Of a stretch of 64,000 bases of DNA, positions 1 through 64,000 are shown in pieces (within the stretch, counting starts at the first letter, position 1; each line of letters starts with the position of its first letter). Under the pieces are notes generated by a model. The model ran no database searches. It was not told the origin of the DNA and was given only the letters and a program-made list of their open reading frames with translations. This DNA comes from Desulfarculaceae bacterium. Its GTDB lineage: Bacteria; Desulfobacterota; Desulfarculia; Desulfarculales; Desulfarculaceae. A program made the translations under genes and the position numbers. The stretch lies in the NCBI GenBank assembly GCA_021737645.1, contig JAIPDO010000008.1, positions 1 through 64,000 of the forward strand. Reading direction: 5' to 3'.

Positions 1-139
1 GGGCTTTTTTGCGCTCCCGCCCTTGAGAACAAATATCAACTTCGCTTAACCGCACCGGCTATACTAAATATGCCTGCTTAAAATCTTATAACGCCTAACG
101 CCCCGGCGCATTGACCAGGGCCACACAGTGGAGGTCGAG

Positions 140-931
140 ATGTCATTACGTGTTACCAGCAGGCTATTGGTGGCGGGGCTCTTGTGCCTGATCTTCATTT
201 CTCCCTCCCTGGCCGAGGCCGGAAAAGCCGTGGCCGATCCTACTCCGCAGCAAGCGTGGGAGATGCTGAAGGCAGGTAATGAGCGCTTTGTGGCCGGCAA
301 ACCCCTGCGAGGCCATCAGGACGCGGCCCGCATCCAGTTGGCCCACATCTCCAACCAGGCGGATCACGCCTTTGCCACGGTGCTTTCCTGCTCCGACTCC
401 CGAGTGCCGGTGGAGATCATTTTCGACAGCGGCATCATGAACCTTTTTGTAGTGCGGGTGGCGGGCAACGTGGTCAGGACCGATGAGGCCGGTTCCATTG
501 AATACGGCCTGGCCCATGTGCACACCCCCATACTGGTGGTGCTGGGGCATACCAATTGCGGCGCGGTTTCCGCCGTGTCTAGCCAGGTCCAGGGGAACAA
601 TCTTGTCCTGGAGCGCAACATCCCGCCCTTGCTGGCCCCCATCTTCCCGGCGGTTCGCACGTCCATGCATGACCACCCCAAAGCCAAGGGCGCGGCGCTG
701 GTCCCCTTTGCCATCGAGCAAAACGTCTGGCAGGCCGTCAGAGACCTTTTCCTGATGAGCCCGGTAACCCGCGAGCTGGCGGCCGGCAACAAGGTTCTGG
801 TCAAGGCCGCCATATACGACCTGGCCAGCGGCCAGGTTAATTGGCTGCCCCAGGACAAGGTGACCGCACTGCTCCAGGCGGCTGAGAAAAATCCCAAAAG
901 GGTTATCAAGGCCATGGCCCCGCTCAAGTAG
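140..931 (+). CDS. Exported beta-class carbonic anhydrase
   Basis: This enzyme reversibly hydrates CO2 to bicarbonate. The 263-residue product starts with a hydrophobic signal peptide (about residues 1-26, ending near SLAEA), so it probably acts in the periplasm. The beta-class zinc ligands are all visible: Cys84 and Asp86 in CSDSR, and His137 and Cys140 in HTNCG. I chose the ATG at 140 because GGAGG at 130-134 sits 5 bases before it; a GTG at 128 in the same frame would overlap that site. The gene is monocistronic, followed by an inverted repeat. An exported beta-carbonic anhydrase suits a CO2-handling anaerobe; the physiological role is inferred. Confidence 0.93.
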   Translation: MSLRVTSRLLVAGLLCLIFISPSLAEAGKAVADPTPQQAWEMLKAGNERFVAGKPLRGHQDAARIQLAHISNQADHAFATVLSCSDSRVPVEIIFDSGIMNLFVVRVAGNVVRTDEAGSIEYGLAHVHTPILVVLGHTNCGAVSAVSSQVQGNNLVLERNIPPLLAPIFPAVRTSMHDHPKAKGAALVPFAIEQNVWQAVRDLFLMSPVTRELAAGNKVLVKAAIYDLASGQVNWLPQDKVTALLQAAEKNPKRVIKAMAPLK

Positions 932-938
932 ACAACTT

Positions 939-989
939 GGCGGGGTTGGCAGTGCAGGCCTGGTTTCGGCTGCCACCGCCAACCCCGCC
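939..989. repeat. Inverted repeat after the carbonic anhydrase gene
   Basis: GGCGGGGTTGG (939-949) pairs perfectly with CCAACCCCGCC (979-989). There is no T tract on either side, so it may be an mRNA-stabilising hairpin or a factor-dependent terminator rather than an intrinsic one. Confidence 0.6.
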
Positions 990-1133
990 GTACTCATGAC
1001 GATTGACCCTTTTAGTCCGAATATACTATGATTTTATGGGCCATAAGGCCTGCTTACTCCCCCGCCGAAACCTTCGGTAGCGAATGAATTGACGCCGATA
1101 AACGCTTCGCCGGCCAACCAAAAAGGCGAACCC

Positions 1134-1820
1134 GTGGAGAGCACCGTGGAGGCTCGGGCCCAACTGTTCCAAGACGCAATGGGCTTCAGCGGCATATCGG
1201 GGCTGGAAATTAAGAAGTTGGCCGCCATGGCCACCATGCAGCGCTTCAGCAAAGGGCAGATGGTCTTTGAGCAGGATCAGCCCTGCGACTATTTCCATCT
1301 GGTGGCCTCTGGGTTGGTAAAGGTCTACATCTGCTCAGCCAGCGGTTACCGCATGACCTACCTTTTGGCCCGCCGGGGTGAGCCCCTCAACCTGGTCGGC
1401 CCCTTCACCGGCGACCCTCGGTTCTTGTGCGCCGAGGCCATGCAGGCCACCGAGGTGGCCCACATCCCCCGCCACGACTTCGTGCGCTTCGTGGCCGCCA
1501 ACCCCATCCTGTTCAGCAACATAATGGCCATCTTGAGCAAGGCGGTGGACAGCGCCAACAGCCGGCTGATCGATATGGTGGAAAAGCGGGTGGAAGAACG
1601 GCTGCTCAGGGTGCTGCTCACCCTGCTGGATAAATTCGGCTCGGAGATAAGGCTGACCAGCGCCGAGTTGGCCGAGTTGGCCGGGACCACGGTGGAGACC
1701 ACCCTGCGCACCATGGCCCGCTTGCGCAGCCTGGGCATTATCGAATCAGAACGGGGCCAGATAAAAATCATCCGGCCGGCTTCCCTTAAAAACCCCGAAC
1801 GCCTGCCCCTTTGGGTTTAA
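1134..1820 (+). CDS. Crp/Fnr-family transcriptional regulator
   Basis: Ligand-responsive DNA-binding regulator. An N-terminal cyclic-nucleotide-binding-type beta barrel (about residues 20-130) is followed by a long dimerisation helix and a C-terminal Crp-type winged helix (about 165-215, with the helix-turn-helix around ELAELAGTTVETTLRTM). No FNR-like N-terminal cysteine cluster is present, so an oxygen-sensing 4Fe-4S is unlikely. The start is uncertain: GTG at 1134 has AAAAGG 7 bases upstream, while an in-frame TTG at 1089 lacks a ribosome site. The gene lies just before the TRAP/CoA-ligase/hydroxylase cluster, and a Crp-geometry palindrome at 1936-1951 lies between them, so it is the obvious candidate regulator of that cluster (inference). 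Confidence 0.9.
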   Translation: MESTVEARAQLFQDAMGFSGISGLEIKKLAAMATMQRFSKGQMVFEQDQPCDYFHLVASGLVKVYICSASGYRMTYLLARRGEPLNLVGPFTGDPRFLCAEAMQATEVAHIPRHDFVRFVAANPILFSNIMAILSKAVDSANSRLIDMVEKRVEERLLRVLLTLLDKFGSEIRLTSAELAELAGTTVETTLRTMARLRSLGIIESERGQIKIIRPASLKNPERLPLWV

Positions 1821-1935
1821 GCTGTTTTGCCTGACACAACCAATAGTTAACATGACCAAACCCGCCGCGCCCGGAGCCAGAAAAACTGACGGCTCTCCAT
1901 GGCGGACAGCTTTAATTTAGTTATTTTGTAGCCTC

Positions 1936-1951
1936 TATGACCACGGTCATA
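1936..1951. promoter_or_regulatory. Candidate Crp/Fnr-type operator
   Basis: TATGACCACGGTCATA is a perfect inverted repeat (7-base arms, 2-base centre). Read as TATGA-N6-TCATA it has the same half-site spacing as the Crp consensus TGTGA-N6-TCACA. It sits downstream of the Crp/Fnr-family gene and upstream of the TRAP operon. Which protein binds it is inferred from position. Confidence 0.6.
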
Positions 1952-2044
1952 CAAAAGTATCCCAGCGGCCCCATAGAATATGGCCCTACACCGACGGCTA
2001 GACATAATCTCAACACAACTTTGCAGGGCCAGAAGAAAGCGTGG

Positions 2045-2086
2045 GCGGTTTGCCCGGCGGCAGACCGTTTGGAATTTGCAAACCGC
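2045..2086 (+). promoter_or_regulatory. Leader RNA with mutually exclusive hairpins
   Basis: GCGGTTTGC (2045-2053) can pair with GCAAACCGC (2078-2086). Alternatively 2046-2054 can pair with GGCAGACCG (2059-2067), leaving 2067-2071 free to pair with 2079-2083. No T tract follows, so a classical attenuator is not shown; the structure may affect translation or stability. Confidence 0.35.
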
Positions 2087-2188
2087 TAACTCTTCAAAAT
2101 TTTGCCATTCATGTGGCTTGCCAGACTATGGCCTGACCCAAAGCAAACGTGGCGGCGGCACCGGCCGCCCAACCCAAGGGAGGGAATT

Positions 2189-3214
2189 ATGTCCAAAAAG
2201 CTTTTGGTGTTGACTTTGGCCGCGGCTCTGATCGCGGCCTTTTCCCTGGCTCCGGCGCCATCGTTGGCCCAGGAGCCGATCAAGCTGACCTACTCCTGCT
2301 TCTTTCCGCCTACCCACATTCAGTCCAAACTGGCCGCGGCTTGGGGCAAAGAAGTGGAAAAACGCACCAAGGGCAAGGTCAAGATCGAATACTACCCCGG
2401 CCAGACCCTGACCAAGGCCAAACAGGTCTATGACGGCACGGTGCAGGGCATGAGCGACATCGGCTTCTGCCTGTTCGCCTACAACCGGGGCCGCTTTCCT
2501 CTAATGGAGGTGGTGGACCTGCCCCTGGGCTATCCCAGCGGCAAGGTGGCCACTCAGGTAGCCAACGAGGTCTACAAAAAGTTCAAGCCCAAGGAGCTTG
2601 ACGACGTCAAGGTGATGTATTTGCATGCTCATGGGCCGGGACTGCTGCACACCAAGGACAAGGCCGTCAAGGAGATGGAAGACCTCAAGGGTCTTAAAAT
2701 TCGCTCTCACGGCACCACCGCCAAGGTGGTGGAAGCCCTGGGCGGCACTCCTGTGGCCATGCCCATGCCTGAGCTTTACCAGGCCCTGCAACGCGGCGTG
2801 GTGGACGGCGGCATGTATCCGGTGGAGACCAACAAGGGTTGGCGCATGGCCGAGGTGGTCAAGTACTGCACCGAGAACTACTCCAACGCCTACACCACCA
2901 CCTTCTATGTAGTCATGAACAAGGGCAAGTGGAACTCTCTGCCCAAGGACGCCCAGGAAGCAATCATTCAGATCAACGAAGAGTGGATTCCCAAGCACGG
3001 CGCGGCCTGGGACGAGTCGGACAAGATAGGGCGTGAGTTCATGCTAAAAAAGGGGCGCACCTTCATCAAGTTGAGCCCCGAGGAAGCCGCCCGCTGGAAA
3101 AAAACCACCGACCCGGTTTTGGGCGCCTATGTGAAGCAAGCTGCGGCCAAGGGCGTGCCCGCCAAGGAAGCGGTGGAGTTCACCCAGAAGAAGCTGGCAG
3201 AACTGAGCAAATAA
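2189..3214 (+). CDS. TRAP transporter solute-binding protein (DctP family)
   Basis: Periplasmic substrate-binding component of a TRAP transporter, which delivers an organic acid anion to the QM membrane complex. The 341-residue product has a signal peptide (about 1-27, cleaved near SLAQE), the usual DctP fold and the diagnostic region GLKIRSHGTTAK (about 167-178) containing the Arg that normally binds the substrate carboxylate. The ATG at 2189 has GGGAGG close upstream; a longer in-frame extension to 2102 is not preferred because it would precede the signal peptide. The substrate is unknown, but the CoA ligase and Mo hydroxylase downstream suggest an aromatic or other carboxylic acid. Confidence 0.95.
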   Translation: MSKKLLVLTLAAALIAAFSLAPAPSLAQEPIKLTYSCFFPPTHIQSKLAAAWGKEVEKRTKGKVKIEYYPGQTLTKAKQVYDGTVQGMSDIGFCLFAYNRGRFPLMEVVDLPLGYPSGKVATQVANEVYKKFKPKELDDVKVMYLHAHGPGLLHTKDKAVKEMEDLKGLKIRSHGTTAKVVEALGGTPVAMPMPELYQALQRGVVDGGMYPVETNKGWRMAEVVKYCTENYSNAYTTTFYVVMNKGKWNSLPKDAQEAIIQINEEWIPKHGAAWDESDKIGREFMLKKGRTFIKLSPEEAARWKKTTDPVLGAYVKQAAAKGVPAKEAVEFTQKKLAELSK

Positions 3215-3224
3215 AAACGCACTT

Positions 3225-3254
3225 CCCGGGGGCGGCGCTTTTGCCGCCTCCGGG
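3225..3254 (+). promoter_or_regulatory. Intercistronic stem-loop between dctP and dctQ-type genes
   Basis: Bases 3225-3236 pair with 3243-3254 to form a 12-base stem (one G-U pair) with loop GCTTTT. No U run follows it. Such hairpins commonly protect the upstream message, letting the binding protein be made in excess over the membrane subunits; that role is inferred. Confidence 0.6.
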
Positions 3255-3271
3255 GGCGCAGGAGGCTGTCG

Positions 3272-3757
3272 GTGAAGTCCTGGGTATCACTGGTCACCAA
3301 GCTCATAAATTTACTCAAACGCATCGGAGCCGGCGCCCTGGTGGGGATGATGGTGGTCACCTGCGTGGACGTGATCTTTCGCGGGTTCAACCGGCCCATC
3401 TTCGGGGCGGTGGAGGTGGTCAGCTTCATGGCCACCATCGTCCTGGCCTGCGCCATGCCGCTGACCGAATTTGAAAACGGCCACGTGGGGGTCGATCTGT
3501 TCATTCGCCGCCTTAGCGCCAGGGCCCAGGCCCGGTGGGACGCCTGCACCAAATTGTTCAGCGGAGTCCTGTTCGGCCTGGTCTGCTGGCAAATGTGGCT
3601 CTACGGCAACACGGTCAAGGCCACCGGCGAGGTTTCCATGAGCCTGCAGTTTCCCGACTACATTCTCATTTATATTGTGTCGGTGGCCTTCGGGGTGCTC
3701 GGGCTGGTCATCCTGACCGAGAGTCTGGTCAACCTGAGAAAGGCGGGTGCGCGATGA
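3272..3757 (+). CDS. TRAP transporter small permease (DctQ family)
   Basis: Small membrane subunit of the TRAP transporter. The 161-residue product has four predicted membrane segments (about 18-38, 50-70, 92-112, 131-152) and the family pattern of an acidic/asparagine-rich stretch after helix 2 (FENGHVGVD). Start is GTG 3272, with GGAGG at 3261-3265. Its stop overlaps the ATG of the large permease gene (ATGA at 3754-3757), so the two are translationally coupled and form the QM complex. Confidence 0.93.
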   Translation: MKSWVSLVTKLINLLKRIGAGALVGMMVVTCVDVIFRGFNRPIFGAVEVVSFMATIVLACAMPLTEFENGHVGVDLFIRRLSARAQARWDACTKLFSGVLFGLVCWQMWLYGNTVKATGEVSMSLQFPDYILIYIVSVAFGVLGLVILTESLVNLRKAGAR

Positions 3758-5055
3758 GCCCCACCCTGCTGGGCATAATCGGCATCCTGGCGCTGGTGAC
3801 GATAATCTTCACCCGCATGCCCGTGGCCTATGTCATGACCCTGGTGGGCTTCGTGGGCTTCGCCCTGCAGGTGAGCCCGGAGGCCGCCCTAAAGCTGCTT
3901 TCACGCGACTTCTACAGCGTGTATTCATCCTACGGGCTCACCATCATTCCCTTGTTCATTTTCATGGGTCAGATCGCCTTCAACGCGGGAATAAGCCACC
4001 GGCTCTACGATTCGGCCCACATGATGGTGGGCTGCTACCGGGGAGGTCTGGCCACGGCCACGGTGTGCGCCTGCACCGCCTTCGGGGCGGTGTGCGGCTC
4101 CTCGCCCGCCACGGCGGCCACCATGGCCACGGTGGGCCTGCCGGAAATGAAACGCTACGGCTACGCTGACGAGTTGGCCACCGGTTCGGTGGCCGCCGGC
4201 GGCTCCCTGGGCATGCTCATGCCCCCCAGCGTGGTGCTCATCGTCTATGGCATCCTCACCGAGCAGTCCATCGGAACCTTGTTCGTGGCGGGCATCGTAC
4301 CCGCGGTATTCATGACCATAATGTTTGCCCTGGCCATCTATGTTTACTGCCTGGTGTCGCCCAAGCAGGGCCCGGCCTGCGAGGTCTATCCCTGGCGCCG
4401 ACGCCTCATGTCCCTGGTGCACACCTTGGACATCATGCTGGTGTTCGTGGTGGTGATGATGGGCCTGTTCCTGGGCTGGTTCACCCCCACCGAGGCCGGA
4501 GGGGTGGGCGCGGCGGCGGTGCTGCTGGTGGCCCTGTTCCGGCGGCAACTCACATGGGCTGGATTCGTAAAAAGCACCTACGAAACCCTCCGGACCTCCT
4601 GCATGGTCCTGCTGCTGGTGGCAGGAGCCACGGTATTCGGCCACTTCCTGGCCGTGACCCGCATCACCTTCGACGTGGCCAACTGGGTCGCGGCCATGGA
4701 CATGCCGGGTTACGCGGTGGTGGCCATGATCGTGTTCGTCTACCTGATCGGCGGCTGCTTCATCGACGCCCTGGCCCTGATCATGCTAACCATCCCCACT
4801 TTTTATCCCATCATCCTGGACCTGGGTTACGACCCCATCTGGTTCGGGGTGATCATCGTACTGGTCACCCAGATGGGGGTCATCACCCCGCCGGTGGGCA
4901 TAAACGTCTATGTGGTCAACGGCATCGCCACCGACGTGCAGTTGGAAAAGATATTCAAGGGCGCCCTTCCCTTTCTGTTCGCGCTTATCATCGGCACCGG
5001 CCTGATCGTGGTGTTTCCCCAAATCGCCCTGTGGCTGCCCACCCTGATGTACTAA
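3754..5055 (+). CDS. TRAP transporter large permease (DctM family)
   Basis: Large ion-coupled membrane subunit of the TRAP transporter, 433 residues with about 11-12 hydrophobic segments. Family features include the TRMPVAYVM stretch near residue 20, CGSSPATAATM around 113-123 and SLGMLMPPS near 152, and the second repeat with GGCFIDALALIML. I use ATG 3754, which overlaps the preceding stop; the open frame continues upstream to 3535 but that part lies in the small permease gene in another frame and is not expected to be coding. Together with the two genes before it, it probably imports the substrate handled by the downstream enzymes. Confidence 0.94.
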   Translation: MSPTLLGIIGILALVTIIFTRMPVAYVMTLVGFVGFALQVSPEAALKLLSRDFYSVYSSYGLTIIPLFIFMGQIAFNAGISHRLYDSAHMMVGCYRGGLATATVCACTAFGAVCGSSPATAATMATVGLPEMKRYGYADELATGSVAAGGSLGMLMPPSVVLIVYGILTEQSIGTLFVAGIVPAVFMTIMFALAIYVYCLVSPKQGPACEVYPWRRRLMSLVHTLDIMLVFVVVMMGLFLGWFTPTEAGGVGAAAVLLVALFRRQLTWAGFVKSTYETLRTSCMVLLLVAGATVFGHFLAVTRITFDVANWVAAMDMPGYAVVAMIVFVYLIGGCFIDALALIMLTIPTFYPIILDLGYDPIWFGVIIVLVTQMGVITPPVGINVYVVNGIATDVQLEKIFKGALPFLFALIIGTGLIVVFPQIALWLPTLMY

Positions 5056-5065
5056 GAGGCCTGTG

Positions 5066-6403
5066 ATGACTACCCTGCAAAACACCTACTGGAATCCCTA
5101 TCTGGAGACCATGGCCCCGGAGCAGCTGCGCGGTTTGCAGTTGGACAAGTTCCGCCGCATCATCTCTTGGGCCTATGAGCGCTCGCCCTTTTACCGGGAG
5201 CTTTACGCCGGAGCCGGGATGGAGCCGGGGGACATAAAGACCTGGGAGGACGTGCGCCGGGTGCCCAAGGTGGACAAGGGCATGCTCAAATCCGCCCAGG
5301 AAGCCGACCCCTTCCCCTACGGCAGCCGGCTTTGCGTGCCCCTGGACCAGGTGGCGGAGTTCCGCCAAACCTCGGGCACCACCGGCACCCCGGTGTACCA
5401 GGCCGACACCTGGCAGGACTGGGAGTGGTGGGCCGAGTCCTGGTGCTACATTCTCTGGGCCCAGGGCTACCGCCCCACGGACCGGGTGTTCATCCCCTTT
5501 GGCTACAACATCTTCGTGGCCTTTTGGGCCGGGCACTACGCGGCGGAAAAGCTGGGCTGCGAGGTGGTGCCCGGCGGAGTGCTGGACACTGCCTCCAGAG
5601 TGCTGAAAATTCAGGAGCTGAAGGCCACCGCCCTCATGGGCACCCCCACCTACATGCTAAACATGGCCGATGTGGCCAAGAACCGCCTGGGCATCGACCC
5701 CGCCGAATTGAGCATCCGGCGCATCACCTGCGCCGGGGAACCGGGGGCCTCCCTGCCCAGCACCAAAAAGCGCATGCAAGACGCCTGGGGGGCCAAGGTG
5801 TTCGACCATGCCGGGGCCACGGAGATCGGGGCCTGGAGCTACGAATGCTCCGAGCAGTGCGGCGGCATCCACGCCAACGAAGGGCTGTTCTTGGTGGAAA
5901 TTGAAGACCCCATCACCGGCGAGATCATCGAGAAGCCGGGGCACAAGGGCAAGATGATAATCACCGCCCTGGACCGCCTGGCCCAGCCCTGCCTGCGCTT
6001 TGACAGCAAGGACATCATCGAGTGGGCCGACGAGCCCTGTTCCTGCGGGCGCACCTACCGGGTGCTCAAGGGCGGGGTGCAGGGTCGAGCCGACGACATC
6101 ACCAAGGTCAAGGGGGTACTGCTGTCGCCCTCGGCCATCGAGGAAGTGGTGCGCGGCTTCGAAGAACTGGCCGACGAATACGAGGTGGTGGTGGAGCGCA
6201 TAGGCGACAACGACAAAATAACCCTCAAGATAGAATTGAACCAAGAGGCGCAAAGCCAAGAGCAACAAGTCCTGGCCCGCCTCAAGGATCAACTGCGCCT
6301 CAAGACCAACCTGGGCTACCAGATCCAAGTCCATCCCCTGGGCAGCCTGACCCGCTACGAGGTCAAGGCGCGGCGCTTCAAAGACACGCGGCATTTGCAC
6401 TAA
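5066..6403 (+). CDS. Phenylacetate-CoA ligase-like AMP-forming acyl/aryl-CoA ligase
   Basis: Activates a carboxylic acid to its CoA thioester with ATP. The 445-residue product matches the PaaK group in size (about 430-450): P-loop-like motif QTSGTTGTP (about 102-110), acceptor region GEPGASLP and DHAGATEIG (about 230-256), aspartate for ribose contact in LRFDSKD, and a C-terminal lid with GRADDITKVKG. A Cys pair in ADEPCSCGRTY is typical of PaaK-like enzymes. ATG 5066 is 6 bases after AAGAGG; GTG 5063 would be too close. It follows the transporter by 10 bases, so import then CoA activation is the likely order. The exact acid cannot be named. Confidence 0.9.
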   Translation: MTTLQNTYWNPYLETMAPEQLRGLQLDKFRRIISWAYERSPFYRELYAGAGMEPGDIKTWEDVRRVPKVDKGMLKSAQEADPFPYGSRLCVPLDQVAEFRQTSGTTGTPVYQADTWQDWEWWAESWCYILWAQGYRPTDRVFIPFGYNIFVAFWAGHYAAEKLGCEVVPGGVLDTASRVLKIQELKATALMGTPTYMLNMADVAKNRLGIDPAELSIRRITCAGEPGASLPSTKKRMQDAWGAKVFDHAGATEIGAWSYECSEQCGGIHANEGLFLVEIEDPITGEIIEKPGHKGKMIITALDRLAQPCLRFDSKDIIEWADEPCSCGRTYRVLKGGVQGRADDITKVKGVLLSPSAIEEVVRGFEELADEYEVVVERIGDNDKITLKIELNQEAQSQEQQVLARLKDQLRLKTNLGYQIQVHPLGSLTRYEVKARRFKDTRHLH

Positions 6404-6418
6404 TTGGGAGATATCACC

Positions 6419-6604
6419 ATGGAGCCGAGCAAGGTGGAGGAGCTGCGCGAGCGATTGCGGGCCCTGCGCGAACAAACCCGTGAGCTACAACAAGCGGCCG
6501 GAGACTTCCCGGCCCTGGCGCGCAACACGGCGCGCATGCAGGCCAGTCTGACCATGATCGCCATCGACCTGGGCATGACGCAGGAAGGGCGCGGAGAATA
6601 CTGA
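6419..6604 (+). CDS. Small helical protein of unknown function
   Basis: A 61-residue protein that I do not recognise. The first part is rich in Glu, Arg and Leu with a heptad-like pattern (about residues 5-27), suggesting a short coiled coil; there is no signal peptide, membrane segment or metal motif. ATG 6419 follows GGGAG by 8 bases. Its stop overlaps the start of the FAD subunit gene (TGATG at 6602-6606), so it is cotranslated with the hydroxylase. It may be an assembly or partner protein for the ligase or hydroxylase, but that is only a guess from position. Confidence 0.7.
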   Translation: MEPSKVEELRERLRALREQTRELQQAAGDFPALARNTARMQASLTMIAIDLGMTQEGRGEY

Positions 6605-7491
6605 TGCTTTTGCCTACCTTTGACTACTACCGCCCGGCCGGCCTGCCCGAGGCCCTGTCCCTGCTGGCCGAGATGGGCGAAGACGCCCGCCCCCTGGCCG
6701 GGGGCACCGACCTGTTGGTGAACCTCAAGCTCAAGAAAGCGGCCCCCAAGGCCCTGTTGGACCTGGGTAGCCTGGAAGAGCTGAAGGGCAACCGGACGGA
6801 TGACGGCAAGGTCAGCCTTGGCGCCTTGAACACCGCTTCGCGCCTGGCCTCGGGCGGTCCGGAGGTGCCCGGCCTTTTGTCCCTGGGGGCCGGAGCCCTG
6901 GGCTCGCCCCAGGTGCGCAACCGGGCCACCCTGGGCGGCAACCTAGTCACCGCCCGCCCGGCGGCGGACATCTGCCTGCCGCTGCTGGCCCTTGGGGCCA
7001 CGGCGGTGCTGGCCGGTCCCCAAGGCGAGCGCGAGGTGCCGCTGGACGGCTATTTCCAGGGACCCGGCTACACAGTGAAGCAGCCGGGCGAGATACTCAC
7101 CCGGGTGCTGGTGGGCGCGCCCCGCCCCGGCGTGGGCGGAGGCTATCAAAAACTGGGGCTAAGGCAAGCCATGGAGATCGCCCTGGTCAACGTGGCGGTG
7201 TACCTGGAGCTGGAAGGCGACGGCGAGACCGTGGCCTTGGCTCGGGTTGCCCTGGGCGCGGTGGCTCCGGTGCCCATGCTCTCGCCGGGCGCGGCCCAGG
7301 CGCTGCAAGGCACACCTGCTGGAGAAAAGATCTTCACCGAGGCGGCGGAGGCGGCGGCAGCCGATGCTAAGCCCATTGACGACCACCGGGGATCGGCGGC
7401 CTACCGCCGGGACATGGTGCGGACCCTGACTCTCAGGGCCCTGCGCCAGGCCCTGTCCCAGGCCCAAGGCAGCAAGGAGGCGCGATCATGA
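6604..7491 (+). CDS. Molybdenum hydroxylase FAD-binding subunit (CoxM/xanthine dehydrogenase FAD family)
   Basis: Carries FAD and passes electrons between the iron-sulfur subunit and the external acceptor. The 295-residue product has the PCMH-type FAD motifs RPLAGGTDLLV (about 31-41) and ATLGGNLVTARPAADIC (about 108-124), plus the CO-dehydrogenase flavoprotein C-terminal domain (about 180-280). Only one cysteine is present, so it lacks the extra 4Fe-4S insertion that marks the beta subunit of 4-hydroxybenzoyl-CoA reductase. Its stop overlaps the start of the 2Fe-2S subunit gene by 4 bases (ATGA). Confidence 0.93.
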   Translation: MLLPTFDYYRPAGLPEALSLLAEMGEDARPLAGGTDLLVNLKLKKAAPKALLDLGSLEELKGNRTDDGKVSLGALNTASRLASGGPEVPGLLSLGAGALGSPQVRNRATLGGNLVTARPAADICLPLLALGATAVLAGPQGEREVPLDGYFQGPGYTVKQPGEILTRVLVGAPRPGVGGGYQKLGLRQAMEIALVNVAVYLELEGDGETVALARVALGAVAPVPMLSPGAAQALQGTPAGEKIFTEAAEAAAADAKPIDDHRGSAAYRRDMVRTLTLRALRQALSQAQGSKEARS

Positions 7492-7964
7492 GCAAACAGG
7501 CCATCACCCTTACGGTAAACGGCGTTCAGCGCCAGGCTTTGGTGGAGCCCAACCAGACCCTCACCTCTCTGTTGCGCGACGAGTTGGGCCTCACCGGCAC
7601 CAAGCACGGCTGCGGGGTGGGCGACTGCGGCTGCTGCACGGTGATCCTGGACGGCGAGACGGTCAATTCCTGCCTGGTGCTGGCCATGCAGGCCCAGGGG
7701 CGGGAAATCACCACCATAGAGGGCCTGGCCAAAGGCACTGAGTTGCACCCCTTGCAGCAGGCCTTTGTGGAGGCCGGGGCCATCCAGTGCGGCTTTTGCA
7801 CGCCGGGCATGATCCTCTCGGCCAAGGCGCTGTTGGACCATACCCCCCAGCCCACCAGGGCCGAGATAACCAAGGGCCTGTCGGGCAACCTGTGCCGCTG
7901 CACCGGGTATGAAAAGATCGTGGAGGCGGTGCAGGACGCCGCCGGCAAGATGAGCGAGGCGTAG
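7488..7964 (+). CDS. Molybdenum hydroxylase 2Fe-2S subunit (CoxS family)
   Basis: Electron-transfer subunit with two 2Fe-2S clusters. The 158-residue product has the plant-type ferredoxin cluster motif CGVGDCGCC (about 42-50) with a fourth Cys in NSCLV, followed by the helical domain cluster QCGFCTPG (about 97-104) and GNLCRCTGY (about 132-140). Length is normal for the family. It lies between the FAD and molybdenum subunit genes with overlaps or short gaps, so the three form one alpha-beta-gamma enzyme. Confidence 0.96.
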   Translation: MSKQAITLTVNGVQRQALVEPNQTLTSLLRDELGLTGTKHGCGVGDCGCCTVILDGETVNSCLVLAMQAQGREITTIEGLAKGTELHPLQQAFVEAGAIQCGFCTPGMILSAKALLDHTPQPTRAEITKGLSGNLCRCTGYEKIVEAVQDAAGKMSEA

Positions 7965-7966
7965 CC

Positions 7967-10321
7967 ATGAGCGGCAACTTCGAGGTAATTGGAAGCCGGG
8001 CCGCCCGCAAGGACGCCCCCAACAAGTCCACGGGCAAGGCCCAGTACATCGAGGACATCAAGTTCCCCGGTGAGCTGGCCGGAGCCCTGCTGCAAAGCCC
8101 CCATGCCCACGCCAAAATTTTGAACATAGACACCTCCAAGGCCCAGGCCCTGCCGGGCGTGGTGGCGGTAATCACCGCCCGGGACGTGCCCGCGGTCAAA
8201 TACGGCGTGTCCCCGGCTCGCTACGATGAGAACCTGTTCGCCGTGGACCGGGTGCGCTACGTGGGCGACGAGATCGCCGCCGTGGCCGCCGAGGATTTGA
8301 CCACCGCGCAAAAGGCGGTGGAGCTCATCGAGGTGGAGTACGAACCCTTGCCGGTGCTGCTCAGCGTGGATCAGGCCACGGCCGAAGGCGCGCCCTGGAT
8401 TCACGAGGAGTTCCCGGACAACATCTGCGCCCAGGTGGAGCAGGAGTTCGGCGATGTGGAGGCGGCCTTTGCCGACTGCGACCTGGTCCAGGAAGGCAGC
8501 TTCTTTTCCAAGCGCCAGGACGGGGCTTTTATAGAGCCCAACCAATGCGTGGCGCTTATGGGCCACGACGGCGTCCTGACTCTGCACAGCAGCACCCAGG
8601 TGCCCCACTACGTGCAGCGCACCGTGGCCATGGTCACCGGGCTAAACATGAGCCAGGTGCGGGTGGTCAAGCCCTACGTAGGCGGCGGCTTCGGTCCCAA
8701 GGCCTCGGCCACGCCCATCGACCTGTCGGCCAGCTTCCTGGCCATGAAGACCGGCCGCCCGGTGCGCATGGCCTACACCCGCGAGCAGGTGTTTCTTTTC
8801 AGCCGGGCCCGCCACGGCTTCATCCACAAGATGAAGATCGGGGCCAAAAAAGACGGCACCCTCATGGCCCTGGACCACCAGGCCACCCTGGAAGGCGGGG
8901 CCTACTCCTCCTTTGGCATTGCCACGGTGTATTACGCCGGGTCGCTGTTGGGCGGCCCCTACAAGCTGCCCAATATGCGCTACCACGGCTTGCGCGTATT
9001 CACCAACAAGCCCGCCTGCGGGGCCCAGCGGGGCCACGGAGGGGTCATCGCCCGGGCCTTGTTCGAGCAGCAGTTGGACATCATCGCCGAAAAGCTGGGC
9101 ATGGACCCCATCGAGCTTCGCCTTAAAAACATGATGGAAACCGGCGACGTGACCTGCAACGACCTGGCCATGAGCAGCCTGGGCATGCGCGAGTGCATCG
9201 AGGCGGTGAAAAATGGCTCGGGCTGGGATGAGAAAAAAGGCAAGCTGCCGCCGGGCAAAGGCATCGGCATGGCCTGCGGCTTTTTCGTCTCCGGCGCGGG
9301 CTACCCCATCTACCGCAGCGAGACCTATCACTGCACCATAATGATCAAGGCCGACGAGGACGGCGGTGGCGTCACCGTGTACACCGCCTCGGCCGAGATA
9401 GGCCAAGGCTCGGACACCGCCATGGCCATGATCGCCGCCGAGGCAGTGGGCATCCCCTATGAGCAGGTGCGGATCAAAAGCGGCGACACCGACTTCGGCA
9501 TCGACCTGGGCGCCTACTCCTCGCGCACCACCTTGATGACCGGCCACGCCACCAAGGAGGCGGGCGACAACCTCAAGGCCATGATCCTGGAGGTGCTGGC
9601 CCAGGAGTTGGGCATCGGCCAGGAACGCCTGGACATCAAAAACGGCCTGGTAAAGATCAGCGGCGCCCCGGTGGACTTCACGGCCATTCGCACCGGCTAC
9701 ATCAAGGAGCATCGCGGCTGGCAGGACCAGCCCCAGGGCGATGAGCTCACCTTCCGCGAGGCGGCCCGCCTGGCGTATCTGCGCCGGGGCACTCTGGTGG
9801 CCACGGGCAAATACAAGCCCCCGGTGCTGGGCGGCAAGTACAAGGGCGCGGCGGTGGGCACCAGCCCGGCCTACGGCTGCTCGGCCCAGGTGGCCGAGGT
9901 GAGCGTGGACTTCGAGACCGGCCAGATCAAGGTGGAGCGCATCACCGACGCCCACGACTGCGGCCAGGCGGTGAATCTGACCAGCGTGGAAGCCCAGATG
10001 CAGGGCTCGGTGTCCATGGGCCTGGGCGAGGCCCTGTTCGAGGAAGTGAAGTTCGACGCACAGGGCCGCATCCTCAACGCCAGCCTGGGCGAGTATCACA
10101 TCCCCACGGTGATGGACATGCCCGAAACCAAGTGCATCGTGGTGGAGTCCGGCGAGCCCAACGGACCCTTCGGAGCCAAGGAGGTGGGCGAAGGGGCCAT
10201 CATGCCCACCATTCCGGCCATCTTGAACGCGGTGCGCAACGCCACCGGCCTGGTGCTGGAGGAAACTCCCCTCACCCCGGAGCGGGTCTACCTGGCCCTT
10301 AAAAGGCATAAAGGGGCGTGA
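7967..10321 (+). CDS. Molybdenum hydroxylase catalytic subunit (xanthine dehydrogenase/4-hydroxybenzoyl-CoA reductase-like)
   Basis: Molybdopterin-binding catalytic subunit, 784 residues. It has the N-terminal hammerhead domain (about 15-130), the cofactor-contact motif VGGGFGPKA (about 237-245), GAQRGHGG (about 352-359) and, near the C-terminus, GAKEVGEG with the probable catalytic Glu. The AYRCSFR active-site loop of CO dehydrogenase is absent, so it is not a CO dehydrogenase. The GAQRGHG pattern and the adjacent CoA ligase suggest an aromatic or N-heterocyclic acid, or its CoA ester, as substrate. The missing beta-subunit 4Fe-4S argues against a standard 4-hydroxybenzoyl-CoA reductase. The substrate therefore remains open. 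Confidence 0.92.
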   Translation: MSGNFEVIGSRAARKDAPNKSTGKAQYIEDIKFPGELAGALLQSPHAHAKILNIDTSKAQALPGVVAVITARDVPAVKYGVSPARYDENLFAVDRVRYVGDEIAAVAAEDLTTAQKAVELIEVEYEPLPVLLSVDQATAEGAPWIHEEFPDNICAQVEQEFGDVEAAFADCDLVQEGSFFSKRQDGAFIEPNQCVALMGHDGVLTLHSSTQVPHYVQRTVAMVTGLNMSQVRVVKPYVGGGFGPKASATPIDLSASFLAMKTGRPVRMAYTREQVFLFSRARHGFIHKMKIGAKKDGTLMALDHQATLEGGAYSSFGIATVYYAGSLLGGPYKLPNMRYHGLRVFTNKPACGAQRGHGGVIARALFEQQLDIIAEKLGMDPIELRLKNMMETGDVTCNDLAMSSLGMRECIEAVKNGSGWDEKKGKLPPGKGIGMACGFFVSGAGYPIYRSETYHCTIMIKADEDGGGVTVYTASAEIGQGSDTAMAMIAAEAVGIPYEQVRIKSGDTDFGIDLGAYSSRTTLMTGHATKEAGDNLKAMILEVLAQELGIGQERLDIKNGLVKISGAPVDFTAIRTGYIKEHRGWQDQPQGDELTFREAARLAYLRRGTLVATGKYKPPVLGGKYKGAAVGTSPAYGCSAQVAEVSVDFETGQIKVERITDAHDCGQAVNLTSVEAQMQGSVSMGLGEALFEEVKFDAQGRILNASLGEYHIPTVMDMPETKCIVVESGEPNGPFGAKEVGEGAIMPTIPAILNAVRNATGLVLEETPLTPERVYLALKRHKGA

Positions 10322-10521
10322 GCGCCCCTCCCTCCCCAGGCAAGCGCCCGGCGGACAGCGCGCCGCCGGGCGCGCGCCTTTCCCCAGGCCGCGACAAGTT
10401 CCAGGTCTACGGCGAGGAGATGGTGGAAAAGACGGTGCGCCAGACCGGCAAAAGCGGCCGGGTGTATGTGCCCCAGAACTGGATCGGCAAGCGGGTCAAG
10501 GTTATCCTGGTTAGTAGGTAA
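10318..10521 (+). CDS. Small DUF2080-like protein
   Basis: A 67-residue protein. Its last 35 residues (EKTVRQTGKSGRVYVPQNW, then GKRVKVIL) resemble DUF2080, a short domain labelled 'transposon-encoded' in databases because it was first seen beside archaeal transposases. The pattern 'TGKSGRVYVP.nWiGKrVKV' also looks like an AbrB/MazE-type swapped-hairpin DNA-binding fold. The first 25 residues are Pro/Ala rich and probably disordered. Start GTG 10318 overlaps the stop of the catalytic subunit gene (GTGA). No transposase is nearby, so here it is an operon member rather than an insertion-sequence remnant. Function unknown. Confidence 0.65.
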   Translation: MSAPPSPGKRPADSAPPGARLSPGRDKFQVYGEEMVEKTVRQTGKSGRVYVPQNWIGKRVKVILVSR

Positions 10522-10542
10522 CCATTTGCTCGACGGAGAGCC

Positions 10543-10755
10543 ATGCCACCGACCATCACCATAACCGTGGACGGCTTGGCCGAAGATGTGCCCCAGGGCC
10601 TCAGCCTGCCCCAGCTCATCGAGCGCCACCAAGCCCAGCACAAGGACCTGATCGTGGAGATCAACGGTCGCTTCGTGCACCCCAAAACCTACGATGAGGT
10701 GGAGATCAACCAAGGCGACCGGGTGGAGCTGATCCACCCCGCCTTTGGTGGATAG
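10543..10755 (+). CDS. ThiS/MoaD-like sulfur-carrier protein
   Basis: A 70-residue beta-grasp protein ending in Phe-Gly-Gly, the diglycine tail that is adenylated and thiocarboxylated in ThiS and MoaD. The end of the fold, GDRVELIHPAFGG, is typical. It lies 2 bases before an E1-like activating-enzyme gene, a natural partner. In thiamine or molybdopterin synthesis genes this pair donates sulfur; the position directly after a Mo hydroxylase suggests a dedicated role in cofactor supply or sulfuration. No ThiG or MoaE lies beside it, so the acceptor is unknown. Confidence 0.85.
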   Translation: MPPTITITVDGLAEDVPQGLSLPQLIERHQAQHKDLIVEINGRFVHPKTYDEVEINQGDRVELIHPAFGG

Positions 10756-10757
10756 CC

Positions 10758-11495
10758 ATGCCCTCCCGCTACACCATGCAGGAGCTCCTGGCTGGATGGG
10801 GGCCTGAGGGACAGGCCCGCCTGGGGCGAGCCACGGTGGTGGTGCTGGGCCTGGGCGGCTTGGGCGGCACCGCTGCTCTGCTCCTGGCTCGGGCCGGGGT
10901 GGGCCGTTTGCGCCTTGTGGACCCGGACCGGGTGTCCCTGGACAATTTGCACCGCCAGCTTCTCTACGTCGAGGTGGACGCGGCCCAGGGCGAGCCCAAG
11001 GCCGATGCCGCCACCCAACGCCTGGCCCAGGTCAACCGCGAAGTGAGCCTGGAGCCGGTGATGGCCGAGTTCAAGAAGGACAACGGGGCCGAGCTGCTGC
11101 GCGGAGCCGACCTGGTGCTGGATTGCCTGGACCGTCCCCAGCCACGCTTCCTGCTCAACGATCTGTGCCTCAAGCTGCCCCTGCCCTGGGTGCATGCCGG
11201 AGTGGTGGCCGCCCAGGGGCAGGTATTGGTGCTGCGCCCCAGAGTCACTCCCTGCCTGCGCTGCTGGTTCCCGGAGCCTGGCGAACCCGCCCTCACCTCG
11301 GCGCGTGACGGCATCCTGGGCCCGGCCGCCGCGGTCATGGCCTCGCTGCAAGCGGGCGAGGCCATCAAGCTTTTGCTGGGCCGGGACGATGCCCTACTCA
11401 CCGGCATGCTGATGGTGAGCCTGTGGCCACCCAGCTTCCGGGAGGTTCGCTTCAGCCGGGGCGGCCAGGAGCCGTGCCCGGTTTGCGGCTACTGA
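10758..11495 (+). CDS. ThiF/MoeB/HesA-family E1-like adenylyltransferase
   Basis: Activates the C-terminal glycine of the preceding sulfur carrier with ATP. The 245-residue product has the nucleotide-binding motif GLGGLGG (about 32-38), the conserved VDPDRVSLDNLHRQ (about 53-66) with the Arg and Asp used in adenylation, and Asp at DCLD (about 119-122). Two CxxC pairs (CLRC about 174-177 and CPVC near the end) form the structural zinc site. There is no C-terminal rhodanese domain, so sulfur must come from another protein. It is the last gene of the cluster that begins with the TRAP transporter. Confidence 0.92.
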   Translation: MPSRYTMQELLAGWGPEGQARLGRATVVVLGLGGLGGTAALLLARAGVGRLRLVDPDRVSLDNLHRQLLYVEVDAAQGEPKADAATQRLAQVNREVSLEPVMAEFKKDNGAELLRGADLVLDCLDRPQPRFLLNDLCLKLPLPWVHAGVVAAQGQVLVLRPRVTPCLRCWFPEPGEPALTSARDGILGPAAAVMASLQAGEAIKLLLGRDDALLTGMLMVSLWPPSFREVRFSRGGQEPCPVCGY

Positions 11496-11664
11496 ACTTT
11501 AGCCCCCGCCTGGATCATCACGGACCTTGCCCCTCTCCCCCTGAATAGCGTTATGATAGAGACTATCAAGAGCCTTTAGCACCACGCCCAACGGCCCCAA
11601 CTCGCCGCAGCGGTTGCGTGATGCCTTTAAGCACAACCCCTGACCCAAGCGCGGAGTAACCCTG

Positions 11665-12180
11665 ATGCTCACCGAAAAAATGGAAGCGGCCATCAACGCT
11701 CAAATCAACGCCGAAATTTATTCCTCCTATTTGTACATGTCCATGGCCACCTGGTTCGACGCCGAGGCGCTGCCGGGCATGGCCCACTGGATGCGGGTGC
11801 AGGCCCAGGAGGAAATGACCCACGCCTTCAAATTCTACAACTACATAAACGAGCGCGGCGGCCGGGTGGTCCTCAGCGCCATAGACGGCCCGGCCACCGA
11901 GTGGGACAGCCCCTTGGCTGTGTTCCAGGCCGTGGCCGAGCACGAGGCCAAGGTGACCGGGCTAATCAACGGGCTCATGGACCTGGCCCTGGAAATCCGG
12001 GACCACGCCTCCAGCAGCTTTTTGCAGTGGTTCATCGACGAGCAGGTGGAAGAGGAGTCCAGCGCCGCGGACACGGTGGGCAAGATGAAACTGGCCCAGG
12101 ACAACCCCAGCGCCCTGTTGATGCTGGACAAGGATCTGGCCGCCCGCGTATTCAATCCGCCGGTGTGGCTGGTCATATAG
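11665..12180 (+). CDS. Ferritin (non-heme, FtnA type)
   Basis: Iron-storage protein, 171 residues. Ferroxidase-centre residues fit the family: Glu17 in NAEIYSSYLY, Glu50 and His53 in QEEMTH, Glu94 in AEHEAKV and the Gln/Glu of the fourth helix (EQVEEE). The absence of a bacterioferritin heme Met and the length point to FtnA. GGAG lies about 10 bases before ATG 11665. It stands alone after the hydroxylase cluster and 31 bases before an octaheme cytochrome gene; a shared transcript is possible. Confidence 0.95.
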   Translation: MLTEKMEAAINAQINAEIYSSYLYMSMATWFDAEALPGMAHWMRVQAQEEMTHAFKFYNYINERGGRVVLSAIDGPATEWDSPLAVFQAVAEHEAKVTGLINGLMDLALEIRDHASSSFLQWFIDEQVEEESSAADTVGKMKLAQDNPSALLMLDKDLAARVFNPPVWLVI

Positions 12181-12211
12181 CCCCCGCCCATCGTCTGCCA
12201 TGGAGTGAGCA

Positions 12212-13702
12212 ATGCGTTTGTTGCGACCCCTGACCTGCGCCCTGGCCTTGGTGCTGCTGGCCGCCCTGCCCGGCTTGGCCGCGCCCCAGGCTCCCCTAAG
12301 CGAAGCCACCCAGGCCTGCCTGGACTGCCACAACGACGCCACGCCCGGCATCGTGGCCGACTGGCAGCGGGGCCGCATGTCAAAAAAGACCCCGGCCCAG
12401 GCCCTCAAGGAGCCGGAGGCCCAGCGACGGGTATCGGCCGAAAAGATACCCGCCGAGCTGATGCAAGTGGCCGTGGGGTGCGCCGAGTGTCACACCGGCG
12501 ACGCCAAGGCCCACGCCGACAGCTTTGAGCACGGCGACAAACAGGTGCACCCGGTGGTCACCCCGGCCGACTGCGCCCGCTGCCATCCCAAAGAGCGGGA
12601 GCAGTACGGGCACAACCTCATGGCCCACGCTCGCGCCAACCTTCTCAAGAACCCCATCTATATGGACTTGGCTCAGCAGACCAACGGGGTGCCCAAGGTG
12701 ATGGGCGGCAAGATCAGCATGGGCTCGCCCAGCGCCTTGGCCGAGGCCGAATCGTGTCTCTACTGCCACGGCACCGAAATCAAGGTTACCGGCAGCTTGA
12801 CCCGCGACACCGGCGACTTTGGGGAGATGAGCTTCCCCAAGCTCACCGGCTGGCCCAACCGGGGGGTGGGGCGCAAGAACCCCGACGGCACGGTGGGCTC
12901 CTGCACCGCTTGCCACACCCGCCACCAGTTCGCCATAGAAATGGCCCGATCGCCCTACACCTGCTCCGAGTGTCACAAGGGACCCGACGTGCCGGTGTAC
13001 AAGGTCTACCAAGTTAGCAAACACGGCAACATCTACTACGCCATGCACAAGCAATGGGACATGGGCAAGGTGCCCTGGACCCCTGGCAAGGACTTCACCG
13101 CGCCCACCTGCGCGGCCTGCCACGTGAGCCTGTTGACCAACCCGGGCGGGGGCGTGATCGCCCAACGCACCCACCAGATGACCGACCGGCTGTGGGTGCG
13201 CCTGCTGGGGCTCATCTACGCCCACCCTCAGCCTATCAGCCCGGAAACCTGGAAGATAACCAACGCCGACGGACAGACGCTGGCCACCACCTTGAGCGGC
13301 AAGCCCGCCGCCAAGTTCCTAATCGACGTCAAGGAGCAGCAGGTGCGCCAGGCGCGCATGGCCAAGGTGTGCGGAGCCTGCCACGCCCAAGGCTGGGTGG
13401 AGGGCCAGATGGCCCGCCTGGACCAGACCGTCAAGGACTCCGACGCCATGGTCCTGGCCGCCACCCAGTTGATGATCGACATCTGGCAAAAGGGCCTGGC
13501 CCAGGGCCCGCCCAAGGGCAGCCCCTTTGACGAATACGTGGAAAAGCTGTGGACCCAGCAATGGCTGTTCTACGCCAACTCCACCCGCTTCGCCTCAGCC
13601 ATGATGGGCGCGGACCTGGGGGTGTTCGACAACGGCCGTTGGGATTTGAACAAGACGGTGCGTCACATGCAGGATTGGATCAAGGTGCATCAAAAGCGCT
13701 AA
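12212..13702 (+). CDS. Octaheme c-type cytochrome of the hydroxylamine oxidoreductase family
   Basis: Exported multiheme redox protein, 496 residues, with a signal peptide (about 1-24). Exactly eight CxxCH heme sites are seen (CLDCH at 36-40, then CAECH, CARCH, CLYCH, CTACH, CSECH, CAACH, CGACH). The HAO-like segment YQVSKHGNIYY lies between hemes six and seven. The C-terminal region that holds the cross-linking tyrosine in ammonia-oxidiser HAO reads GADLGVFDNGRWD here, and I see no equivalent tyrosine, so a reductive role (nitrite or hydroxylamine to ammonia) is more likely than hydroxylamine oxidation. That assignment is inferred. GGAG precedes the ATG, and an intrinsic terminator follows. 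Confidence 0.9.
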   Translation: MRLLRPLTCALALVLLAALPGLAAPQAPLSEATQACLDCHNDATPGIVADWQRGRMSKKTPAQALKEPEAQRRVSAEKIPAELMQVAVGCAECHTGDAKAHADSFEHGDKQVHPVVTPADCARCHPKEREQYGHNLMAHARANLLKNPIYMDLAQQTNGVPKVMGGKISMGSPSALAEAESCLYCHGTEIKVTGSLTRDTGDFGEMSFPKLTGWPNRGVGRKNPDGTVGSCTACHTRHQFAIEMARSPYTCSECHKGPDVPVYKVYQVSKHGNIYYAMHKQWDMGKVPWTPGKDFTAPTCAACHVSLLTNPGGGVIAQRTHQMTDRLWVRLLGLIYAHPQPISPETWKITNADGQTLATTLSGKPAAKFLIDVKEQQVRQARMAKVCGACHAQGWVEGQMARLDQTVKDSDAMVLAATQLMIDIWQKGLAQGPPKGSPFDEYVEKLWTQQWLFYANSTRFASAMMGADLGVFDNGRWDLNKTVRHMQDWIKVHQKR

Positions 13703-13723
13703 GGCCCACCCTACAAACAACCG

Positions 13724-13754
13724 CGCCCCGCCAACTCGGCGGGGCGTTTTTTTT
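13724..13754 (+). terminator. Intrinsic terminator after the octaheme cytochrome gene
   Basis: CGCCCCGCC (13724-13732) pairs with GGCGGGGCG (13738-13746) around loop AACTC and is followed by eight T residues. This is a textbook rho-independent terminator for the plus-strand gene. Confidence 0.93.
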
Positions 13755-13887
13755 GCTGGACGGGAACAAACAACTATTTAAAATTTATGCGGTCCTCATG
13801 GAAAAAGCGCCAGCCCTACCTGGTTGCGTTTGTACCCGGCACCAGCGCAGCCGGCAACGCGGCATACCGGTGGCTGGCTGTGCCGGG

Positions 13888-14532
13888 CTAAACTCCGCGC
13901 CGGACCTCGGGCCAAAGCTCCTTGTGCAGGGGCAATTGAAAGCGCACCGGCAGGCGATCTTCCAGTATCCACCCGGCCACCTCGCGGGGGGCGATGGCCC
14001 CGTACACGCAGGAAAACAGCACCCCCGCGCGTTCGGGCAGGTGGTGGCGTTCCATCAGGCGGTGGGCGTAGTCGTAATCGGTCCGATCGGCCACCACGAA
14101 CTTTATCTCATGGTGGGGCCGAAGCATTTCCAGGTTGGGCCAGTGCATGCGCTCGTGCATGCCCGAAGAGGGGCACTTGAGATCCATGATCACGTGCACT
14201 TCCTCCGGCACCGGGGCCAGGCTCACGGCCCCGCTGGTTTCCAAGAGCACGGTGTAGCCTTCTTGCAGGAACATCTCCATCATGCGGGGCGCCGTGTCCT
14301 GGGCCAGGGGCTCGCCGCCGGTAAGCTCCACCAGCTCCACCCCCAAGCCGGCCACCTGCCCCAGTATCTCCTCCAGAATCATCTCCCGCCCTTCAGTTTT
14401 GGCATAGGCGGTGTCGCACCAGACGCAATCCAGGGGGCAGCCGCTGGTGCGCACGAAAACGCAGGGCAACCCCACGAAGCTGCTTTCACCTTGCAAGCTT
14501 AGAAATATCTCGCAGACCTTGAGCTTATACAT
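13888..14532 (-). CDS. queE: 7-carboxy-7-deazaguanine synthase (QueE)
   Basis: Radical SAM enzyme that makes 7-carboxy-7-deazaguanine on the path to queuosine. The 214-residue product has the QueE-type CX3CX2C cluster motif in GCPLDCVWCD (about 31-40), the N-terminal SLQGESSFVG region, and the SAM-binding ELTGGEPL (about 68-75). Length is normal for the family. It is encoded alone; tgt and queA of the same pathway are at 33-35 kb, and queC/queD are not in the window. An antisense open frame at 13549-14502 is rejected because this strand carries the recognisable protein. Confidence 0.93.
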   Translation of the reverse strand: MYKLKVCEIFLSLQGESSFVGLPCVFVRTSGCPLDCVWCDTAYAKTEGREMILEEILGQVAGLGVELVELTGGEPLAQDTAPRMMEMFLQEGYTVLLETSGAVSLAPVPEEVHVIMDLKCPSSGMHERMHWPNLEMLRPHHEIKFVVADRTDYDYAHRLMERHHLPERAGVLFSCVYGAIAPREVAGWILEDRLPVRFQLPLHKELWPEVRRGV

Positions 14533-14661
14533 CTTTCCGCTCTCCCCAGGCGGCCTTGGCCTTTCAACCTAATTTAAGATATCATTTTTTAACGAGGCGG
14601 TGAATCATCGGCCATGCCGCTTTTTGGATCATCCTCAAATTTGGCCGTGGGAGCAACATAG

Positions 14662-15438
14662 TTGCCTTATCTCGCACTGGACAAAAAATACTTCAACAAG
14701 GTCACCATCGCGGTGGGCCTTTTGGCCATCTCCGGGATTTTCTTCCTGGGCTTCTGGATCTACACCGGCGAGCTGGCCTACATCTCCAAGTACTTCTACA
14801 TCCACCTGGCCTTTCTGCCCATCCACGCCCTGGTGCTGGGCCTGATCCTGGACGAGTTGATCCAAATGCGCGAAAAACTCGAGCGGCGCAAACGGCTCAA
14901 CATGTTCCTGGGCATATTCTTCCGGCAGATGGGCATCGACATTATGCTCAACCTGCTCAATCTGGTGCAAAACCGGGATGAGATGGAAGAGCAGATGCTG
15001 GTGGATAAAAGTTGGAACGCACGGCGTTTCGCCCAGGCCCGCCGAAAGCTGGCCGGGTTCAAGCTGAACATGGACCCCAACCCCAGGATGCTGGCCGCCC
15101 TCATGGAGGTCTTGATTTCGCGAGAAGATGAAATCATCGCCATGACCCGCAACCCTCTGATGCTGGAGTTCGAGAGCTTGCATCATTGCCTGCTCACCCT
15201 GTTCCATATCATCGAGGAGTTCCACTTCCGGGGCCCGGTGGAAAAACTCAGGCCCGAGGTGCTTAAACATCTGGCCCAGGACGCGGCCAAGTCCCTCATC
15301 AGCCTGGCGGCGCTGTGGGTTGCCTATTTGGAGCACCTCAAGGATGAGCATCCGGTTCTGTTCGGCTTCCAGGTGGGCCTGCACAACTCCATCCAGCCCA
15401 TGGAGTTGGATGGAAACGGCGACGAGTTGCAAGACTGA
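14662..15438 (+). CDS. Membrane-anchored protein of unknown function
   Basis: A 258-residue protein I do not recognise. Two hydrophobic segments near the N-terminus (about 15-37 and 43-66) are followed by a basic stretch, REKLERRKR, and a helical, presumably cytoplasmic domain of some 180 residues. No catalytic motif is visible. The start is TTG 14662 with GGGAG 8 bases upstream. It is transcribed divergently from queE, and a glycosyltransferase gene begins 20 bases after it, so the two may form an operon concerned with the envelope (inference). Confidence 0.7.
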   Translation: MPYLALDKKYFNKVTIAVGLLAISGIFFLGFWIYTGELAYISKYFYIHLAFLPIHALVLGLILDELIQMREKLERRKRLNMFLGIFFRQMGIDIMLNLLNLVQNRDEMEEQMLVDKSWNARRFAQARRKLAGFKLNMDPNPRMLAALMEVLISREDEIIAMTRNPLMLEFESLHHCLLTLFHIIEEFHFRGPVEKLRPEVLKHLAQDAAKSLISLAALWVAYLEHLKDEHPVLFGFQVGLHNSIQPMELDGNGDELQD

Positions 15439-15458
15439 GCGCCGCGGCGGTCAAAAAC

Positions 15459-16199
15459 TTGAGCAAAGCATACCCAAGTAGCCTTCCATCTCTGGCCGCC
15501 GTGCCGGGCAGGGGCTGCTGCGGGGGGCGAATAAGCGTAATAATCCCCACCCTGAACGAAGAAGCGGGCATCGCCGACTGCCTGACCAAGGTTCGCCGCG
15601 CCCCCGGGGTGGAGGTGATCGTGGCCGACGGCGGCAGCCGCGACGCCACCGTGGAGGCGGCCCGCCGGGCCGGGGCCAAGGTGATCGCCGCGCCCAGAGG
15701 CCGGGCCATCCAGATGAACGCCGGGGCCGCCGCCTCCCAGGGAGACATCCTGCTTTTTTTGCATGCCGACACCATGCTTCCCCCCGGCTGGGAAGCCGAG
15801 GCGCGCCGGACCCTGGCCCGGCCCGGTGCGGTGGCCGGGGCCTTCACCTTTCGCCTGGACCGGCGCACCGCTGGCCTCCGCTTCATAGAGCTGGCCGTGG
15901 CCTGGCGCTGCCGCCTGGCCGCAATGCCCTATGGCGATCAGGGCTTGTTCTTGCGCAGGCGGGATTTCATGGCCGTGGGCGGCTTTCCCACCCTGCCCAT
16001 CATGGAAGATTGCGAGCTTGTGCGCCGCCTGAAAAAGCGAGGGAGTATCATTGTTTCGCCCGCCCCGGCCCTCACCTCGGCCCGCCGTTGGCAGAAGAGG
16101 GGCATACTAACCACCACCGCCTTTAACTCCCTGGTGGTGGTGGCATTTTACCTGGGCTACTCCCCCTCCCTGCTCCGCCGCCTCTACGACCGCGTTTAA
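15459..16199 (+). CDS. Family 2 glycosyltransferase (TIGR04283 type)
   Basis: Nucleotide-sugar-dependent glycosyltransferase with a GT-A fold, 246 residues. Motifs are IPTLNEEAGI (about 29-38), the VADGGSRDAT loop (about 55-64), and LLFLHADT (about 98-105), where HAD replaces the usual DxD and matches the TIGR04283 subgroup ('transferase 2, rSAM/selenodomain-associated'). A C-terminal hydrophobic stretch (about 218-235) may sit at the membrane. The TTG start at 15459 lacks a clear ribosome site; a GTG at 15501 is an alternative. The acceptor is unknown. Confidence 0.85.
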   Translation: MSKAYPSSLPSLAAVPGRGCCGGRISVIIPTLNEEAGIADCLTKVRRAPGVEVIVADGGSRDATVEAARRAGAKVIAAPRGRAIQMNAGAAASQGDILLFLHADTMLPPGWEAEARRTLARPGAVAGAFTFRLDRRTAGLRFIELAVAWRCRLAAMPYGDQGLFLRRRDFMAVGGFPTLPIMEDCELVRRLKKRGSIIVSPAPALTSARRWQKRGILTTTAFNSLVVVAFYLGYSPSLLRRLYDRV

Positions 16200-16343
16200 T
16201 ATCCTAGGTTCCCGCTTCCGCTTAAATGTGAAATACATTCAGCGGGCATCAACCGGGTTGACAGTAACATTGCTCGCGGATACTAATGGTTATTCACGAT
16301 GAGGATTCGCGGGCTCTGCCCGTAAAGCAGCGGGAGAAAAATC

Positions 16344-17192
16344 TTGTCTAGTGTACGCACCGTAGAGGTGTCGGCCATCGCCGACACCGTGGCTCGCCTA
16401 TGCGGCGAAGCCGATATTATTCTGCCAGAGGACGTGCGCCAAGCCATCACCCAAGCCAAAGCCGACGAACCGTCGCCGGTAGGCCGTGAGGTACTGGAGC
16501 GCTTATTGGAAAACGCGGACATCGCGGCCGAGGAGAAGATGCCGATTTGCCAGGATTGCGGCCTGGCCATCATCTTTATCGACGTGGGCCAGGATGTCCA
16601 TATAACCGGCGGCGACCTCACCGAGGCCATCAACCAGGGCGTGCGCCGCGGCTACGAAGAAAATTACCTGCGCAAGAGTTCCTGTCACCCCTTCAGCCGG
16701 GTGAACACCGGGGACAACACCCCGGCCATAATCCACACGCGCATAGTTCCCGGCGACAAGGTCCAGATATGGGTGGTGCCCAAGGGCGGCGGGGCCGAAA
16801 ACATGTCCAAGGTCTTCCTGCTGACCCCGGCGGTTGGCCTGGCCGGCGTAAAAAAAGTGGTCATGGACACCGTGAAAAACGCCGGTCCCAACCCCTGCCC
16901 TCCCGTCATCGTGGGAGTGGCCGTGGGAGGCACTTTCGAACAAGCGGCGGTCGCCGCCAAGCGCACCCTGCTTCGCAAGTTGGATTCGGTAAGCTCCGAC
17001 CCCGAGGCGGCTGTCTTGGAAGAAGAATGGCTGGAGGACATCAACAAGTTGGGCATGGGCCCGGCAGGCCTGGGCGGACACACCTCCTGCCTCAAGGTCT
17101 TCGTTGATATCATACCGTGTCACATCGCCAGCCTGCCGGTGGCTGTCAACATGCAGTGCCACGCCGCGCGCCATAAGGAGGCCGTGCTATGA
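16344..17192 (+). CDS. Class I fumarate hydratase, alpha subunit
   Basis: Larger subunit of the two-subunit iron-sulfur fumarase that interconverts fumarate and malate (the related tartrate dehydratase has the same fold). The 282-residue product contains the cluster-binding regions MPICQDCG (about 67-74), RKSSCHPFSR and GPNPCPPVIVGV (about 180-191). TTG 16344 has CGGGAG about 8 bases upstream. The beta subunit gene overlaps its stop by 4 bases, and the fumarate reductase operon follows, which favours fumarase over tartrate dehydratase. Confidence 0.93.
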   Translation: MSSVRTVEVSAIADTVARLCGEADIILPEDVRQAITQAKADEPSPVGREVLERLLENADIAAEEKMPICQDCGLAIIFIDVGQDVHITGGDLTEAINQGVRRGYEENYLRKSSCHPFSRVNTGDNTPAIIHTRIVPGDKVQIWVVPKGGGAENMSKVFLLTPAVGLAGVKKVVMDTVKNAGPNPCPPVIVGVAVGGTFEQAAVAAKRTLLRKLDSVSSDPEAAVLEEEWLEDINKLGMGPAGLGGHTSCLKVFVDIIPCHIASLPVAVNMQCHAARHKEAVL

Positions 17193-17746
17193 GCGAGCCC
17201 ATCCGCCTTACCCCCCCGTTGAGTGAAGCCGACGTCGCCTCGCTAAAGGCCGGAGACAAGGTATTGGTCAGCGGCACCATATATACTGGACGCGACGCGG
17301 CCCACAAGCGTATCGTGGAAACCCTGGCCGAGGGTGGTACGCCCCCCTTCCCCCTGGAAGGAGCCATGATTTTTTACGTAGGCCCTTCGCCGCCCCCTCC
17401 CGGCCGGGTGATCGGAGCGGCCGGCCCTACCACCAGCTACCGCATGGATTCCTATGCGCCCGTGCTTATGGAACAGGGCCTCAGGGCCATGATCGGCAAG
17501 GGCAAGCGCAACGACGAGGTTAAACAGGCCATGGCCAAATACAAGGCCGTGTACCTGGCGGCCATCGGCGGAGCCGGGGCCCTCATGGCCCGCTGCATCA
17601 AGGAGGCCGAGGTCATCGCCTACCCCGAGCTGGGGCCCGAGGCGGTGCGGCGCTTGGTGGTTGAGGACATGCCCCTTTTCGTGGTCAATGACGTGCACGG
17701 CGGCGACCTTTATCAGCAAGGCCGCCAAGCCTACGCGCGCCGGTAA
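17189..17746 (+). CDS. Class I fumarate hydratase, beta subunit
   Basis: Smaller subunit of the iron-sulfur fumarase, 185 residues, corresponding to the C-terminal domain of one-chain class I fumarases. It has the substrate-loop motif GPTTSYRMDSY (about 78-88) and the KRNDEVKQAM and IGGAGAL regions typical of the family. It overlaps the alpha gene by 4 bases (ATGA), so translation is coupled. It works with the fumarate reductase encoded next to it in a malate-fumarate-succinate segment of the citric acid cycle, in either direction. Confidence 0.93.
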   Translation: MSEPIRLTPPLSEADVASLKAGDKVLVSGTIYTGRDAAHKRIVETLAEGGTPPFPLEGAMIFYVGPSPPPPGRVIGAAGPTTSYRMDSYAPVLMEQGLRAMIGKGKRNDEVKQAMAKYKAVYLAAIGGAGALMARCIKEAEVIAYPELGPEAVRRLVVEDMPLFVVNDVHGGDLYQQGRQAYARR

Positions 17747-17755
17747 ACATAAAAC

Positions 17756-17779
17756 CTCCGCCGCCCCGGAGCGGCGGAG
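17756..17779 (+). promoter_or_regulatory. Intercistronic hairpin between fumarase and fumarate reductase genes
   Basis: CTCCGCCGC (17756-17764) pairs with GCGGCGGAG (17771-17779) around a 6-base loop. There is no T tract, so it is more likely an RNA processing or stability element than a terminator, and the two gene sets may share a transcript. Confidence 0.55.
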
Positions 17780-17802
17780 CGAGAGAACAAGGCAGGACAA
17801 CT

Positions 17803-18468
17803 ATGAGTAGTAGCGTAGACACCGCTATTTTTGTCAAGCCCCCCACCAGGGTGTCGGCATATCTGGACTGGCTCCAGATGCTCACCGGTGCCGGGCTTAT
17901 CATGTTCATGTGGAGCCACATGGTGTTGGTGGCCAGCGTGAACATTGGCCCCAACGTGATGAACACCATCGCCTATTTCTTCGAGGCCACTTACATGGCC
18001 CAGGTGGGCGGCCCCATCATCGCGGCCACCATGCTTGTGCACTTCATCCTGGCGGCCCGCAAGATTCCCTACACCTCCGAGGCCCAGGGGGTCATCTGGC
18101 GTCACGCCCGCATGCTGCACCACACCGACACCTGGCTGTGGCTAATCCAGGCCCTCACCGCAATGATCATCCTGATCATGGGTTCGGTGCACATCTGGAC
18201 CGTATTGACCAACCTGCCCATCACCGCGGCCAAAAGCGCCATGCGGGTGCAGGGCGGCTTCTGGGGCGTATTTTATCTGATCCTCCTGCCCATGGTGGAG
18301 TTGCACGTGGGCATCGGCTTTTACCGCATCGGGGTAAAGTGGGGCTTCATCAAGCGCAGCGGGCGCAAGAAGTTCCACCGGTTCGAAAACATCTGGACCG
18401 GCGTCTTCATCCTGATTGGCCTGATCACCATCATTCGGCTGTGGACCCTGCCGATTGCTGGCAACTAA
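17803..18468 (+). CDS. frdC: Fumarate reductase/succinate dehydrogenase cytochrome b subunit
   Basis: Membrane anchor of a B-type (single large cytochrome b) quinol:fumarate reductase or succinate:quinone reductase. The 221-residue product has five predicted membrane helices, and four histidines in positions suited to two hemes b: His39, His80, His130 and His168. It passes electrons between menaquinone and the iron-sulfur subunit. Gene order C-A-B matches that of Wolinella and deltaproteobacterial enzymes. Direction of catalysis cannot be read from sequence. Confidence 0.93.
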   Translation: MSSSVDTAIFVKPPTRVSAYLDWLQMLTGAGLIMFMWSHMVLVASVNIGPNVMNTIAYFFEATYMAQVGGPIIAATMLVHFILAARKIPYTSEAQGVIWRHARMLHHTDTWLWLIQALTAMIILIMGSVHIWTVLTNLPITAAKSAMRVQGGFWGVFYLILLPMVELHVGIGFYRIGVKWGFIKRSGRKKFHRFENIWTGVFILIGLITIIRLWTLPIAGN

Positions 18469-18481
18469 GGAGGACGCCACC

Positions 18482-20326
18482 ATGGAACACGAAACTTTCT
18501 ACACAGACCTGTTGTGTGTCGGAGCCGGGTTGGCCGGCGAAAGGGTGGCCATCTCCGCCGCGGCGGCCGGATTCGACGCCATCCTCCTGAGCCTGGTTCC
18601 CGCCCGCCGCTCCCACTCCTGCGCCGCCGAAGGCGGCATGCAGGCCGCCCTGGGCAACTGCGCCATGGGCGAGGGCGACAGCCCTGACGTGCACTTCGCC
18701 GACACGGTGAAGGGCTCGGACTGGGGCTGCGACCAGGAGTGCGCCCGCATCTTCGCCGACACCGCGCCCATCGCGGTGCGTGAGGCGGCCAACTGGGGCA
18801 TGCCCTGGAACCGCGTCGTGGCCGGCAAGGCCAAATACTGGAAGGGCGGCGAGGAGTTCGAGGCCGAAGAGAAAAAAGACAAGCACGGCCTTATCACCGC
18901 CCGCGCCTTTGGCGGCACCGCCAAGTGGCGCACCTGCTACACCGCCGACGGCACCGGCCACACCCTGCTCTACACCCTGGACAACAAGGTGACCCAGCTG
19001 GGAGTGCGGGTGCACGACCGGGTGGAAGCGGTGAGCCTGATCCACGACGGCGAAAACTGCATCGGCTGCGTGGCCCGCGACCTCAAGACCGGCAAGCTCC
19101 GCGTCTATCTGGCCAAGGCCACCCTAATCGCCACCGGCGGCTATGGGCGCCTGTACTCCGAGACCACCAACACGGTGATCAACGAGGGCGGCGGCCACAT
19201 CATCGCCCAAGACACCGGCCTGGTGCCCTTCGGCAACCCAGAGGCGGTGCAGTTCCACCCCACCGGCGTGGTGCCCACCAACATCCTGGTCACCGAGGGC
19301 TGCCGCGGCGACGGCGGCACCCTGCTGGACGTGGACGAAAAGCGCTTCATGGACATCTACGAGCCCGCCAAGGCCGAGCTGGCCTCGCGAGACGTGGTCA
19401 GCCGCTGGATGATGTATCACATCGCCCAGGGCAAGGGCGTGCCCTCCCCCTACGGCGATCACCTCTGGCTGGACATCCGCCACCTGGGGGCCAAGCACAT
19501 CACCACCAAGCTGCGCGAGGTCTACGACCTGTGCCGCCACTTCCTGGGGGTCAACCCCATCAACCAGCTCATCCCGGTGCGCCCGGCCCAGCACTACTCC
19601 ATGGGCGGGGTGCGCACCAACAGCGACGGCGCGGCCTACGGGCTTAAAGGCCTGTTCTCCTGCGGTGAGTCGGCCTGTTGGGACATGCACGGCTTCAACC
19701 GCCTGGGCGGCAACTCCCTGGCCGAAACCATCGTGGCCGGCCGCCATGTGGGCATGAAGGTGGTGGAGTTCCTGGAGGGAGCCGAGGTCACCCTCAACTC
19801 GCGCCTGGCCGACGAGGGCGTGGTCAAAGAAACCGAGCGCATAGAGCGCCTGGTGAACCGGACCGACGGCGCGGAAAACGTCTACGCCATCAAGGACGCC
19901 ATGCAACTGGTGATGATGGAGAAGGTGGGCATCTTCCGCAACGGAGCGGACCTGCAAGCCGCAGTGGACAGCCTGCGCGAAATCTACGCCAAGGCCAAGA
20001 AGATCGGCCTACGCTCCAGCGGCATCGGAGCCAACCCGGAGTTGTCCCTGGCGCTCAAGATGCCTGGTATGGTGCGTTTGGCCATCTGCGTGGCCTACGG
20101 CGCCCTGATGCGCACCGAGAGCCGGGGCTGCCACGCCCGCGACGACTACCAAGCGCGCAACGACCGCGACTGGCTCAACCGCACCCTGGCCTATTGGCCC
20201 GACCTTGACGCCGATCTGCCGGATCTGCGCTACGAGCCGTCCACCAAGGTCATGTACATGCCGCCTGGCGACCGCGGCTACGGCAAGACCGAGATTATTC
20301 CCATGGACTCCCCCAAAGAGGACTAG
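18482..20326 (+). CDS. frdA: Fumarate reductase/succinate dehydrogenase flavoprotein subunit
   Basis: Catalytic subunit with covalently bound FAD, 614 residues. It has the N-terminal GAGLAGERVA nucleotide motif, the FAD-attachment histidine in SHSCAAEGGM (about 44-53), the active-site region QFHPTGVVP and GEGG-equivalent TEGCRGDGG, and the substrate-binding HYSMGGVRTN. ATG 18482 has AAGGAGG 8 bases upstream; an in-frame TTG at 18455 lies inside the cytochrome gene and is disfavoured. It is cotranscribed with the anchor before it and the iron-sulfur subunit after it. Confidence 0.95.
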   Translation: MEHETFYTDLLCVGAGLAGERVAISAAAAGFDAILLSLVPARRSHSCAAEGGMQAALGNCAMGEGDSPDVHFADTVKGSDWGCDQECARIFADTAPIAVREAANWGMPWNRVVAGKAKYWKGGEEFEAEEKKDKHGLITARAFGGTAKWRTCYTADGTGHTLLYTLDNKVTQLGVRVHDRVEAVSLIHDGENCIGCVARDLKTGKLRVYLAKATLIATGGYGRLYSETTNTVINEGGGHIIAQDTGLVPFGNPEAVQFHPTGVVPTNILVTEGCRGDGGTLLDVDEKRFMDIYEPAKAELASRDVVSRWMMYHIAQGKGVPSPYGDHLWLDIRHLGAKHITTKLREVYDLCRHFLGVNPINQLIPVRPAQHYSMGGVRTNSDGAAYGLKGLFSCGESACWDMHGFNRLGGNSLAETIVAGRHVGMKVVEFLEGAEVTLNSRLADEGVVKETERIERLVNRTDGAENVYAIKDAMQLVMMEKVGIFRNGADLQAAVDSLREIYAKAKKIGLRSSGIGANPELSLALKMPGMVRLAICVAYGALMRTESRGCHARDDYQARNDRDWLNRTLAYWPDLDADLPDLRYEPSTKVMYMPPGDRGYGKTEIIPMDSPKED

Positions 20327-20328
20327 CC

Positions 20329-21093
20329 ATGAGCAGGCAACTGAAATTCAATATATTCCGGTTCAATCCCGAGGACCCCAAGTCCGAGCCCCATACCGAC
20401 ACCTTCATGCTGGAGGAAACCCCCAGCCTTACCCTGTTCATCGCCCTCAACAAGATCCGCGAAGAGCAGGACCCGTCTTTGATGTTCGATTTCGCCTGCC
20501 GCATGGCCATCTGCGGCTCCTGCGGCATGGTCATCAACGGCCGTCCCGGCCTGGCGTGCAAGACCCTGACCGTGGAACTGCCCGAAGAGATCACCCTGAT
20601 GCCCCTGCCGGTGTTCAAGCTGGTGGGCGACCTCTCGGTGGACACCGGCACCTGGTTCCGCCAGACCAACACCAAGATCGAGTCCTGGATTCACTCGGAC
20701 CAGGAGTTTGATCCCGAGTCCGTGGAAGAACGCATGGAAAACGACCTGGCCAACTCCATCTTCGAGTTGGAGCGCTGCATCGAGTGCGGCTGCTGCGTGG
20801 CCTCCTGCGGCACGGCCAACATGCGCGAGGACTTTGTGGGGGCCTTCGCCCTGAACCGCATCAGCCGCTTCATCATGGACCCCAGGGATAAGCGTACTGA
20901 TCCCGAATACTTCGAAGTGGTGGGCACCGACCAGGGCATCTTCGGCTGCATGGGCTTGTTGGCCTGCGAAGATGTATGCCCCCGCGAGCTGCCCCTGCAA
21001 GACCAGTTGGGCATCCTGCGCCGCAAGATGGCCTTCGTGGGGCTCAAAAACATCTTCAAACCCAAAGAGAAGGGCCGCCACCGGCGCTTCTAG
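20329..21093 (+). CDS. frdB: Fumarate reductase/succinate dehydrogenase iron-sulfur subunit
   Basis: Electron-transfer subunit with three clusters, 254 residues. The 2Fe-2S site is CRMAICGSCG (about 52-61) plus a later Cys in GLAC, the 4Fe-4S site is CIECGCCVASC (about 150-160), and the 3Fe-4S site is CMGLLACEDVCP (about 207-218). It links the flavoprotein to the heme anchor. The gene begins 2 bases after the flavoprotein gene and ends the operon, with a terminator 22 bases downstream. Confidence 0.95.
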   Translation: MSRQLKFNIFRFNPEDPKSEPHTDTFMLEETPSLTLFIALNKIREEQDPSLMFDFACRMAICGSCGMVINGRPGLACKTLTVELPEEITLMPLPVFKLVGDLSVDTGTWFRQTNTKIESWIHSDQEFDPESVEERMENDLANSIFELERCIECGCCVASCGTANMREDFVGAFALNRISRFIMDPRDKRTDPEYFEVVGTDQGIFGCMGLLACEDVCPRELPLQDQLGILRRKMAFVGLKNIFKPKEKGRHRRF

Positions 21094-21114
21094 CATCATA
21101 AGCAACACTTACGG

Positions 21115-21142
21115 CGGGCCGCCCTTTGGGGCGGCCCGTTTT
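21115..21142 (+). terminator. Intrinsic terminator after the fumarate reductase operon
   Basis: CGGGCCGCCC (21115-21124) pairs with GGGCGGCCCG (21129-21138), loop TTTG, followed by TTTT. Confidence 0.85.
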
Positions 21143-21177
21143 GTGGTGACCGCCCCGCCCGGCAAAGGAATTTGTGT

Positions 21178-21207
21178 TTGACACTTCCCTGGGGTCTGGT
21201 CTAGCAT
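21178..21207 (+). promoter_or_regulatory. Predicted sigma-70 promoter for hpt
   Basis: TTGACA at 21178-21183 and TAGCAT at 21202-21207 are separated by 18 bases. The pair lies between the terminator at 21115-21142 and the hpt start at 21279, as expected for a new transcription unit. Confidence 0.6.
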
Positions 21208-21278
21208 GAACAGGGAATAACTATTGAAACCGGACGGTTGTGACACCAAGCCCCGCCGGAGGCTCACAGGAGCGTCTT

Positions 21279-21821
21279 TTGACAGACAACCCGTCGATCA
21301 AGGTCGTTTTTTCACCCGAGGCTATCCAACGCCGAGTGAGGGAACTGGCCGAACAGATCACCGCCGATTTTGCCGGTCAGCAGCCCATAATGCTGGGCGT
21401 GCTCAAGGGCTGTTTCATCTTTTTGAGCGACCTGGTGCGCCAAGTGGACTTCCCCCTGGAGGTGGACTTCGTGCGCCTGGCCTCCTACGGCAGCTCGGAC
21501 ACCTCCAGCGGCAGGGTGCAGTTGGTAAAGGCTTTGGAACTGCCCATCAAGGGCCGCCCGGTAGTGGTGGTGGAAGACATTATCGACACCGGGGTCACCC
21601 TCAAGTGGCTCCGCGAATACCTGGAGGCCATGGAACCCAGTTCGGTGCACCTGTGCGTATTGGTGGACAAAGCCGAGCGCCGCGAGGTGGAGGTCGAAGT
21701 GGATTACGTGGGGTTCAAGGTTCCCGGCGGCTTCCTGGTGGGCTACGGCCTGGACTTTGACGAGCAATATCGTTTCCTGTCCGGTATTTACGAGCTAACC
21801 CAGCAAGGAGCCGGCAAATAG
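21279..21821 (+). CDS. hpt: Hypoxanthine phosphoribosyltransferase
   Basis: Purine-salvage enzyme that joins hypoxanthine or guanine to PRPP to give IMP or GMP. The 180-residue product has the PRPP-binding signature VVVVEDIIDTGVTL (about 91-104), the flexible-loop region LASYGSSDTSSG and the base-contact region VDYVGFKVP. I place the start at TTG 21279, 6 bases after CAGGAG, which gives the normal family length; an in-frame GTG at 21240 would add 13 residues without a ribosome site. It is followed after 2 bases by a zinc-ribbon protein gene. Confidence 0.93.
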   Translation: MTDNPSIKVVFSPEAIQRRVRELAEQITADFAGQQPIMLGVLKGCFIFLSDLVRQVDFPLEVDFVRLASYGSSDTSSGRVQLVKALELPIKGRPVVVVEDIIDTGVTLKWLREYLEAMEPSSVHLCVLVDKAERREVEVEVDYVGFKVPGGFLVGYGLDFDEQYRFLSGIYELTQQGAGK

Positions 21822-21823
21822 CC

Positions 21824-22807
21824 ATGAAGGTGCATTGCCAAACTTGCGGCACGGATTTCCGCCTGGACGACAGCCTGGTTCCGCCGGAAGGCGCCTGGGT
21901 GCGTTGCTCTCAATGTGGCGATGTCTTCCAGGTGGCTCCCGAGGTTCAGGAAGCGACCGATCCCCTGGAAATAGCTCCCCAGGAGCCGGAGCAAGTCGCG
22001 CCCGAAGCCCCCGAGGCTCGGCCGGAGCCCACGGCGGACCCGCAAGGAGAGCCCGCCCCAGACCCGGAGGCTGGTTTTTGGGCCGAGGAGGTCACGGCCA
22101 GTTCGTTGGACCTCTCCCAGGTGGACCGGGCCGAACAGGAACGAGCCAGCAAAAGGGCTGACTTCGGCCTGGAGCAGCGGCCCGAAATCGCCGAGCGCCC
22201 CCCAAGGGGCCCCTTGTTCAAAGTCGTTTTCTGGCTGATAGGCATCCTGTTGTTGGCCGCGATTACCGCCTTGGGCTCGGTATTGGTCATGTCTCGCCTG
22301 GGGGTGGGTCATGACGTGGTGGAGCGGGCCGCCCGCTTGCCGGGCATGGCCCCCCTGATGGGGCGCTCATCCAAAGGCGGCTCCCAGGCGGCGGACACGG
22401 CTGCGGTGCGCATGAGCCTGGTGGAGGTGAAAAGCTTCAACCGTATCAATGAGACTTCGGGCCGCATTTTCGTAATTCAGGGCAAGGTGGTCAACCATCA
22501 TCCACGCCCCCGGTCCTCGGTGTTGGTGCAAGGCACCTTGCACGACGCCACGGGCAAAACGGTGCGTCAGGCCTCCTCTTACGCTGGCAGCGCCTTCACC
22601 CCCGAGGAGTTGCGTTTCCTTAGCTTGGGGGCCATTGAGCGCCGACTGTCCAGCCCCCTGTCCTTGGACGGCAAGCCCTACGTGGTGGCCCCGGGCGAGC
22701 CACTGCCCTTCATGATGGTTCTGACCAACGTCCCCGACCAGCCCCTTGAGTACACTGCGGCAGTAATCGGGTCGGACCCGGCAGAGGAAAGGCCGGTGCT
22801 GCGCTGA
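21824..22807 (+). CDS. Zinc-ribbon (MJ0042-type) membrane protein with DUF3426-like C-terminal domain
   Basis: A 327-residue protein. The N-terminal MJ0042-type zinc ribbon has CQTC and CSQC (about residues 5-31), then comes a Glu/Pro-rich linker (about 38-115), one membrane helix (about 129-152) and a C-terminal extracytoplasmic domain resembling DUF3426, which has an FxxAM-type beta-sandwich. The architecture is known in many Proteobacteria, but no function is established. It may sense or scaffold at the membrane. Coupled to hpt by a 2-base gap. Confidence 0.8.
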   Translation: MKVHCQTCGTDFRLDDSLVPPEGAWVRCSQCGDVFQVAPEVQEATDPLEIAPQEPEQVAPEAPEARPEPTADPQGEPAPDPEAGFWAEEVTASSLDLSQVDRAEQERASKRADFGLEQRPEIAERPPRGPLFKVVFWLIGILLLAAITALGSVLVMSRLGVGHDVVERAARLPGMAPLMGRSSKGGSQAADTAAVRMSLVEVKSFNRINETSGRIFVIQGKVVNHHPRPRSSVLVQGTLHDATGKTVRQASSYAGSAFTPEELRFLSLGAIERRLSSPLSLDGKPYVVAPGEPLPFMMVLTNVPDQPLEYTAAVIGSDPAEERPVLR

Positions 22808-22842
22808 TCTTCATTCCAAAGCGAAAAGCCGGGAAGCCCTGG

Positions 22843-23862
22843 GTGGCGCAACCGGCTTACAGGGGCATGATTCAGCGGGTAATTTGGGGTGTGGTGTGCA
22901 GCTTGGGCGTGATTCTCATGGGCACCCTGGGCTACCGGTGGGTCGAGGACTACACCTGGCTTGAATCCATCTACATGACCATCATCACCGTGACCACGGT
23001 GGGTTTCGGCGAGGTGCGCCCCCTCAGCTCCAGCGGCCGCATCTTCACCATGGTGTTGATGCTATCAGGGGTGGGCACAATCTTGTACTTGCTCACCACC
23101 CTCACCCAGCTGGTGGTGGAGGGCAAACTTCGGGAGATAATGGGGAGAAGAAGCTTGGAAAGAGCCATACGCTCCTTGAAGGATCACTACATCGTCTGCG
23201 GCTACGGCCGCATCGGCGCCCTGGTCACCGAGATGATTAGAGACGCGGGGCGCGATGTGGTGGTCATCGACAACAGCGATGAGGCTACTCGCCGCTTGGA
23301 GAGCGAGGGAATCCACTACGTGCTGGGCTCGGCCACTGAAGACGAGAGCCTGTTTGACGCCGGGGTGGAGCGTGCCCAGGGACTCATCGCCACGGTGAGC
23401 TCCGACGCGGACAACGTCTACATCGTGCTGACCGCCAAAGACCTGCGCCCGGATATCTTCGTAATCGCCCGGGCCACCGAACCAGGCAGCGAGCGCAAAC
23501 TCAAGCACGCCGGGGCGGACAAGGTGGTGAGCCCCTATTTCATCGGAGCCAGGCGCATCGCCCAGACGGTAATCCGCCCCTCGGTGGCCGATTTCATCGA
23601 CCTCACCTTTCACAGCACCACCGAGCAGCCCCTGCGCATGGAAGAGCTGGCCGTGGGGGCCCAGGCCGAATTGGCCGGGGTGAGCCTCAAGGACTCGGGC
23701 ATCCGCCAAACGCTGGACCTCATCGTGCTGGCCGTCAAAAAGGCCGACGGCAGCATGAGCTTCAACCCCCCGGCGGACACGGTGGTGGAGGTGGGCGACA
23801 CCCTCATCGCCATGGGACCGGGCAGTTCCATGAGCAAACTAGCCAAAATTTTGGGCAACTGA
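22843..23862 (+). CDS. Potassium channel protein with TrkA-N/RCK domains
   Basis: Two-helix ion channel of the MthK/Kch type, 339 residues. Membrane helices lie at about 11-30 and 65-90, with the selectivity filter TVGFGE between them (about 50-55). The cytoplasmic RCK part begins with the nucleotide-binding VCGYGRIG (about 118-125) and includes Asp at VVIDNSDE; a TrkA-C domain closes the protein (about 255-335). It gates K+ flux in response to a nucleotide or ion ligand that cannot be told from sequence. Start GTG 22843. It ends 5 bases from the convergent EamA gene. Confidence 0.92.
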   Translation: MAQPAYRGMIQRVIWGVVCSLGVILMGTLGYRWVEDYTWLESIYMTIITVTTVGFGEVRPLSSSGRIFTMVLMLSGVGTILYLLTTLTQLVVEGKLREIMGRRSLERAIRSLKDHYIVCGYGRIGALVTEMIRDAGRDVVVIDNSDEATRRLESEGIHYVLGSATEDESLFDAGVERAQGLIATVSSDADNVYIVLTAKDLRPDIFVIARATEPGSERKLKHAGADKVVSPYFIGARRIAQTVIRPSVADFIDLTFHSTTEQPLRMEELAVGAQAELAGVSLKDSGIRQTLDLIVLAVKKADGSMSFNPPADTVVEVGDTLIAMGPGSSMSKLAKILGN

Positions 23863-23867
23863 CCCGC

Positions 23868-24731
23868 CTAACCGGCCAGCAAGATAACCACCGCTCCGGC
23901 CACCATGAGGCCGCTGGCCATTAGGTGTTGGGCCAGGCGCGCCTCCTTCAGGAACACCCCGCCATAAAGCACGGCCATGATGATGCTCAGGCGCTTGACC
24001 GCCACCATGTAGGCGGCCGGGGCCAGGGACAGGGACCAGAAGTGGGACACCAGCATGGCCGCCATGCACAGCCCCACCCCCAAGGCGGGCCATGGACGGC
24101 GCAGCCAGTCCCAGCCCACTTGCCGCCGCGCGGCCAGCGCCCCTACGATGATAAGAGCCAAACCCAAGGGATAAAGCGAAGCCATGAACCAGGGCCCCGA
24201 GGCGGCCAAGGCCACCTTGCCCAGAGTCAGGGTGTAGCCGTACAAGGCGCTAACCGCCAGGGCCAAAAGGGAGCCCTTCTCCTTGGTAACCGCCAACAGC
24301 GGCGCGGACCAACCCCGGCGAACCTGGTGCAGGTTGAGGGCATAGGCCCCAGCCACCACCAGCACCACCCCTACAAGCCCGGCGGTGGTGGGTAGTTCGT
24401 CCAGAAACAGCCAGCCGGTGCCGATCACGAACAGGGGCGTAAAGGCCATGAAGGGCATGGTCAGAGACAAGGGCGATAACTGAATGGCTCGCAAATAAAG
24501 AAACAGGGCGGCCACCTCGGCGGGTAGGGCCAACCCCGCGGCCCAGAAGAAAGCCGGCTCTATGCGAGGCATGGGGTTGAGGAGCAGCACCGCCAGGCAC
24601 ACCGGGGCCAAGCCGGTGAGGCGCACCAGAACCATCTGCCCCACCGGAAGGTCGCTGAAATGGCGCTTGGTCAGATAGTCGGCCGTGGCCAGAAAAAAGG
24701 CCGAACTCAGAGCCAGCCAAAACCAACTCAT
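23868..24731 (-). CDS. EamA/DMT-family transporter
   Basis: A 287-residue inner-membrane protein with about ten hydrophobic helices arranged as two EamA repeats (about 1-130 and 148-287), typical of drug/metabolite transporters. The substrate is unknown. ATG 24731 overlaps the stop of the sugar kinase gene by 4 bases (ATGA); the frame stays open further upstream to 25007 but that part lies within the kinase gene. Tight coupling to a PfkB-type kinase suggests export or import of a small sugar-like metabolite, as inference only. Confidence 0.88.
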   Translation of the reverse strand: MSWFWLALSSAFFLATADYLTKRHFSDLPVGQMVLVRLTGLAPVCLAVLLLNPMPRIEPAFFWAAGLALPAEVAALFLYLRAIQLSPLSLTMPFMAFTPLFVIGTGWLFLDELPTTAGLVGVVLVVAGAYALNLHQVRRGWSAPLLAVTKEKGSLLALAVSALYGYTLTLGKVALAASGPWFMASLYPLGLALIIVGALAARRQVGWDWLRRPWPALGVGLCMAAMLVSHFWSLSLAPAAYMVAVKRLSIIMAVLYGGVFLKEARLAQHLMASGLMVAGAVVILLAG

Positions 24732-25675
24732 GAGGCGTGTTGGCGCAAGAACGCCTCCAACCCGGCCCGGTCGGGCAAGGCGGTGCGCCCGCCCAAGGCG
24801 GTTACGCTTATGGCGGCCAGGGCGCAGGCCGAGGCCAGGGTCTGCCCGGGCCCTTGCCCCAGCAAGATGGCGTCGGCCATTCCCGCGTGAAACACGTCCC
24901 CCGCCCCGGTGGTGTCCAACGCCCGCACCGCAAAGCCGGGGTGGCTGAATAGCTCGCCCTTGGCCAGCAACTGGGCGCCCCCCTCCCCCATGGTGCGCCC
25001 GGCCCACAGCGGCCCCATGTCGGCCAGGGCCTTCAGCGCCTCCGTGGGGTTGTCCTTACCGGTGAGGCGCTGGGCAAAATCGCGATCCCCCATGACCACG
25101 TGGCATAGACTCACCAACTCGGCGGTACCTTCTCGCACCCTTTCGGCGTCCAGGGTGACCACCGCCCCGGCGGCGCGGGCCACGCGGGCCGCCTCCAGGC
25201 CGGCGGCTATGAAGTGGCCATCCAAGTGCAACAGGCGGCAGGAAACAAGCTGTTCGCGGCTTAGGTCATCAGGCTCCAGGCGGCAGGTTTCGTCCCTGGC
25301 CCAGACTATGGTGCGCTCGCCGCCGCCCTCTTCCACCAGAATGAAGGCCTCCTGGCTGCGCGCGCCCGGCTTGACCACCAGGCCGCCGGTATCCACCCCG
25401 AACTCACCCAGGCGGGTCTGCGCCAGGCGCCCGGCCTGGTCATCGCCCACCGCACCGGCGTAGCTCACCCGGTGGCCCAGACGGGCCAGGGCGCAGGCGG
25501 CGGTGGCCGCCTGGCCTCCGCCGGAGTTGATCATGCGGCGCATACGGAGTTTGCTCCCCCGGACTGGATAGCGGGGGATAAGGCAAAGGTGGTCCGAGGC
25601 GTTGAGCCCCAGACAAATGGCGTCCCAAGGACGCTGCCCGGCCGCGGGCAAGGGCAAAGGCCCGCCGCCGGGCAA
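24728..25675 (-). CDS. PfkB/ribokinase-family carbohydrate kinase
   Basis: Phosphorylates a sugar or nucleoside-like substrate with ATP; 315 residues, normal for the family. Motifs are the N-terminal GGG of the substrate site (SGGGQAATAA, about 50-59) and the signature DTTGAGDVFHAG (about 255-266) with the catalytic Asp. I chose TTG 25675 because AGGAGGG (25684-25690) lies 8 bases upstream; longer in-frame starts fall inside the preceding hydrolase gene. Substrate not identifiable. Part of the run DUF3842-CooT-MBL-PfkB-EamA. Confidence 0.9.
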   Translation of the reverse strand: MPGGGPLPLPAAGQRPWDAICLGLNASDHLCLIPRYPVRGSKLRMRRMINSGGGQAATAACALARLGHRVSYAGAVGDDQAGRLAQTRLGEFGVDTGGLVVKPGARSQEAFILVEEGGGERTIVWARDETCRLEPDDLSREQLVSCRLLHLDGHFIAAGLEAARVARAAGAVVTLDAERVREGTAELVSLCHVVMGDRDFAQRLTGKDNPTEALKALADMGPLWAGRTMGEGGAQLLAKGELFSHPGFAVRALDTTGAGDVFHAGMADAILLGQGPGQTLASACALAAISVTALGGRTALPDRAGLEAFLRQHAS

Positions 25676-25679
25676 GAGG

Positions 25680-26327
25680 CTAGCCCTCCTTGGGCAAAAT
25701 GCGCACCGGCACCGTGCCTTCCAGGGCATCGGCAAAGCGCTGGGCGTCGCTATCGTCACCCACGATGGCCCCATAATGCATGGGAATGGCCAGCTTGGGT
25801 CCGATAACCTGGGCCGCGGCCACGGCTTCCTCGGCGGTCATCACGTAGGTGCCGCTCACCGGCAGCAGGGCCACGTCCACGTGCAGGTGCTCCATCTCCG
25901 GAATGTAATCGGTGTCTCCGGCATGGTAGATGCTCACCCCGTCCACGGTGAGGATAAAGCCCAGCCAGCCGTTGTCCCGGGGGTGGAAATCCTTATTCAG
26001 GTTGTAGGCGGGAATTGTCTGCACGCTGAGGTCGCCCAGGGTGACCTTCTGACCCGGCACCAAGGCCTTCACCTTGCCAGAAAGCTTGGCCGCGCTGTCG
26101 GCTTCGGTGAGAATCACCGTGTTTTCGCCCTGGATCTTGGCCACGTCCTCGGGCACGCAGTGGTCGAAGTGATCGTGGCTGATCAGTATCAAGGAGGCCT
26201 GAGGCCCCTCGCTTATCTCGTAGGGGTCGAAGTAGATGGCGCCCTGGGGCCGGTCCAGGCGAAAGCTGTCGTGGCCCAGCCAATGCAGGTCGCCCACCAC
26301 CTTGTCGATGGCGGCTTGATCGGCCAT
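25680..26327 (-). CDS. Metallo-beta-lactamase-fold metal-dependent hydrolase
   Basis: A 215-residue hydrolase of the metallo-beta-lactamase superfamily, UPF0173/UlaG-like. The metal-binding motif HxHxDH is seen as SHDHFDH (about 50-56), with further ligands His in NLNKDFHP, Asp in HAGDTDY (about 135-141) and His in PMHYG (about 181-185). The substrate is unknown. GGGAGG precedes the ATG. It is the middle gene of a minus-strand operon with a nickel-protein homolog upstream and a sugar kinase downstream. Confidence 0.9.
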   Translation of the reverse strand: MADQAAIDKVVGDLHWLGHDSFRLDRPQGAIYFDPYEISEGPQASLILISHDHFDHCVPEDVAKIQGENTVILTEADSAAKLSGKVKALVPGQKVTLGDLSVQTIPAYNLNKDFHPRDNGWLGFILTVDGVSIYHAGDTDYIPEMEHLHVDVALLPVSGTYVMTAEEAVAAAQVIGPKLAIPMHYGAIVGDDSDAQRFADALEGTVPVRILPKEG

Positions 26328-26354
26328 GGTTCCTCCCTTGAATATTGAGTCTTT

Positions 26355-26549
26355 TTATCCTTCGGCCAGCACCACCCGGTGGTTGACCAGGGACATGGAT
26401 TTGATGCGCCCGGCCAGGGTCTTTTGCTCGCCGTAGATGGACACCAGCCGAAGCGTTCCGTCATCTTGAGGTTCAATAAGGTCGACATCGGCCAGGTAGA
26501 GCTCTTCCTGACCGCTTTTGTTGAGCAGGTAGGCGGTTGCTTCACACAT
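26355..26549 (-). CDS. CooT-like nickel-binding protein
   Basis: A 64-residue protein of the CooT family. CooT from Rhodospirillum rubrum is a nickel-binding protein that helps nickel reach CO dehydrogenase, and its metal site uses the Cys next to the initiator Met. That Cys is kept here (MCEATAYL). The start at 26549 is chosen to begin at this MC; AAGGAG is 10 bases upstream and the gene overlaps the end of the DUF3842 gene by 8 bases. No CO dehydrogenase is in the window, so the target could be another nickel enzyme, such as the hydrogenase at 43-46 kb. Confidence 0.82.
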   Translation of the reverse strand: MCEATAYLLNKSGQEELYLADVDLIEPQDDGTLRLVSIYGEQKTLAGRIKSMSLVNHRVVLAEG

Positions 26550-26961
26550 TGGAAAGCATCTCCTTAAGGCGGACCTGCACGATGTGGTCCACTTGGTGGG
26601 GTAATGGCTCACGGGCCACACTGGCCACTTCCACGTTTTCCTGAGTTAGGGGCAGGAGGAATTTACGGGCCCGGCAACAGGCTACCGCAGCGGCCACAGC
26701 CGGGGTTATCTCGCCCATCATGGAGTTGGCCAACACGATGCCGATGGGCCCGATGATTACATCAGCGTCCTTGATGGTCACCAGGATGGCGTTTTCTCCG
26801 GTGGCGCCCCGGTTGGCACCGGCCTTCATCATCTGGGCGGTGGCAATGGCGTTGCTGCCCAAGGCCAGCACTTCCACCGTTTCGGCGTACTCTTCCTTGA
26901 GCCGCCGAATGATGACGCTGCCTATACCGCCGCCCTGGCCGTCGATAACACAGATGCGCAA
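26542..26961 (-). CDS. DUF3842 family protein
   Basis: A 139-residue protein of unknown function. It begins with IDGQGGGIGSVII, a glycine-rich stretch resembling a Rossmann or dinucleotide-binding loop, and keeps the family's alternating hydrophobic segments (GAILVT-type strand, GPIGIVLANSMMGEITPA). Start TTG 26961 has AAGGAGG 5 bases before it; the open frame extends upstream to 27060 but without a ribosome site. It overlaps the CooT-like gene by 8 bases, so the pair is translationally coupled, suggesting a shared task. Confidence 0.82.
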   Translation of the reverse strand: MRICVIDGQGGGIGSVIIRRLKEEYAETVEVLALGSNAIATAQMMKAGANRGATGENAILVTIKDADVIIGPIGIVLANSMMGEITPAVAAAVACCRARKFLLPLTQENVEVASVAREPLPHQVDHIVQVRLKEMLSNV

Positions 26962-27058
26962 GCTTGCCTCCTTGTTTAAAAGAGAATACACTGATGCCCA
27001 ATAGCTGACAAGCCCGAGCGTAGGTAAGGGCAGGCTGTATAAGGAGATAATCGAGCGC

Positions 27059-27643
27059 ATGATCCTAGCGGGGCTGGCTTTAATAATTGCGGGCTATCTT
27101 TTGGGCGCGGTGCCATTCGGACTGCTGATAAGCCGCGCCATGGGTGGTCCCGATCCCCGCCAAGGAGGCTCCGGCAACATAGGAGCCACCAACGTGGCCC
27201 GTCAGGCGGGCAGGTCCGCCGGAGTGCTCACCCTTCTGTTGGACATCGGCAAGGGCCTGGGGCCCGCCATGCTGGCCGACTACTGGCTAACCCCCTGGTG
27301 GGCCGGAGCGGTGGGTCTGGCCGCCTTCGTGGGCCACTGCTGGCCGGTATACCTGAGCTTCCGGGGCGGCAAGGGCGTGGCCACTTTCTTGGGCGTGCTC
27401 TTGGGCTTGGCCCCCATGGCCGGGTTGGCCACCGGCCTGGTGGTGATCCTGTTGGCCATCTTCAGCAAGCACATGTCCTTGGGTTCCATGGTGGGCTGCG
27501 GCTCTTCGGTGGGCTGGCTCTGGGTGGCCGAAGCGCCGCTGGCCTTTATGGCCATGGCCGCGGTGATGACCATTCTGGTTCTGTACAAACACCGGGAAAA
27601 TATCGACCGCCTAAGAGCGGGCCAGGAGCACGTCTGGCGCTGA
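27059..27643 (+). CDS. plsY: Acyl-phosphate:glycerol-3-phosphate acyltransferase (PlsY)
   Basis: First acyl transfer of phospholipid synthesis, from acyl-phosphate to glycerol-3-phosphate, at the inner membrane. The 194-residue product has five predicted helices and the three PlsY motifs: GSGNIGATNVAR (about 37-48), the FRGGKGVAT loop (about 101-109) and the third motif near LYKHRENI (about 179-186). It is transcribed divergently from the DUF3842 gene and ends 5 bases from the convergent NYN nuclease gene. Confidence 0.95.
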   Translation: MILAGLALIIAGYLLGAVPFGLLISRAMGGPDPRQGGSGNIGATNVARQAGRSAGVLTLLLDIGKGLGPAMLADYWLTPWWAGAVGLAAFVGHCWPVYLSFRGGKGVATFLGVLLGLAPMAGLATGLVVILLAIFSKHMSLGSMVGCGSSVGWLWVAEAPLAFMAMAAVMTILVLYKHRENIDRLRAGQEHVWR

Positions 27644-27648
27644 TTAGT

Positions 27649-28149
27649 CTATAACCGGTCTTTACGCCTGGCCTTCTTGCGCTCGGCCTTGGGCAGGCGC
27701 TTGGCCGGGCCTTTTTTTTTGGTGGTGAAGTCCCACCCGTCCTCATCGCCCCCGGCACCGGCGGGCATGCCCAACGCCACCTCCAGCAAACGGTTGCCGA
27801 ACTCCTCTGAACTGAGCACCACTGCGCCGTGCACTCGGCAGCGCCCGGCCAGCTCCCGGTCGCTGGTCACCACGGTGATGCCGCCACCCTCCTTGGCGGC
27901 CAGGGCGGCGATCACGTCATCGGCCGAGCGCTCGGCCCCGGAAAAACTCACCGGCATGCCGGACAGGCGCTCTTTAGCGCCGCCGGGTTCCAAGCCGCCG
28001 TCGAACACCACTTTTATTTTGTGGGAACGCCGCTTGCGGTACAGGCGCAGGGCCTCCATGAGGGCTTCGCGGCCCTGGCCCTTGTCCGAGGCGAAGGCCA
28101 GCTCGGGCACTGTGTGGATGAGGTTGTATCCGTCGATTATCAGGCGCAT
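27649..28149 (-). CDS. NYN-domain (YacP/Rae1-like) putative ribonuclease
   Basis: A 166-residue protein with the PIN-like NYN fold: N-terminal IIDGYNLIH with acidic Asp6, RSADDVIAAL (about 74-83) and VTSDRELA (about 93-100) supply the acidic metal-binding site. The C-terminus is Lys/Arg rich and probably binds RNA. Bacillus Rae1 (YacP) is a ribosome-associated mRNA endonuclease; similar action here is inferred. Last gene of the queA to parB minus-strand run. Confidence 0.85.
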   Translation of the reverse strand: MRLIIDGYNLIHTVPELAFASDKGQGREALMEALRLYRKRRSHKIKVVFDGGLEPGGAKERLSGMPVSFSGAERSADDVIAALAAKEGGGITVVTSDRELAGRCRVHGAVVLSSEEFGNRLLEVALGMPAGAGGDEDGWDFTTKKKGPAKRLPKAERKKARRKDRL

Positions 28150-28164
28150 GGGGCTTAGACTAGG

Positions 28165-29070
28165 CTAACTGTTAAAGAGCTCCAGCAGCCGCTCCAGCTC
28201 CTTGTTGGAGGAAAAGCGGATGGTGATGACCCCCTTCTTGCCTTTGCGCTTTATCTCCACCGGAGCGCCCAGGCGGTAGCGCAGATCTTCGGCCAGGCTG
28301 GTGAGTTGCACCTCTTCCTGGGTGGGGGCCTTTTGGGGCGAAGGATCGGCGGACATTTTCTTGACCAGGGCCTCGGCGGCGCGCACCGAAAGCCCCTTGG
28401 TCACGATCTCGTCGCGGGCGGCGCGCATGGCCGCCTCGTTGCCCAGCGACAGAAGGGCCCGGGCGTGTCCGGCGGTGAGCAGCCCGGCGGCCAGGTCCTT
28501 TTGCAACTCAACCGGCAGTTTTAGCAGGCGCAGGCTGTTGGCCACGGTGGAGCGGTCACGCCCCACCCCTTTGGCGATCTCTTCCTGGTTTAGCTGAAAG
28601 TCCGAGGTCAGGCGGCGGTAGGCGTGGGCCTCTTCCAGGGGGTTCAAGTCCTCGCGCTGCAGGTTTTCCAGCAGGGCCAGAAGCAGGGCCTGTTGGTCCG
28701 TGGCCCGGCGCACCACCACCGGCACCGACACACGTCCGGCCAGTTGGCTGGCCCTGAGGCGGCGCTCACCGGCGATGAGCTGGTAGCCCTGGTCCACCGG
28801 GCGCACCACCAAGGGTTGCAACACCCCGTGCTCGGCGATGGAATCGGCCAGGGCCTTGAGGGCGTCATTGTCGAACATGCGGCGCGGCTGGTAGGGGTTG
28901 GGCTCCAGGCGCTCGATGGGCAGTTCCACCACCCGCTCACCAGGACCCGGCTCGGTAACCAAGCCTCCGCCGGGGTAATCGTCGTCGCCCAACAGAGCGG
29001 CCAAGCCTCGTCCTAGAGCCGGAACTTTGCGGCGTAGCGGCTTTTTCTTGTCAAAGGTCTGGTCGCTCAT
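28165..29070 (-). CDS. parB: Chromosome-partitioning protein ParB
   Basis: CTP-dependent DNA clamp that loads at parS and helps chromosome segregation. The 301-residue product has an N-terminal ParA-interacting motif (LGRGLAALLG, about 19-28), the ParB N-domain with AGERRLRASQLA (about 101-112), the helix-turn-helix (KGVGRDRSTVANSLRLLKL) and a C-terminal dimerisation domain. ATG 29070 overlaps the parA stop by 4 bases; the frame is open further upstream but within parA. I saw no perfect parS palindrome in the window. Confidence 0.95.
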   Translation of the reverse strand: MSDQTFDKKKPLRRKVPALGRGLAALLGDDDYPGGGLVTEPGPGERVVELPIERLEPNPYQPRRMFDNDALKALADSIAEHGVLQPLVVRPVDQGYQLIAGERRLRASQLAGRVSVPVVVRRATDQQALLLALLENLQREDLNPLEEAHAYRRLTSDFQLNQEEIAKGVGRDRSTVANSLRLLKLPVELQKDLAAGLLTAGHARALLSLGNEAAMRAARDEIVTKGLSVRAAEALVKKMSADPSPQKAPTQEEVQLTSLAEDLRYRLGAPVEIKRKGKKGVITIRFSSNKELERLLELFNS

Positions 29071-29867
29071 GCCGCCTGGCCCTCCTGTGGCGCTCCCGAA
29101 TTGCTCCGGGGGCCGTCCATGACTTCCTGGGCCAGGGCCAGGTAACTCTGGGCTCCGGCGCAACGGGCATCGTAGAGTATCACCGGCAGGCCGTGGCTGG
29201 GCGCCTCGGAAAGCCGCACGTTGCGCGGCACCACCGTGTCGTAAACCATGCCCTTGAAGTGGCCCCGCACATCGTCGGCCACCTGATGGGAAAGATTGTT
29301 GCGTTGGTCGTACATGGTCAGCAGGATGCCCTCGACCTGAAGCCCCACGTTCAAGGTGCGGCGCACCCTGGCTATGGTGTGCAACAGCTGGGTGAGCCCC
29401 TCCAAGGCGTAATATTCGGTCTGCAAGGGGATCAGCACCCCATGGCAGGCGGTGAGGGCGTTGAGGGTCAGCAAGCCCAGAGAGGGAGGACAATCCAATA
29501 ATATGTATCGATAACTTGATGTTAACGGAGACAGGGCACTGGCCAGCAGGCGCTCCCGCCCTGAAGATCTGGCCAGCTCCACCTCTGCCCCGAACAAGTT
29601 AACGTCCGAGCCCATGATGTGCAGGTTTTCCAGGGTGGTGGGGCGCACCGCGTCATGGGCCTTAACCTGGCCGATCATTACGTGGTACAGGGTGGGACTG
29701 CCGGCATCGAGCGCGACCCCCAGGCCGCTGGTGGCGTTACCTTGGGGGTCGCAGTCAACCAAGAGGGTGGATTGCCCGGCCGAGGCCAGGCACGCGGCCA
29801 AGTTGACCGCGGTTGTGGTTTTACCCACCCCACCCTTCTGGTTGGCTATGGTTATGATTCGGCCCAT
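29067..29867 (-). CDS. parA: Chromosome-partitioning ATPase ParA/Soj
   Basis: Deviant Walker-type ATPase that works with ParB, 266 residues. It has the deviant Walker A NQKGGVGKTTT (about 9-19), Walker A' region LLVDCDPQGN (about 35-44) and Walker B region ILLDCPPSLG (about 121-130). The gene overlaps parB (ATGA). It sits beside secF rather than in the common gidB/rnpA/dnaA neighbourhood. Confidence 0.95.
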   Translation of the reverse strand: MGRIITIANQKGGVGKTTTAVNLAACLASAGQSTLLVDCDPQGNATSGLGVALDAGSPTLYHVMIGQVKAHDAVRPTTLENLHIMGSDVNLFGAEVELARSSGRERLLASALSPLTSSYRYILLDCPPSLGLLTLNALTACHGVLIPLQTEYYALEGLTQLLHTIARVRRTLNVGLQVEGILLTMYDQRNNLSHQVADDVRGHFKGMVYDTVVPRNVRLSEAPSHGLPVILYDARCAGAQSYLALAQEVMDGPRSNSGAPQEGQAA

Positions 29868-29919
29868 GCCTTACAACTTAGCCGGGCCAGGCCGGCTCAA
29901 GCAAGCCCCAAAGGGCTCA

Positions 29920-31140
29920 TTAACGCCGTTTGCCCTTGCGTCGGCTCTTTTTCTTGCTCCGCTTTTGCCGGGCGGCGCCGGCAGCCTTGCCGGAACTGAC
30001 CTGAGCGGGGACCGGTTGCGCCTCCATCGGCTCCGGGCGAACCGGAGCAGCCTTGGCCGGAGCGGAACGCCGAAGGGCCATGGGCCGTCCTTCGGGCAGC
30101 AGCAAAAGCACCGGGCTGGCCACGAAAACCGAAGAGTAGGTGCCCACCACCACGCCCACCAACAGGGCCAGGGCGAAGTCTTCGATAACCCCGCCACCCA
30201 AGACAAACAGGCAGAGCAATACGATCAAGGTGGTGCCCGAGGTCAGGATGGTGCGGCTGAGGGTCTGGTTGATGGAGGCGTTTATGGTCACATCCAAGGA
30301 TTGCTTACCAGCCCTCTTGAGGTTCTCGCGGATGCGGTCGTAGACGATGATGGTGTCGTTGAGCGAGTAACCGATGATGGTCAGCAGGGCGGCCACGGTG
30401 GCCAGGGTGAATTCCTTGTCCAGCAGGCTGAACACGCCCACGGTGATGACCACGTCGTGAATAAGGGCCACGATGGCCCCCAGGGCGTAGCGCAGCTTTA
30501 ATAGCCAGCAGGCGCCCACCGTCACCACCAGGGCGGTGAGGATGAGCAACACCATGGCGATGCCTTCATCGCCTCCCATGGCCACGATCAACGCTTGCAC
30601 CAGCAGGGTGGCCCCCACCAGCACGCCGGCCATGAGAGCGGCCAAGCCCCACTTTTGCTCAAAGCGCCCGGAGATGTACACCGCGATGAGGATGATGGCG
30701 TAGAAGATGGCCAGCAAAGCCTTCTCGCGAAGGTCCTTGCCCACCTTGGGGCCCACCATCTCCACCCGACGCACCTCCACCTTGCCTTGGCCGTAGGTCT
30801 TGGCCAGGGTTTGGCGCACCCGGTCGCTCAGTCCCTGCAGGTTCAGGTCTTTCTTTTCGTTGCGAATGAGGAACTCATTGTTCTTCTTTTCGCCAAAACC
30901 CTGCACCATGGACTGTTCCATGCCCAGGGGCGCCAGGGCCTTCTTGATGTCCGTGGCATCGGTGGGTTCGGCAAAGCGCACCTGCACCAAAATACCACCG
31001 GCAAAGTCAATGCCGTAGTTGGGGCCGCCGTGGATAAAAAGGCTGGCTATGGTCATCAAGATCAGCAGGCCGCTGATGATGAAGGCCTTACCACGGTTGC
31101 CAACAAAATTAAGATCTATGTTCGGCTTAATAAATTCCAT
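29920..31140 (-). CDS. secF: Protein translocase subunit SecF
   Basis: Membrane partner of SecD that uses the proton motive force to help Sec export. Family hallmarks are GIDFAGGI (about 43-50) and YSLNDTIIVYDRIREN (near 255-270). At 406 residues it is long for SecF (usually about 300-330). About 50 extra residues (roughly 162-214) lie between GRFE and LRYALGAIVALIHDV and contain two hydrophobic stretches, and a basic Pro/Ala/Lys tail fills the last 45 residues. It follows secD by 20 bases. Confidence 0.95.
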   Translation of the reverse strand: MEFIKPNIDLNFVGNRGKAFIISGLLILMTIASLFIHGGPNYGIDFAGGILVQVRFAEPTDATDIKKALAPLGMEQSMVQGFGEKKNNEFLIRNEKKDLNLQGLSDRVRQTLAKTYGQGKVEVRRVEMVGPKVGKDLREKALLAIFYAIILIAVYISGRFEQKWGLAALMAGVLVGATLLVQALIVAMGGDEGIAMVLLILTALVVTVGACWLLKLRYALGAIVALIHDVVITVGVFSLLDKEFTLATVAALLTIIGYSLNDTIIVYDRIRENLKRAGKQSLDVTINASINQTLSRTILTSGTTLIVLLCLFVLGGGVIEDFALALLVGVVVGTYSSVFVASPVLLLLPEGRPMALRRSAPAKAAPVRPEPMEAQPVPAQVSSGKAAGAARQKRSKKKSRRKGKRR

Positions 31141-31160
31141 TGGTGCTCCGAGGAAAGACC

Positions 31161-32768
31161 CTAGATCAGAAGCCGCCGGGGCCTGAACTGGTGCAAGTAA
31201 AGGTCAAACAGCAGCCTGGTGAAGGTAATGGCCGTGAAAAGCGACGAGGCTATACCTATGGACAAGGTCACCGCAAACCCCCGTATGGGCCCGGTTCCAA
31301 ACTGGAACAACACCAGGGCCGCGATCAGGGTGGTGATATTGGCGTCCAAAATGGTCAGGGTAGCCTTGCCGTAACCAGCCTCCACGGCGGCGAACGGCGT
31401 CTTGCCCATCCTGATCTCTTCACGCACCCTCTCGAAAATAAGCACGTTGGCGTCAACCGCCATGCCGATAGTCAAGATGATGCCCGCTATGCCCGGCAGG
31501 GTCAGGGTCGCCTGGAAAGCGGCCAGCGCCCCGCTGATGATCACCAGGTTGAGTAGCAGCGCCAAGTTGGCGAACACTCCAGCCAAGCGATAGTAGAGCA
31601 GGATGAACGCCACCACCAGGCAGAAGCCCACCACCATGGAGAGCAATCCCTGATCGATGGAGTCCTGGCCCAGGCTGGGGCCCACGGTACGCTCTTCCAA
31701 AATCCTCACCGGAGCGGGCAGAGCGCCCGAGCGCAGCACCACGGCCAGATCCCTGGCCTCTTCCATGGTGAAGTCGCCGGAGATGCGGGCCTCGCCGCCG
31801 GTGATGGGTTCTTGGATCACCGGAGCCGACTGCACCTTGCCGTCCAGGATGATGGCCAGGCGTTTTTTCACGTTGCGGGTGGTGATGTCGGCGAACTGGC
31901 GGGCCCCGGCGCTGTCAAAGGCCACCGAAACGTAGGGCTGGTTGTACTGGGAGTCCATCTGCACCCTGGCGTCGGTGATGGTGGCCCCGGTCATGGCCAC
32001 CCGGCGGTGCACCACGATGGGCTCCTTGTCCACCCGGCCGCTGGCATGGTCGCGCCGGTACATATCCAGAATCTCGTCGCCCGGCGGCAAAGTGGCTTTG
32101 GTCACCGTGGACGGACTAACCGAGTCATCGACCAGCTTAAACTGCAACTGAGCGGTCTTGCCGATTAGGGCCACCGCCCGCTGGGGGTCCTTGACGCCCG
32201 GCAGCTGGATGAGGATGCGCCCCTCGGATTGGGGCAAAATCTCCGGCTCGCTCACCCCGAACTGGTCCACCCGGTTGCGGATGGTTTCCAGGGCCTGAGT
32301 GGAAGCCTGCTCGGCGATATGCTTGGCCGCCTTGGCGGTGAGCTGCAAGACCATCTGGATCTTGCCGTCGTCCAAGGTGCGGCTGGATGCCACGGTGTAG
32401 TCGGGATAGTCCCGCTTTACCAAGTCTTCCATCTTGGCCCGGTCGCTGTTGTGCAGCAAAACCAAGCTAATGGTGTTGTCTTTTCCAGATTGGGGGCGGA
32501 TGGCGCGGATGTTGTCTTCGCGTATTTTGCGCTGCAACTCTTGGCTGGAGCGCTCAACCGAGGCAGTTACCGCTTTTTGGGTTTCCACCTCCAGGATCAA
32601 GTGCATACCGCCCTGCAGGTCCAAGCCCAGACGGATTTGGTCGCTGGGCAAGGTATTGGTCCACCAGGCAGGCAGCTTGCCGCCTCCCAGGGTGGGCACC
32701 AGGAACAGCAGGGCCAGGATGATGACCGCAGCCACCAGGGTGGACTTCAAAAAGAAGTTCTTAGGCAA
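31161..32768 (-). CDS. secD: Protein translocase subunit SecD
   Basis: Inner-membrane subunit of the SecDF complex, 535 residues. It has an N-terminal helix (about 8-27), the GLDLQGGMHLIL motif (about 48-59), large periplasmic P1 domain (about 60-330) and five C-terminal helices with GIILTIGMAVDANVLIFERVRE (core Asp in the MAVDANVLIFER stretch) essential for proton-coupled function. Coded between yajC and secF in the classical order queA-tgt-yajC-secD-secF. Confidence 0.96.
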   Translation of the reverse strand: MPKNFFLKSTLVAAVIILALLFLVPTLGGGKLPAWWTNTLPSDQIRLGLDLQGGMHLILEVETQKAVTASVERSSQELQRKIREDNIRAIRPQSGKDNTISLVLLHNSDRAKMEDLVKRDYPDYTVASSRTLDDGKIQMVLQLTAKAAKHIAEQASTQALETIRNRVDQFGVSEPEILPQSEGRILIQLPGVKDPQRAVALIGKTAQLQFKLVDDSVSPSTVTKATLPPGDEILDMYRRDHASGRVDKEPIVVHRRVAMTGATITDARVQMDSQYNQPYVSVAFDSAGARQFADITTRNVKKRLAIILDGKVQSAPVIQEPITGGEARISGDFTMEEARDLAVVLRSGALPAPVRILEERTVGPSLGQDSIDQGLLSMVVGFCLVVAFILLYYRLAGVFANLALLLNLVIISGALAAFQATLTLPGIAGIILTIGMAVDANVLIFERVREEIRMGKTPFAAVEAGYGKATLTILDANITTLIAALVLFQFGTGPIRGFAVTLSIGIASSLFTAITFTRLLFDLYLHQFRPRRLLI

Positions 32769-32845
32769 GGTGAACTCCTAACGCAGCAAATTCCCATCCC
32801 GGCCCCGGCGGGCCGGAGATGGGCGACTCATGTTTCAGCTTGCGG

Positions 32846-33235
32846 CTACTTCTTGGGCGCGGGAGCAGGCGGAGCGCCGCCCGCGCCGACCACGCCGGCA
32901 ATGTGTCCCCGGCTGACCTTGATGCGAACCTGGGGAGCGATTTCCAGGGTCAAGGTCTGGTCGTCCATGCCGGTGACGCGGCCGTAGACTCCACCATTGG
33001 TCAGAATCTTGTCGCCCTTATGGATGTTGGCCAACATGGCCTTGTGGGCCTTGGCTTTCTTTTGCTGGGGCCTGATGAGCAGGAAATAAAAAATTACGAA
33101 CATCAGGACGAGCATGGGAATGGGGCCGGAGAGAAGTCCGCCCAAACCGCCGGCACTTTCACCGCCGCCGCTGCCGCCCTGCTGCCCGCCCATGCCCATA
33201 GCCCAGGCGGTGCCCGTGGTCAACAAATCTAACAT
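32846..33235 (-). CDS. yajC: Preprotein translocase subunit YajC
   Basis: Small Sec accessory membrane protein, 129 residues. One hydrophobic helix (about 38-56, PIPMLVLMFVIFYFLLI) is followed by RPQQKKAKAHK and the beta-rich domain GDKILTNGGVYGRV typical of YajC. The N-terminus carries a Gly/Ser-rich stretch (about 17-30). It lies 10 bases after tgt and 77 bases before secD. Confidence 0.94.
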   Translation of the reverse strand: MLDLLTTGTAWAMGMGGQQGGSGGGESAGGLGGLLSGPIPMLVLMFVIFYFLLIRPQQKKAKAHKAMLANIHKGDKILTNGGVYGRVTGMDDQTLTLEIAPQVRIKVSRGHIAGVVGAGGAPPAPAPKK

Positions 33236-33245
33236 TCTATCCTCC

Positions 33246-34379
33246 CTAGGTTAACGCTGCCCGCTCCTGGCCAGAGGGCTCCAGCCCCGCAAGCACCCCG
33301 CGAGCGTAAGTCTCGTATTTGTTTTCAGCGATGGCCCTGCGTAGCCCAGCCATCAACTGAAGAATGTAGTGCAAGTTGTGCACAGTATTCAAGCGATAAG
33401 CCAACAACTCCTTGGCCATGACCAAATGACGCAGATAAGCCCGGCTGTAGCTGCGGCAGGTGGGGCACTCACAGCCCTCTTCCACCGGCCTGGGATCGTC
33501 CTTGAACCGGCTGTTGCGCAGATTCAGTCTTCCCTTGGAGGTCAGCAAGGTTCCGGTGCGGGCCATGCGAGTGGGCAGCACGCAATCGAACATGTCCACC
33601 CCCAAACCCACGCAACGCACCAGATCGGCCGGCTCGCCCACCCCCATGAGGTAGACAGGTTTGTCGGCCGGCAACTGCGGCACGGTGCTGTCGATAACCT
33701 CCATCATCCGGGGCTTGGGTTCGCCCACGCTGAGGCCGCCCAAGGCGTATCCGTCCAACTCCAGGGCAGCCAACAACTCCACGCTGCGGGCACGCAGGTC
33801 ACTATACACCCCACCCTGGACTATTCCCAGCAATGCGCCTCCTTTATCGGTGCGCGCGGCCAGGGCGCGAGCCGCCCAGCGGGCGTCGCGCTCCAGGGAT
33901 TCGGCCAAATACTCCCGTGGCGAACCGGGTGGAGGGCATTCGTCCAAGACCATCATCAGGTCCGAGCCCAGCATTTCCTGGGCATGAATAACCGACTCGG
34001 GGGTCATGCGCAGCAGCTGGCCGTCCAGATGGGAGCGGAAGCTGGCCCCCTGCTCGTCCAAACTGCGCAGGCCGCTCAGGGAAAACACCTGGAACCCGCC
34101 GCTGTCGGTGAGGATGGACCCCGGCCAGTTCATGAAGCGGTGCAGCCCACCCAATGAGGCCACCGTCTCCACTCCCGGCCGAAGCAGCAGGTGGTAGGTG
34201 TTGCCCAGAATCATCTGGGCCCCAAGGCCGGACACCTCTTCGGGCAACAGCCCCTTCACCGTGCCCTGGGTGCCCACCGGCATGAAAGCCGGAGTGTCCA
34301 CCACCCCACGGCGCGTGTGCAATCGCCCGGTGCGGGCCCGCCCGCTGGTGGCGGATATTTCAAAGCTCAAGCGCGCCAT
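33246..34379 (-). CDS. tgt: Queuine/preQ1 tRNA-ribosyltransferase (Tgt)
   Basis: Exchanges guanine 34 for preQ1 in tRNAs with GUN anticodons. The 377-residue product has the nucleophile-bearing region ILTDSGGFQVFSL (about 90-102), GIVQGG (about 184-189), GGLSVGEPK (about 214-222) and the C-terminal zinc site CECPTC plus a later Cys/His (about 300-330). It overlaps the queA stop by one base. QueA next completes the base, and queE for the same pathway is at 13.9 kb. Confidence 0.96.
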   Translation of the reverse strand: MARLSFEISATSGRARTGRLHTRRGVVDTPAFMPVGTQGTVKGLLPEEVSGLGAQMILGNTYHLLLRPGVETVASLGGLHRFMNWPGSILTDSGGFQVFSLSGLRSLDEQGASFRSHLDGQLLRMTPESVIHAQEMLGSDLMMVLDECPPPGSPREYLAESLERDARWAARALAARTDKGGALLGIVQGGVYSDLRARSVELLAALELDGYALGGLSVGEPKPRMMEVIDSTVPQLPADKPVYLMGVGEPADLVRCVGLGVDMFDCVLPTRMARTGTLLTSKGRLNLRNSRFKDDPRPVEEGCECPTCRSYSRAYLRHLVMAKELLAYRLNTVHNLHYILQLMAGLRRAIAENKYETYARGVLAGLEPSGQERAALT

Positions 34380-35470
34380 CAGATTATCAGCATGGCATCG
34401 CCGTAGCTATAGAAACGATAACTCCGCTCCATGGCTTGACGATAGGCGTCTAATATACGCTCCCGCCCGGCCAGGGCGGCGACCAGCATGAGCAAGGTGG
34501 TGCGGGGCAGATGAAAATTGGTTATCAGGCCGTCGGCCACCCGGAAGCTGTGCCCCGGCGCGATGAGCAGGTCGCACCATCCGGCTCCAGGCTGGGGCAC
34601 CCCTCCCGGTCCGGGGCGCCACTCCAAAGAGCGCAAGCTGGTGGTGCCCACGGCGATGACCCGCCCGCCCCGCTTCTTGGCCCTGGCCACGGCCAGAGCC
34701 GCCTCGGGGGAAATTTCCACCCACTCCGAATGCAGGCGGCCCGAGGCCAGTTGAGCAGGGTCCGGCTCGGCAAAGGTGCCGTAGCCCACGTGCAGGGTCA
34801 GGGAGGTGTGCTCCACCCCCCGGCGGGCCAGAGCGGAAAGCAGCTCACGGCTCAGGTGCAGCCCGGCGGTAGGGGCGGCCACCGCCCCCGGCTGGGAGGC
34901 GTATACCGTCTGGTAGCGGGAGGCGTCCCGGGCGTCCGGCCCTTGAGGCCGCTTTATATAAGGCGGCAGCGGCGTGGCTCCCCGGTCGGCGGCCAATCCC
35001 AGGGCCGGAGCGGGAAACTCCACCAGGGCCCGGCCCCGCTCGCCCCGCTCCAACACCCGCACCCAAACCTCCGGCTCACCGCCAAGACGCAGGCGTGCGC
35101 CCGCGGCGATGGTCTTGTGGGAGCGCAACAGGCACTGGTGCACCTCGCGGCCGTCCTCCAGGCGTTTCTGGGGCTGGGCCGGGGACAGCAGCAAAATCTC
35201 CACCCGCCCTCCGGTGGGCTTGGCCGCCATAAGGCGGGCCGGCACAACCCTGGTGTCGTTGAGCACCAGAAGGTCGCCGGGCCTGAGCAAACGGGTTAGC
35301 CCCGCCACCTTGTGATGTCCGCTCGGCCCCTGATAGCGGGGAAGATGCAGCAACCGGGCCTGCACTCGCCGCCGGGCCGGAGCCTGGGCTATGAGCTCCG
35401 GGGGCAGCTCATAGTCGTAGGCGGCCAGAAGGTCCTGGGGGCCGCTGTTGTGGGGGATGGTCTCCGCCAT
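34379..35470 (-). CDS. queA: S-adenosylmethionine:tRNA ribosyltransferase-isomerase (QueA)
   Basis: Transfers and isomerises the ribosyl part of SAM to preQ1 in tRNA, giving epoxyqueuosine. The 363-residue product starts with the family motif AYDYELPPELIAQ (about 15-27), continues with GDLLVLNDTRV (about 70-80) and ends with the TSLRSLEW and HLPRTTLLMLV stretches that are highly conserved. First gene of the queA-tgt-yajC-secDF-parAB run, so the promoter must lie in 35471-35769. Confidence 0.96.
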   Translation of the reverse strand: MAETIPHNSGPQDLLAAYDYELPPELIAQAPARRRVQARLLHLPRYQGPSGHHKVAGLTRLLRPGDLLVLNDTRVVPARLMAAKPTGGRVEILLLSPAQPQKRLEDGREVHQCLLRSHKTIAAGARLRLGGEPEVWVRVLERGERGRALVEFPAPALGLAADRGATPLPPYIKRPQGPDARDASRYQTVYASQPGAVAAPTAGLHLSRELLSALARRGVEHTSLTLHVGYGTFAEPDPAQLASGRLHSEWVEISPEAALAVARAKKRGGRVIAVGTTSLRSLEWRPGPGGVPQPGAGWCDLLIAPGHSFRVADGLITNFHLPRTTLLMLVAALAGRERILDAYRQAMERSYRFYSYGDAMLII

Positions 35471-35769
35471 GAATCAAGCTTTTGGTTCCGCCAAGGGCCT
35501 GCCAAGATATAGTTGCGGCATATTAAATAGTTAGCTACGTTAACCCCATAGAGGGATTACTGCGTTGGAACTATGCATATTACGGCGAGCCCCCCTGCTT
35601 GTCAAGGAAGGCGCGACACGACAACCGCTTTAATCCAAAGGACTTGAGGGTTTTTGCTTGACAGAAAAGGGCTGTGCAAACAACCATAGGCAGGTGCTAT
35701 CACCAAAGGCATATATTATTACTGAACGCCCAGCCGGGCGCGCACACAACCCCAAACCGGAGTGGGCAT
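35471..35769. promoter_or_regulatory. Divergent intergenic region between queA and the small zinc-ribbon gene
   Basis: No gene seen. It is AT-rich at 35505-35580 and must hold the queA promoter (leftward). A TTGACA at 35658-35663 points rightward, but the best -10 match (CATAGG or further TATATT) is badly spaced, so I do not assign a promoter. Confidence 0.4.
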
Positions 35770-35946
35770 ATGGCCATTTACGTTAAGTGTAAAACTGAAG
35801 ACTGCGGCAATGAAATCTTGGCGCCGGAATACGCCCAGACCCCCTTTGAAAAACTGGAAGACGCCCTGCACAAAAAGAACTACTACCTTTGCCCCAAGTG
35901 CGGGAAGGTCAATCCTTATCTCCAGGAAGACCACTTCGAGAAGTAG
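35770..35946 (+). CDS. Small zinc-ribbon protein
   Basis: A 58-residue cytoplasmic protein of unknown function. Two cysteine pairs, CKTEDC (about 7-12) and CPKC (about 44-47), form a likely zinc ribbon separated by a helical, charged segment. It begins at ATG 35770, where the conserved-looking sequence starts; the frame is open upstream to 35674 but lacks a ribosome site. A strong terminator follows, so it is a single-gene unit. Confidence 0.75.
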   Translation: MAIYVKCKTEDCGNEILAPEYAQTPFEKLEDALHKKNYYLCPKCGKVNPYLQEDHFEK

Positions 35947-35963
35947 GCGGAGACTTGCCGTAT

Positions 35964-35996
35964 TGGGGCGGGCCGACAGGCTCGCCCCATTATTTT
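35964..35996 (+). terminator. Intrinsic terminator after the zinc-ribbon gene
   Basis: An 11-base stem (35964-35974 with 35979-35989, one G-U pair) with loop GACA is followed by TTATTTT. It also separates the convergent gene at 36005. Confidence 0.85.
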
Positions 35997-36004
35997 GCCT
36001 GGTT

Positions 36005-36700
36005 CTAGGATTGTTTGCGATCGGCTTCGCTGATGGAGCGTATGCCCAAGAGCACCAGAAAGCGCAAGAACTCGATAAACAGCAGGCCCACCACTACCAA
36101 GGCGGTTACCGAAAGGATGCGGGGCAAGAAATTATCCCAGTTCCACTCGTTGCCCGAAAAAACACCCTCGTCCTCGAACAGCCAGCCTAGAACACCGGCG
36201 GCCCGCCCCGAAGGCGTTCTGAAGCCCTGACCCTGCAACAGGCCCACCGCAGACTCCTGCTCCACGTAGCCGGGGAACAGCAACTTGAGCATCAAGGGGA
36301 TGCCCGGTCCGGGAAGGTTGGTATAGACACGGCTCTTTTGCTCGGCCTCGGCGCTCTGCAAATGGCGATGCATGGCCCGGCTATAGAGCAGGAACATCTG
36401 AGCGGACAACAGAGGCAGGACGGTGGTCGTGGTGCGCCCGAAGGCCTCCACTTCCACCAGATGCTCATCGCGAATCATTTCATCGGTCAAAAGGGGGACC
36501 ATGTCGGTCTGGCGGTATATCCGCCAACCCATGCCCCTCTCGGGCGGGTGGTCGGAGAAGTCGTCCAGGCGGATGGCTTCGCCAAGCAGCTGTGCGGTGT
36601 AGATGCGTTGTGCGGTGTCAACGAAAGACCGGGCGGGAGGGGCGGCCACCCCGAGCACTAAGACCATCACCAAGATTGCCAAGCCCAAGCGGGATATCAA
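36005..36700 (-). CDS. Exported/membrane protein of unknown function
   Basis: A 231-residue protein that I do not recognise. It has a signal peptide (about 1-24), an extracytoplasmic region of about 160 residues and a C-terminal membrane helix (about 196-220) followed by a short basic tail. TTG 36700 is chosen because GGGAG is 7 bases upstream and the signal peptide then begins at residue 1; the open frame extends to 36790. No catalytic motif is visible. It could be an envelope anchor protein. Confidence 0.65.
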   Translation of the reverse strand: MISRLGLAILVMVLVLGVAAPPARSFVDTAQRIYTAQLLGEAIRLDDFSDHPPERGMGWRIYRQTDMVPLLTDEMIRDEHLVEVEAFGRTTTTVLPLLSAQMFLLYSRAMHRHLQSAEAEQKSRVYTNLPGPGIPLMLKLLFPGYVEQESAVGLLQGQGFRTPSGRAAGVLGWLFEDEGVFSGNEWNWDNFLPRILSVTALVVVGLLFIEFLRFLVLLGIRSISEADRKQS

Positions 36701-36814
36701 TTGCCTACTCCCATGGGAATTCACGCGGACCCAGCGATCATTCCACTGAATAATATAGCATCTGCGTAATGTAAATACCAAGATTAGCAATGTTGTTGCG
36801 GCTGGTTCCCCGGC

Positions 36815-36843
36815 TTGACAGCGAGGGCATCATGGCTTAGCGT
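36815..36843 (+). promoter_or_regulatory. Possible sigma-70 promoter for the Yip1-like gene
   Basis: TTGACA (36815-36820) is followed after 17 bases by TAGCGT (36838-36843), a weak -10. Start codon is 35 bases downstream. Confidence 0.4.
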
Positions 36844-36877
36844 GCCACCAGAAGCCTAGCTCGCCATGGAGGCCGGT

Positions 36878-37477
36878 ATGTCACAGATGGTCAAGGATTT
36901 TGATTGGCGGCGTCCGGGCACCTTTTTGCCGGTGGCCATGGCTGCGTCCTTCAAGACGAGGTCATTTTTCGCCCAAATGGAAAACCGGGGCGATTTGGCC
37001 ACACCGCTGATGTTTCTATTCTGGGTTCACCTGCTGGCTTCCCTGTCCGCGCTCATCGCCGGATTCCCCTTGGGGGCCGTGGCCTGGGGCCTGATCACCC
37101 GCCTGGTGGTAGACCTCATCTTTATCGGCCTGATCTACACCATCGGTCACCACATCATGCGCAACCCACTGAACGCAGGCGGTTTTTTGCGTGTGGTCTG
37201 CTACAGCCTGGGGATCAAGCTCATTGCGGTGATTCTGCCGTTTTTGCCCGGCTACCAGGACGCCCTCATGGTGCTGGTCTACGTGTACTTTTTCATAACC
37301 CTATACTTCGGGCTGAGGGCAGTGGCGAGCTTCACCTTCTTGCAGGCCGCCACCTGCGTGCTGCTGTCAGTGGTGGGCATGGTGTTATTGATGAGCCTCA
37401 TCGGCAGCTTCACGGTAACCGCTCCCAACCAGGGTCCCGCCGGAGTTTCCGCACCGGGAGTCGGCGCTGGCAAGTAG
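36878..37477 (+). CDS. Yip1-domain integral membrane protein
   Basis: A 199-residue membrane protein with about five helices (roughly 37-58, 66-86, 103-122, 130-150, 155-178) and the pattern of the bacterial Yip1 family. The N-terminal FKTRSFFAQM stretch fits amphipathic entry to the membrane. Its role is unknown. ATG 36878 has GGAGG 5 bases upstream; ATG 36866 would overlap that site. It lies 62 bases before the MacA-like operon. Confidence 0.8.
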   Translation: MSQMVKDFDWRRPGTFLPVAMAASFKTRSFFAQMENRGDLATPLMFLFWVHLLASLSALIAGFPLGAVAWGLITRLVVDLIFIGLIYTIGHHIMRNPLNAGGFLRVVCYSLGIKLIAVILPFLPGYQDALMVLVYVYFFITLYFGLRAVASFTFLQAATCVLLSVVGMVLLMSLIGSFTVTAPNQGPAGVSAPGVGAGK

Positions 37478-37539
37478 CGGCGCCATCCGGCGTGCTATAA
37501 AATCAGACAAAATCGGCGTCCTCTTACAGGGAGCAGATC

Positions 37540-38790
37540 TTGGGAAAAGCCAAGAGGCTGAAATGGGCGGTGGCCGTGGTGTTGGCCCTGGCCTTGGCCG
37601 GGGGGCTGTGGGCCTGGTGGCCCCGTGGCGGCCAGGGTCTGCAAATCCAGGGCAAGGAGTATCAGGTAAAGCGCGGCCCTATCCGGCGCATGATTGTTTC
37701 CACCGGCACGGTGAAGCCCCAGGTAGGGGCCGAAGTCAAGGTGGGGGCGCGGGTAAGCGGCCGGGTGGAAAAACTTTTGGTCAGCATCGGCCAAGCGGTC
37801 AAGGCCGGCCAGGTAGTGGCCTTGATAGAGCACAAGGACCTGGAGGCCAGGCTGCTCCAGGCCCAGGCCGAGTTGAATGCCGACCAGGCCCGCTTAAGGC
37901 GGGTCAAGGCCACCGGCCCCAGGGAAATAGTCCGGGCCGAAGCTGAACTGAACGAGGCCAAAGCCACCCTGGACCTGACCAGCCTGGACTTCAACCGCCA
38001 GCAAAAAATGCGCACCAGCGACCTGGTGGCCCAGGACGCCCTGGACCGGGCCCGGGAAAAACACCTGGTGGCCCAGGCGCGGCTGCACGCGGCCACTGCC
38101 AAACTCAACCAGGTAAAGCAGAGCTATATCCAAGACCTCAAAGTGGCCGAGGCCGACCTTGCCGCCTCCCAGGCCCGGGTGGCCACCGCCCAGGTTACCC
38201 TGGACTACGCCACCATCAAGGCCCCCATCAGCGGTGTGGTTTCCAGCGTTTCCACCCAAGAGGGCGAGACCGTGGCGGCCAGCCTGAGCGCGCCCACCTT
38301 CATCACCATCGTTGACCTGGCCCGTCTCCAAGTGGATGACTTCGTGGATGAGACCGACATCGGCTTGGCCAAACTGGCCCAGAAGGCATTTTTCACGGTG
38401 GACGCATATTCCGGCCGGAAGTTCATGGGAGAGGTGGAGTCCATCCAACCCTCGGCCAAGATCGTGGACGACGTGGTCTACTACCCGGTAACCATCAAGA
38501 TTCTTAGTGATTATAAGGATCTGCTCAAGCCGGAAATGACCGCCACGGTGAGCATCATCGCCGGAGTGCGCCAGGGCGTGCTTTTGATCCCAGCCCCGGC
38601 CATACGCCGCAAAGGCGGCAAGGCCATGGTCTACGTACGCCGTGACGGCAAGGTCACCCTCCAACCGGTGCAGGTGGGCTGGACCGAAGATTTGCGGGCG
38701 GAGATCACCGAAGGCCTGGAAGAGGGCCAGACCGTGATCATCCCCATGAGCGCTCCCCTTACCGCGGCCAAGCCCGGCGGGGGCCGCTGA
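37540..38790 (+). CDS. MacA/HlyD-type periplasmic adaptor (membrane fusion protein)
   Basis: Adaptor subunit of a MacAB-type ABC efflux or export system, 416 residues. A single N-terminal membrane anchor (about 7-25) is followed by two lipoyl half-motifs (GARVSGRVEKL near 68-78 and IKAPISGVVSSV near 226-237) that flank a coiled-coil hairpin (about 105-215), and a beta-barrel domain. TTG 37540 has GGGAG upstream. The ATPase gene begins 8 bases later and two permease genes follow. An outer-membrane TolC-like partner is not in the window. Confidence 0.92.
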   Translation: MGKAKRLKWAVAVVLALALAGGLWAWWPRGGQGLQIQGKEYQVKRGPIRRMIVSTGTVKPQVGAEVKVGARVSGRVEKLLVSIGQAVKAGQVVALIEHKDLEARLLQAQAELNADQARLRRVKATGPREIVRAEAELNEAKATLDLTSLDFNRQQKMRTSDLVAQDALDRAREKHLVAQARLHAATAKLNQVKQSYIQDLKVAEADLAASQARVATAQVTLDYATIKAPISGVVSSVSTQEGETVAASLSAPTFITIVDLARLQVDDFVDETDIGLAKLAQKAFFTVDAYSGRKFMGEVESIQPSAKIVDDVVYYPVTIKILSDYKDLLKPEMTATVSIIAGVRQGVLLIPAPAIRRKGGKAMVYVRRDGKVTLQPVQVGWTEDLRAEITEGLEEGQTVIIPMSAPLTAAKPGGGR

Positions 38791-38798
38791 GGCCGGCG

Positions 38799-39527
38799 GT
38801 GATCAAGCTAAAGGGCATCACAAAGACTTACTACCGAGGCAAGGTGGAGACCCCGGTGCTTTTGGGCATCGATCTTCACGTACGCCCCGGTGAATTCCTG
38901 GCCATCATGGGCCCCTCGGGCTCGGGAAAATCCACCCTGCTGCACATCCTGGGCCTACTGGACCGCCCCACCGGCGGCTCTTACCGTTTGGACGGCAGCG
39001 AGGTTTCCGACCTGAGCGACGACGAGCTGGCCCGACTGCGCAACGATAAGCTGGGCTTCGTGTTCCAGGCCTTCCACCTGCTGCCCAAATCCACAGCCCT
39101 GGACAACGTGCTTTTGCCCTTCACCTATGCCGGGCATTTTCCCGAGGACGCCCGGGAGCGCGCCCGGCGGGCTCTGGGGCGAGTGGGCCTGGAGCACCGA
39201 TTGCACCACCGGCCCGGCGAAATGAGCGGCGGGGAGTGCCAGCGGGTGGCCATTGCCCGGGCCCTGGTCAACGACCCTGAGGTTATTTTCGCCGACGAGC
39301 CCACCGGCAACCTGGACCAACGCTCATCCCTGGAGATCATCTCGATTTTGCAGGGTCTCCACGCCGAGGGGCGCACCATAGTTCTGGTAACCCACGACAC
39401 GGCGGTGGGCTGCATGTGCCGCCGCCTGATGCGGGTGGTCTACGGCAATGTGGACAGCGATGAGGCCGTAGCCGAGCCCACCCAGGCTATCGAGCAATTG
39501 CAAACCCTCAAGGAAGCCGCCAAGTGA
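38799..39527 (+). CDS. MacB-type ABC transporter ATP-binding protein
   Basis: ATPase of a MacAB/LolD-like transporter, 242 residues. Walker A is GPSGSGKST (about 39-47), the Q-loop is VFQAFHLLP, the signature is MSGGECQR (about 143-150) and Walker B is [10 protein letters not shown] (about 163-172), followed by the H-loop in VTHD. The start GTG 38799 is 8 bases after the adaptor stop; its own stop overlaps the first permease gene (GTGA). In this system it energises two distinct permeases. Confidence 0.93.
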
Positions 39528-40738
39528 GCCTGGCCTGGCGCCTGCTGAAAGCCGCCGTCAGTTCCCTGTGGGCCTTTCGCTCCTATGCCGCCCTCATGAT
39601 GATCGGCCTGATTATCGGCATCGCCTCGCTCACCGTGATTCACCAGATCGGCCAGGGAGCCCAGCAGGCGGTGTCTAGCCGCATGGCCTCCATGGGATTT
39701 GGGGCCGACGCTTTTTACATTTCTTCCGGCGGAGGCCGCCTGGGGGTGCGCCGGGGCATGAAGCGGGCGGTGACCCTAACCCCCCAGGACGCGGCGTCCA
39801 TCTCCCGGGTGGACGGAGTGGCCCACGTGGTGCCCCACAAGAACGTGGCCCGCACCCAGGTGACCGCCGGCGGCAACAACACCAACACCAGGGTGCGGGG
39901 TGCCACGCCGGGCTGGGCCGCGGCCCGCAAATGGCCCCTGCTCCAAGGGCGCTTCGTCAGCCTCACCGACATCAGGCAGAGCGCCCGGGTGGCGGTGCTG
40001 GGCACCACGGTGGTGCGCGAGCTATTCGGCGAGGCCAACCCGGTGGGCCGCCGCCTGAGAATCGGGCGCACCCCCTTCATCGTGGTGGGCGTGCTGGAAT
40101 CCAAGGGTTCCAGCGGCTGGCGCGACCGCGACGACATAATCCTGGTGCCTCTGTCCACGGCCACCAAGCGCCTGAGCCGTGACGACAAGCTCAGCGGAAT
40201 GCGCGTCACCATGACCGATGCCACCCGGCTGGAAGAGGTCAAGGCCGAGGTCACCAGCGTCCTGCGCGAAAACCACTCCCTGTTGCCGGGAGTGCCCGAC
40301 GATTTCCTCATCATCACTCCCGACGAGCTGATGAAGCTCATCACCAGGCAAAGCCGCTCCCTGGTGGCCATGCTCACCTTTGTCAGCGCGGTGAGCCTGT
40401 TCGTCTCCGGGGTGGTGATCATGAACATCATGCTGGTGGCGGTGAGCGAGCGAGCCTACGAAATCGGGGTGCGCCGGGCGGTGGGGGCAAGACGGCGCGA
40501 CATCCTCTACCAGATACTCATGGAGTCGCTCATGGTGGCGGCGGCCGGGGGCGTCTGTGGCTTGTTGATGGGCCTGCTGCTGTCATACCTGGCCACCTGG
40601 CTGCTGGCCATTCCCACCGCCTTCAGCCCCTCTGGCTTTTTGTGGGCCCTGGGCTTCAGCGCGGGGGTGGGCCTGTTGTTCGGGGTGGCCCCGGCCAAAA
40701 AGGCGGCAGGCCTGCACCCGGTGGAGGCCCTAAGATGA
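39524..40738 (+). CDS. ABC transporter permease, MacB/FtsX type (first copy)
   Basis: A 404-residue permease of the MacB topology: one N-terminal helix (about 19-41), a large periplasmic MacB_PCD domain (about 50-270), then three C-terminal helices (about 285-395) and the EIGVRRAVGARRRDIL coupling motif (near 311-326). It lacks an ATPase domain of its own. GTG 39524 overlaps the ATPase stop by 4 bases and its own stop overlaps the next permease start (ATGA), so all three genes are coupled. Confidence 0.92.
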   Translation: MSLAWRLLKAAVSSLWAFRSYAALMMIGLIIGIASLTVIHQIGQGAQQAVSSRMASMGFGADAFYISSGGGRLGVRRGMKRAVTLTPQDAASISRVDGVAHVVPHKNVARTQVTAGGNNTNTRVRGATPGWAAARKWPLLQGRFVSLTDIRQSARVAVLGTTVVRELFGEANPVGRRLRIGRTPFIVVGVLESKGSSGWRDRDDIILVPLSTATKRLSRDDKLSGMRVTMTDATRLEEVKAEVTSVLRENHSLLPGVPDDFLIITPDELMKLITRQSRSLVAMLTFVSAVSLFVSGVVIMNIMLVAVSERAYEIGVRRAVGARRRDILYQILMESLMVAAAGGVCGLLMGLLLSYLATWLLAIPTAFSPSGFLWALGFSAGVGLLFGVAPAKKAAGLHPVEALR

Positions 40739-41961
40739 TAGCTCCGCGCACCCGCCGTTTGATAGCCGCCGCTTGGGAAGGGCTTTGGGGGCATCGCCTG
40801 CGCGCCTGCCTGGCCGCGGGGGGCCTGTTGGTTGGGGTGGCGGCAGTGGTGGTAATGGTGGCGGTGGGTCAAGGCACCCGCAACCAGGTGCTGGAGCGCA
40901 TCACCGCCATGGGCACCAACATCATTTCGGTGCACTCTGCCAAACGCGCCTTTACCGGGCTGCGCAGCCGCAGCACCGGCGAGGTTTCCTCTCTGGAGCC
41001 TGCCGACGCCGAGGCCATCTCCCGCCTGGAGGGAGCCAAGGCCGCCTCTGCCCTGGACATGCGCCTGATGCGCATGGCCGGCCCGGAAGGCACCACCGAC
41101 GCCTTGGTGATTGCCGCCCAGCCCAATATTTTCCTGTTGGAGGAGCATGGCCTGGCCGAAGGCCGTTTTTTCACCCAACGCGAGGAAAGGGCCGGACGCC
41201 GGGTGGCGGTGGTGGGCCCGGCCCTACGCGAACACCTGGCCGGCGACGGTTCGCTGCTGGGCCGCACCATAGAGGTGAAGAAACAGCCCTTTGTGGTGGT
41301 GGGGGAGTTGTTGCCCAAGGGAGTGGACGCCAGCGGAAACGACCTGGATGAACGGCTCTACCTTCCTCTGAAGACCGCCCAGTCTCGCCTGTTGAGCGGC
41401 AGGCGCTACGTGGGGCTGCTCTTGGTTAGGGGTGAAAACGATTCAGTCATGGAACCCCTGGCCCAGGAAATCACCAACCTGCTGCGCCAGCGGCACAACC
41501 TGCGCACCGGCCAACCGGACGATTTTAAGATTCACACTCAACTGGAAACCATCCAGGCGCGCGAAGAGTCCAACCGAATCTTCTCGGCCACCATAACCGG
41601 GGTGGCCGCTGTGAGCCTGTTGGTGGCCGGGGTGGGCATCATGGCGGTGCTGTTGATTTCGGTAAAGGAGCGCACCACCGAGATCGGCCTGCGCCGGGCG
41701 GTGGGGGCCAGGCGCCGCGACATACTTTGGCAGTTCTTGGCCGAGGCCATAATTCTGGGCCTGGCCGGAAGCGGAGGCGGGGCCTTGCTGGGCCTGGCGG
41801 CCGCTTTGGCGATAAAGCTTTTCGGCTCTTTGGATTTCGCCCTGCCCGTGGGCCCGGCATTGGGCGCTGGCTTTTTGGGACTGGCCATATCCATGGTCTT
41901 CGGCCTGGCCCCGGCGCGCCGTGCAGCTAGCCTCACCCCGGTGGACGCCCTCAGGGATTAG
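40735..41961 (+). CDS. ABC transporter permease, MacB/FtsX type (second copy)
   Basis: A 408-residue permease with the same topology and motifs as its neighbour (EIGLRRAVGARRRDILW in the third cytoplasmic segment), but clearly diverged in the periplasmic domain. One ATPase with two different permeases suggests a heterodimeric exporter. ATG 40735 overlaps the preceding stop; the frame is open upstream to 40642 but within the first permease gene. A hairpin lies just after the stop. Confidence 0.92.
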   Translation: MIAPRTRRLIAAAWEGLWGHRLRACLAAGGLLVGVAAVVVMVAVGQGTRNQVLERITAMGTNIISVHSAKRAFTGLRSRSTGEVSSLEPADAEAISRLEGAKAASALDMRLMRMAGPEGTTDALVIAAQPNIFLLEEHGLAEGRFFTQREERAGRRVAVVGPALREHLAGDGSLLGRTIEVKKQPFVVVGELLPKGVDASGNDLDERLYLPLKTAQSRLLSGRRYVGLLLVRGENDSVMEPLAQEITNLLRQRHNLRTGQPDDFKIHTQLETIQAREESNRIFSATITGVAAVSLLVAGVGIMAVLLISVKERTTEIGLRRAVGARRRDILWQFLAEAIILGLAGSGGGALLGLAAALAIKLFGSLDFALPVGPALGAGFLGLAISMVFGLAPARRAASLTPVDALRD

Positions 41962-41987
41962 GCTTTACTCAACACCCAAAAAGCAAC

Positions 41988-42022
41988 GAGGCCGCTCGCC
42001 ATGGCGAACAGCCTCATTTGTC
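41988..42022 (+). terminator. Probable terminator after the ABC exporter operon
   Basis: GAGGC (41988-41992) pairs with GCCTC (42011-42015) and encloses the palindrome TCGCC-AT-GGCGA (41996-42007). A T-rich stretch (ATTTGTCTT) follows. Confidence 0.5.
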
Positions 42023-42094
42023 TTAAGCGGCCTGAGCCGCCGATCCTAGAAGCAGCTTTTAAAAAACGTCGGGCCAGTCAGGGGAAACTCCCTG

Positions 42095-42215
42095 CGGCAC
42101 AGCTACGTGGTGCCAGGCAAGGCGTTCGGCAAGCGAAAGCCGGAGGCGTAGTAAAACTACGTCGAGGCTTGAGCGCCGCCGCCAACGCAGCATGGCGCTT
42201 CCTGGCAAGCCGCGC
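42095..42215. repeat. Large imperfect palindromic element
   Basis: The centre is CGTAGT-AAA-ACTACG (42147-42161). Beyond it the arms remain related for some 50 bases each way: for example AAAGCCGGAGG on the left against AGGCTT on the right, and GGCAAGGCGTTCGGC against GCCAACGCAGCATGG. It fills the space between the end of the ABC operon and the hydrogenase operon. It looks like a REP- or MITE-type dispersed repeat. I did not notice a second copy in this window. Confidence 0.55.
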
Positions 42216-42433
42216 TACCCCCCGAACTCGGCACCGCAATAGGGACAATACTTGAATCCGGTGTCGTGCAGCACCTCGCCGCAGGCGCTGCAACGGGTGA
42301 TCATCTCATTGGCGCAAAAGGGGCAGTAAAGGAAACAGCCGCACTGTTCGCGCGCCTCCAGGGGCAGATCCTGCCACTGGTCCTGACAATCGGTTTCCTG
42401 GCAGACCTTTTCCTTGCGGGCCAAATCGGACAT
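42215..42433 (-). CDS. Zinc-ribbon protein of the hydrogenase operon
   Basis: A 72-residue cytoplasmic protein with many cysteine pairs: CQETDC (about 11-16), CGC-x3-CPFC (about 31-40), CSAC (about 48-51) and CPYC (about 63-66), the last two resembling zinc ribbons. It is the last gene of the [NiFe] hydrogenase operon, 2 bases after hypC, with GGGAG inside hypC as its ribosome site. I do not know this protein by name; a role in metal delivery or assembly is inferred only from position. Confidence 0.75.
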   Translation of the reverse strand: MSDLARKEKVCQETDCQDQWQDLPLEAREQCGCFLYCPFCANEMITRCSACGEVLHDTGFKYCPYCGAEFGG

Positions 42434-42435
42434 GT

Positions 42436-42675
42436 CTATTCTCCCGTCCCCTCTTGAGGGACTCGGTTGGTAAGGTCCCTGAGCAACTCGATGGAGGCCA
42501 AAGCGTCGGCCTCCTCCACTTTGTGCAGCGCGAAGCCGGCGTGGGTGATCACATAATCGCCCAACTTTAGATCAGGCACCATAAGGGTGGACACGCGGCG
42601 CTCCACCCCGCCCACCTCCACGGTGGCCATGTCGTCGCCCAACTCAATGATCTTGGCTGGTATGGCCAAACACAT
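42436..42675 (-). CDS. hypC: Hydrogenase maturation chaperone HypC/HupF
   Basis: Small chaperone that carries the Fe(CN)2CO group with HypD and binds the large-subunit precursor. The 79-residue product has the required Cys2 in MCLAIPAKI, the VGGVERRVS strand and the GDYVITHAGFAL stretch. It overlaps the end of the maturation protease gene by 32 bases. Other hyp genes (A, B, D, E, F) are not in the window. Confidence 0.93.
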   Translation of the reverse strand: MCLAIPAKIIELGDDMATVEVGGVERRVSTLMVPDLKLGDYVITHAGFALHKVEEADALASIELLRDLTNRVPQEGTGE

Positions 42676-43189
42676 CGGTCACCTCGCGGGGTTGCACGGC
42701 GGGTTGGGCCGGAGAACCCAGCCGCTCCAGTTCCAGAATCACCTGCTCTATAAGAGGCTCCACCGCCTGCTCCACCTGGGGGGTTAGCTCCAGGCCGTAG
42801 TTGTCGATGTCGCCGAACTCCACCCCGATCACCACAACCTCGGGCGGGTCGCCCAAAAGCGGCAGCAGGGCCATGGTCTCCATGAGATCGATCTGGTGCA
42901 GGCTGTCCTTGTATTGGATGTGCTCGGGCCGGGCGTCCCAGTCAAAGCGATAGACGCTGCCGGGCGCTTCGCCGCCGCGCACCGCGTCCACCACGATCAC
43001 CCGCCGGGCCTCCATCATTACTCCGGTCAGGGACAGGCCCAGCACCCCTCCGTCCATTACCTTGACGTTGGAGGGAAAGTCGTAGCGGGCCATGAGTTCG
43101 TGGGCCACGCGCACCCCCACGCCCTCGTCGGTGAGCAGAACATTGCCCACACCCAATATCAGGATTTCTTGTGCCTCAGCCTGGTTCAT
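42644..43189 (-). CDS. [NiFe] hydrogenase maturation endopeptidase (HyaD/HybD family)
   Basis: Removes the C-terminal tail of the large subunit once nickel is inserted. The 181-residue product begins ILGVGNVLLTDEGVGV (about 10-25), carrying the nickel-sensing Glu in DEG; Asp in VVDAVRGG (about 71-78) and a His in the SLHQID region complete the site. Tail residues beyond 165 are variable. Its substrate would be the product of the gene just upstream, which still carries a cleavable 15-residue tail. Confidence 0.92.
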   Translation of the reverse strand: MNQAEAQEILILGVGNVLLTDEGVGVRVAHELMARYDFPSNVKVMDGGVLGLSLTGVMMEARRVIVVDAVRGGEAPGSVYRFDWDARPEHIQYKDSLHQIDLMETMALLPLLGDPPEVVVIGVEFGDIDNYGLELTPQVEQAVEPLIEQVILELERLGSPAQPAVQPREVTDVFGHTSQDH

Positions 43190-43262
43190 GTTGGCCTCGA
43201 GTATAGCAGAAAGGCAACGGGGCGGCGAGAAACCCGCCGCCCCGTTGATTGGGGTTAGGTGC

Positions 43263-44921
43263 TTAACAAACCTTGAACTTGCGCACCTCGTTGCTGTCCG
43301 GATCGATCACGTGCACGCCGCAGGCGATACAGGGGTCGAAGGAGTGCACGGTGCGGATAATCTCCAAGGGAGCCTTGGGATCGGCGATGGGCGTGCCGAT
43401 CAGGGCCTCTTCCACCGGTCCCACCTGGCCCTTGGCGTCGCGGGGACCCAGGTTCCAGGTGGAAGGCACCACCAACTGGTAGTTGGCGATCTTGTCGTCC
43501 TTGCCTTGGTGGATCCAGTGACCTAGGGCGCCACGGGGCACGTCGATAAGGCCGTAGCCCATGGTCTCTCCGGGCCACTTCCACTCGGCGGCGGTTTCCA
43601 GCTTGCCCTCTTTGATCAGGCCGATGGCCTCGGTGACCCAGGAGGCCATCTCGTCGGCGATGACCTTGGTCTCGATGGCCCGGGCCGCAGTGCGCCCCAG
43701 GGTGCTGAACAGGGCATTGGCCGGCACGTTCAAATGCTTGAGCACCGCTACAACCAAGTCCTTGGTGGGCTTGTGGCCCCGGGCGAAGGCGGCCAGCACC
43801 TGGGCCAGGGGACCCACCTCCATGGGCTTGCCCTCGTAGCGGGGAGCCTTGAACCAGGAGTACTTGCCGTCGTAGTCGAAGCGGGCGTCCTCCAGGGGTT
43901 GGGTCACGCCCTTGGCCGGAGGCAGGGCCGGACCGTTCTTGTACCAGGCCCGAGTCACCTCCTCGGTGATCATGTCCGGGTTCACGTCGGCGATCTTGCC
44001 CAGGTTGCGATCCATGATCACGCCGCCTGGCAGGAACATCTTCTCTTCCAGGTAGCGGCCCGAATTCTGCGGGAAGTTGCCGTAGGCCATGAAGTTGGTG
44101 CAGCCGCCTATGTTGCGCGCACCCCAGTCCTTGTAGAAGCTGGCCACGGCCAACACGTCCGGAATGTAGACGTTGTCGATGAACGCCTGCATTTCCTTGA
44201 GGTAGTAAAGGAACTCGGCCAGGCGATCCACATCCAGCATGTCCTTCACGCAGGTCACGCCGCCGGTGCAGTAGCTCTGAATGTGCGGGTTCTTACCGCC
44301 GAACAGGGCCATCATGCGCGCGGCCTTGACCTGGAGCCTTAAGAGCATCAGGTAGTGGGACACGGCCAACAGGTTGGCCTCCGGTGGCAGGCGGTAGTCC
44401 TTGTGACCCCAATAGCCGTTGGCAAAGGGACCGAGCTGGCCGCTGGCCACGAAGGTCTTGAGTTTGTCCTGCACCGCTTTAAAGTCGCTGGCCCCGCTGC
44501 CCGGATAGTCGCCCAACTGACCGGCCAGGGCGGCGGTCTTCTTGGGATCGGCCTTGAGCGCGCTGACCACGTCCACCCAGTCCAGGGCACTGAGCACGTA
44601 GAAATGCACCGGGTGGTCGTGCAGGAACTGGGCTCCGTGCACCAGGTTGCGGCAGATGCGGGCCAAGGGAGGGATTTTCACCCGCACCGCGTCGTCCAGG
44701 GCGCGTATGGAAGCCAGGGCGTGCACCTCGGTGCACACGCCGCAGGCGCGTTGGGTGATCCACGGCGCGTCGCGGGGATCGCGGCCTTGCAGGATTATCT
44801 CTAGGCCGCGGAAAAGCTGGGCCGAGGACCAAGCGTTGGTTACCTTACCGCCTTCAATCTCAACATCGATGCGCAGGTGCCCTTCGATGCGAGTAATCGG
44901 ATCGATGGTGTATTTAGCCAT
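43263..44921 (-). CDS. Periplasmic [NiFe] hydrogenase, large (catalytic) subunit
   Basis: Holds the NiFe active site, 552 residues. The N-terminal ligand motif is RACGVC (C60 and C63) after RIEGHL, and the C-terminal motif is DPCIACGVH (C531 and C534). All four ligands are Cys, so it is a [NiFe] and not a [NiFeSe] enzyme. Cleavage after His537 would remove 15 residues (VIDPDSNEVRKFKVC). It is encoded between the small subunit and the maturation protease. It carries no signal peptide and must be co-exported with the small subunit through Tat. Confidence 0.97.
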   Translation of the reverse strand: MAKYTIDPITRIEGHLRIDVEIEGGKVTNAWSSAQLFRGLEIILQGRDPRDAPWITQRACGVCTEVHALASIRALDDAVRVKIPPLARICRNLVHGAQFLHDHPVHFYVLSALDWVDVVSALKADPKKTAALAGQLGDYPGSGASDFKAVQDKLKTFVASGQLGPFANGYWGHKDYRLPPEANLLAVSHYLMLLRLQVKAARMMALFGGKNPHIQSYCTGGVTCVKDMLDVDRLAEFLYYLKEMQAFIDNVYIPDVLAVASFYKDWGARNIGGCTNFMAYGNFPQNSGRYLEEKMFLPGGVIMDRNLGKIADVNPDMITEEVTRAWYKNGPALPPAKGVTQPLEDARFDYDGKYSWFKAPRYEGKPMEVGPLAQVLAAFARGHKPTKDLVVAVLKHLNVPANALFSTLGRTAARAIETKVIADEMASWVTEAIGLIKEGKLETAAEWKWPGETMGYGLIDVPRGALGHWIHQGKDDKIANYQLVVPSTWNLGPRDAKGQVGPVEEALIGTPIADPKAPLEIIRTVHSFDPCIACGVHVIDPDSNEVRKFKVC

Positions 44922-44979
44922 CTGTATCGTCCTCCTTCATGGAGCGAGGTTTTTTACCTAAACCTTCCATCGGCCCGGC

Positions 44980-45918
44980 TTAGATAGGCTCATAGAAGGG
45001 GGACTGAGTGTCCCAGAAATTGGGCTCGGAACAGCCGATGCAGGGGTGCCCGGCTCCGATGGGCCAGTTGGTGCCGTCGTTGAACTTAACGATGGGGCAG
45101 TTGTTGTAGGTGTTGGGTCCCTTGCATCCCATCTCCGCCAGACAGTAGCCCTTCATGGCTCCCTTATCGCCGAATTTCTTTACGAACTCGCCGTTCTCGT
45201 AGTGGGCCCGGCGGGGGCACTTCTCGTGGATGGTGTAGCCGTAGGCGAACATCGGACGGCCGTTGTCGTCCAGGGCCGGCAACTTGCCCAAAAGCAGGAA
45301 ATGCACCACCGTGGCGACCATGTTCACCGCGTTGGGCGGGCAGCCGGCGATGTTCACCGTCTTGGTGCCGGTAGCCTTGCTCACGCTCATGGCCTTGGTG
45401 GGATTGGGCGCGGCCGCCTGCACCCCGCCGAAGCAGGCGCAGTTGCCCACGCAGATGGTGGCCATGGCATGCTTGGTGGCCTTCTTGGCGATGTCCAGCA
45501 TGGTGTGGCCGGCTACCTTGCCATAGATGCCGTTGTTTTTGGTGGGAATTCCCCCCTCGCAGACCAGGATGTACTTGCCGTCGTACTTCTTCATGGCATC
45601 GGTGAGGGATTTTTCGGCGTTGTGCCCCGAAGGCGCCATGATGGTCTCATGGTAGGCCACGTTGAGCACGTCCAACACGATCTGGTCGATCCAAGGATAG
45701 GTGCTGCGAATGAAGGCCTCGCTGCAACCGGTGCACTCGGCAAAGTGCAGCCAGATCACCGTGGGGCGCTGCTTTATGGCCATGGCCTCGGCCACCTTGG
45801 GCACCATGCTGGGCGCCAAACCCAACACCGAGGTAACCACCGTGGCGTATTTTATAAAATCGCGCCGGCTTACCCCTTTGGCATCAATGTTTTCCAGAAC
45901 CTCTGCCTTTATCTCCAT
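44980..45918 (-). CDS. Periplasmic [NiFe] hydrogenase, small (iron-sulfur) subunit
   Basis: Electron-transfer subunit with three clusters, 312 residues. The N-terminal Tat signal SRRDFIK (17-23) is followed by a hydrophobic stretch, so the heterodimer acts in the periplasm. Cluster cysteines occur in CTGCSEAF, NCACFGG, the CPPNAVNM region, HEKCPRRAHYE, CLAEMGCKG and CIGCSEPNFWD. No cytochrome b gene follows and no membrane anchor is at the C-terminus, so a soluble periplasmic multiheme cytochrome is the likely acceptor. Upstream are a direct repeat and an inverted repeat that may control it. Confidence 0.97.
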   Translation of the reverse strand: MEIKAEVLENIDAKGVSRRDFIKYATVVTSVLGLAPSMVPKVAEAMAIKQRPTVIWLHFAECTGCSEAFIRSTYPWIDQIVLDVLNVAYHETIMAPSGHNAEKSLTDAMKKYDGKYILVCEGGIPTKNNGIYGKVAGHTMLDIAKKATKHAMATICVGNCACFGGVQAAAPNPTKAMSVSKATGTKTVNIAGCPPNAVNMVATVVHFLLLGKLPALDDNGRPMFAYGYTIHEKCPRRAHYENGEFVKKFGDKGAMKGYCLAEMGCKGPNTYNNCPIVKFNDGTNWPIGAGHPCIGCSEPNFWDTQSPFYEPI

Positions 45919-46351
45919 CTCCCTTTCCCTCCTTGCCCCCCCGTTCCTTACGGTCTAGGGAAACAAAATTAAAGCGAACGGATTACGTCGGTTCGCACCT
46001 CACCGCCTTGGCCCAGCGGACTACGTCGGACACGGAAAATCCGCAGGCAGCAGACGGTGTTTTTCTAGGATGGTTTGCGGCGCGAGGCAGGATGGTGACA
46101 GCGGACCCGTAGCAAAGGTTCAAGAGACCAGCGCAGATTGTGCTTAAGTGCTCGTCACACCGCATTTACTGGCTAATCATGCAATTTTTAAATGCTTACG
46201 GTCAAATCGGTTTTACCTATATTCATCTATAGTTTTAATATATTTTAATGCCCTGGGGCCAATCTGGCCTTTACAGTTGTCCAGGGCCCGCTTTACACCT
46301 TCCTTTGGCCCCCATATACTCCTAGAACGTCCTTTACGGAGCCGAAACCAG
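45919..46351. promoter_or_regulatory. 433-base divergent region between hydrogenase and chelatase genes
   Basis: No gene seen. The hydrogenase side contains the inverted repeat at 45974-45996 and a direct repeat (45979-45991 and 46017-46029). The chelatase side has an AT-rich tract (about 46180-46250) that probably holds the rightward promoter. Confidence 0.5.
45974..46029. promoter_or_regulatory. Repeat array upstream of the hydrogenase operon (candidate operators)
   Basis: CGGATTACGTCGG at 45979-45991 recurs as CGGACTACGTCGG at 46017-46029 (12 of 13 identical, 38 bases apart). The first copy lies within the inverted repeat GCGAAC/GTTCGC at 45974-45996. Both are 56-112 bases upstream of the small subunit start. 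Confidence 0.5.
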
Positions 46352-48385
46352 GTGAAACCTCCCCGCAACATCCCCTCTGCCGCCCAGACGGCCTACCCCT
46401 TCACGGCCATCGTGGGGCAACAGCGGCTCAAAACAGCCCTTTTGCTCCTGGGGGTGGACCTGGGGCTGGGTGGGGTTTTGCTGCGAGGTGAAAAAGGCAC
46501 TGCCAAGTCCACCGCCGCCCGCGCCCTGGCCCGGCTTTTGCCGCCCCTGCCCATAGTGGAGGGCTGCCCGGTGGGCTGCGACCCTGCCGGGCCGCTGTGC
46601 TCTGCCTGCTCCGCCCGACCCGGTCCCTTGCCGGTGCTCCAAGTTCCCACTCCCTTTGTGGAATTGCCCCTGGGGGCAAGTGAAGACTGCCTGGCGGGCA
46701 GCCTGGACCTGGGTGCGGCGGTGCGCCGGGGAAAGCTCAGCGCCCGCCTGGGGTTGCTGGCCCGGGCCAACCGGGGGGTGCTCTACATCGACGAGGTAAA
46801 CCTCCTGCCGCCCCATCTGGCCCACCTGGTGCTGGACGCGGCGGCCAGTGGCGTGGCCGTGCTGGAGCGCGAAGGCCTCAGCCTGTCCCACCCGGCCCGC
46901 TTCGCCCTGGTTGCCTCTTATAACCCCGAGGAAGGCCCCCTGGGCCCCCAACTGGCCGACCGCTTCGGCCTGTGCGTGCGAGTCAAAGGAGAGCAGGACC
47001 CGGCGCGCAGGGTGGAAGTGCTCCAGCGACGCCTGGCCTTTGAAAGCGACCCAATCGCCTTTGCCCGCCAGTGGAAGCAGGAAGAAGACGGCCTGCGCGC
47101 CCGCATCGTCAAGGCCCGCGAGTTTTTGCCCCTGGTCGAGGTGGGACCCGAGGCGCGTGGCCAAGCCGCCCTGCTGGCGGCCCGGGCGGCCAGCCAGGGC
47201 CAGCGGGGCGAGTTGGCCTGCATCCGCGCGGCGCGAGCCCTGGCCGCCTGGCGCGGCCTGGAGAGCGTCACCACCGAGTTGGTGGACGAGGTGGCTCCCC
47301 TGGCCCTCACCCACCGGGCCAGGGAGGGCCAGAGCGTAGCGCCCCCTCCCCTGCCCAGGGTGCTGCGCGAACAGCTGCCGCCCGAGGAAGTCAAGCCCAC
47401 CCGCGCCGAACCGGTGGAGCAGCAGATGCAAAAGAGCGGCGGCCAACCCGGCCAGGAGCGGGGCCTGCGCATCCTGAGCCCCGGCGAAGTGCGCCCGGTG
47501 GCTACCCGCCTGCCCGCCAGGGAAGCCACCAGCCGGGTGCAGGCGGGCCGCCGGGACAGCCGGGAGATCACCGGCGCTCGGGGCCGCTACATCCGGGCCT
47601 CGTCTCAACGCCTGGGCCGGGGCCTGGCCCTGGACGCCACCTTCCGGGCCGCCGCGCCCCATCAGAAAAGCCGCCGCACCCCGGACGGCCCGGCCCTGGT
47701 GGTGAGGGAGCCGGACATCCGCGAAAAGGTGCACGCCGCCCGGCGTGGCCGCCTGCTTTTGTTCTGCGTGGACGCCTCGGGCTCCATGAACGCGGCCGCC
47801 CGCATGAAAACCACCAAGTCCGCGGTGCTGGGGGTGCTCACCGAGGCCTACCAAAAGCGCGACCGGGTGGGGCTGGTGGCCTTTGGCGGCAACGGGTCGC
47901 GGGAGCTTTTGCCCCCCACCTCCAGTGTGGAGGTGGCCCGGCGCATGCTGGCCGAACTGCCCACCGGCGGCAAGACTCCTCTGGCCGCCGGGCTGGTCAG
48001 TCTGGCCGCCGTGTTGGAGCGGGAACTGGCCGCCGACCCCAAGCTGACCCCCCTGGTCATCATCATGACCGACGGACGGCCCAACGTGCCCTTGGCCGCC
48101 AGCCAAGGAGTGAGCTATGATCCGGAAAAAGCGGGCAACAAGGGCGGCGGCTGGGGCGACGGCTGGGGCGACGGCGGCTATGCCGACCGGGAGGTGCTAA
48201 ACCTGGCTCGGCGCTTGAACGCCAGCTTTAGGGCCCGCTTCGTGGTGGTGGACACCGACACCGGGCATCACCACGAGATAAACTTGTGCCGGGCCATGGC
48301 CGAATATTTGGGAGCCTATTGCGTGTCCCTGCGCCGCCTGACCACCGAGGGGGTGCTGGATTTGGTGCGGCGGCATTGGGCGTGA
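46352..48385 (+). CDS. Magnesium/cobalt-chelatase-type AAA ATPase fused to a VWA domain (ChlI-ChlD-like)
   Basis: ATPase motor and integrin-I-domain subunit of a metal chelatase, 677 residues. An N-terminal AAA+ domain has Walker A GEKGTAKST (46-54), a four-cysteine insert (CPVGCDP and CSAC, about 70-90) and Walker B VLYIDEVNLL. A Pro/Gln-rich linker (about 345-420) leads to a VWA domain with the MIDAS motif DASGS (about 474-478). The start GTG 46352 has ACGGAG about 10 bases upstream; the frame is open to 46148 but without support. It pairs naturally with the ChlI-like gene at 49.7 kb; the large catalytic subunit (CobN/ChlH) is not in view. Confidence 0.9.
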   Translation: MKPPRNIPSAAQTAYPFTAIVGQQRLKTALLLLGVDLGLGGVLLRGEKGTAKSTAARALARLLPPLPIVEGCPVGCDPAGPLCSACSARPGPLPVLQVPTPFVELPLGASEDCLAGSLDLGAAVRRGKLSARLGLLARANRGVLYIDEVNLLPPHLAHLVLDAAASGVAVLEREGLSLSHPARFALVASYNPEEGPLGPQLADRFGLCVRVKGEQDPARRVEVLQRRLAFESDPIAFARQWKQEEDGLRARIVKAREFLPLVEVGPEARGQAALLAARAASQGQRGELACIRAARALAAWRGLESVTTELVDEVAPLALTHRAREGQSVAPPPLPRVLREQLPPEEVKPTRAEPVEQQMQKSGGQPGQERGLRILSPGEVRPVATRLPAREATSRVQAGRRDSREITGARGRYIRASSQRLGRGLALDATFRAAAPHQKSRRTPDGPALVVREPDIREKVHAARRGRLLLFCVDASGSMNAAARMKTTKSAVLGVLTEAYQKRDRVGLVAFGGNGSRELLPPTSSVEVARRMLAELPTGGKTPLAAGLVSLAAVLERELAADPKLTPLVIIMTDGRPNVPLAASQGVSYDPEKAGNKGGGWGDGWGDGGYADREVLNLARRLNASFRARFVVVDTDTGHHHEINLCRAMAEYLGAYCVSLRRLTTEGVLDLVRRHWA

Positions 48386-48449
48386 TGCGCTAAGTTAAAA
48401 AGTATGATGGAATATTAACTGCTGATATTTTTTATATGGAGGAGGTTCA

Positions 48450-49172
48450 ATGGCTGGGCAAACGACTGGTTTTCCGCATTTCAAGCCAACTGCTAGCCGT
48501 GCTCAGAATGGCGTAGCTATGATTTTTGACTTGGAAGGATTCTCCAACTTTTTCGGACAACCAGACGTTCACGAATACATCCCGACATACCTAAACAAAA
48601 TTTTCACGGCTATCGATATTTGCATTTTTGGGGGAAGCGCTTTTTGGCTGGATGATGAACTGGATGGCGACCCTCTGATACCCCGCCCAGTGCACAGGAA
48701 ATTTTTAGGTGATGGCGCATTATATGTGTGGCTACCACAAAAAAATAAAGACGCATTCGATACTAATTTCACAACGTATCTTCCCAACAGACTATGGACT
48801 ATAAAAAACCAGTTTAGTGCAATTAATAAATCATGCGCTGACGACATTCCTCTTTTAGAGCTACCTCAAAGGATTCGTTTCGGAATTGCGCGAGGCACAA
48901 TATATGAACTTAGTTTTGCCCATAGTAAAACCAAAGAATATATCGGGTATTGCATCAATTTGGCGTCACGCCTCCAAAATTACTGCAAAGAATTAGGCTT
49001 CATTGTTTCAGCGAGGATGAGAATTGGACAAGAAGTGGTAGACAAACACAACTATTTAAAAGTTGTTGCCACCAAAATTAAAGGATTTCCGCGAGAAATT
49101 GTTATCGTTGACAAAAGAGAATTTGAGTCGCTGTCCGATGACAAAAGAAACGACTTATTTGAAGCCCTGTAG
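48450..49172 (+). CDS. Stand-alone class III nucleotide cyclase-like protein (AT-rich)
   Basis: A 240-residue protein I recognise as a class III adenylate/guanylate cyclase homology domain without sensor or membrane parts. Asp27 (MIFDLEGF) and Asp88 (FLGDG) match the two metal-binding Asp; Lys84 and Glu163 lie at the base-selecting positions; Asn170 and Arg174 (NLASR) match the transition-state pair. All core residues are thus present, so it may be active. The product (cAMP, cGMP or another) is uncertain. The gene is much AT-richer than its neighbours, about 35-42% GC by eye, and has a strong ribosome site GGAGGAGG. It interrupts the chelatase genes, a sign of transfer. Confidence 0.72.
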   Translation: MAGQTTGFPHFKPTASRAQNGVAMIFDLEGFSNFFGQPDVHEYIPTYLNKIFTAIDICIFGGSAFWLDDELDGDPLIPRPVHRKFLGDGALYVWLPQKNKDAFDTNFTTYLPNRLWTIKNQFSAINKSCADDIPLLELPQRIRFGIARGTIYELSFAHSKTKEYIGYCINLASRLQNYCKELGFIVSARMRIGQEVVDKHNYLKVVATKIKGFPREIVIVDKREFESLSDDKRNDLFEAL

Positions 49173-49219
49173 TCGACTAGACATGTAAACGGCGCAATCT
49201 TTCGGCAAAGTCAGCACTT

Positions 49220-49717
49220 ATGCAACAGTACGTGAATATGGCCAAACAAAGGGGACTGACCGACGCGGTGCTCCTCAAGCCCGAGCGGGTCTTCTTCGAT
49301 CCTCGCGCGGTGCTCAAGTGCCGCTGGGGGTGCGAGGACTTTGCCAAGCGCACCATAAAATGCGGCTCCCGGGGACTTAGCCACGCCGAATGCGTGGAGA
49401 TGGTGGGCCGCTACAAGAATATCCTGCTGCTGCACGGCCACGACGCCCGCCAACTTAGCAAGGCGGTGCTGGCCGTGGAGAGGGCCGCCTTTCTGGACGG
49501 CCATTACTTCGCCTTTGGCCTGCGCTACTGCAAGCTGTGCAAGGCCTGCTCGGTGGACCAGGGCGAGGCCTGCGCGCAGCCGGACAAGGTGCGCCCCTGC
49601 GACCAGGCCATGGGCATCGACGTGTACCGCACCGCCCGTGAGGCGGGTTTGCCTTGCTACGTGTTACAGAGCAAAGACGAGCAGCAAAACCGCTACGGCT
49701 TCGTTCTGATTAATTGA
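49220..49717 (+). CDS. DUF2284 metal-binding protein
   Basis: A 165-residue protein of the DUF2284 family. It carries two cysteine groups that suggest a metal or Fe-S site: KCRWGC (about 34-39) with IKCGSRG nearby, and YCKLCKAC (about 104-111) with further Cys in GEACAQPDKVRPC. The function is unknown; the family occurs in anaerobes and often near metal-cofactor genes. It ends at the TGA overlapping a TTG that could start the next gene, so it is transcriptionally coupled to the chelatase ATPase. Confidence 0.85.
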   Translation: MQQYVNMAKQRGLTDAVLLKPERVFFDPRAVLKCRWGCEDFAKRTIKCGSRGLSHAECVEMVGRYKNILLLHGHDARQLSKAVLAVERAAFLDGHYFAFGLRYCKLCKACSVDQGEACAQPDKVRPCDQAMGIDVYRTAREAGLPCYVLQSKDEQQNRYGFVLIN

Positions 49718-49737
49718 GCGCCATAAGGAAAACAGCC

Positions 49738-50772
49738 TTGGACAAGCAAACAACGGCCAAACTCATGAACCACGCAGCCTATCCCTTCGCGGCCATCGTG
49801 GACCAGAACGACATGAAGCTGGCCCTGATCATCAACGTGGTCAATCCCAAGGTGGGCGGCGTTCTTATTCGCGGGGAAAAGGGCACGGCCAAATCCACGG
49901 CGGTGCGGGCCCTGGCCCGGCTGCTCCCCGCCCAGCCCACGGTAGCCGACTGCCCCTACAACTGCGACCCGGCCCTGCCCTGCCCGGCCTGCCAAGCCCG
50001 CCGGGAAGCAGGCGAGACCCTGCCCGTGGAACAGCGCCGAGTGCGGGTGGTGGAGCTGCCGGTGGGAGCCACCGAGGACCGCCTTTTGGGCACCCTGGAC
50101 CTGGAGGCGGCGCTCAGCGAGGGCGAGGCCCGCTTCTCGCCGGGCATTTTGGCGGCGGCCAACCGCCAGATTCTCTACGTGGACGAGGTCAACCTGTTGG
50201 ACGACCACCTGGTGGACGTGCTCTTGGACGCGGCGGCCATGGGGGTCAACACGGTGGAGCGCGAGTCGGTGAGCCTCAGCCACCCAGCGTCCTTCACCCT
50301 GGTGGGCACCATGAACCCCGAGGAGGGGGAGCTACGGCCCCAGCTCACCGACCGCTTCGGCCTGTGCGTGCAGGTCAAGGGCCTGGCCGACCCCGCCCTG
50401 CGCCAAGAGGTCATCGTGCGCCAGCTTGCCTGGGAGGCCGATCCGGCCGGTTTCAGCGCTGCCTGGGGCGACGAGGGCGACGCCATCGGCCAGGCCATCG
50501 CCAGGGCCAGGGAGCTGATGCCCTCGGTGCAGGCCGGGCCGGGAGTGCTGGAGCGGGTGGTGGCGATTAGCCTGGGACTGGGCACCGACGGCCACCGGGG
50601 GGATCTAACCCTGCTCAAGGGCGCGCTGACCCTGGCCGCCTGGGAGGGGCGCACCGAGGCCACTCAGGACGACGTTAATCGAGCGGCGCTGCTGGCCCTG
50701 CCCCACCGCCTGCGGCGGCGTCCCCTGGCCGAAATGGAGTTTGACATCGCCGACAAGATCAAGCGGATCTAG
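49738..50772 (+). CDS. Magnesium chelatase-type AAA ATPase (ChlI/BchI-like)
   Basis: AAA+ ATPase subunit of a metal chelatase, 344 residues. Walker A is GEKGTAKST (46-54), followed by a four-Cys insert (CPYNCDP, CPAC, about 72-88), Walker B ILYVDEVNLL and the sensor region MNPEEGELRPQLTDRFGL. No VWA domain; the fused one is in the gene at 46.4 kb. I prefer TTG 49738 (TAAGGAA about 7 bases upstream) over TTG 49714, which overlaps the DUF2284 stop but lacks a ribosome site. The two ATPases would form the I and D ring that drives metal insertion by an unseen large subunit. Confidence 0.93.
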   Translation: MDKQTTAKLMNHAAYPFAAIVDQNDMKLALIINVVNPKVGGVLIRGEKGTAKSTAVRALARLLPAQPTVADCPYNCDPALPCPACQARREAGETLPVEQRRVRVVELPVGATEDRLLGTLDLEAALSEGEARFSPGILAAANRQILYVDEVNLLDDHLVDVLLDAAAMGVNTVERESVSLSHPASFTLVGTMNPEEGELRPQLTDRFGLCVQVKGLADPALRQEVIVRQLAWEADPAGFSAAWGDEGDAIGQAIARARELMPSVQAGPGVLERVVAISLGLGTDGHRGDLTLLKGALTLAAWEGRTEATQDDVNRAALLALPHRLRRRPLAEMEFDIADKIKRI

Positions 50773-50787
50773 TCGGCCGCCCCTGCC

Positions 50788-51147
50788 TTAGTCTTGATCC
50801 TTGAAGTGCTTGAAGGCCCTCCCGCCGTCAGGCATCATGGCCCCCCGGATCAACTCCATGTGCCTCAGAGCGGCGATATCGCGCATGAGCGCCGTCTCGT
50901 CCAGGCTGGTGGCCTTCATCAGATCCTCCAGGGTTGCGTGGCCCTGTTTGGTTATTAGTTTGAGGATCGTGTCCTGGGCCTGGTTAAGTTCTTGGGTGCC
51001 CAGGCGGCTGGCGGTGTAGGTGGCCCAGGGATCGCAGGTCTTGGCCGGGCTGATTGCATCGATGTAGCAATCTTCGCACAGTTCGAGTCCCCCAAACTCG
51101 CGCATCTCGTCAGGCTCCATGGCGGCGTTGCATTTTTCGCAGAGCAT
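50788..51147 (-). CDS. Zinc-ribbon/winged-helix-like small protein
   Basis: A 119-residue protein. The N-terminal part has two Cys pairs CEKC and CEDC (about 3-6 and 24-27), a zinc-ribbon signature. The rest (about 50-110) is helical with a pattern like a winged helix (AQDTILKLITKQGHATLEDL, then IAALRHMELIRG). It could be a small transcription factor or an RNA-associated protein, but no function is established. ATG 51147 follows GGAGG by 5 bases. It is convergent with the chelatase gene and divergent from the sigma-54 regulator. Confidence 0.75.
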   Translation of the reverse strand: MLCEKCNAAMEPDEMREFGGLELCEDCYIDAISPAKTCDPWATYTASRLGTQELNQAQDTILKLITKQGHATLEDLMKATSLDETALMRDIAALRHMELIRGAMMPDGGRAFKHFKDQD

Positions 51148-51289
51148 GTTTTCCTCCAAAATTGGGCCTTTATTTTGAGATACAGGAGTAAAGGCCGCGA
51201 TGCAAGGGCGTAAAGCCCTGGCCAAAGCCCAGCCCATGACGGCATAATTGGATAGCCCTGCCCAAGGCTAATATCAAGGACGCTCGCAA

Positions 51290-52753
51290 ATGACTGCCCG
51301 TTTCCGCACCTCCCAACCAGGCTCCCCGGCCAGAAGGCCGTCGGTGCTGGTCCTGGCCCAAGATCAACCCACCTTGGACAGCATTCATCACGGCCTTAAA
51401 AAGGCTTACGACCTGGCAGTGATCTCGCATGTTCAACAGTTGCGTGAATCACTGAGCCACCAGGCCATTGACCTGCTGATGGTCGAGGTTCGCCTGGCGG
51501 GAACGGACCTGCCGAAGTTGATCAGCGAAACCAGGACCAGGTTGCCACACCTCCCTATCACCCTGCTGGCCGGTCTCAGCGAGGTGGAGTACGCCCTGGA
51601 CGCCATCAGCCTGGGGGCCACCAACTACCTGCGCAAGCCTTTCACCATCGGAGAACTGCGCCACATCACCAACCGCAGCCTGGAGCGGCAGCGCCTGCTC
51701 AGGGAAATGGAAACCCTGCGCTCGGGCCCGCCCCGCACCCTGGCCGGGATCATCGCCCAGGATGAGGTGATGAAGGAGGTCTGCCGCCTGGCCGAGACGG
51801 TGGCCGGCACCGACGTCACCGTCTTGCTCAGTGGCGAGACCGGCACCGGCAAGGGGCTGTTCGCCAAGGCCATCCACAACAGCTCGCCGCGCCGCGAAGG
51901 CCCCTATGTGGAGATAAACTGCGCGGCCATACCGGCCACCCTCATAGAGAGCGAACTGTTCGGTCACGAGCGAGGGGCCTTCACCGGGGCGGTGGCCCGC
52001 AAGATCGGCCGGGTGGAGGCCGCGGCCAAGGGAACCCTGCTCCTGGACGAGGTGGGCGAAATGCCCTTGGACATGCAGGCCAAGATGCTGCGCTTTCTGC
52101 AGGAGTTCACCTTCGAGCGTGTGGGGGGCAACGAAAAGCTCAGCGCGGACGTGCGCATCATCGCGGCCAGCAACCGCGACCTGGGCCAAGCGGTGCGCCA
52201 GGGCTTGTTCCGTGAGGATCTTTTCTACCGCCTGCACGTCATCGAGTTGAGGGTTCCCTCCCTGCGCGAACGCCGGGAAGACATCTTGCCTTTGGCCGAA
52301 TATTTCCGGGAGATGTTCAGCGCCAAGTACGACAAACCGGTGCTGGGATTCTCCCCGTCAGCCACCGGCCAGATGCTAAACCACGCCTGGCCGGGCAACG
52401 TGCGAGAAATGGAGCACGCGGTGGAGCGGGCGGTGATCCTGTGCCCCGGAGATTTCATTGATCGCCTGGAGCTGGCCACCGAATCCTCGCCCAATCAATC
52501 TCCCCTGGCCCCGGTGCAGGCCCCCTTGGTTTCCCCGGAGTTAAATCTGGACCGATCCCTGGCCGACCACATGGCCATGTGTGAGCGCGACTACCTGGAC
52601 GCCCAGTTGAAGAGGAGCCAAGGGAGGGTAAGCCGCACCGCCCAGGCATCGGGCCTAAATCCCAAGACCCTGTATTTAAAAATGATCCGCCACGGACTGC
52701 GCAAAGAGGACTTCCGGCGCGGTAGCGACGGCTCTGACGAGGACCAAGGGTAA
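51290..52753 (+). CDS. Sigma-54-dependent response regulator with altered receiver
   Basis: NtrC-type enhancer-binding protein, 487 residues. The receiver domain (about 17-130) keeps Asp25, Thr91 and Lys116, but the phospho-accepting Asp is replaced by Glu66 (LLMVEVRL) and one acidic-pocket residue by Gln, so it may be active without phosphorylation. The AAA+ domain has Walker A GETGTGKG (182-189), the sigma-54 loop GAFTGA (229-234) and Walker B LLLDEVGEMP. A Fis-type helix-turn-helix lies at the end (about 437-475). No kinase gene is adjacent. Its targets are unknown. Confidence 0.93.
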   Translation: MTARFRTSQPGSPARRPSVLVLAQDQPTLDSIHHGLKKAYDLAVISHVQQLRESLSHQAIDLLMVEVRLAGTDLPKLISETRTRLPHLPITLLAGLSEVEYALDAISLGATNYLRKPFTIGELRHITNRSLERQRLLREMETLRSGPPRTLAGIIAQDEVMKEVCRLAETVAGTDVTVLLSGETGTGKGLFAKAIHNSSPRREGPYVEINCAAIPATLIESELFGHERGAFTGAVARKIGRVEAAAKGTLLLDEVGEMPLDMQAKMLRFLQEFTFERVGGNEKLSADVRIIAASNRDLGQAVRQGLFREDLFYRLHVIELRVPSLRERREDILPLAEYFREMFSAKYDKPVLGFSPSATGQMLNHAWPGNVREMEHAVERAVILCPGDFIDRLELATESSPNQSPLAPVQAPLVSPELNLDRSLADHMAMCERDYLDAQLKRSQGRVSRTAQASGLNPKTLYLKMIRHGLRKEDFRRGSDGSDEDQG

Positions 52754-52843
52754 TGATTAGCAATCGGGCCTGTGGCGTGTAATAATATCGACATAAATTA
52801 ATGATGGTATGTGGTGGCAAGTCGGTCAAAAGGAGAATCATAG

Positions 52844-53248
52844 ATGTTCAAAAGAGTTGCATCACTCGGTCTTTGCCTTCTTCTGGGGATCAGCCTCTTG
52901 GGAGCGGGCTGCGCTTCGGTGACCAAGTCCGACTATGAAGGCGCGGGGGTGGGTGCGGCCACGGGCGCGGTGGCGGGCGCTCTGCTCGACTCCAACGGAT
53001 GGCAAGGCGGCGTGATCGGTGGCGCTTTGGGCGCCCTGGCCGGCGGAGCCATCACCCACATCGCCACCCACGCCTCCAAGCAGGCAGCCCAAACCCAACA
53101 ACCGGTGGTCTACCAGAAAAACGACGGCACCGAAAAGGTCACCTCCACTCCCATGAAGGCCACCAGCAACAATTGCCATATGGTCAAAGAGCGCTATTAC
53201 AAGAACGGCGAGATGTACAAAGAGGTGGAGCGCGAGGTCTGCAACTAG
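52844..53248 (+). CDS. Glycine-zipper outer-membrane lipoprotein
   Basis: A 134-residue lipoprotein. The signal peptide ends in the lipobox LGAGC (Cys about 23), so it should be lipid-anchored. Next comes a glycine-zipper (GAGVGAATGAVAGALL, then GGALGALAGGA, about 33-70), then a polar region with C-x-MVKERYY and the final Cys. It resembles the 'glycine zipper 2TM' lipoproteins whose role is poorly known. The gene follows an AT-rich gap of 90 bases and is closed by a terminator. Confidence 0.85.
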   Translation: MFKRVASLGLCLLLGISLLGAGCASVTKSDYEGAGVGAATGAVAGALLDSNGWQGGVIGGALGALAGGAITHIATHASKQAAQTQQPVVYQKNDGTEKVTSTPMKATSNNCHMVKERYYKNGEMYKEVEREVCN

Positions 53249-53280
53249 GGCCCGCCCTGAGAAGACAGTGCGACAACCCT

Positions 53281-53316
53281 CCGGCCGGAGCCCCCACGGT
53301 TCCGGCCGGGTCTTTT
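53281..53316 (+). terminator. Intrinsic terminator after the lipoprotein gene
   Basis: CCGGCCGGA (53281-53289) pairs with TCCGGCCGG (53301-53309), followed by GTCTTTT. The next gene starts at 53336. Confidence 0.75.
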
Positions 53317-53335
53317 GCCGGCAGGGGAAGGCATC

Positions 53336-54481
53336 GTGATCGATAACGACTTGGAGAAAAAACAGGAGCGGGCCCTGGCCGTGTTCGGCGGCGACGCGGT
53401 GCACGGCGGGGACATATGGGGCTGGTCGCGGCGTCTGCAAAAACCGGTGAGCGACATCCTGGACCTGTCGGCCTCCCTGAACCCTCTGGGCCCTCCTCCG
53501 GGCCTGGACCAGGCCGTGGCCCAGGCCATGAGCGGAGTGTGCCACTACCCCGACCGCGTGGCCTATGCCTTCCGCGAAGCCATGGCCGACAATTTGGGGG
53601 TAAGCGCCTCCTGCCTGCTGCCGGGCAACGGCTCCACCGCCCTCATCCGCATGATCGCCCGCGCCCTGGAGCTCAAGAACCTGGTGCTCATGGCCCCCGC
53701 CTTTGGGGAGATGGCCCGATCAATGGCCATCGCCGGACGTCATTTCCACTACCTTCTCACCAATGAGCAAGACGGCTTCATGCCCACGCCCCACGACCTG
53801 GAAAAGCTCTGGGAGATGGAACCCTCGGCGGTGATCTTCAGCAACCCCACCACCCCGGCGGGCACCCTGATTCCCCGCGATATCCTGGACAGCATCATTC
53901 AGCAGGCCATCCGCCGCCGTACCTGGGTGGTGGTGGACGAAGCCTTCATAGATTTCGCGGACGACGACGCCCGGTCCTGGGCCTGTGAGGCCATCAAACG
54001 GCACAAGCGCCTGCTGGTGCTGCGCTCGCTCACCAAGTTCTACTGCATCGCCGGACTGCGCCTGGGCTTCGCCATGGCCGACGCCGAAACCCTGAGCGAC
54101 TTCGCGCCCCTGGGCCAGCCCTGGTCGGTGAACACCCTGGCCCAGGCCGCCGGGGTCTTCTGCCTGGGGCAGCAGGAGTACGCCCTCCAGACCCGCCAGG
54201 CCGTAGGCCGGTGGCGCGAAGAGCAGGCCGCCGCACTGAGCAAAATGGGTCTAAACCCCATGCCAGGCGCGGCCAACTACCTGCTCTGCCGCTTGCCGGG
54301 GGATGGGCCCACTGCCACCCAGGTGGCCGCCTTCACCGCCCGGCAAGGCGTGTTGGTGCGCCCGGCAGCCTCTTTCGTGGGATGCGGTGAGCATCACCTT
54401 AGGGTGGCGGTGACGACCAGTGAGGAGCAGCAGCGCCTCACGAGCGCCCTGAGGCAGGCCCTGGAGCAGAAGCCAGCTTAA
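53336..54481 (+). CDS. PLP-dependent aminotransferase, CobD/HisC-like (threonine-phosphate decarboxylase type)
   Basis: Class I/II PLP enzyme, 381 residues. The Schiff-base lysine lies in RSLTKFYCIAGLRLGF (K near 230), and the N-terminal HGGDIWGWSR with the DLSASLNPLGPP substrate region resembles L-threonine-O-3-phosphate decarboxylase (CobD) of cobalamin synthesis more than histidinol-phosphate aminotransferase. The two families are hard to separate by eye. GTG 53336 follows a purine-rich GGGGAAGG; TTG 53315 is less likely. It is convergent with the radical SAM gene, sharing 4 bases. A corrin link would fit the chelatase genes nearby. Confidence 0.8.
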   Translation: MIDNDLEKKQERALAVFGGDAVHGGDIWGWSRRLQKPVSDILDLSASLNPLGPPPGLDQAVAQAMSGVCHYPDRVAYAFREAMADNLGVSASCLLPGNGSTALIRMIARALELKNLVLMAPAFGEMARSMAIAGRHFHYLLTNEQDGFMPTPHDLEKLWEMEPSAVIFSNPTTPAGTLIPRDILDSIIQQAIRRRTWVVVDEAFIDFADDDARSWACEAIKRHKRLLVLRSLTKFYCIAGLRLGFAMADAETLSDFAPLGQPWSVNTLAQAAGVFCLGQQEYALQTRQAVGRWREEQAAALSKMGLNPMPGAANYLLCRLPGDGPTATQVAAFTARQGVLVRPAASFVGCGEHHLRVAVTTSEEQQRLTSALRQALEQKPA

Positions 54482-55503
54482 ATTTTGCGGTACTTGGCCA
54501 GCTTGTTCTTTACCTTGCCGGCGAACAGGGCGGGATCGCGCCGCGCTTCGTAGAGGTACTTGTTGTACATGGCCAGGCGGCTGGGGTTGCGGTTGTCCGG
54601 GCACTTGGGGTCGCACCAGGAGTAGTCATCCTTGACGATCTTTTGCTGGAAGCGGAGGCGTTTGGCGGAGGCCAGAATTTCCTCCATGCCCTGGCGGTAG
54701 GTGTTGCCGATGATCTGCCAGGTGGCGCAGCACACCCGCACGTCTCCCTTTTCATCCACCACCAGATTTCTCACCGGCATGGGGCAAGGCGGCAAGGCGT
54801 TCGTCTGCTCCGCCGCGCCCAAGGGATAACCCACCCGGCGGGCAAAGGCGTCCAGGCCCTCCGAGCGCATCCCCTTGTCGTCGATGAACTCGTACGCCTC
54901 GGCCAAGAGCTCGTGCAGTTCGGCCTTGGGTGGCAGGTTCTGAAAGGTGAGGATGGGGTCCACCCCGAAGTTGACCTCCCTCACCCCCAAGGAATGGCCC
55001 AGCTTGAGAAACTCTACTATCTCGCGGGCGTTGGCCCGAATGATGACCATGGACATGGCCACCTTGAGGGCCCCGCCTTGGTTTTGCTCCACCAGCTTGG
55101 CGATGTTGCCCACCGCCTTGTCAAAATCACCGTGGATCACGATCTGGTCGTAGGAGGCTTTGCTGCCCGCGTTCAGAGACACGTTCACGTAGAGCCCCTG
55201 GTTGACGAACACGTCCATCCAGAACTGGTTCATGAAGATGCCGTTGGTGGTGACCGCTATCTTCATATCGGGGTAGTCGCGGGCCAGGACGCAAAATTCC
55301 TTGCAGTTGCGCATCACCGTGGGCTCGCCGCCTTGCAGCTTCACGGTCTTGATATGAGGATAGACCGGCTTCAAGTGCTCCTGGTAGATCACCGCGGGCA
55401 TGCTGTCGTCGCGGGAATAGCTGGTCTGATAGCACATCACGCAACGAACGTTGCAATGCACTCCCATGATCAGGTGCAGGCGTTCCAGGCCGCTAGAGTC
55501 CAA
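54478..55503 (-). CDS. Radical SAM protein with SPASM-like C-terminal domain
   Basis: A 341-residue radical SAM enzyme. The cluster motif is CNVRCVMC (about 17-24), followed by KLQGGEPT (about 54-61) for SAM binding. The C-terminal part has further Cys (CPMPVRNLVVDEKGDVRVCC and CDPKC) as in SPASM/twitch proteins that carry auxiliary clusters. Such proteins modify peptides, lipids or cofactors; the substrate is not identifiable. TTG 55503 follows GGGG. It precedes no related gene on its strand beyond the membrane glycosyltransferase upstream. Confidence 0.88.
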   Translation of the reverse strand: MDSSGLERLHLIMGVHCNVRCVMCYQTSYSRDDSMPAVIYQEHLKPVYPHIKTVKLQGGEPTVMRNCKEFCVLARDYPDMKIAVTTNGIFMNQFWMDVFVNQGLYVNVSLNAGSKASYDQIVIHGDFDKAVGNIAKLVEQNQGGALKVAMSMVIIRANAREIVEFLKLGHSLGVREVNFGVDPILTFQNLPPKAELHELLAEAYEFIDDKGMRSEGLDAFARRVGYPLGAAEQTNALPPCPMPVRNLVVDEKGDVRVCCATWQIIGNTYRQGMEEILASAKRLRFQQKIVKDDYSWCDPKCPDNRNPSRLAMYNKYLYEARRDPALFAGKVKNKLAKYRKI

Positions 55504-55533
55504 GGTTATCCCCTTTTTGGTGCAAGCTAAACA

Positions 55534-57060
55534 TCAATGCAAGCGGTAAACCCGATAAAGACGGTTGGACCAGGCCAGGCTCATCCCAGGGTCGGCCTGA
55601 GCCTTGGCCATGGCCTGCTTCCCCCGCTGGTCGTCGGCAAACAGCCAGGCGTATTGTTGCCGCGCCGAGGTGATGCCCTCCCTGGCCGCGGGACGGCGCA
55701 AGACAAGCCACCACACGCCCCTAGCGTGCATGCGCGCCGTCATGGACGCCCAGTTTTCGCCGGGGTAGTACTTATCCCCCACCCGACCGCTGAACAGGGC
55801 CAAGACACGGGGATTGTCTATGAGATAGGTGCGTCCCTCGGCCGCATGCTCGGACACCCAGGCGTAGAGCTCCCGGTCGCCCGGACGGCTCACGATGTCG
55901 CCATCATATCTCCAAAGCAGGCCGGTGTTAAGCAGATTGACCAGCAGCCCGGCCAAAAGCGCCGCCTGGACCACGCCCATGGCCCCCAGCCAGGCGGGCA
56001 GGCGGCGTCCCGCGAAAAACTCCTGTAGCCCTTCCGCGAAATAAAGCAAGAGCAGCCCGGCCACCGGTGCGAACAACCGGGGGCCTTCCACAAAGGGCCA
56101 GGCCAGGATCATCAGCAGGTAGAGCACCACGAAGGCGTCCAGAGCGTCCCATCCGCCCAAGCGGCGCCTACGCCGCCACCAGCCCCAGGCAGCCACGGCC
56201 ATGAAGGGCAAGGCCGCCAAGGCCTCCACCGCGGCCACTAGGGGGTAGCCTCCGCGATACACCGGGAAATAAAAGCCCACCACCTTGGCTACCTTGCTGG
56301 GCAAGCCGAAAACCACCTTGCTCAGCCAGCCCATAGGGTCGTGCAGCAGGTGAAAATAGCCGCTGGTGGAAGCGCCCAGGGAGCTTTGCAGCAGGCCCGC
56401 CGCCAGAAACACGGCCACGGTGAGCGCCGCCGCGCCCCAGGCCCGGCGCTGAAAAACCATGACCAACAGGGCCGCGCCCACCAAAGCCAGCCCAGCCGAG
56501 CGCACCAAGAGCGAGGCGAAGGCGCAGGCCAAAAACAGGGTCAGCCAGGCGTATTGCCGGGGGCCGGCCTCGCGCCAGTTGAGCAGAGCCCACAAAGCGG
56601 CGGTGACCAGGAAGGTAAAGGGCACATCAGATAACACGCTCTGCTTGAACAAAAAGAACCAGGGGCAGAACAGCATGAACAAAAAGGCGCAAAAAGCCAT
56701 GCCTTGACCAAGGCGTTGACGAAAAATGGCGAATAGCACCCAGCAAAACAAGGGCCAAAACAACAGATTCAGGCTCTTGAGCAGCATGAGGTTCACCCCG
56801 CCCAGGGCCAGCAAGGGAATCAACATGGCCGGGAAGCCGGGCGGGTAGTTGTGGAAGGGCACCTGAGGCACGAACACCCCGTTGCGGTAAGGCAGGCCGT
56901 GCCACAGGTTCTGGGCGTGGATGATGTACTGGGCGAAATCACCGCCCGCCGGATGGCCGTGGTCCAGGGTGAACAGGTTGATGATTCCCCACAGCAGCAC
57001 TGCCAGGGCCATCAGCCAGGCGTGGGTGCTGGGCCGCGTCGTCTCCGGCGCTTGATTCAC
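55534..57060 (-). CDS. Membrane glycosyltransferase of the ArnT/PMT (GT39-like) type
   Basis: A 508-residue protein with some 11-12 membrane helices and a soluble C-terminal domain (about 400-508). An acidic residue pair near the first periplasmic loop (HPAGGDFAQYI, about 36-46) fits the catalytic Asp of GT-C enzymes that transfer sugar from polyprenyl-phosphate. GTG 57060 overlaps the stop of the LpdD-like gene by 4 bases. Acceptor and sugar are unknown. Confidence 0.8.
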   Translation of the reverse strand: MNQAPETTRPSTHAWLMALAVLLWGIINLFTLDHGHPAGGDFAQYIIHAQNLWHGLPYRNGVFVPQVPFHNYPPGFPAMLIPLLALGGVNLMLLKSLNLLFWPLFCWVLFAIFRQRLGQGMAFCAFLFMLFCPWFFLFKQSVLSDVPFTFLVTAALWALLNWREAGPRQYAWLTLFLACAFASLLVRSAGLALVGAALLVMVFQRRAWGAAALTVAVFLAAGLLQSSLGASTSGYFHLLHDPMGWLSKVVFGLPSKVAKVVGFYFPVYRGGYPLVAAVEALAALPFMAVAAWGWWRRRRRLGGWDALDAFVVLYLLMILAWPFVEGPRLFAPVAGLLLLYFAEGLQEFFAGRRLPAWLGAMGVVQAALLAGLLVNLLNTGLLWRYDGDIVSRPGDRELYAWVSEHAAEGRTYLIDNPRVLALFSGRVGDKYYPGENWASMTARMHARGVWWLVLRRPAAREGITSARQQYAWLFADDQRGKQAMAKAQADPGMSLAWSNRLYRVYRLH

Positions 57061-57461
57061 GCCGCGCCCCGCTGGGCCAGCAAGGCTTCCAGGAGCATCA
57101 GGCCCAGTCGGCTGCCATTGGCGCTCACTTGAGTGATACCCTCACTGTCCAGATTGTCCCAATGGCAACCGGCGGTGACCACCACCCTGCTCTCCAATTT
57201 GGCTGAGAGCAGCTCGGCGGTGGCCTGGGCTAGGCGGTCTTCCTTGTGGCTGGGATAGGTGAACACCGAGGCGGTGGCGCTGGTAATGGATGGGTCGGCC
57301 AGTGAGGGGCGCGGCGCGGCCACGGCCACCGCCCCCACGTGGGGCAGTTCACCGCCGGTGACCAGCACCACCAGGTCCGGCCCCACCCAATGGCACTGGG
57401 CGCTCAGGTCCAAGCGGCCGGAGCCGGTGCTGACCGTCAAGCTCTTGCTAATGGCGGGCAT
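57057..57461 (-). CDS. LpdD-like prenylated-flavin chaperone homolog
   Basis: A 134-residue protein that resembles the LpdD family (small subunit/chaperone of prenyl-FMN-dependent gallate and hydroxyarylic-acid decarboxylases): GPDLVVLVTGGELPHVGAVA, TYPSHKEDRLA and VVTAGCHWDN are the telling stretches. The match is recalled from family patterns and not verified. ATG 57461 follows AAGGAGGGG. It overlaps the glycosyltransferase gene by 4 bases (GTGA). No UbiD/LpdC decarboxylase or UbiX flavin prenyltransferase is in the window, so its client is unknown. Confidence 0.65.
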   Translation of the reverse strand: MPAISKSLTVSTGSGRLDLSAQCHWVGPDLVVLVTGGELPHVGAVAVAAPRPSLADPSITSATASVFTYPSHKEDRLAQATAELLSAKLESRVVVTAGCHWDNLDSEGITQVSANGSRLGLMLLEALLAQRGAA

Positions 57462-57566
57462 GGCCCCTCCTTGCGTCGTCTTTATCAAACCTAGTTTTCA
57501 CCATAGGCCCGTTCGCCGGGACCATGCGCCCCGAACCAAGCGTTGTCCAGGGGCGTCCGGCGGCAG

Positions 57567-58349
57567 CTATTGCAGAGGAGGCAGCTTTTGGCCCTGGCTG
57601 AGGGCCCAGACATCCTCAAATGCCACCACCGGAGCCGGACCGCGCATCACCACCCCGGAGGCCACAAAGGCCGGGGTGCCTTGCAGCTTAAAGGCCTTGG
57701 CCTCGGCCAGGTCTTCATCCAGACGCTTGGCCAGGACCTTGTCGGCCAGGTCCCGGGTAAGGCGAGCCTGGTCGATACCCAGCTTCTTCACCAGAGGCTG
57801 CACCGCTGAAAGCCCCTTCTCGGCGATGAAATCCTGGTCCTTGAAAATCTCCTGGTAGAAACGCCAGGCCTTGGCCGGGTCCTGGCGACCGATGGCCTCG
57901 TAGTACAGCGCCAATTGCCGGGACATATCCGAACCAGGCAAGTGCTTTACCAACAACTTGAAGCGGTGGGGGTCCTTGACCAGCAGGCGCTCCAGATTGT
58001 GGGCCGCCTGGCGGCAGGAAGGGCACAGGAAGTCGGTGTATTCCACCACCAAAACCTTGGCCGCGGGCTCGCCCAAAAGAACCCGCTGGGGGTCTATCCT
58101 GGGCACCAGGGGATTGGCCAAGCCGCGCTTGATGTTGGCGCGCCAGATCATGCGCTGGCGGACTTCGCGGCCGTCCATGACCAGGTTGTACAACTCCACC
58201 TTGTGCTTGGAGAGCACCTCCATGATCACCTCGGGATGGTTTTTCAGGTAGGCCGCGATCTGGTCTTCGGTGGGCGGCTGGGCCCAGGCCAGGGCAGGCA
58301 AAAGACATAAGCAAAGCAAGAGTGCAAAGCCGAACCTTTTAGGATGCAA
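57567..58349 (-). CDS. DsbA/DsbG-type thioredoxin-fold protein, exported
   Basis: Periplasmic thiol oxidoreductase, 260 residues. The signal peptide (about 1-23, ending AWAQ) is followed by a helical dimerisation-like region with repeated charged residues (about 25-85) and a DsbA-type fold with the active site FLCPSCRQ (about 107-114) and the cis-proline region LQGTPAFV near 222-229. It resembles the DsbA family proteins of deltaproteobacteria and may reduce or oxidise cytochrome and surface-protein thiols. No DsbB/CcdA partner is adjacent. Confidence 0.88.
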   Translation of the reverse strand: MHPKRFGFALLLCLCLLPALAWAQPPTEDQIAAYLKNHPEVIMEVLSKHKVELYNLVMDGREVRQRMIWRANIKRGLANPLVPRIDPQRVLLGEPAAKVLVVEYTDFLCPSCRQAAHNLERLLVKDPHRFKLLVKHLPGSDMSRQLALYYEAIGRQDPAKAWRFYQEIFKDQDFIAEKGLSAVQPLVKKLGIDQARLTRDLADKVLAKRLDEDLAEAKAFKLQGTPAFVASGVVMRGPAPVVAFEDVWALSQGQKLPPLQ

Positions 58350-58458
58350 GGCGCATATCCTCCTTGGTGCGCCGGCTCCTGACCGGCGTTGATGATATTT
58401 CTGAGATTAGCTTGCCACAGGCCGGCGACTTGCACAACCGCCCCGCCGATAGGGCGTA

Positions 58459-59556
58459 TCACAGCGCCTTGGCCACTACCATTTGGTTGCGCCCCAGGTT
58501 TTTGGCCCGGTACATGGCTTGGTCGGCCCGGTGCAAAAGCTGGTCCACGGTTTCTCCGGGGATGAACTCGGCAATACCGATGCTCAAGGTCACTTTCAAA
58601 CCGGACAACCCCTCGCTGAACTCTAAACTGCGCACCTTCTCCACCAGACGCTGCCCCACGACCACTGCCGCGCTCTGGTCGGCCTGGGCCAGCACCGCCA
58701 AAAACTCCTCCCCTCCGAAGCGGGCCAGGCAATCAATTTCGCGCAATTGGCGCGTCATCTCCTGGGAGGTTTTTTGCAGCACCAAATCACCCGCGTGGTG
58801 ACCATAGCGATCGTTGACCTCCTTGAAATGGTCCAGGTCCAAGAAACAGATTGCAAAGCAGTACCCGCCGCGATCGGCCAATGCCTTTTGCCTGTTCAAA
58901 AAGCTCATGGCGTGCCGGCGGTTCCACAGGCCGGTCAGTTCGTCGGTCTCCACCAGGTGGCTGATCTTCTCCATGGCCTCGGAGAGCAACCCTCTTTGCT
59001 TGCGGTACTTGCGCCTGAGGGCGCTCAGGCTGGATCCCATCAAGGCGAAAGTGGTCATCACCACCGAAAAACATAACCACTGAATATACTCCACCCTCAG
59101 GTTGAGTATCTCCACTTGGTTGTACACGATGGCGAATATCACCAGACCATATCCTACGATGGCCATGGCGCTGATAATCAGGAATGCTTTGAGGCGTAGG
59201 CGGAAGGCCCCGAAGATCATCACCAGTAGGTAGTACATCAGCACCACCATGCGCAGGTCGTAGATGAAATAGACGGTGATCATGATACAGATGGTGGCCC
59301 AGGCCATCTGGTACAGGGTAAGGCTGGGGTCTTTAAAGCGCTTGTTGAGCCCGGAAATAATCAGCACCGGAAAGCTGAGGTGCACCAGCCAGAACAGGCT
59401 GAACATGCCAAAAAATTCTTGAGGGGTCGCCCGGAAAAAATTCCACTTCAAGAACACCCAGCACAAGCAGGTGTGCACCGCCCCTCCGGCAATGGCCAAA
59501 AGGGTACGCCTCAGGCGTAATGCCTGTTTAGGGTCTTCCATGGCGGGAAAAAGCAT
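58459..59556 (-). CDS. Diguanylate cyclase (membrane, GGDEF)
   Basis: Makes cyclic di-GMP, 365 residues. About six membrane segments (residues 15-185) precede a short helix and the GGDEF domain (about 200-365). The active-site motif is GGEEF, with the inhibitory I-site RxxD (REID) exactly five residues earlier, and DELTGLWNRR starts the domain. ATG 59556 follows AAGGG by 5 bases; ATG 59541 has no ribosome site. The sensory membrane domain is a variant MASE type; signal unknown. Confidence 0.93.
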   Translation of the reverse strand: MLFPAMEDPKQALRLRRTLLAIAGGAVHTCLCWVFLKWNFFRATPQEFFGMFSLFWLVHLSFPVLIISGLNKRFKDPSLTLYQMAWATICIMITVYFIYDLRMVVLMYYLLVMIFGAFRLRLKAFLIISAMAIVGYGLVIFAIVYNQVEILNLRVEYIQWLCFSVVMTTFALMGSSLSALRRKYRKQRGLLSEAMEKISHLVETDELTGLWNRRHAMSFLNRQKALADRGGYCFAICFLDLDHFKEVNDRYGHHAGDLVLQKTSQEMTRQLREIDCLARFGGEEFLAVLAQADQSAAVVVGQRLVEKVRSLEFSEGLSGLKVTLSIGIAEFIPGETVDQLLHRADQAMYRAKNLGRNQMVVAKAL

Positions 59557-59733
59557 ATAAGCCCTTGCGCGGACCCGCCCGGCACCCGACAGCCCACCCC
59601 TGACCATGGAAGCTGCCGGGCAGGCAATTAAAAGGCTTCACTGTCAGGGTCTAATGTATATCTTACCCAGGTTATCGGCTGAAATGGGGCTCCTTTTTTA
59701 AGCGTAGCTTCTTGCGCAAGCCCCTGGCGGCCC

Positions 59734-60822
59734 TTAGTAAAGCTCCTGGCGATGTTTGGTGAGCCGCACCGCACCCTGGGCGCTCACCCAAAAGGTGTCT
59801 TCCACCCTTAGGCCGCCCACGGCGCGGTCATAGGCCGTGGTCTGCATCAGGGCCACCACCATGTTCTCTTTCAGCTCGGTGGAGCTGCCCTTCTCGATAA
59901 CCGGATGAAACTCCGACTGCCTAAGGCCCACCCCGTAGCCCATATCGCTGGGCAGCAGACGCTCCAGGCCCTTGGTGGCAAACACCCGCCTAGCGGCTTC
60001 GTACACGTCCTTGGCCAGGGCGCCGGGATTCATGGCCCCGGCCGCCGCTTCCTGGGCCCGAAACACCAGGCCCAGGCGGTCGCGCTGCTCGGGAGTGGGC
60101 TCGCCCACAAAGGTGGTGCGGCACAGGTCAGAGGAATAGCCGGCGACCACCGCGCCCAGGTCGATCACCACCGCCTCGCCGGGCTGCATGATCTTGGGCG
60201 AAGCGATGGGATGGGCCAACAGGGTGCGATCGCCCGAGGCCACGAAGGTGCTGAAGGCGGTGCGCAGGGACCCGGCCTTGCGCATCACGTACTCCGCCTC
60301 GGCGGCAACCTCCAGCTCGCTTATTCCAGGAGCCACGGCGGCCAGGGCGGCCTCCATTGCCTGGTCGGCCATGGCCGCGGCGGCCTTGATGTGCTCCAGT
60401 TCCTGGGGAGCCTTGATGGCCCTGAGTTGGTCGATCACCGGGGTGATGTGCACCAGCTCGGCCTGGGGAAATTCGGAGGTAAGCAATTCGTATTGCCGGG
60501 CCACCATGAAGTCTTTTTCTATGCCGATGCGCTTGGGTTCGGGCCCGCCCTGCTTCTTGAGCATCTTTATCATGCGCCCCAACAGAGTCTGTTCGGGGAA
60601 GACATAGGTGCCCACCCGCTCCAGCGAGCACTGTTCGCGGGCCTCGGGGGCGTCCAGCCACAGGGTGCAAAAAATCGGCTCCTGCCTGGCGGTCACCAGC
60701 ACCCCGGAGCACACCGAGGCATAACCGGCAATGTAAAAAACATCGTGAGGCTTGAGAACGAAGGAGGCGTCAAGCTCCAGGGAGTTCAATTCTTGCTGTA
60801 GGCGGTCGATGGCGGCTTGCAT
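59734..60822 (-). CDS. M24-family peptidase (Xaa-Pro aminopeptidase-like)
   Basis: Creatinase/aminopeptidase-P fold protein, 362 residues, with an N-terminal domain (about 1-135) and the C-terminal pita-bread domain. Metal ligands fit the pattern: Asp in VVIDLGAVVAGYSSD (two Asp, near 220-235), His in MGYGVGLRQSEFHP and Glu in EKGSSTEL plus the last Glu in VEDTFWV. GLRQSEFHP lacks the usual 'GHGIGL' pattern, so substrate specificity may differ. It stands alone, followed by the ior operon on the same strand, which ends with a terminator. Confidence 0.85.
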   Translation of the reverse strand: MQAAIDRLQQELNSLELDASFVLKPHDVFYIAGYASVCSGVLVTARQEPIFCTLWLDAPEAREQCSLERVGTYVFPEQTLLGRMIKMLKKQGGPEPKRIGIEKDFMVARQYELLTSEFPQAELVHITPVIDQLRAIKAPQELEHIKAAAAMADQAMEAALAAVAPGISELEVAAEAEYVMRKAGSLRTAFSTFVASGDRTLLAHPIASPKIMQPGEAVVIDLGAVVAGYSSDLCRTTFVGEPTPEQRDRLGLVFRAQEAAAGAMNPGALAKDVYEAARRVFATKGLERLLPSDMGYGVGLRQSEFHPVIEKGSSTELKENMVVALMQTTAYDRAVGGLRVEDTFWVSAQGAVRLTKHRQELY

Positions 60823-60876
60823 GGCGTCGTCTCCGGTTGCCCCTGATGCAGCGGGGCTTGGTGAGGGTATGAGAAA

Positions 60877-60914
60877 GGCCCGGACGCACCGGGGGAGTTT
60901 CCGGTGGCCGGGCC
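60877..60914 (-). terminator. Terminator of the iorAB operon
   Basis: GGCCCGG (60877-60883) pairs with CCGGGCC (60908-60914), with an inner stem CACCGG/CCGGTG (60887-60892 and 60901-60906). On the minus strand the stem is followed by TTTCTC. It lies between iorB and the peptidase gene. Confidence 0.7.
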
Positions 60915-60973
60915 TCTATTGTAACGCCGCCCCCCTGAGCGGCGCCAGGGGACGGAAGCGTGGGGCGAGGGGT

Positions 60974-61582
60974 CTAGGCCACGGTGTCAATACCCCGCTG
61001 CAAAGCCTGGTAGTTGAGCTCCAGCTTGCCGGCCGGGAAGGTGGAGCGCATATCCTCCTTGACCTCTTCCTCGCTGATGGGCAGCAGCTTGGCGCCCAAC
61101 ACAGCGCCCAGGAGCACGATGTTGGACACGATTGGCGCGCCCAACTCCACCGCGATATCCGTGGCCGGAACGAACAGGGCCTTTTGGCTCAGTCCCTCGA
61201 TGGCCGCGCGCAGCTTCTGGTCGCTGGGGTATTCGTTGCGCCCGGCCAACACACCCACCGGCATGGTGGTCTGGGTGTTGCTGATGGTCACCACCTTCTC
61301 ATTACCGAAGTTGGAGAGCATGCGCAGGGTTTCCAACGGCTCCAGGCTGACGATAAGGTTGGCCACGCCCTTGGGGATCAAGGGGCCGTAGGTGCGCGTC
61401 TTGGAGATACGCAGGCTGCTGAACACCGAGCCGCCGCGCTGGGCCGCGCCAAAGGTCTCACCGATGGCCAGGTAATAGCCGTTGTTGGCCAGGATGCGTC
61501 CGATGAGCCGGGCGATGAGGATGTTGCCCTGGCCGCCCACGCCGCAAACGATCAGATTGTAGGGGTCCGTGGCAAGGCTCAT
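60974..61582 (-). CDS. iorB: Indolepyruvate ferredoxin oxidoreductase, beta subunit
   Basis: Gamma-type (2-oxoacid oxidoreductase catalytic) subunit, 202 residues. It has the N-terminal NLIVCGVGGQGNILIARLI (about 8-26) with the nucleotide-like GVGGQGN, and the SSLRISKTRTYGPLIP region (about 55-70). It works with IorA to convert arylpyruvates to aryl-acetyl-CoA and reduced ferredoxin during amino-acid breakdown. Coupled to iorA by a 4-base overlap (ATGA). Confidence 0.93.
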   Translation of the reverse strand: MSLATDPYNLIVCGVGGQGNILIARLIGRILANNGYYLAIGETFGAAQRGGSVFSSLRISKTRTYGPLIPKGVANLIVSLEPLETLRMLSNFGNEKVVTISNTQTTMPVGVLAGRNEYPSDQKLRAAIEGLSQKALFVPATDIAVELGAPIVSNIVLLGAVLGAKLLPISEEEVKEDMRSTFPAGKLELNYQALQRGIDTVA

Positions 61583-63498
61583 TTGGCCACCTCCTGTATC
61601 TCAATAGCCTTGAAGGGGCAGACCGAGGCGCAAACGCCGCAGCCGGGGCAGGCGTCTTCGCGGATGCCGGCCTTGCCGGTCTCCGGGTCCTTGAGCAAGG
61701 CGGGGCAACGGAACTTGCTGTAGCAGGTGCCGCACTCTTCGCCTTTGCACTTGTCTTGGTTGACCACCACCTTGTGGGGCTTGGTCTTTTGGGCCTTCAT
61801 GCGCACCAGCTCGCAGGTGCGGCGCAGCACCAGAATGCGTACGCCCTCTTTCTGCGCCATGAGGCCGCGCAGGGCCTTGGTGGTGCCCCTCAGGTCAAAG
61901 GGATCGGCCACTGTCACCGGCACGCCCAGGGCCTCGCACAGCTTGACCACGTCGATGCGTGGCGCGTCGTCGCCCACCGCGTTGTAGCCCACGCCCGCGT
62001 GGGCCTGGAAGCCGGTCATGGCCGTGGCGTCGTTGTCCAGCACCACATGGATGAGGTTGGACTGGTTGTAGATGGCGCTGACCAGGCCTGGCAAAACCGC
62101 GTGGAAGAAGGTGGAGTCGCCGCAGATGCTCACCACCGGCTTGTCCCAGCCGAACTTGTGCATCTGGCCCAGACCGGCGGACAGGCCGATGCTCGAGCCC
62201 ATGGCGTGCAGCATGTTCATCTGGCACTTGCCCTCGGGGAACACATCCAGGGTGTAACAGCCGATGTCGCCGGTGACGAAGACTTCTCCGCCCTCGGCCT
62301 TGATGGCATTGTCCAGGGCCCAGAAGCTGCCCCGGTGGGGGCAACCGGGGCACCAAGTGAGGCCGCGGCTGATTAAGAGGTCATCGGTGACCTCCCTGAG
62401 CTTGGCCTGGTAGGCCTCGCTGGGGCCTTGGTAGGCCTTGCCGGTGATCTTGCTCAGGGCGTCCAGGGCGCGGTCGGGAGTGATCTCCCCGCCCATGGGC
62501 ACGTGGCCGGACTCCTTGCCCAACACCTGGACCTGGGCGGCCTCGGTGCCGTTGAGGGCGTCCTTGACCAGCACCTCCACCACCGGGTCCACCTCTTCCA
62601 GGATCAGGATCTGCTTTGCGGTCTTGGCGTGCTTGCGCACCAGATCCAATGGGAAGGGCCACAGGGTGGCCAGCTTGAGCACGCCCACCTGGTCTTGCAG
62701 GCCCAGCATGCCCAGGGCCTCCTGGCCACAGGACAGGCCGTTGCCGCTGGCGATCACCAGCAGCTCGGCGTCCTCGGGCCCGAAGTGCTGGTTGAACTTG
62801 GAGGCCTCGAACACCTCCTTGATCTTGTCCAGCCGTTCCAGAGCCAATTGGTGGTGGACCTTGCCCAGGTAGGGGTTGATCGCCGCGTTGCAGTCGGGAT
62901 GGGCCTGGCCCACCGTGGCCTCGGGCAAGGGGCCCAGTTCCACGATGCTCGAGCCGTGGGACAGCCTGGTGTAGCTGCGCAGGAAAACGTAGCAGCCATA
63001 CTCGCGGGAAAGATCGAAGCAGTAGCGGATCATCTCCCGCGCCTCGTTCACGCTGGTGGGCTCCAGCATGGGGGCGTAGGCGAAGCGCGCCTGCCAGCGG
63101 CTGTCGGTCTCGTCGCCGCTGGAGTGGGCGTCGGGGTCGTCGCAAACCACCACCACCAGGGAGCCGCCCTGGTCGCCCAGGCCGGTAAGGCTGGCATGGG
63201 TCAAAAAGTCCAGGGCCACGGCCAGACCGGCGTTCTTCATGGCCGAGAGGCTGTTGAGCCCGGCCACCGCCGCCGCCGTCGCGCCCTCGCAGGCCACCTT
63301 TTCATTGGACGACCATTCCACGTGCATGCCGCGCTCTTTGGCCACCCGGGAAAGGCGCTCGATGATCTCCGAAGAAGGGGTGCCGGGGTAGGCCGAGGCG
63401 AAGTTCACGCCCGCTTCCAGGGCTCCCCGAACCAGGGCCTCGTTACCCAGCAGAAAGACCTTCTCGATCTCTGCCGTCTTTGATTTTTGGTCGCTCAT
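61579..63498 (-). CDS. iorA: Indolepyruvate ferredoxin oxidoreductase, alpha subunit
   Basis: Large catalytic subunit, 639 residues. The N-terminal pyruvate-ferredoxin-oxidoreductase-like domain includes SAYPGTPSSEII and VEWSSNEKVACEGAT (about 35-75). The TPP-binding part has CPGCPHRG (about 384-391) and GDSTFFHAVLPG (about 457-468). A C-terminal ferredoxin domain binds two 4Fe-4S clusters, with CKGEECGTC and CPGCGVCASVCP. GAGGAA precedes the ATG. The reaction is oxidation of indole- or phenyl-pyruvate to the CoA ester with ferredoxin reduction. Confidence 0.95.
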   Translation of the reverse strand: MSDQKSKTAEIEKVFLLGNEALVRGALEAGVNFASAYPGTPSSEIIERLSRVAKERGMHVEWSSNEKVACEGATAAAVAGLNSLSAMKNAGLAVALDFLTHASLTGLGDQGGSLVVVVCDDPDAHSSGDETDSRWQARFAYAPMLEPTSVNEAREMIRYCFDLSREYGCYVFLRSYTRLSHGSSIVELGPLPEATVGQAHPDCNAAINPYLGKVHHQLALERLDKIKEVFEASKFNQHFGPEDAELLVIASGNGLSCGQEALGMLGLQDQVGVLKLATLWPFPLDLVRKHAKTAKQILILEEVDPVVEVLVKDALNGTEAAQVQVLGKESGHVPMGGEITPDRALDALSKITGKAYQGPSEAYQAKLREVTDDLLISRGLTWCPGCPHRGSFWALDNAIKAEGGEVFVTGDIGCYTLDVFPEGKCQMNMLHAMGSSIGLSAGLGQMHKFGWDKPVVSICGDSTFFHAVLPGLVSAIYNQSNLIHVVLDNDATAMTGFQAHAGVGYNAVGDDAPRIDVVKLCEALGVPVTVADPFDLRGTTKALRGLMAQKEGVRILVLRRTCELVRMKAQKTKPHKVVVNQDKCKGEECGTCYSKFRCPALLKDPETGKAGIREDACPGCGVCASVCPFKAIEIQEVAK

Positions 63499-63918
63499 TG
63501 ATTCCTCATTTTTCTGCTGGTCCGATCCACCTAGGCAATGTCCAAAGCTTGTTATTTCTGACCGCCGCTATTGGCCCCAGCTCATCGGGGAGTCCTTCTT
63601 AGGGCGAAGGAGATATGAAGCATTTCCACCTGTAGGATGTCCAGGGCGTAGGTGAACGCGCAATATAACTGCACCAGAGACCAGGTTATGGGGGTACCGG
63701 CGATCAATCTTTTCTTTACCTGGGGGGCCAACGTTTATCCCCTTAAATGTCCACCGGCGCCGGCCCTGGTGGGGCGCGGCGTCAGGGGGCGAAAATCACA
63801 GCCTGTGCCAGAGGCGGCAGGGGCAAGTCTTGGGCCTCTTCCGGCCGTTAAAATTTAAAAGCGGGGGCGCCGTGTGTGCTGTGCCTAGGTGATTAATTGG
63901 CGCCCCCGCCTGGGGGGC
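63499..63918. other. Intergenic region upstream of iorA
   Basis: I see no gene here. An open frame of 68 codons at 63652-63858 lacks homology signs and a ribosome site. The region must carry the ior promoter (leftward) and, at its right end, the terminator hairpin at 63848-63909. Confidence 0.5.
63848..63909 (-). terminator. Terminator for a minus-strand gene entering from the right
   Basis: GCGGGGGCGCC (63861-63871) pairs with GGCGCCCCCGC (63899-63909). On the minus strand the hairpin is followed by TTTTAAATTTTA (complement of 63848-63860), a good intrinsic terminator. Confidence 0.7.
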
Positions 63919-64000
63919 TTAACTGGCCGCGCCCTCGGGCAGGCTTAGGCTCAGCCCCAACAAGGCCACGCCGGCCGGGGCCAATGCCTTAAATCCTTTT
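63919..64000 (-). CDS. Partial CDS: C-terminus of a protein cut by the window edge
   Basis: The minus strand has an open frame running from the window edge to a TAA stop at 63919-63921, giving the C-terminal 26 codons of a product ending LPEGAAS. The intrinsic terminator just past this stop supports a real gene. The residues (Ala/Gly/Leu-rich) do not identify it. Confidence 0.45.
   Translation of the reverse strand, partial: KGFKALAPAGVALLGLSLSLPEGAAS

What the first reader, a model, noticed from the sequence alone, without database searches (positions are those of the whole stretch)
48450..49172. AT-rich stand-alone class III nucleotide cyclase inside the chelatase island
Asp27, Asp88, Lys84, Asn170 and Arg174 match the catalytic set, so it may be active, but there is no sensor, membrane or effector domain. 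GC content is clearly lower than in the neighbours, indicating recent transfer. The Pycsar defence systems also use stand-alone class III cyclases (making cCMP or cUMP), but no effector gene is next to this one.
Basis: partly seen in the sequence, partly recalled or inferred. Interest (0 to 1): 0.6.

Follow-up and report, generated by a model that had tools for sequence, protein, structure and literature searches.

The report
Orphan cyclic-nucleotide enzyme, borrowed gene
A Desulfobacterota-type bacterium carries a lone, foreign-looking gene for an enzyme that probably makes a cyclic-nucleotide signal; it belongs to a rare, undescribed family mostly found in Bacteroidota, twice beside phage-defence genes, and it is kept under selection, but it is not a Pycsar system and its task is unproven.

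Summary
ORF 48450-49172 (240 aa) has the full class III nucleotide cyclase catalytic set. Profile comparison (98.8%, E 6e-17) and a confident model (pLDDT 87; Z 17.3 to CyaB) confirm the fold. GC is 41% and GC3 40%, against GC3 of 73-88% in the neighbours. The gene is an ~835-bp single-gene insert between a chelatase gene and a DUF2284 gene. Four congeners have nothing there; a fifth (G004) has a different AT-rich insert at the same junction, so the site looks like a small hotspot. Transfer is real but not very recent. A sister species has the same insert at the same junctions, with synonymous divergence like the neighbours' (dS 0.50) and strong purifying selection (dN/dS 0.07).

It is not Pycsar by the features I could test: no effector, no PycC profile match, no pyrimidine-selecting residues, and a ~17-aa insertion between the metal aspartates. 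The tree cannot exclude common ancestry with PycC. Lys84 plus Glu163 (Asp in distant members) predict ATP as substrate. Only seven members were found, otherwise all in Bacteroidota; two lie beside defence genes. Best reading: an active orphan adenylyl-type cyclase of an undescribed mobile family, possibly defence-linked.

The parts
48450..49172 (+). Stand-alone class III nucleotide cyclase, 240 aa (D27 and D88 metal; K84 and E163 base selection; N170 and R174 transition state)
48386..49219 (+). Whole AT-rich insert (GC 0.41), bounded by the chelatase stop codon and the DUF2284 start codon; absent in four congeners, replaced by another insert in a fifth
48440..48445 (+). AGGAGG, probable ribosome-binding site of the cyclase
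   Evidence: read from the sequence
48396..48435 (+). A-rich / T-rich inverted repeat before the cyclase, kept in the sister species; folding energy not better than shuffles, so function unclear
46148..48385 (+). Upstream gene: BchI/BchD-like putative cobaltochelatase subunit (real start probably further in, judging from the sister species' ORF)
49220..49717 (+). Downstream gene: DUF2284 predicted metal-binding protein
49714..50772 (+). Next gene: ChlI/BchI-like chelatase AAA ATPase

Best explanation
The gene encodes an active, soluble, homodimeric class III nucleotide cyclase made of one catalytic domain. It belongs to a small undescribed family that moves as a single gene among Bacteroidota. 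Once, before two species of this genus split, it entered their lineage at a junction inside a cobalt/magnesium-chelatase operon that also takes up other foreign genes. Mechanism: two chains pair head to tail. Asp27 and Asp88 of one chain hold two metal ions, and Asn170 and Arg174 of the other stabilise the transition state. Lys84 and Glu163 read the base, most likely adenine, so ATP becomes cAMP. The product would act on cyclic-nucleotide-binding proteins already present in the cell (ten were found in this genome) or on an unlinked partner. Shown here: family, fold, catalytic residues, insertion, age, selection. Inferred: activity, substrate, dimer, target. Least certain: the biological role. 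A stress or phage-response signal is thinkable because two of five independent Bacteroidota loci abut defence genes.
For: Catalytic set invariant in all seven members. Profile-profile match to ordinary class III cyclases, 98.8%, E 6.4e-17. AF2 model pLDDT 86.8; top structural matches CyaB Z 17.3 and CyaC Z 16.7. Lys84 sits at the adenylyl-cyclase position. The second selector is E in four members and D in three; ACs use K plus D, GCs use E plus varied residues (PMC4215837). dN/dS 0.07, lower than all flanking genes compared (0.09-0.18). Clean empty sites in four congeners, a different AT-rich insert in a fifth. The window pair is sister to two Bacteroidota sequences. Relatives lie 121 bp after IetAS (IetA E 5.7e-75) and before an NsnA-like DUF262 (E 3e-80) plus HEPN pair.
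Against: No enzyme assay. Other relatives sit among ordinary genes (dnaK and an IS200-type transposase; a P-type ATPase), so defence linkage is not general. One relative is cut by an in-frame stop codon. Glu instead of Asp or Thr at the second selector is unusual, so another base is possible. The AF2 alignment contained known-type class III cyclases, which helps it to that fold. All ten CNBD proteins also occur in congeners without the cyclase, so none is a dedicated partner.
Confidence: 0.6

Rival explanations
1. Orphan Pycsar: a diverged PycC that makes cUMP or cCMP for an effector elsewhere in the genome or since lost.
For: Stand-alone, about 240 aa, foreign, patchy and sometimes in defence islands, like PycC. 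The tree does not reject a common clade (AU p 0.17 and 0.42).
Against: A PycC profile built from ten Pycsar-type loci gives bit scores under 18 for all seven members; clade-B hhalign probability 3%. Selector residues of clades B, D and E (PMC11224242) are absent; adenylyl-type Lys84 is kept; metal Asp spacing is 61 instead of 44. No effector in either genome, and every CNBD protein has an ortholog in at least one cyclase-free congener.
Confidence: 0.1
2. A new, non-Pycsar defence cyclase: a phage cue switches the enzyme on and its purine cyclic nucleotide triggers a resident or unlinked killer protein; the gene travels alone among defence islands and insertion hotspots.
For: Neighbours IetAS and NsnA-like DUF262 + HEPN, NERD, HNH; PIN/antitoxin-like pair beside the Dyadobacter copy; insertion hotspot with two different AT-rich inserts; rare and patchy spread.
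Against: Only two or three of six independent loci are defence-linked and no partner is constant; no phage assay; none found in phage, plasmid or viral-contig collections.
Confidence: 0.25
3. Ordinary regulatory cAMP source: a foreign cyclase that was wired into the host's own CRP-type regulators, perhaps co-expressed with the cobalamin/chelatase operon.
For: Ten resident CNBD proteins and five further class III cyclases, two of these cyclases within 3 kb of a CNBD gene on contigs C78 and C80; strong purifying selection; inserted in the direction of an operon, with its own ribosome-binding site and no promoter-like site found.
Against: No sensor domain to regulate it; congeners do without it; no expression data.
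Confidence: 0.3
4. Catalytically dead or decaying remnant of a transferred gene.
For: One relative (G1022) is broken by an in-frame TAG; the Dyadobacter frame ends early near a contig end.
Against: The window copy and its sister are intact with dN/dS 0.07 over dS 0.5, and all catalytic residues are invariant.
Confidence: 0.05

Closest known systems
Class III adenylyl cyclases of the CyaB / CyaC type (PDB 3r5g, 1wc1)
   Same: Fold over residues 14-224 (Z 17.3 and 16.7), two metal Asp, Asn/Arg pair, Lys before the second Asp, C-terminal KG motif
   Different: Only about 16-18% identity; no sensor or membrane domain; ~17-residue insertion between the metal aspartates; Glu/Asp rather than Thr at the second selector; not recognised by PF00211
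Pycsar cyclase PycC (clades A-E)
   Same: Short stand-alone class III cyclase, horizontally spread, sometimes in defence islands
   Different: No effector; PycC profiles score at noise level; no clade B, D or E base-selecting residues; metal Asp spacing 61 vs 44; retains adenylyl-type Lys
IetAS and NsnA-like (Menshen / PD-T4-2 type) defence modules
   Same: Immediate neighbours of two family members, same strand, 121-181 bp apart
   Different: Those systems are complete without a cyclase as far as known (from memory); neighbourhood does not show that the cyclase is part of them

Membership tests
Class III nucleotide cyclase | Two metal-binding Asp | tested here: met
   D27 and D88 invariant in family and in 32-sequence alignment
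Class III nucleotide cyclase | Asn/Arg transition-state pair | tested here: met
   N170 and R174 invariant
Class III nucleotide cyclase | Sequence-profile homology | tested here: met
   hhalign 98.8%, E 6.4e-17; HMM of 42 ordinary domains finds the window protein at E 4.6e-6 for 1e6 sequences
Class III nucleotide cyclase | Class III catalytic fold | tested here: met
   AF2 pLDDT 86.8, best matches 3r5g Z 17.3, 1wc1 Z 16.7; alignment included class III relatives
Class III nucleotide cyclase | Cyclase activity as homodimer | not testable with these tools
   needs purified protein
Adenylyl (ATP-specific) subtype | Lys plus Asp (or Thr) base selectors | tested here: inconclusive
   Lys84 met in all; second site Glu163 here, Asp in three remote members; register around E163 has a possible two-residue gap
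Pycsar (PycC) | Adjacent effector (PycTM or PycTIR with CNBD) | tested here: not met
   flanks are chelatase and DUF2284 genes in both species
Pycsar (PycC) | Significant match to PycC profiles | tested here: not met
   PADLOC E 0.003-0.06 with unspecific models; own PycC profile at noise level
Pycsar (PycC) | Pyrimidine-selecting residues of clade B (Y, D, R), D (F, K, F) or E (F, R, Q) | tested here: not met
   window has I25, K84, L86, G89, L91 at the corresponding places
Pycsar (PycC) | Common clade with PycC | tested here: inconclusive
   outside the PycC clade in the best tree, but AU p 0.17 and 0.42; clades A, D and E not sampled
Pycsar (PycC) | Makes cUMP or cCMP | not testable with these tools
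   needs assay
IetAS / NsnA-type defence system | Core genes next to the cyclase in the window | tested here: not met
   only beside relatives in L211 and L004, not in the window

The most novel reading that the evidence does not exclude
An undescribed family of single-gene, horizontally mobile class III cyclases that use a purine cyclic nucleotide (probably cAMP) as an anti-phage or stress alarm without a linked effector, by tapping cyclic-nucleotide receptors already in the host; this would be a cyclic-mononucleotide defence branch separate from Pycsar.
Probability: 0.2. Interest if true: 0.75.

Novelty: new variant of a known kind. Interest (0 to 1): 0.45.

Why it matters
Known cyclic-mononucleotide defence (Pycsar) uses cUMP or cCMP with a linked effector. 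An effector-free, adenylyl-type cyclase that moves alone, is kept under purifying selection and has relatives beside defence modules asks whether cAMP-like signals are also used in this way. It is small, probably soluble and easy to assay on four NTPs. It also shows a small insertion hotspot in a metal-chelatase operon, and that PADLOC PycC models alone are poor evidence for Pycsar.

Tried and rejected
GIY-YIG nuclease (Pfam E 0.014): rejected, below cut-off and caused by the YIG-N motif of the cyclase. PADLOC PycC match: rejected as unspecific. First AF2 run on four sequences: pLDDT 34, discarded. CNBD effector unique to cyclase carriers: none; a first pass picked wrong frames for some loci, corrected by six-frame tblastn. 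Relatives in phages, plasmids and viral contigs: none; the one IMG/VR hit (L207) is a TerC-like membrane protein, and Skermanella (E 0.03) was not followed. Upstream hairpin: not better than shuffles; no sigma-70 promoter-like or terminator-like site. PycC chains do not appear among the 50 structural rows shown, which says nothing either way. Papers: Tal et al. 2021 not held; searches for stand-alone class III cyclases with anti-phage role and for IetAS plus cyclase gave nothing relevant. The G004 insert protein has no Pfam, PADLOC, plasmid or viral match.

Full report
What is there. The ORF at 48450-49172 (+) encodes 240 aa, starts with ATG after AGGAGG, and lies between a BchI/BchD-like putative cobaltochelatase gene and a DUF2284 gene, followed by a ChlI-like ATPase. 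Its GC is 0.414 and GC3 0.396. The seven flanking genes measured have GC3 0.73-0.88, and the stretch is the lowest-GC part of the window.

Family and fold. Pfam, NCBIfam and PDB sequence searches do not recognise the protein. The catalytic motifs are nevertheless complete: FDLEGF (D27), KFLGDG (K84, D88) and YIGYCINLASR (N170, R174). A profile of seven members matches 42 ordinary class III cyclase domains with 98.8% probability, E 6.4e-17. A model built with 28 class III domains from viral contigs added to the four closest family sequences reached pLDDT 86.8. Its best solved matches are CyaB of P. aeruginosa (Z 17.3, rmsd 2.9, 186 aligned) and CyaC of S. platensis (Z 16.7, rmsd 3.1, 189 aligned). 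The added sequences help the model towards this fold, so the independent evidence is the profile match and the motifs. A family mark is an insertion between the metal aspartates: spacing 61, against 44 from the published PycC residue numbers for EaPycC D102/D146 and AnPycC D62/D106 (PMC11224242).

Substrate. Adenylyl cyclases select the base with Lys plus Asp; guanylyl cyclases have Glu instead of Lys and varied residues at the second site (PMC4215837). Here Lys84 is invariant, and the second site is Glu in four members and Asp in three. ATP is therefore the most likely substrate. This is inference from residues, and the alignment near Glu163 could shift by two residues.

Distribution. Among 148 related genomes only the window's own and one congener (G007; same contig as public record L003, 92% identical) have it. 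Other members are all in Bacteroidota: a Bacteroidetes MAG (49%), Dyadobacter sp. CY343 (45%), and three remote ones in the order of Dyadobacter. In drawn samples of Bacteroidota the family is in 1 of 395, 1 of 70, 2 of 341, 1 of 108 and 4 of 222 genomes, the positive counts including the seed genomes. None was found in phage, plasmid or viral collections. The window pair is sister to the two nearest Bacteroidota sequences, in line with an AT-rich donor.

Insertion and age. In congeners G001, G003, G005 and G006 the chelatase stop codon is followed within about a dozen bases by DUF2284. In G000 and G007 the ~835-bp insert sits between them with the same junctions. In G004 the same junction holds a different insert of about 920 bp with GC 0.39, encoding a membrane-anchored protein whose frame appears broken in two. 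The site therefore looks like a small hotspot. Between G000 and G007 the cyclase has dS 0.50 and dN 0.035 (dN/dS 0.07). Flanking genes have dS 0.36-0.87 and dN/dS 0.09-0.18 (Nei-Gojobori, which is rough at such composition contrast). So the gene entered before the two species split, or moved between them long ago, and has been kept functional. 'Recent transfer' is too strong.

Is it Pycsar? Reference PycC proteins came from loci that carry Pycsar effectors or a CNBD gene: L123 and L200 (CNBD plus TIR-like), L192 (CNBD), and L190, L191, L193, L203 (annotated Pycsar effector). L123 matches BcPycC 7r65 at E 3e-48. One of the ten sequences, L122, was assigned to Pycsar only by its upstream membrane protein and its grouping. 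A profile of these scores the window family at noise level. The window lacks the base-selecting residues published for clades B, D and E. PADLOC PycC models ring on ordinary cyclases widely, so their weak hits mean little. The tree puts the family outside the PycC clade, but on a stem so long that a joint clade is not rejected. Membership is therefore not supported; working like a stand-alone signal enzyme remains possible.

Partners. The ten CNBD proteins of the genome all have orthologs in G004 and/or G005, which lack the cyclase, so no dedicated CNBD effector was found in the assembled part (94% complete). Resident receptors are thus available for a cAMP-like product.

Neighbourhoods of relatives. 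L211: 121 bp after IetS, same strand, IetA upstream. L004: followed by DUF262 (NsnA-like), a HEPN protein, NERD, PLD and HNH/SRA genes. L005: next to a PIN/antitoxin-like pair, then the contig ends. L206 and L212: ordinary genes, with a transposase nearby in L206. No partner is constant. The defence link is suggestive, not shown.

Verdict. It is a new variant of a known kind: an undescribed, rare, mobile cyclase family with adenylyl-type selectors. Activity is likely (about 0.85), ATP preference fairly likely (about 0.6), and a defence role possible (about 0.25). These three figures are my judgement.

Noticed in passing
L011:1993-2927 (G004, minus strand): A congener has a different AT-rich (GC 0.39) insert at exactly the same chelatase/DUF2284 junction, encoding an N-terminally membrane-anchored protein in two overlapping frames (probably one broken gene) without any family match.
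   Followed up: partly
L211:7014-11437: A family member lies 121 bp downstream of an IetA/IetS defence pair, same strand; could be a three-gene unit.
   Followed up: partly
L004:5113-11520: A family member opens a defence island: DUF262 (NsnA-like), RiboL-PSP-HEPN, NERD, HTH, PLD, HNH/SRA genes.
   Followed up: partly
L205:1369-2001: A family member between dnaK and an IS200-type transposase gene is cut by an in-frame TAG before its C-terminal part.
   Followed up: partly
(Bacteroidota and own phylum): PADLOC PycC profiles PDLC00734 and PDLC02366 match ordinary multi-domain class III cyclases in many of 151 of 296 and 124 of 297 hit genomes; calls of Pycsar on these models alone would be unreliable.
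   Followed up: yes
L123 and L200 (genome G143): Two complete Pycsar-type pairs (CNBD plus TIR-like effector and clade-B PycC) in one genome of the same phylum as the window.
   Followed up: partly
window 48396-48435: A-rich/T-rich inverted repeat just upstream of the cyclase, kept in the sister species with changes that largely keep pairing; energy not significant.
   Followed up: partly
window 1089-1820: Crp/Fnr-type cyclic-nucleotide-binding regulator on the same contig; conserved in congeners without the cyclase.
   Followed up: partly
window 35461-36180: The only other 720-bp stretch of the window under 52% GC, upstream of a queA-like gene; mostly without a clear gene.
   Followed up: no
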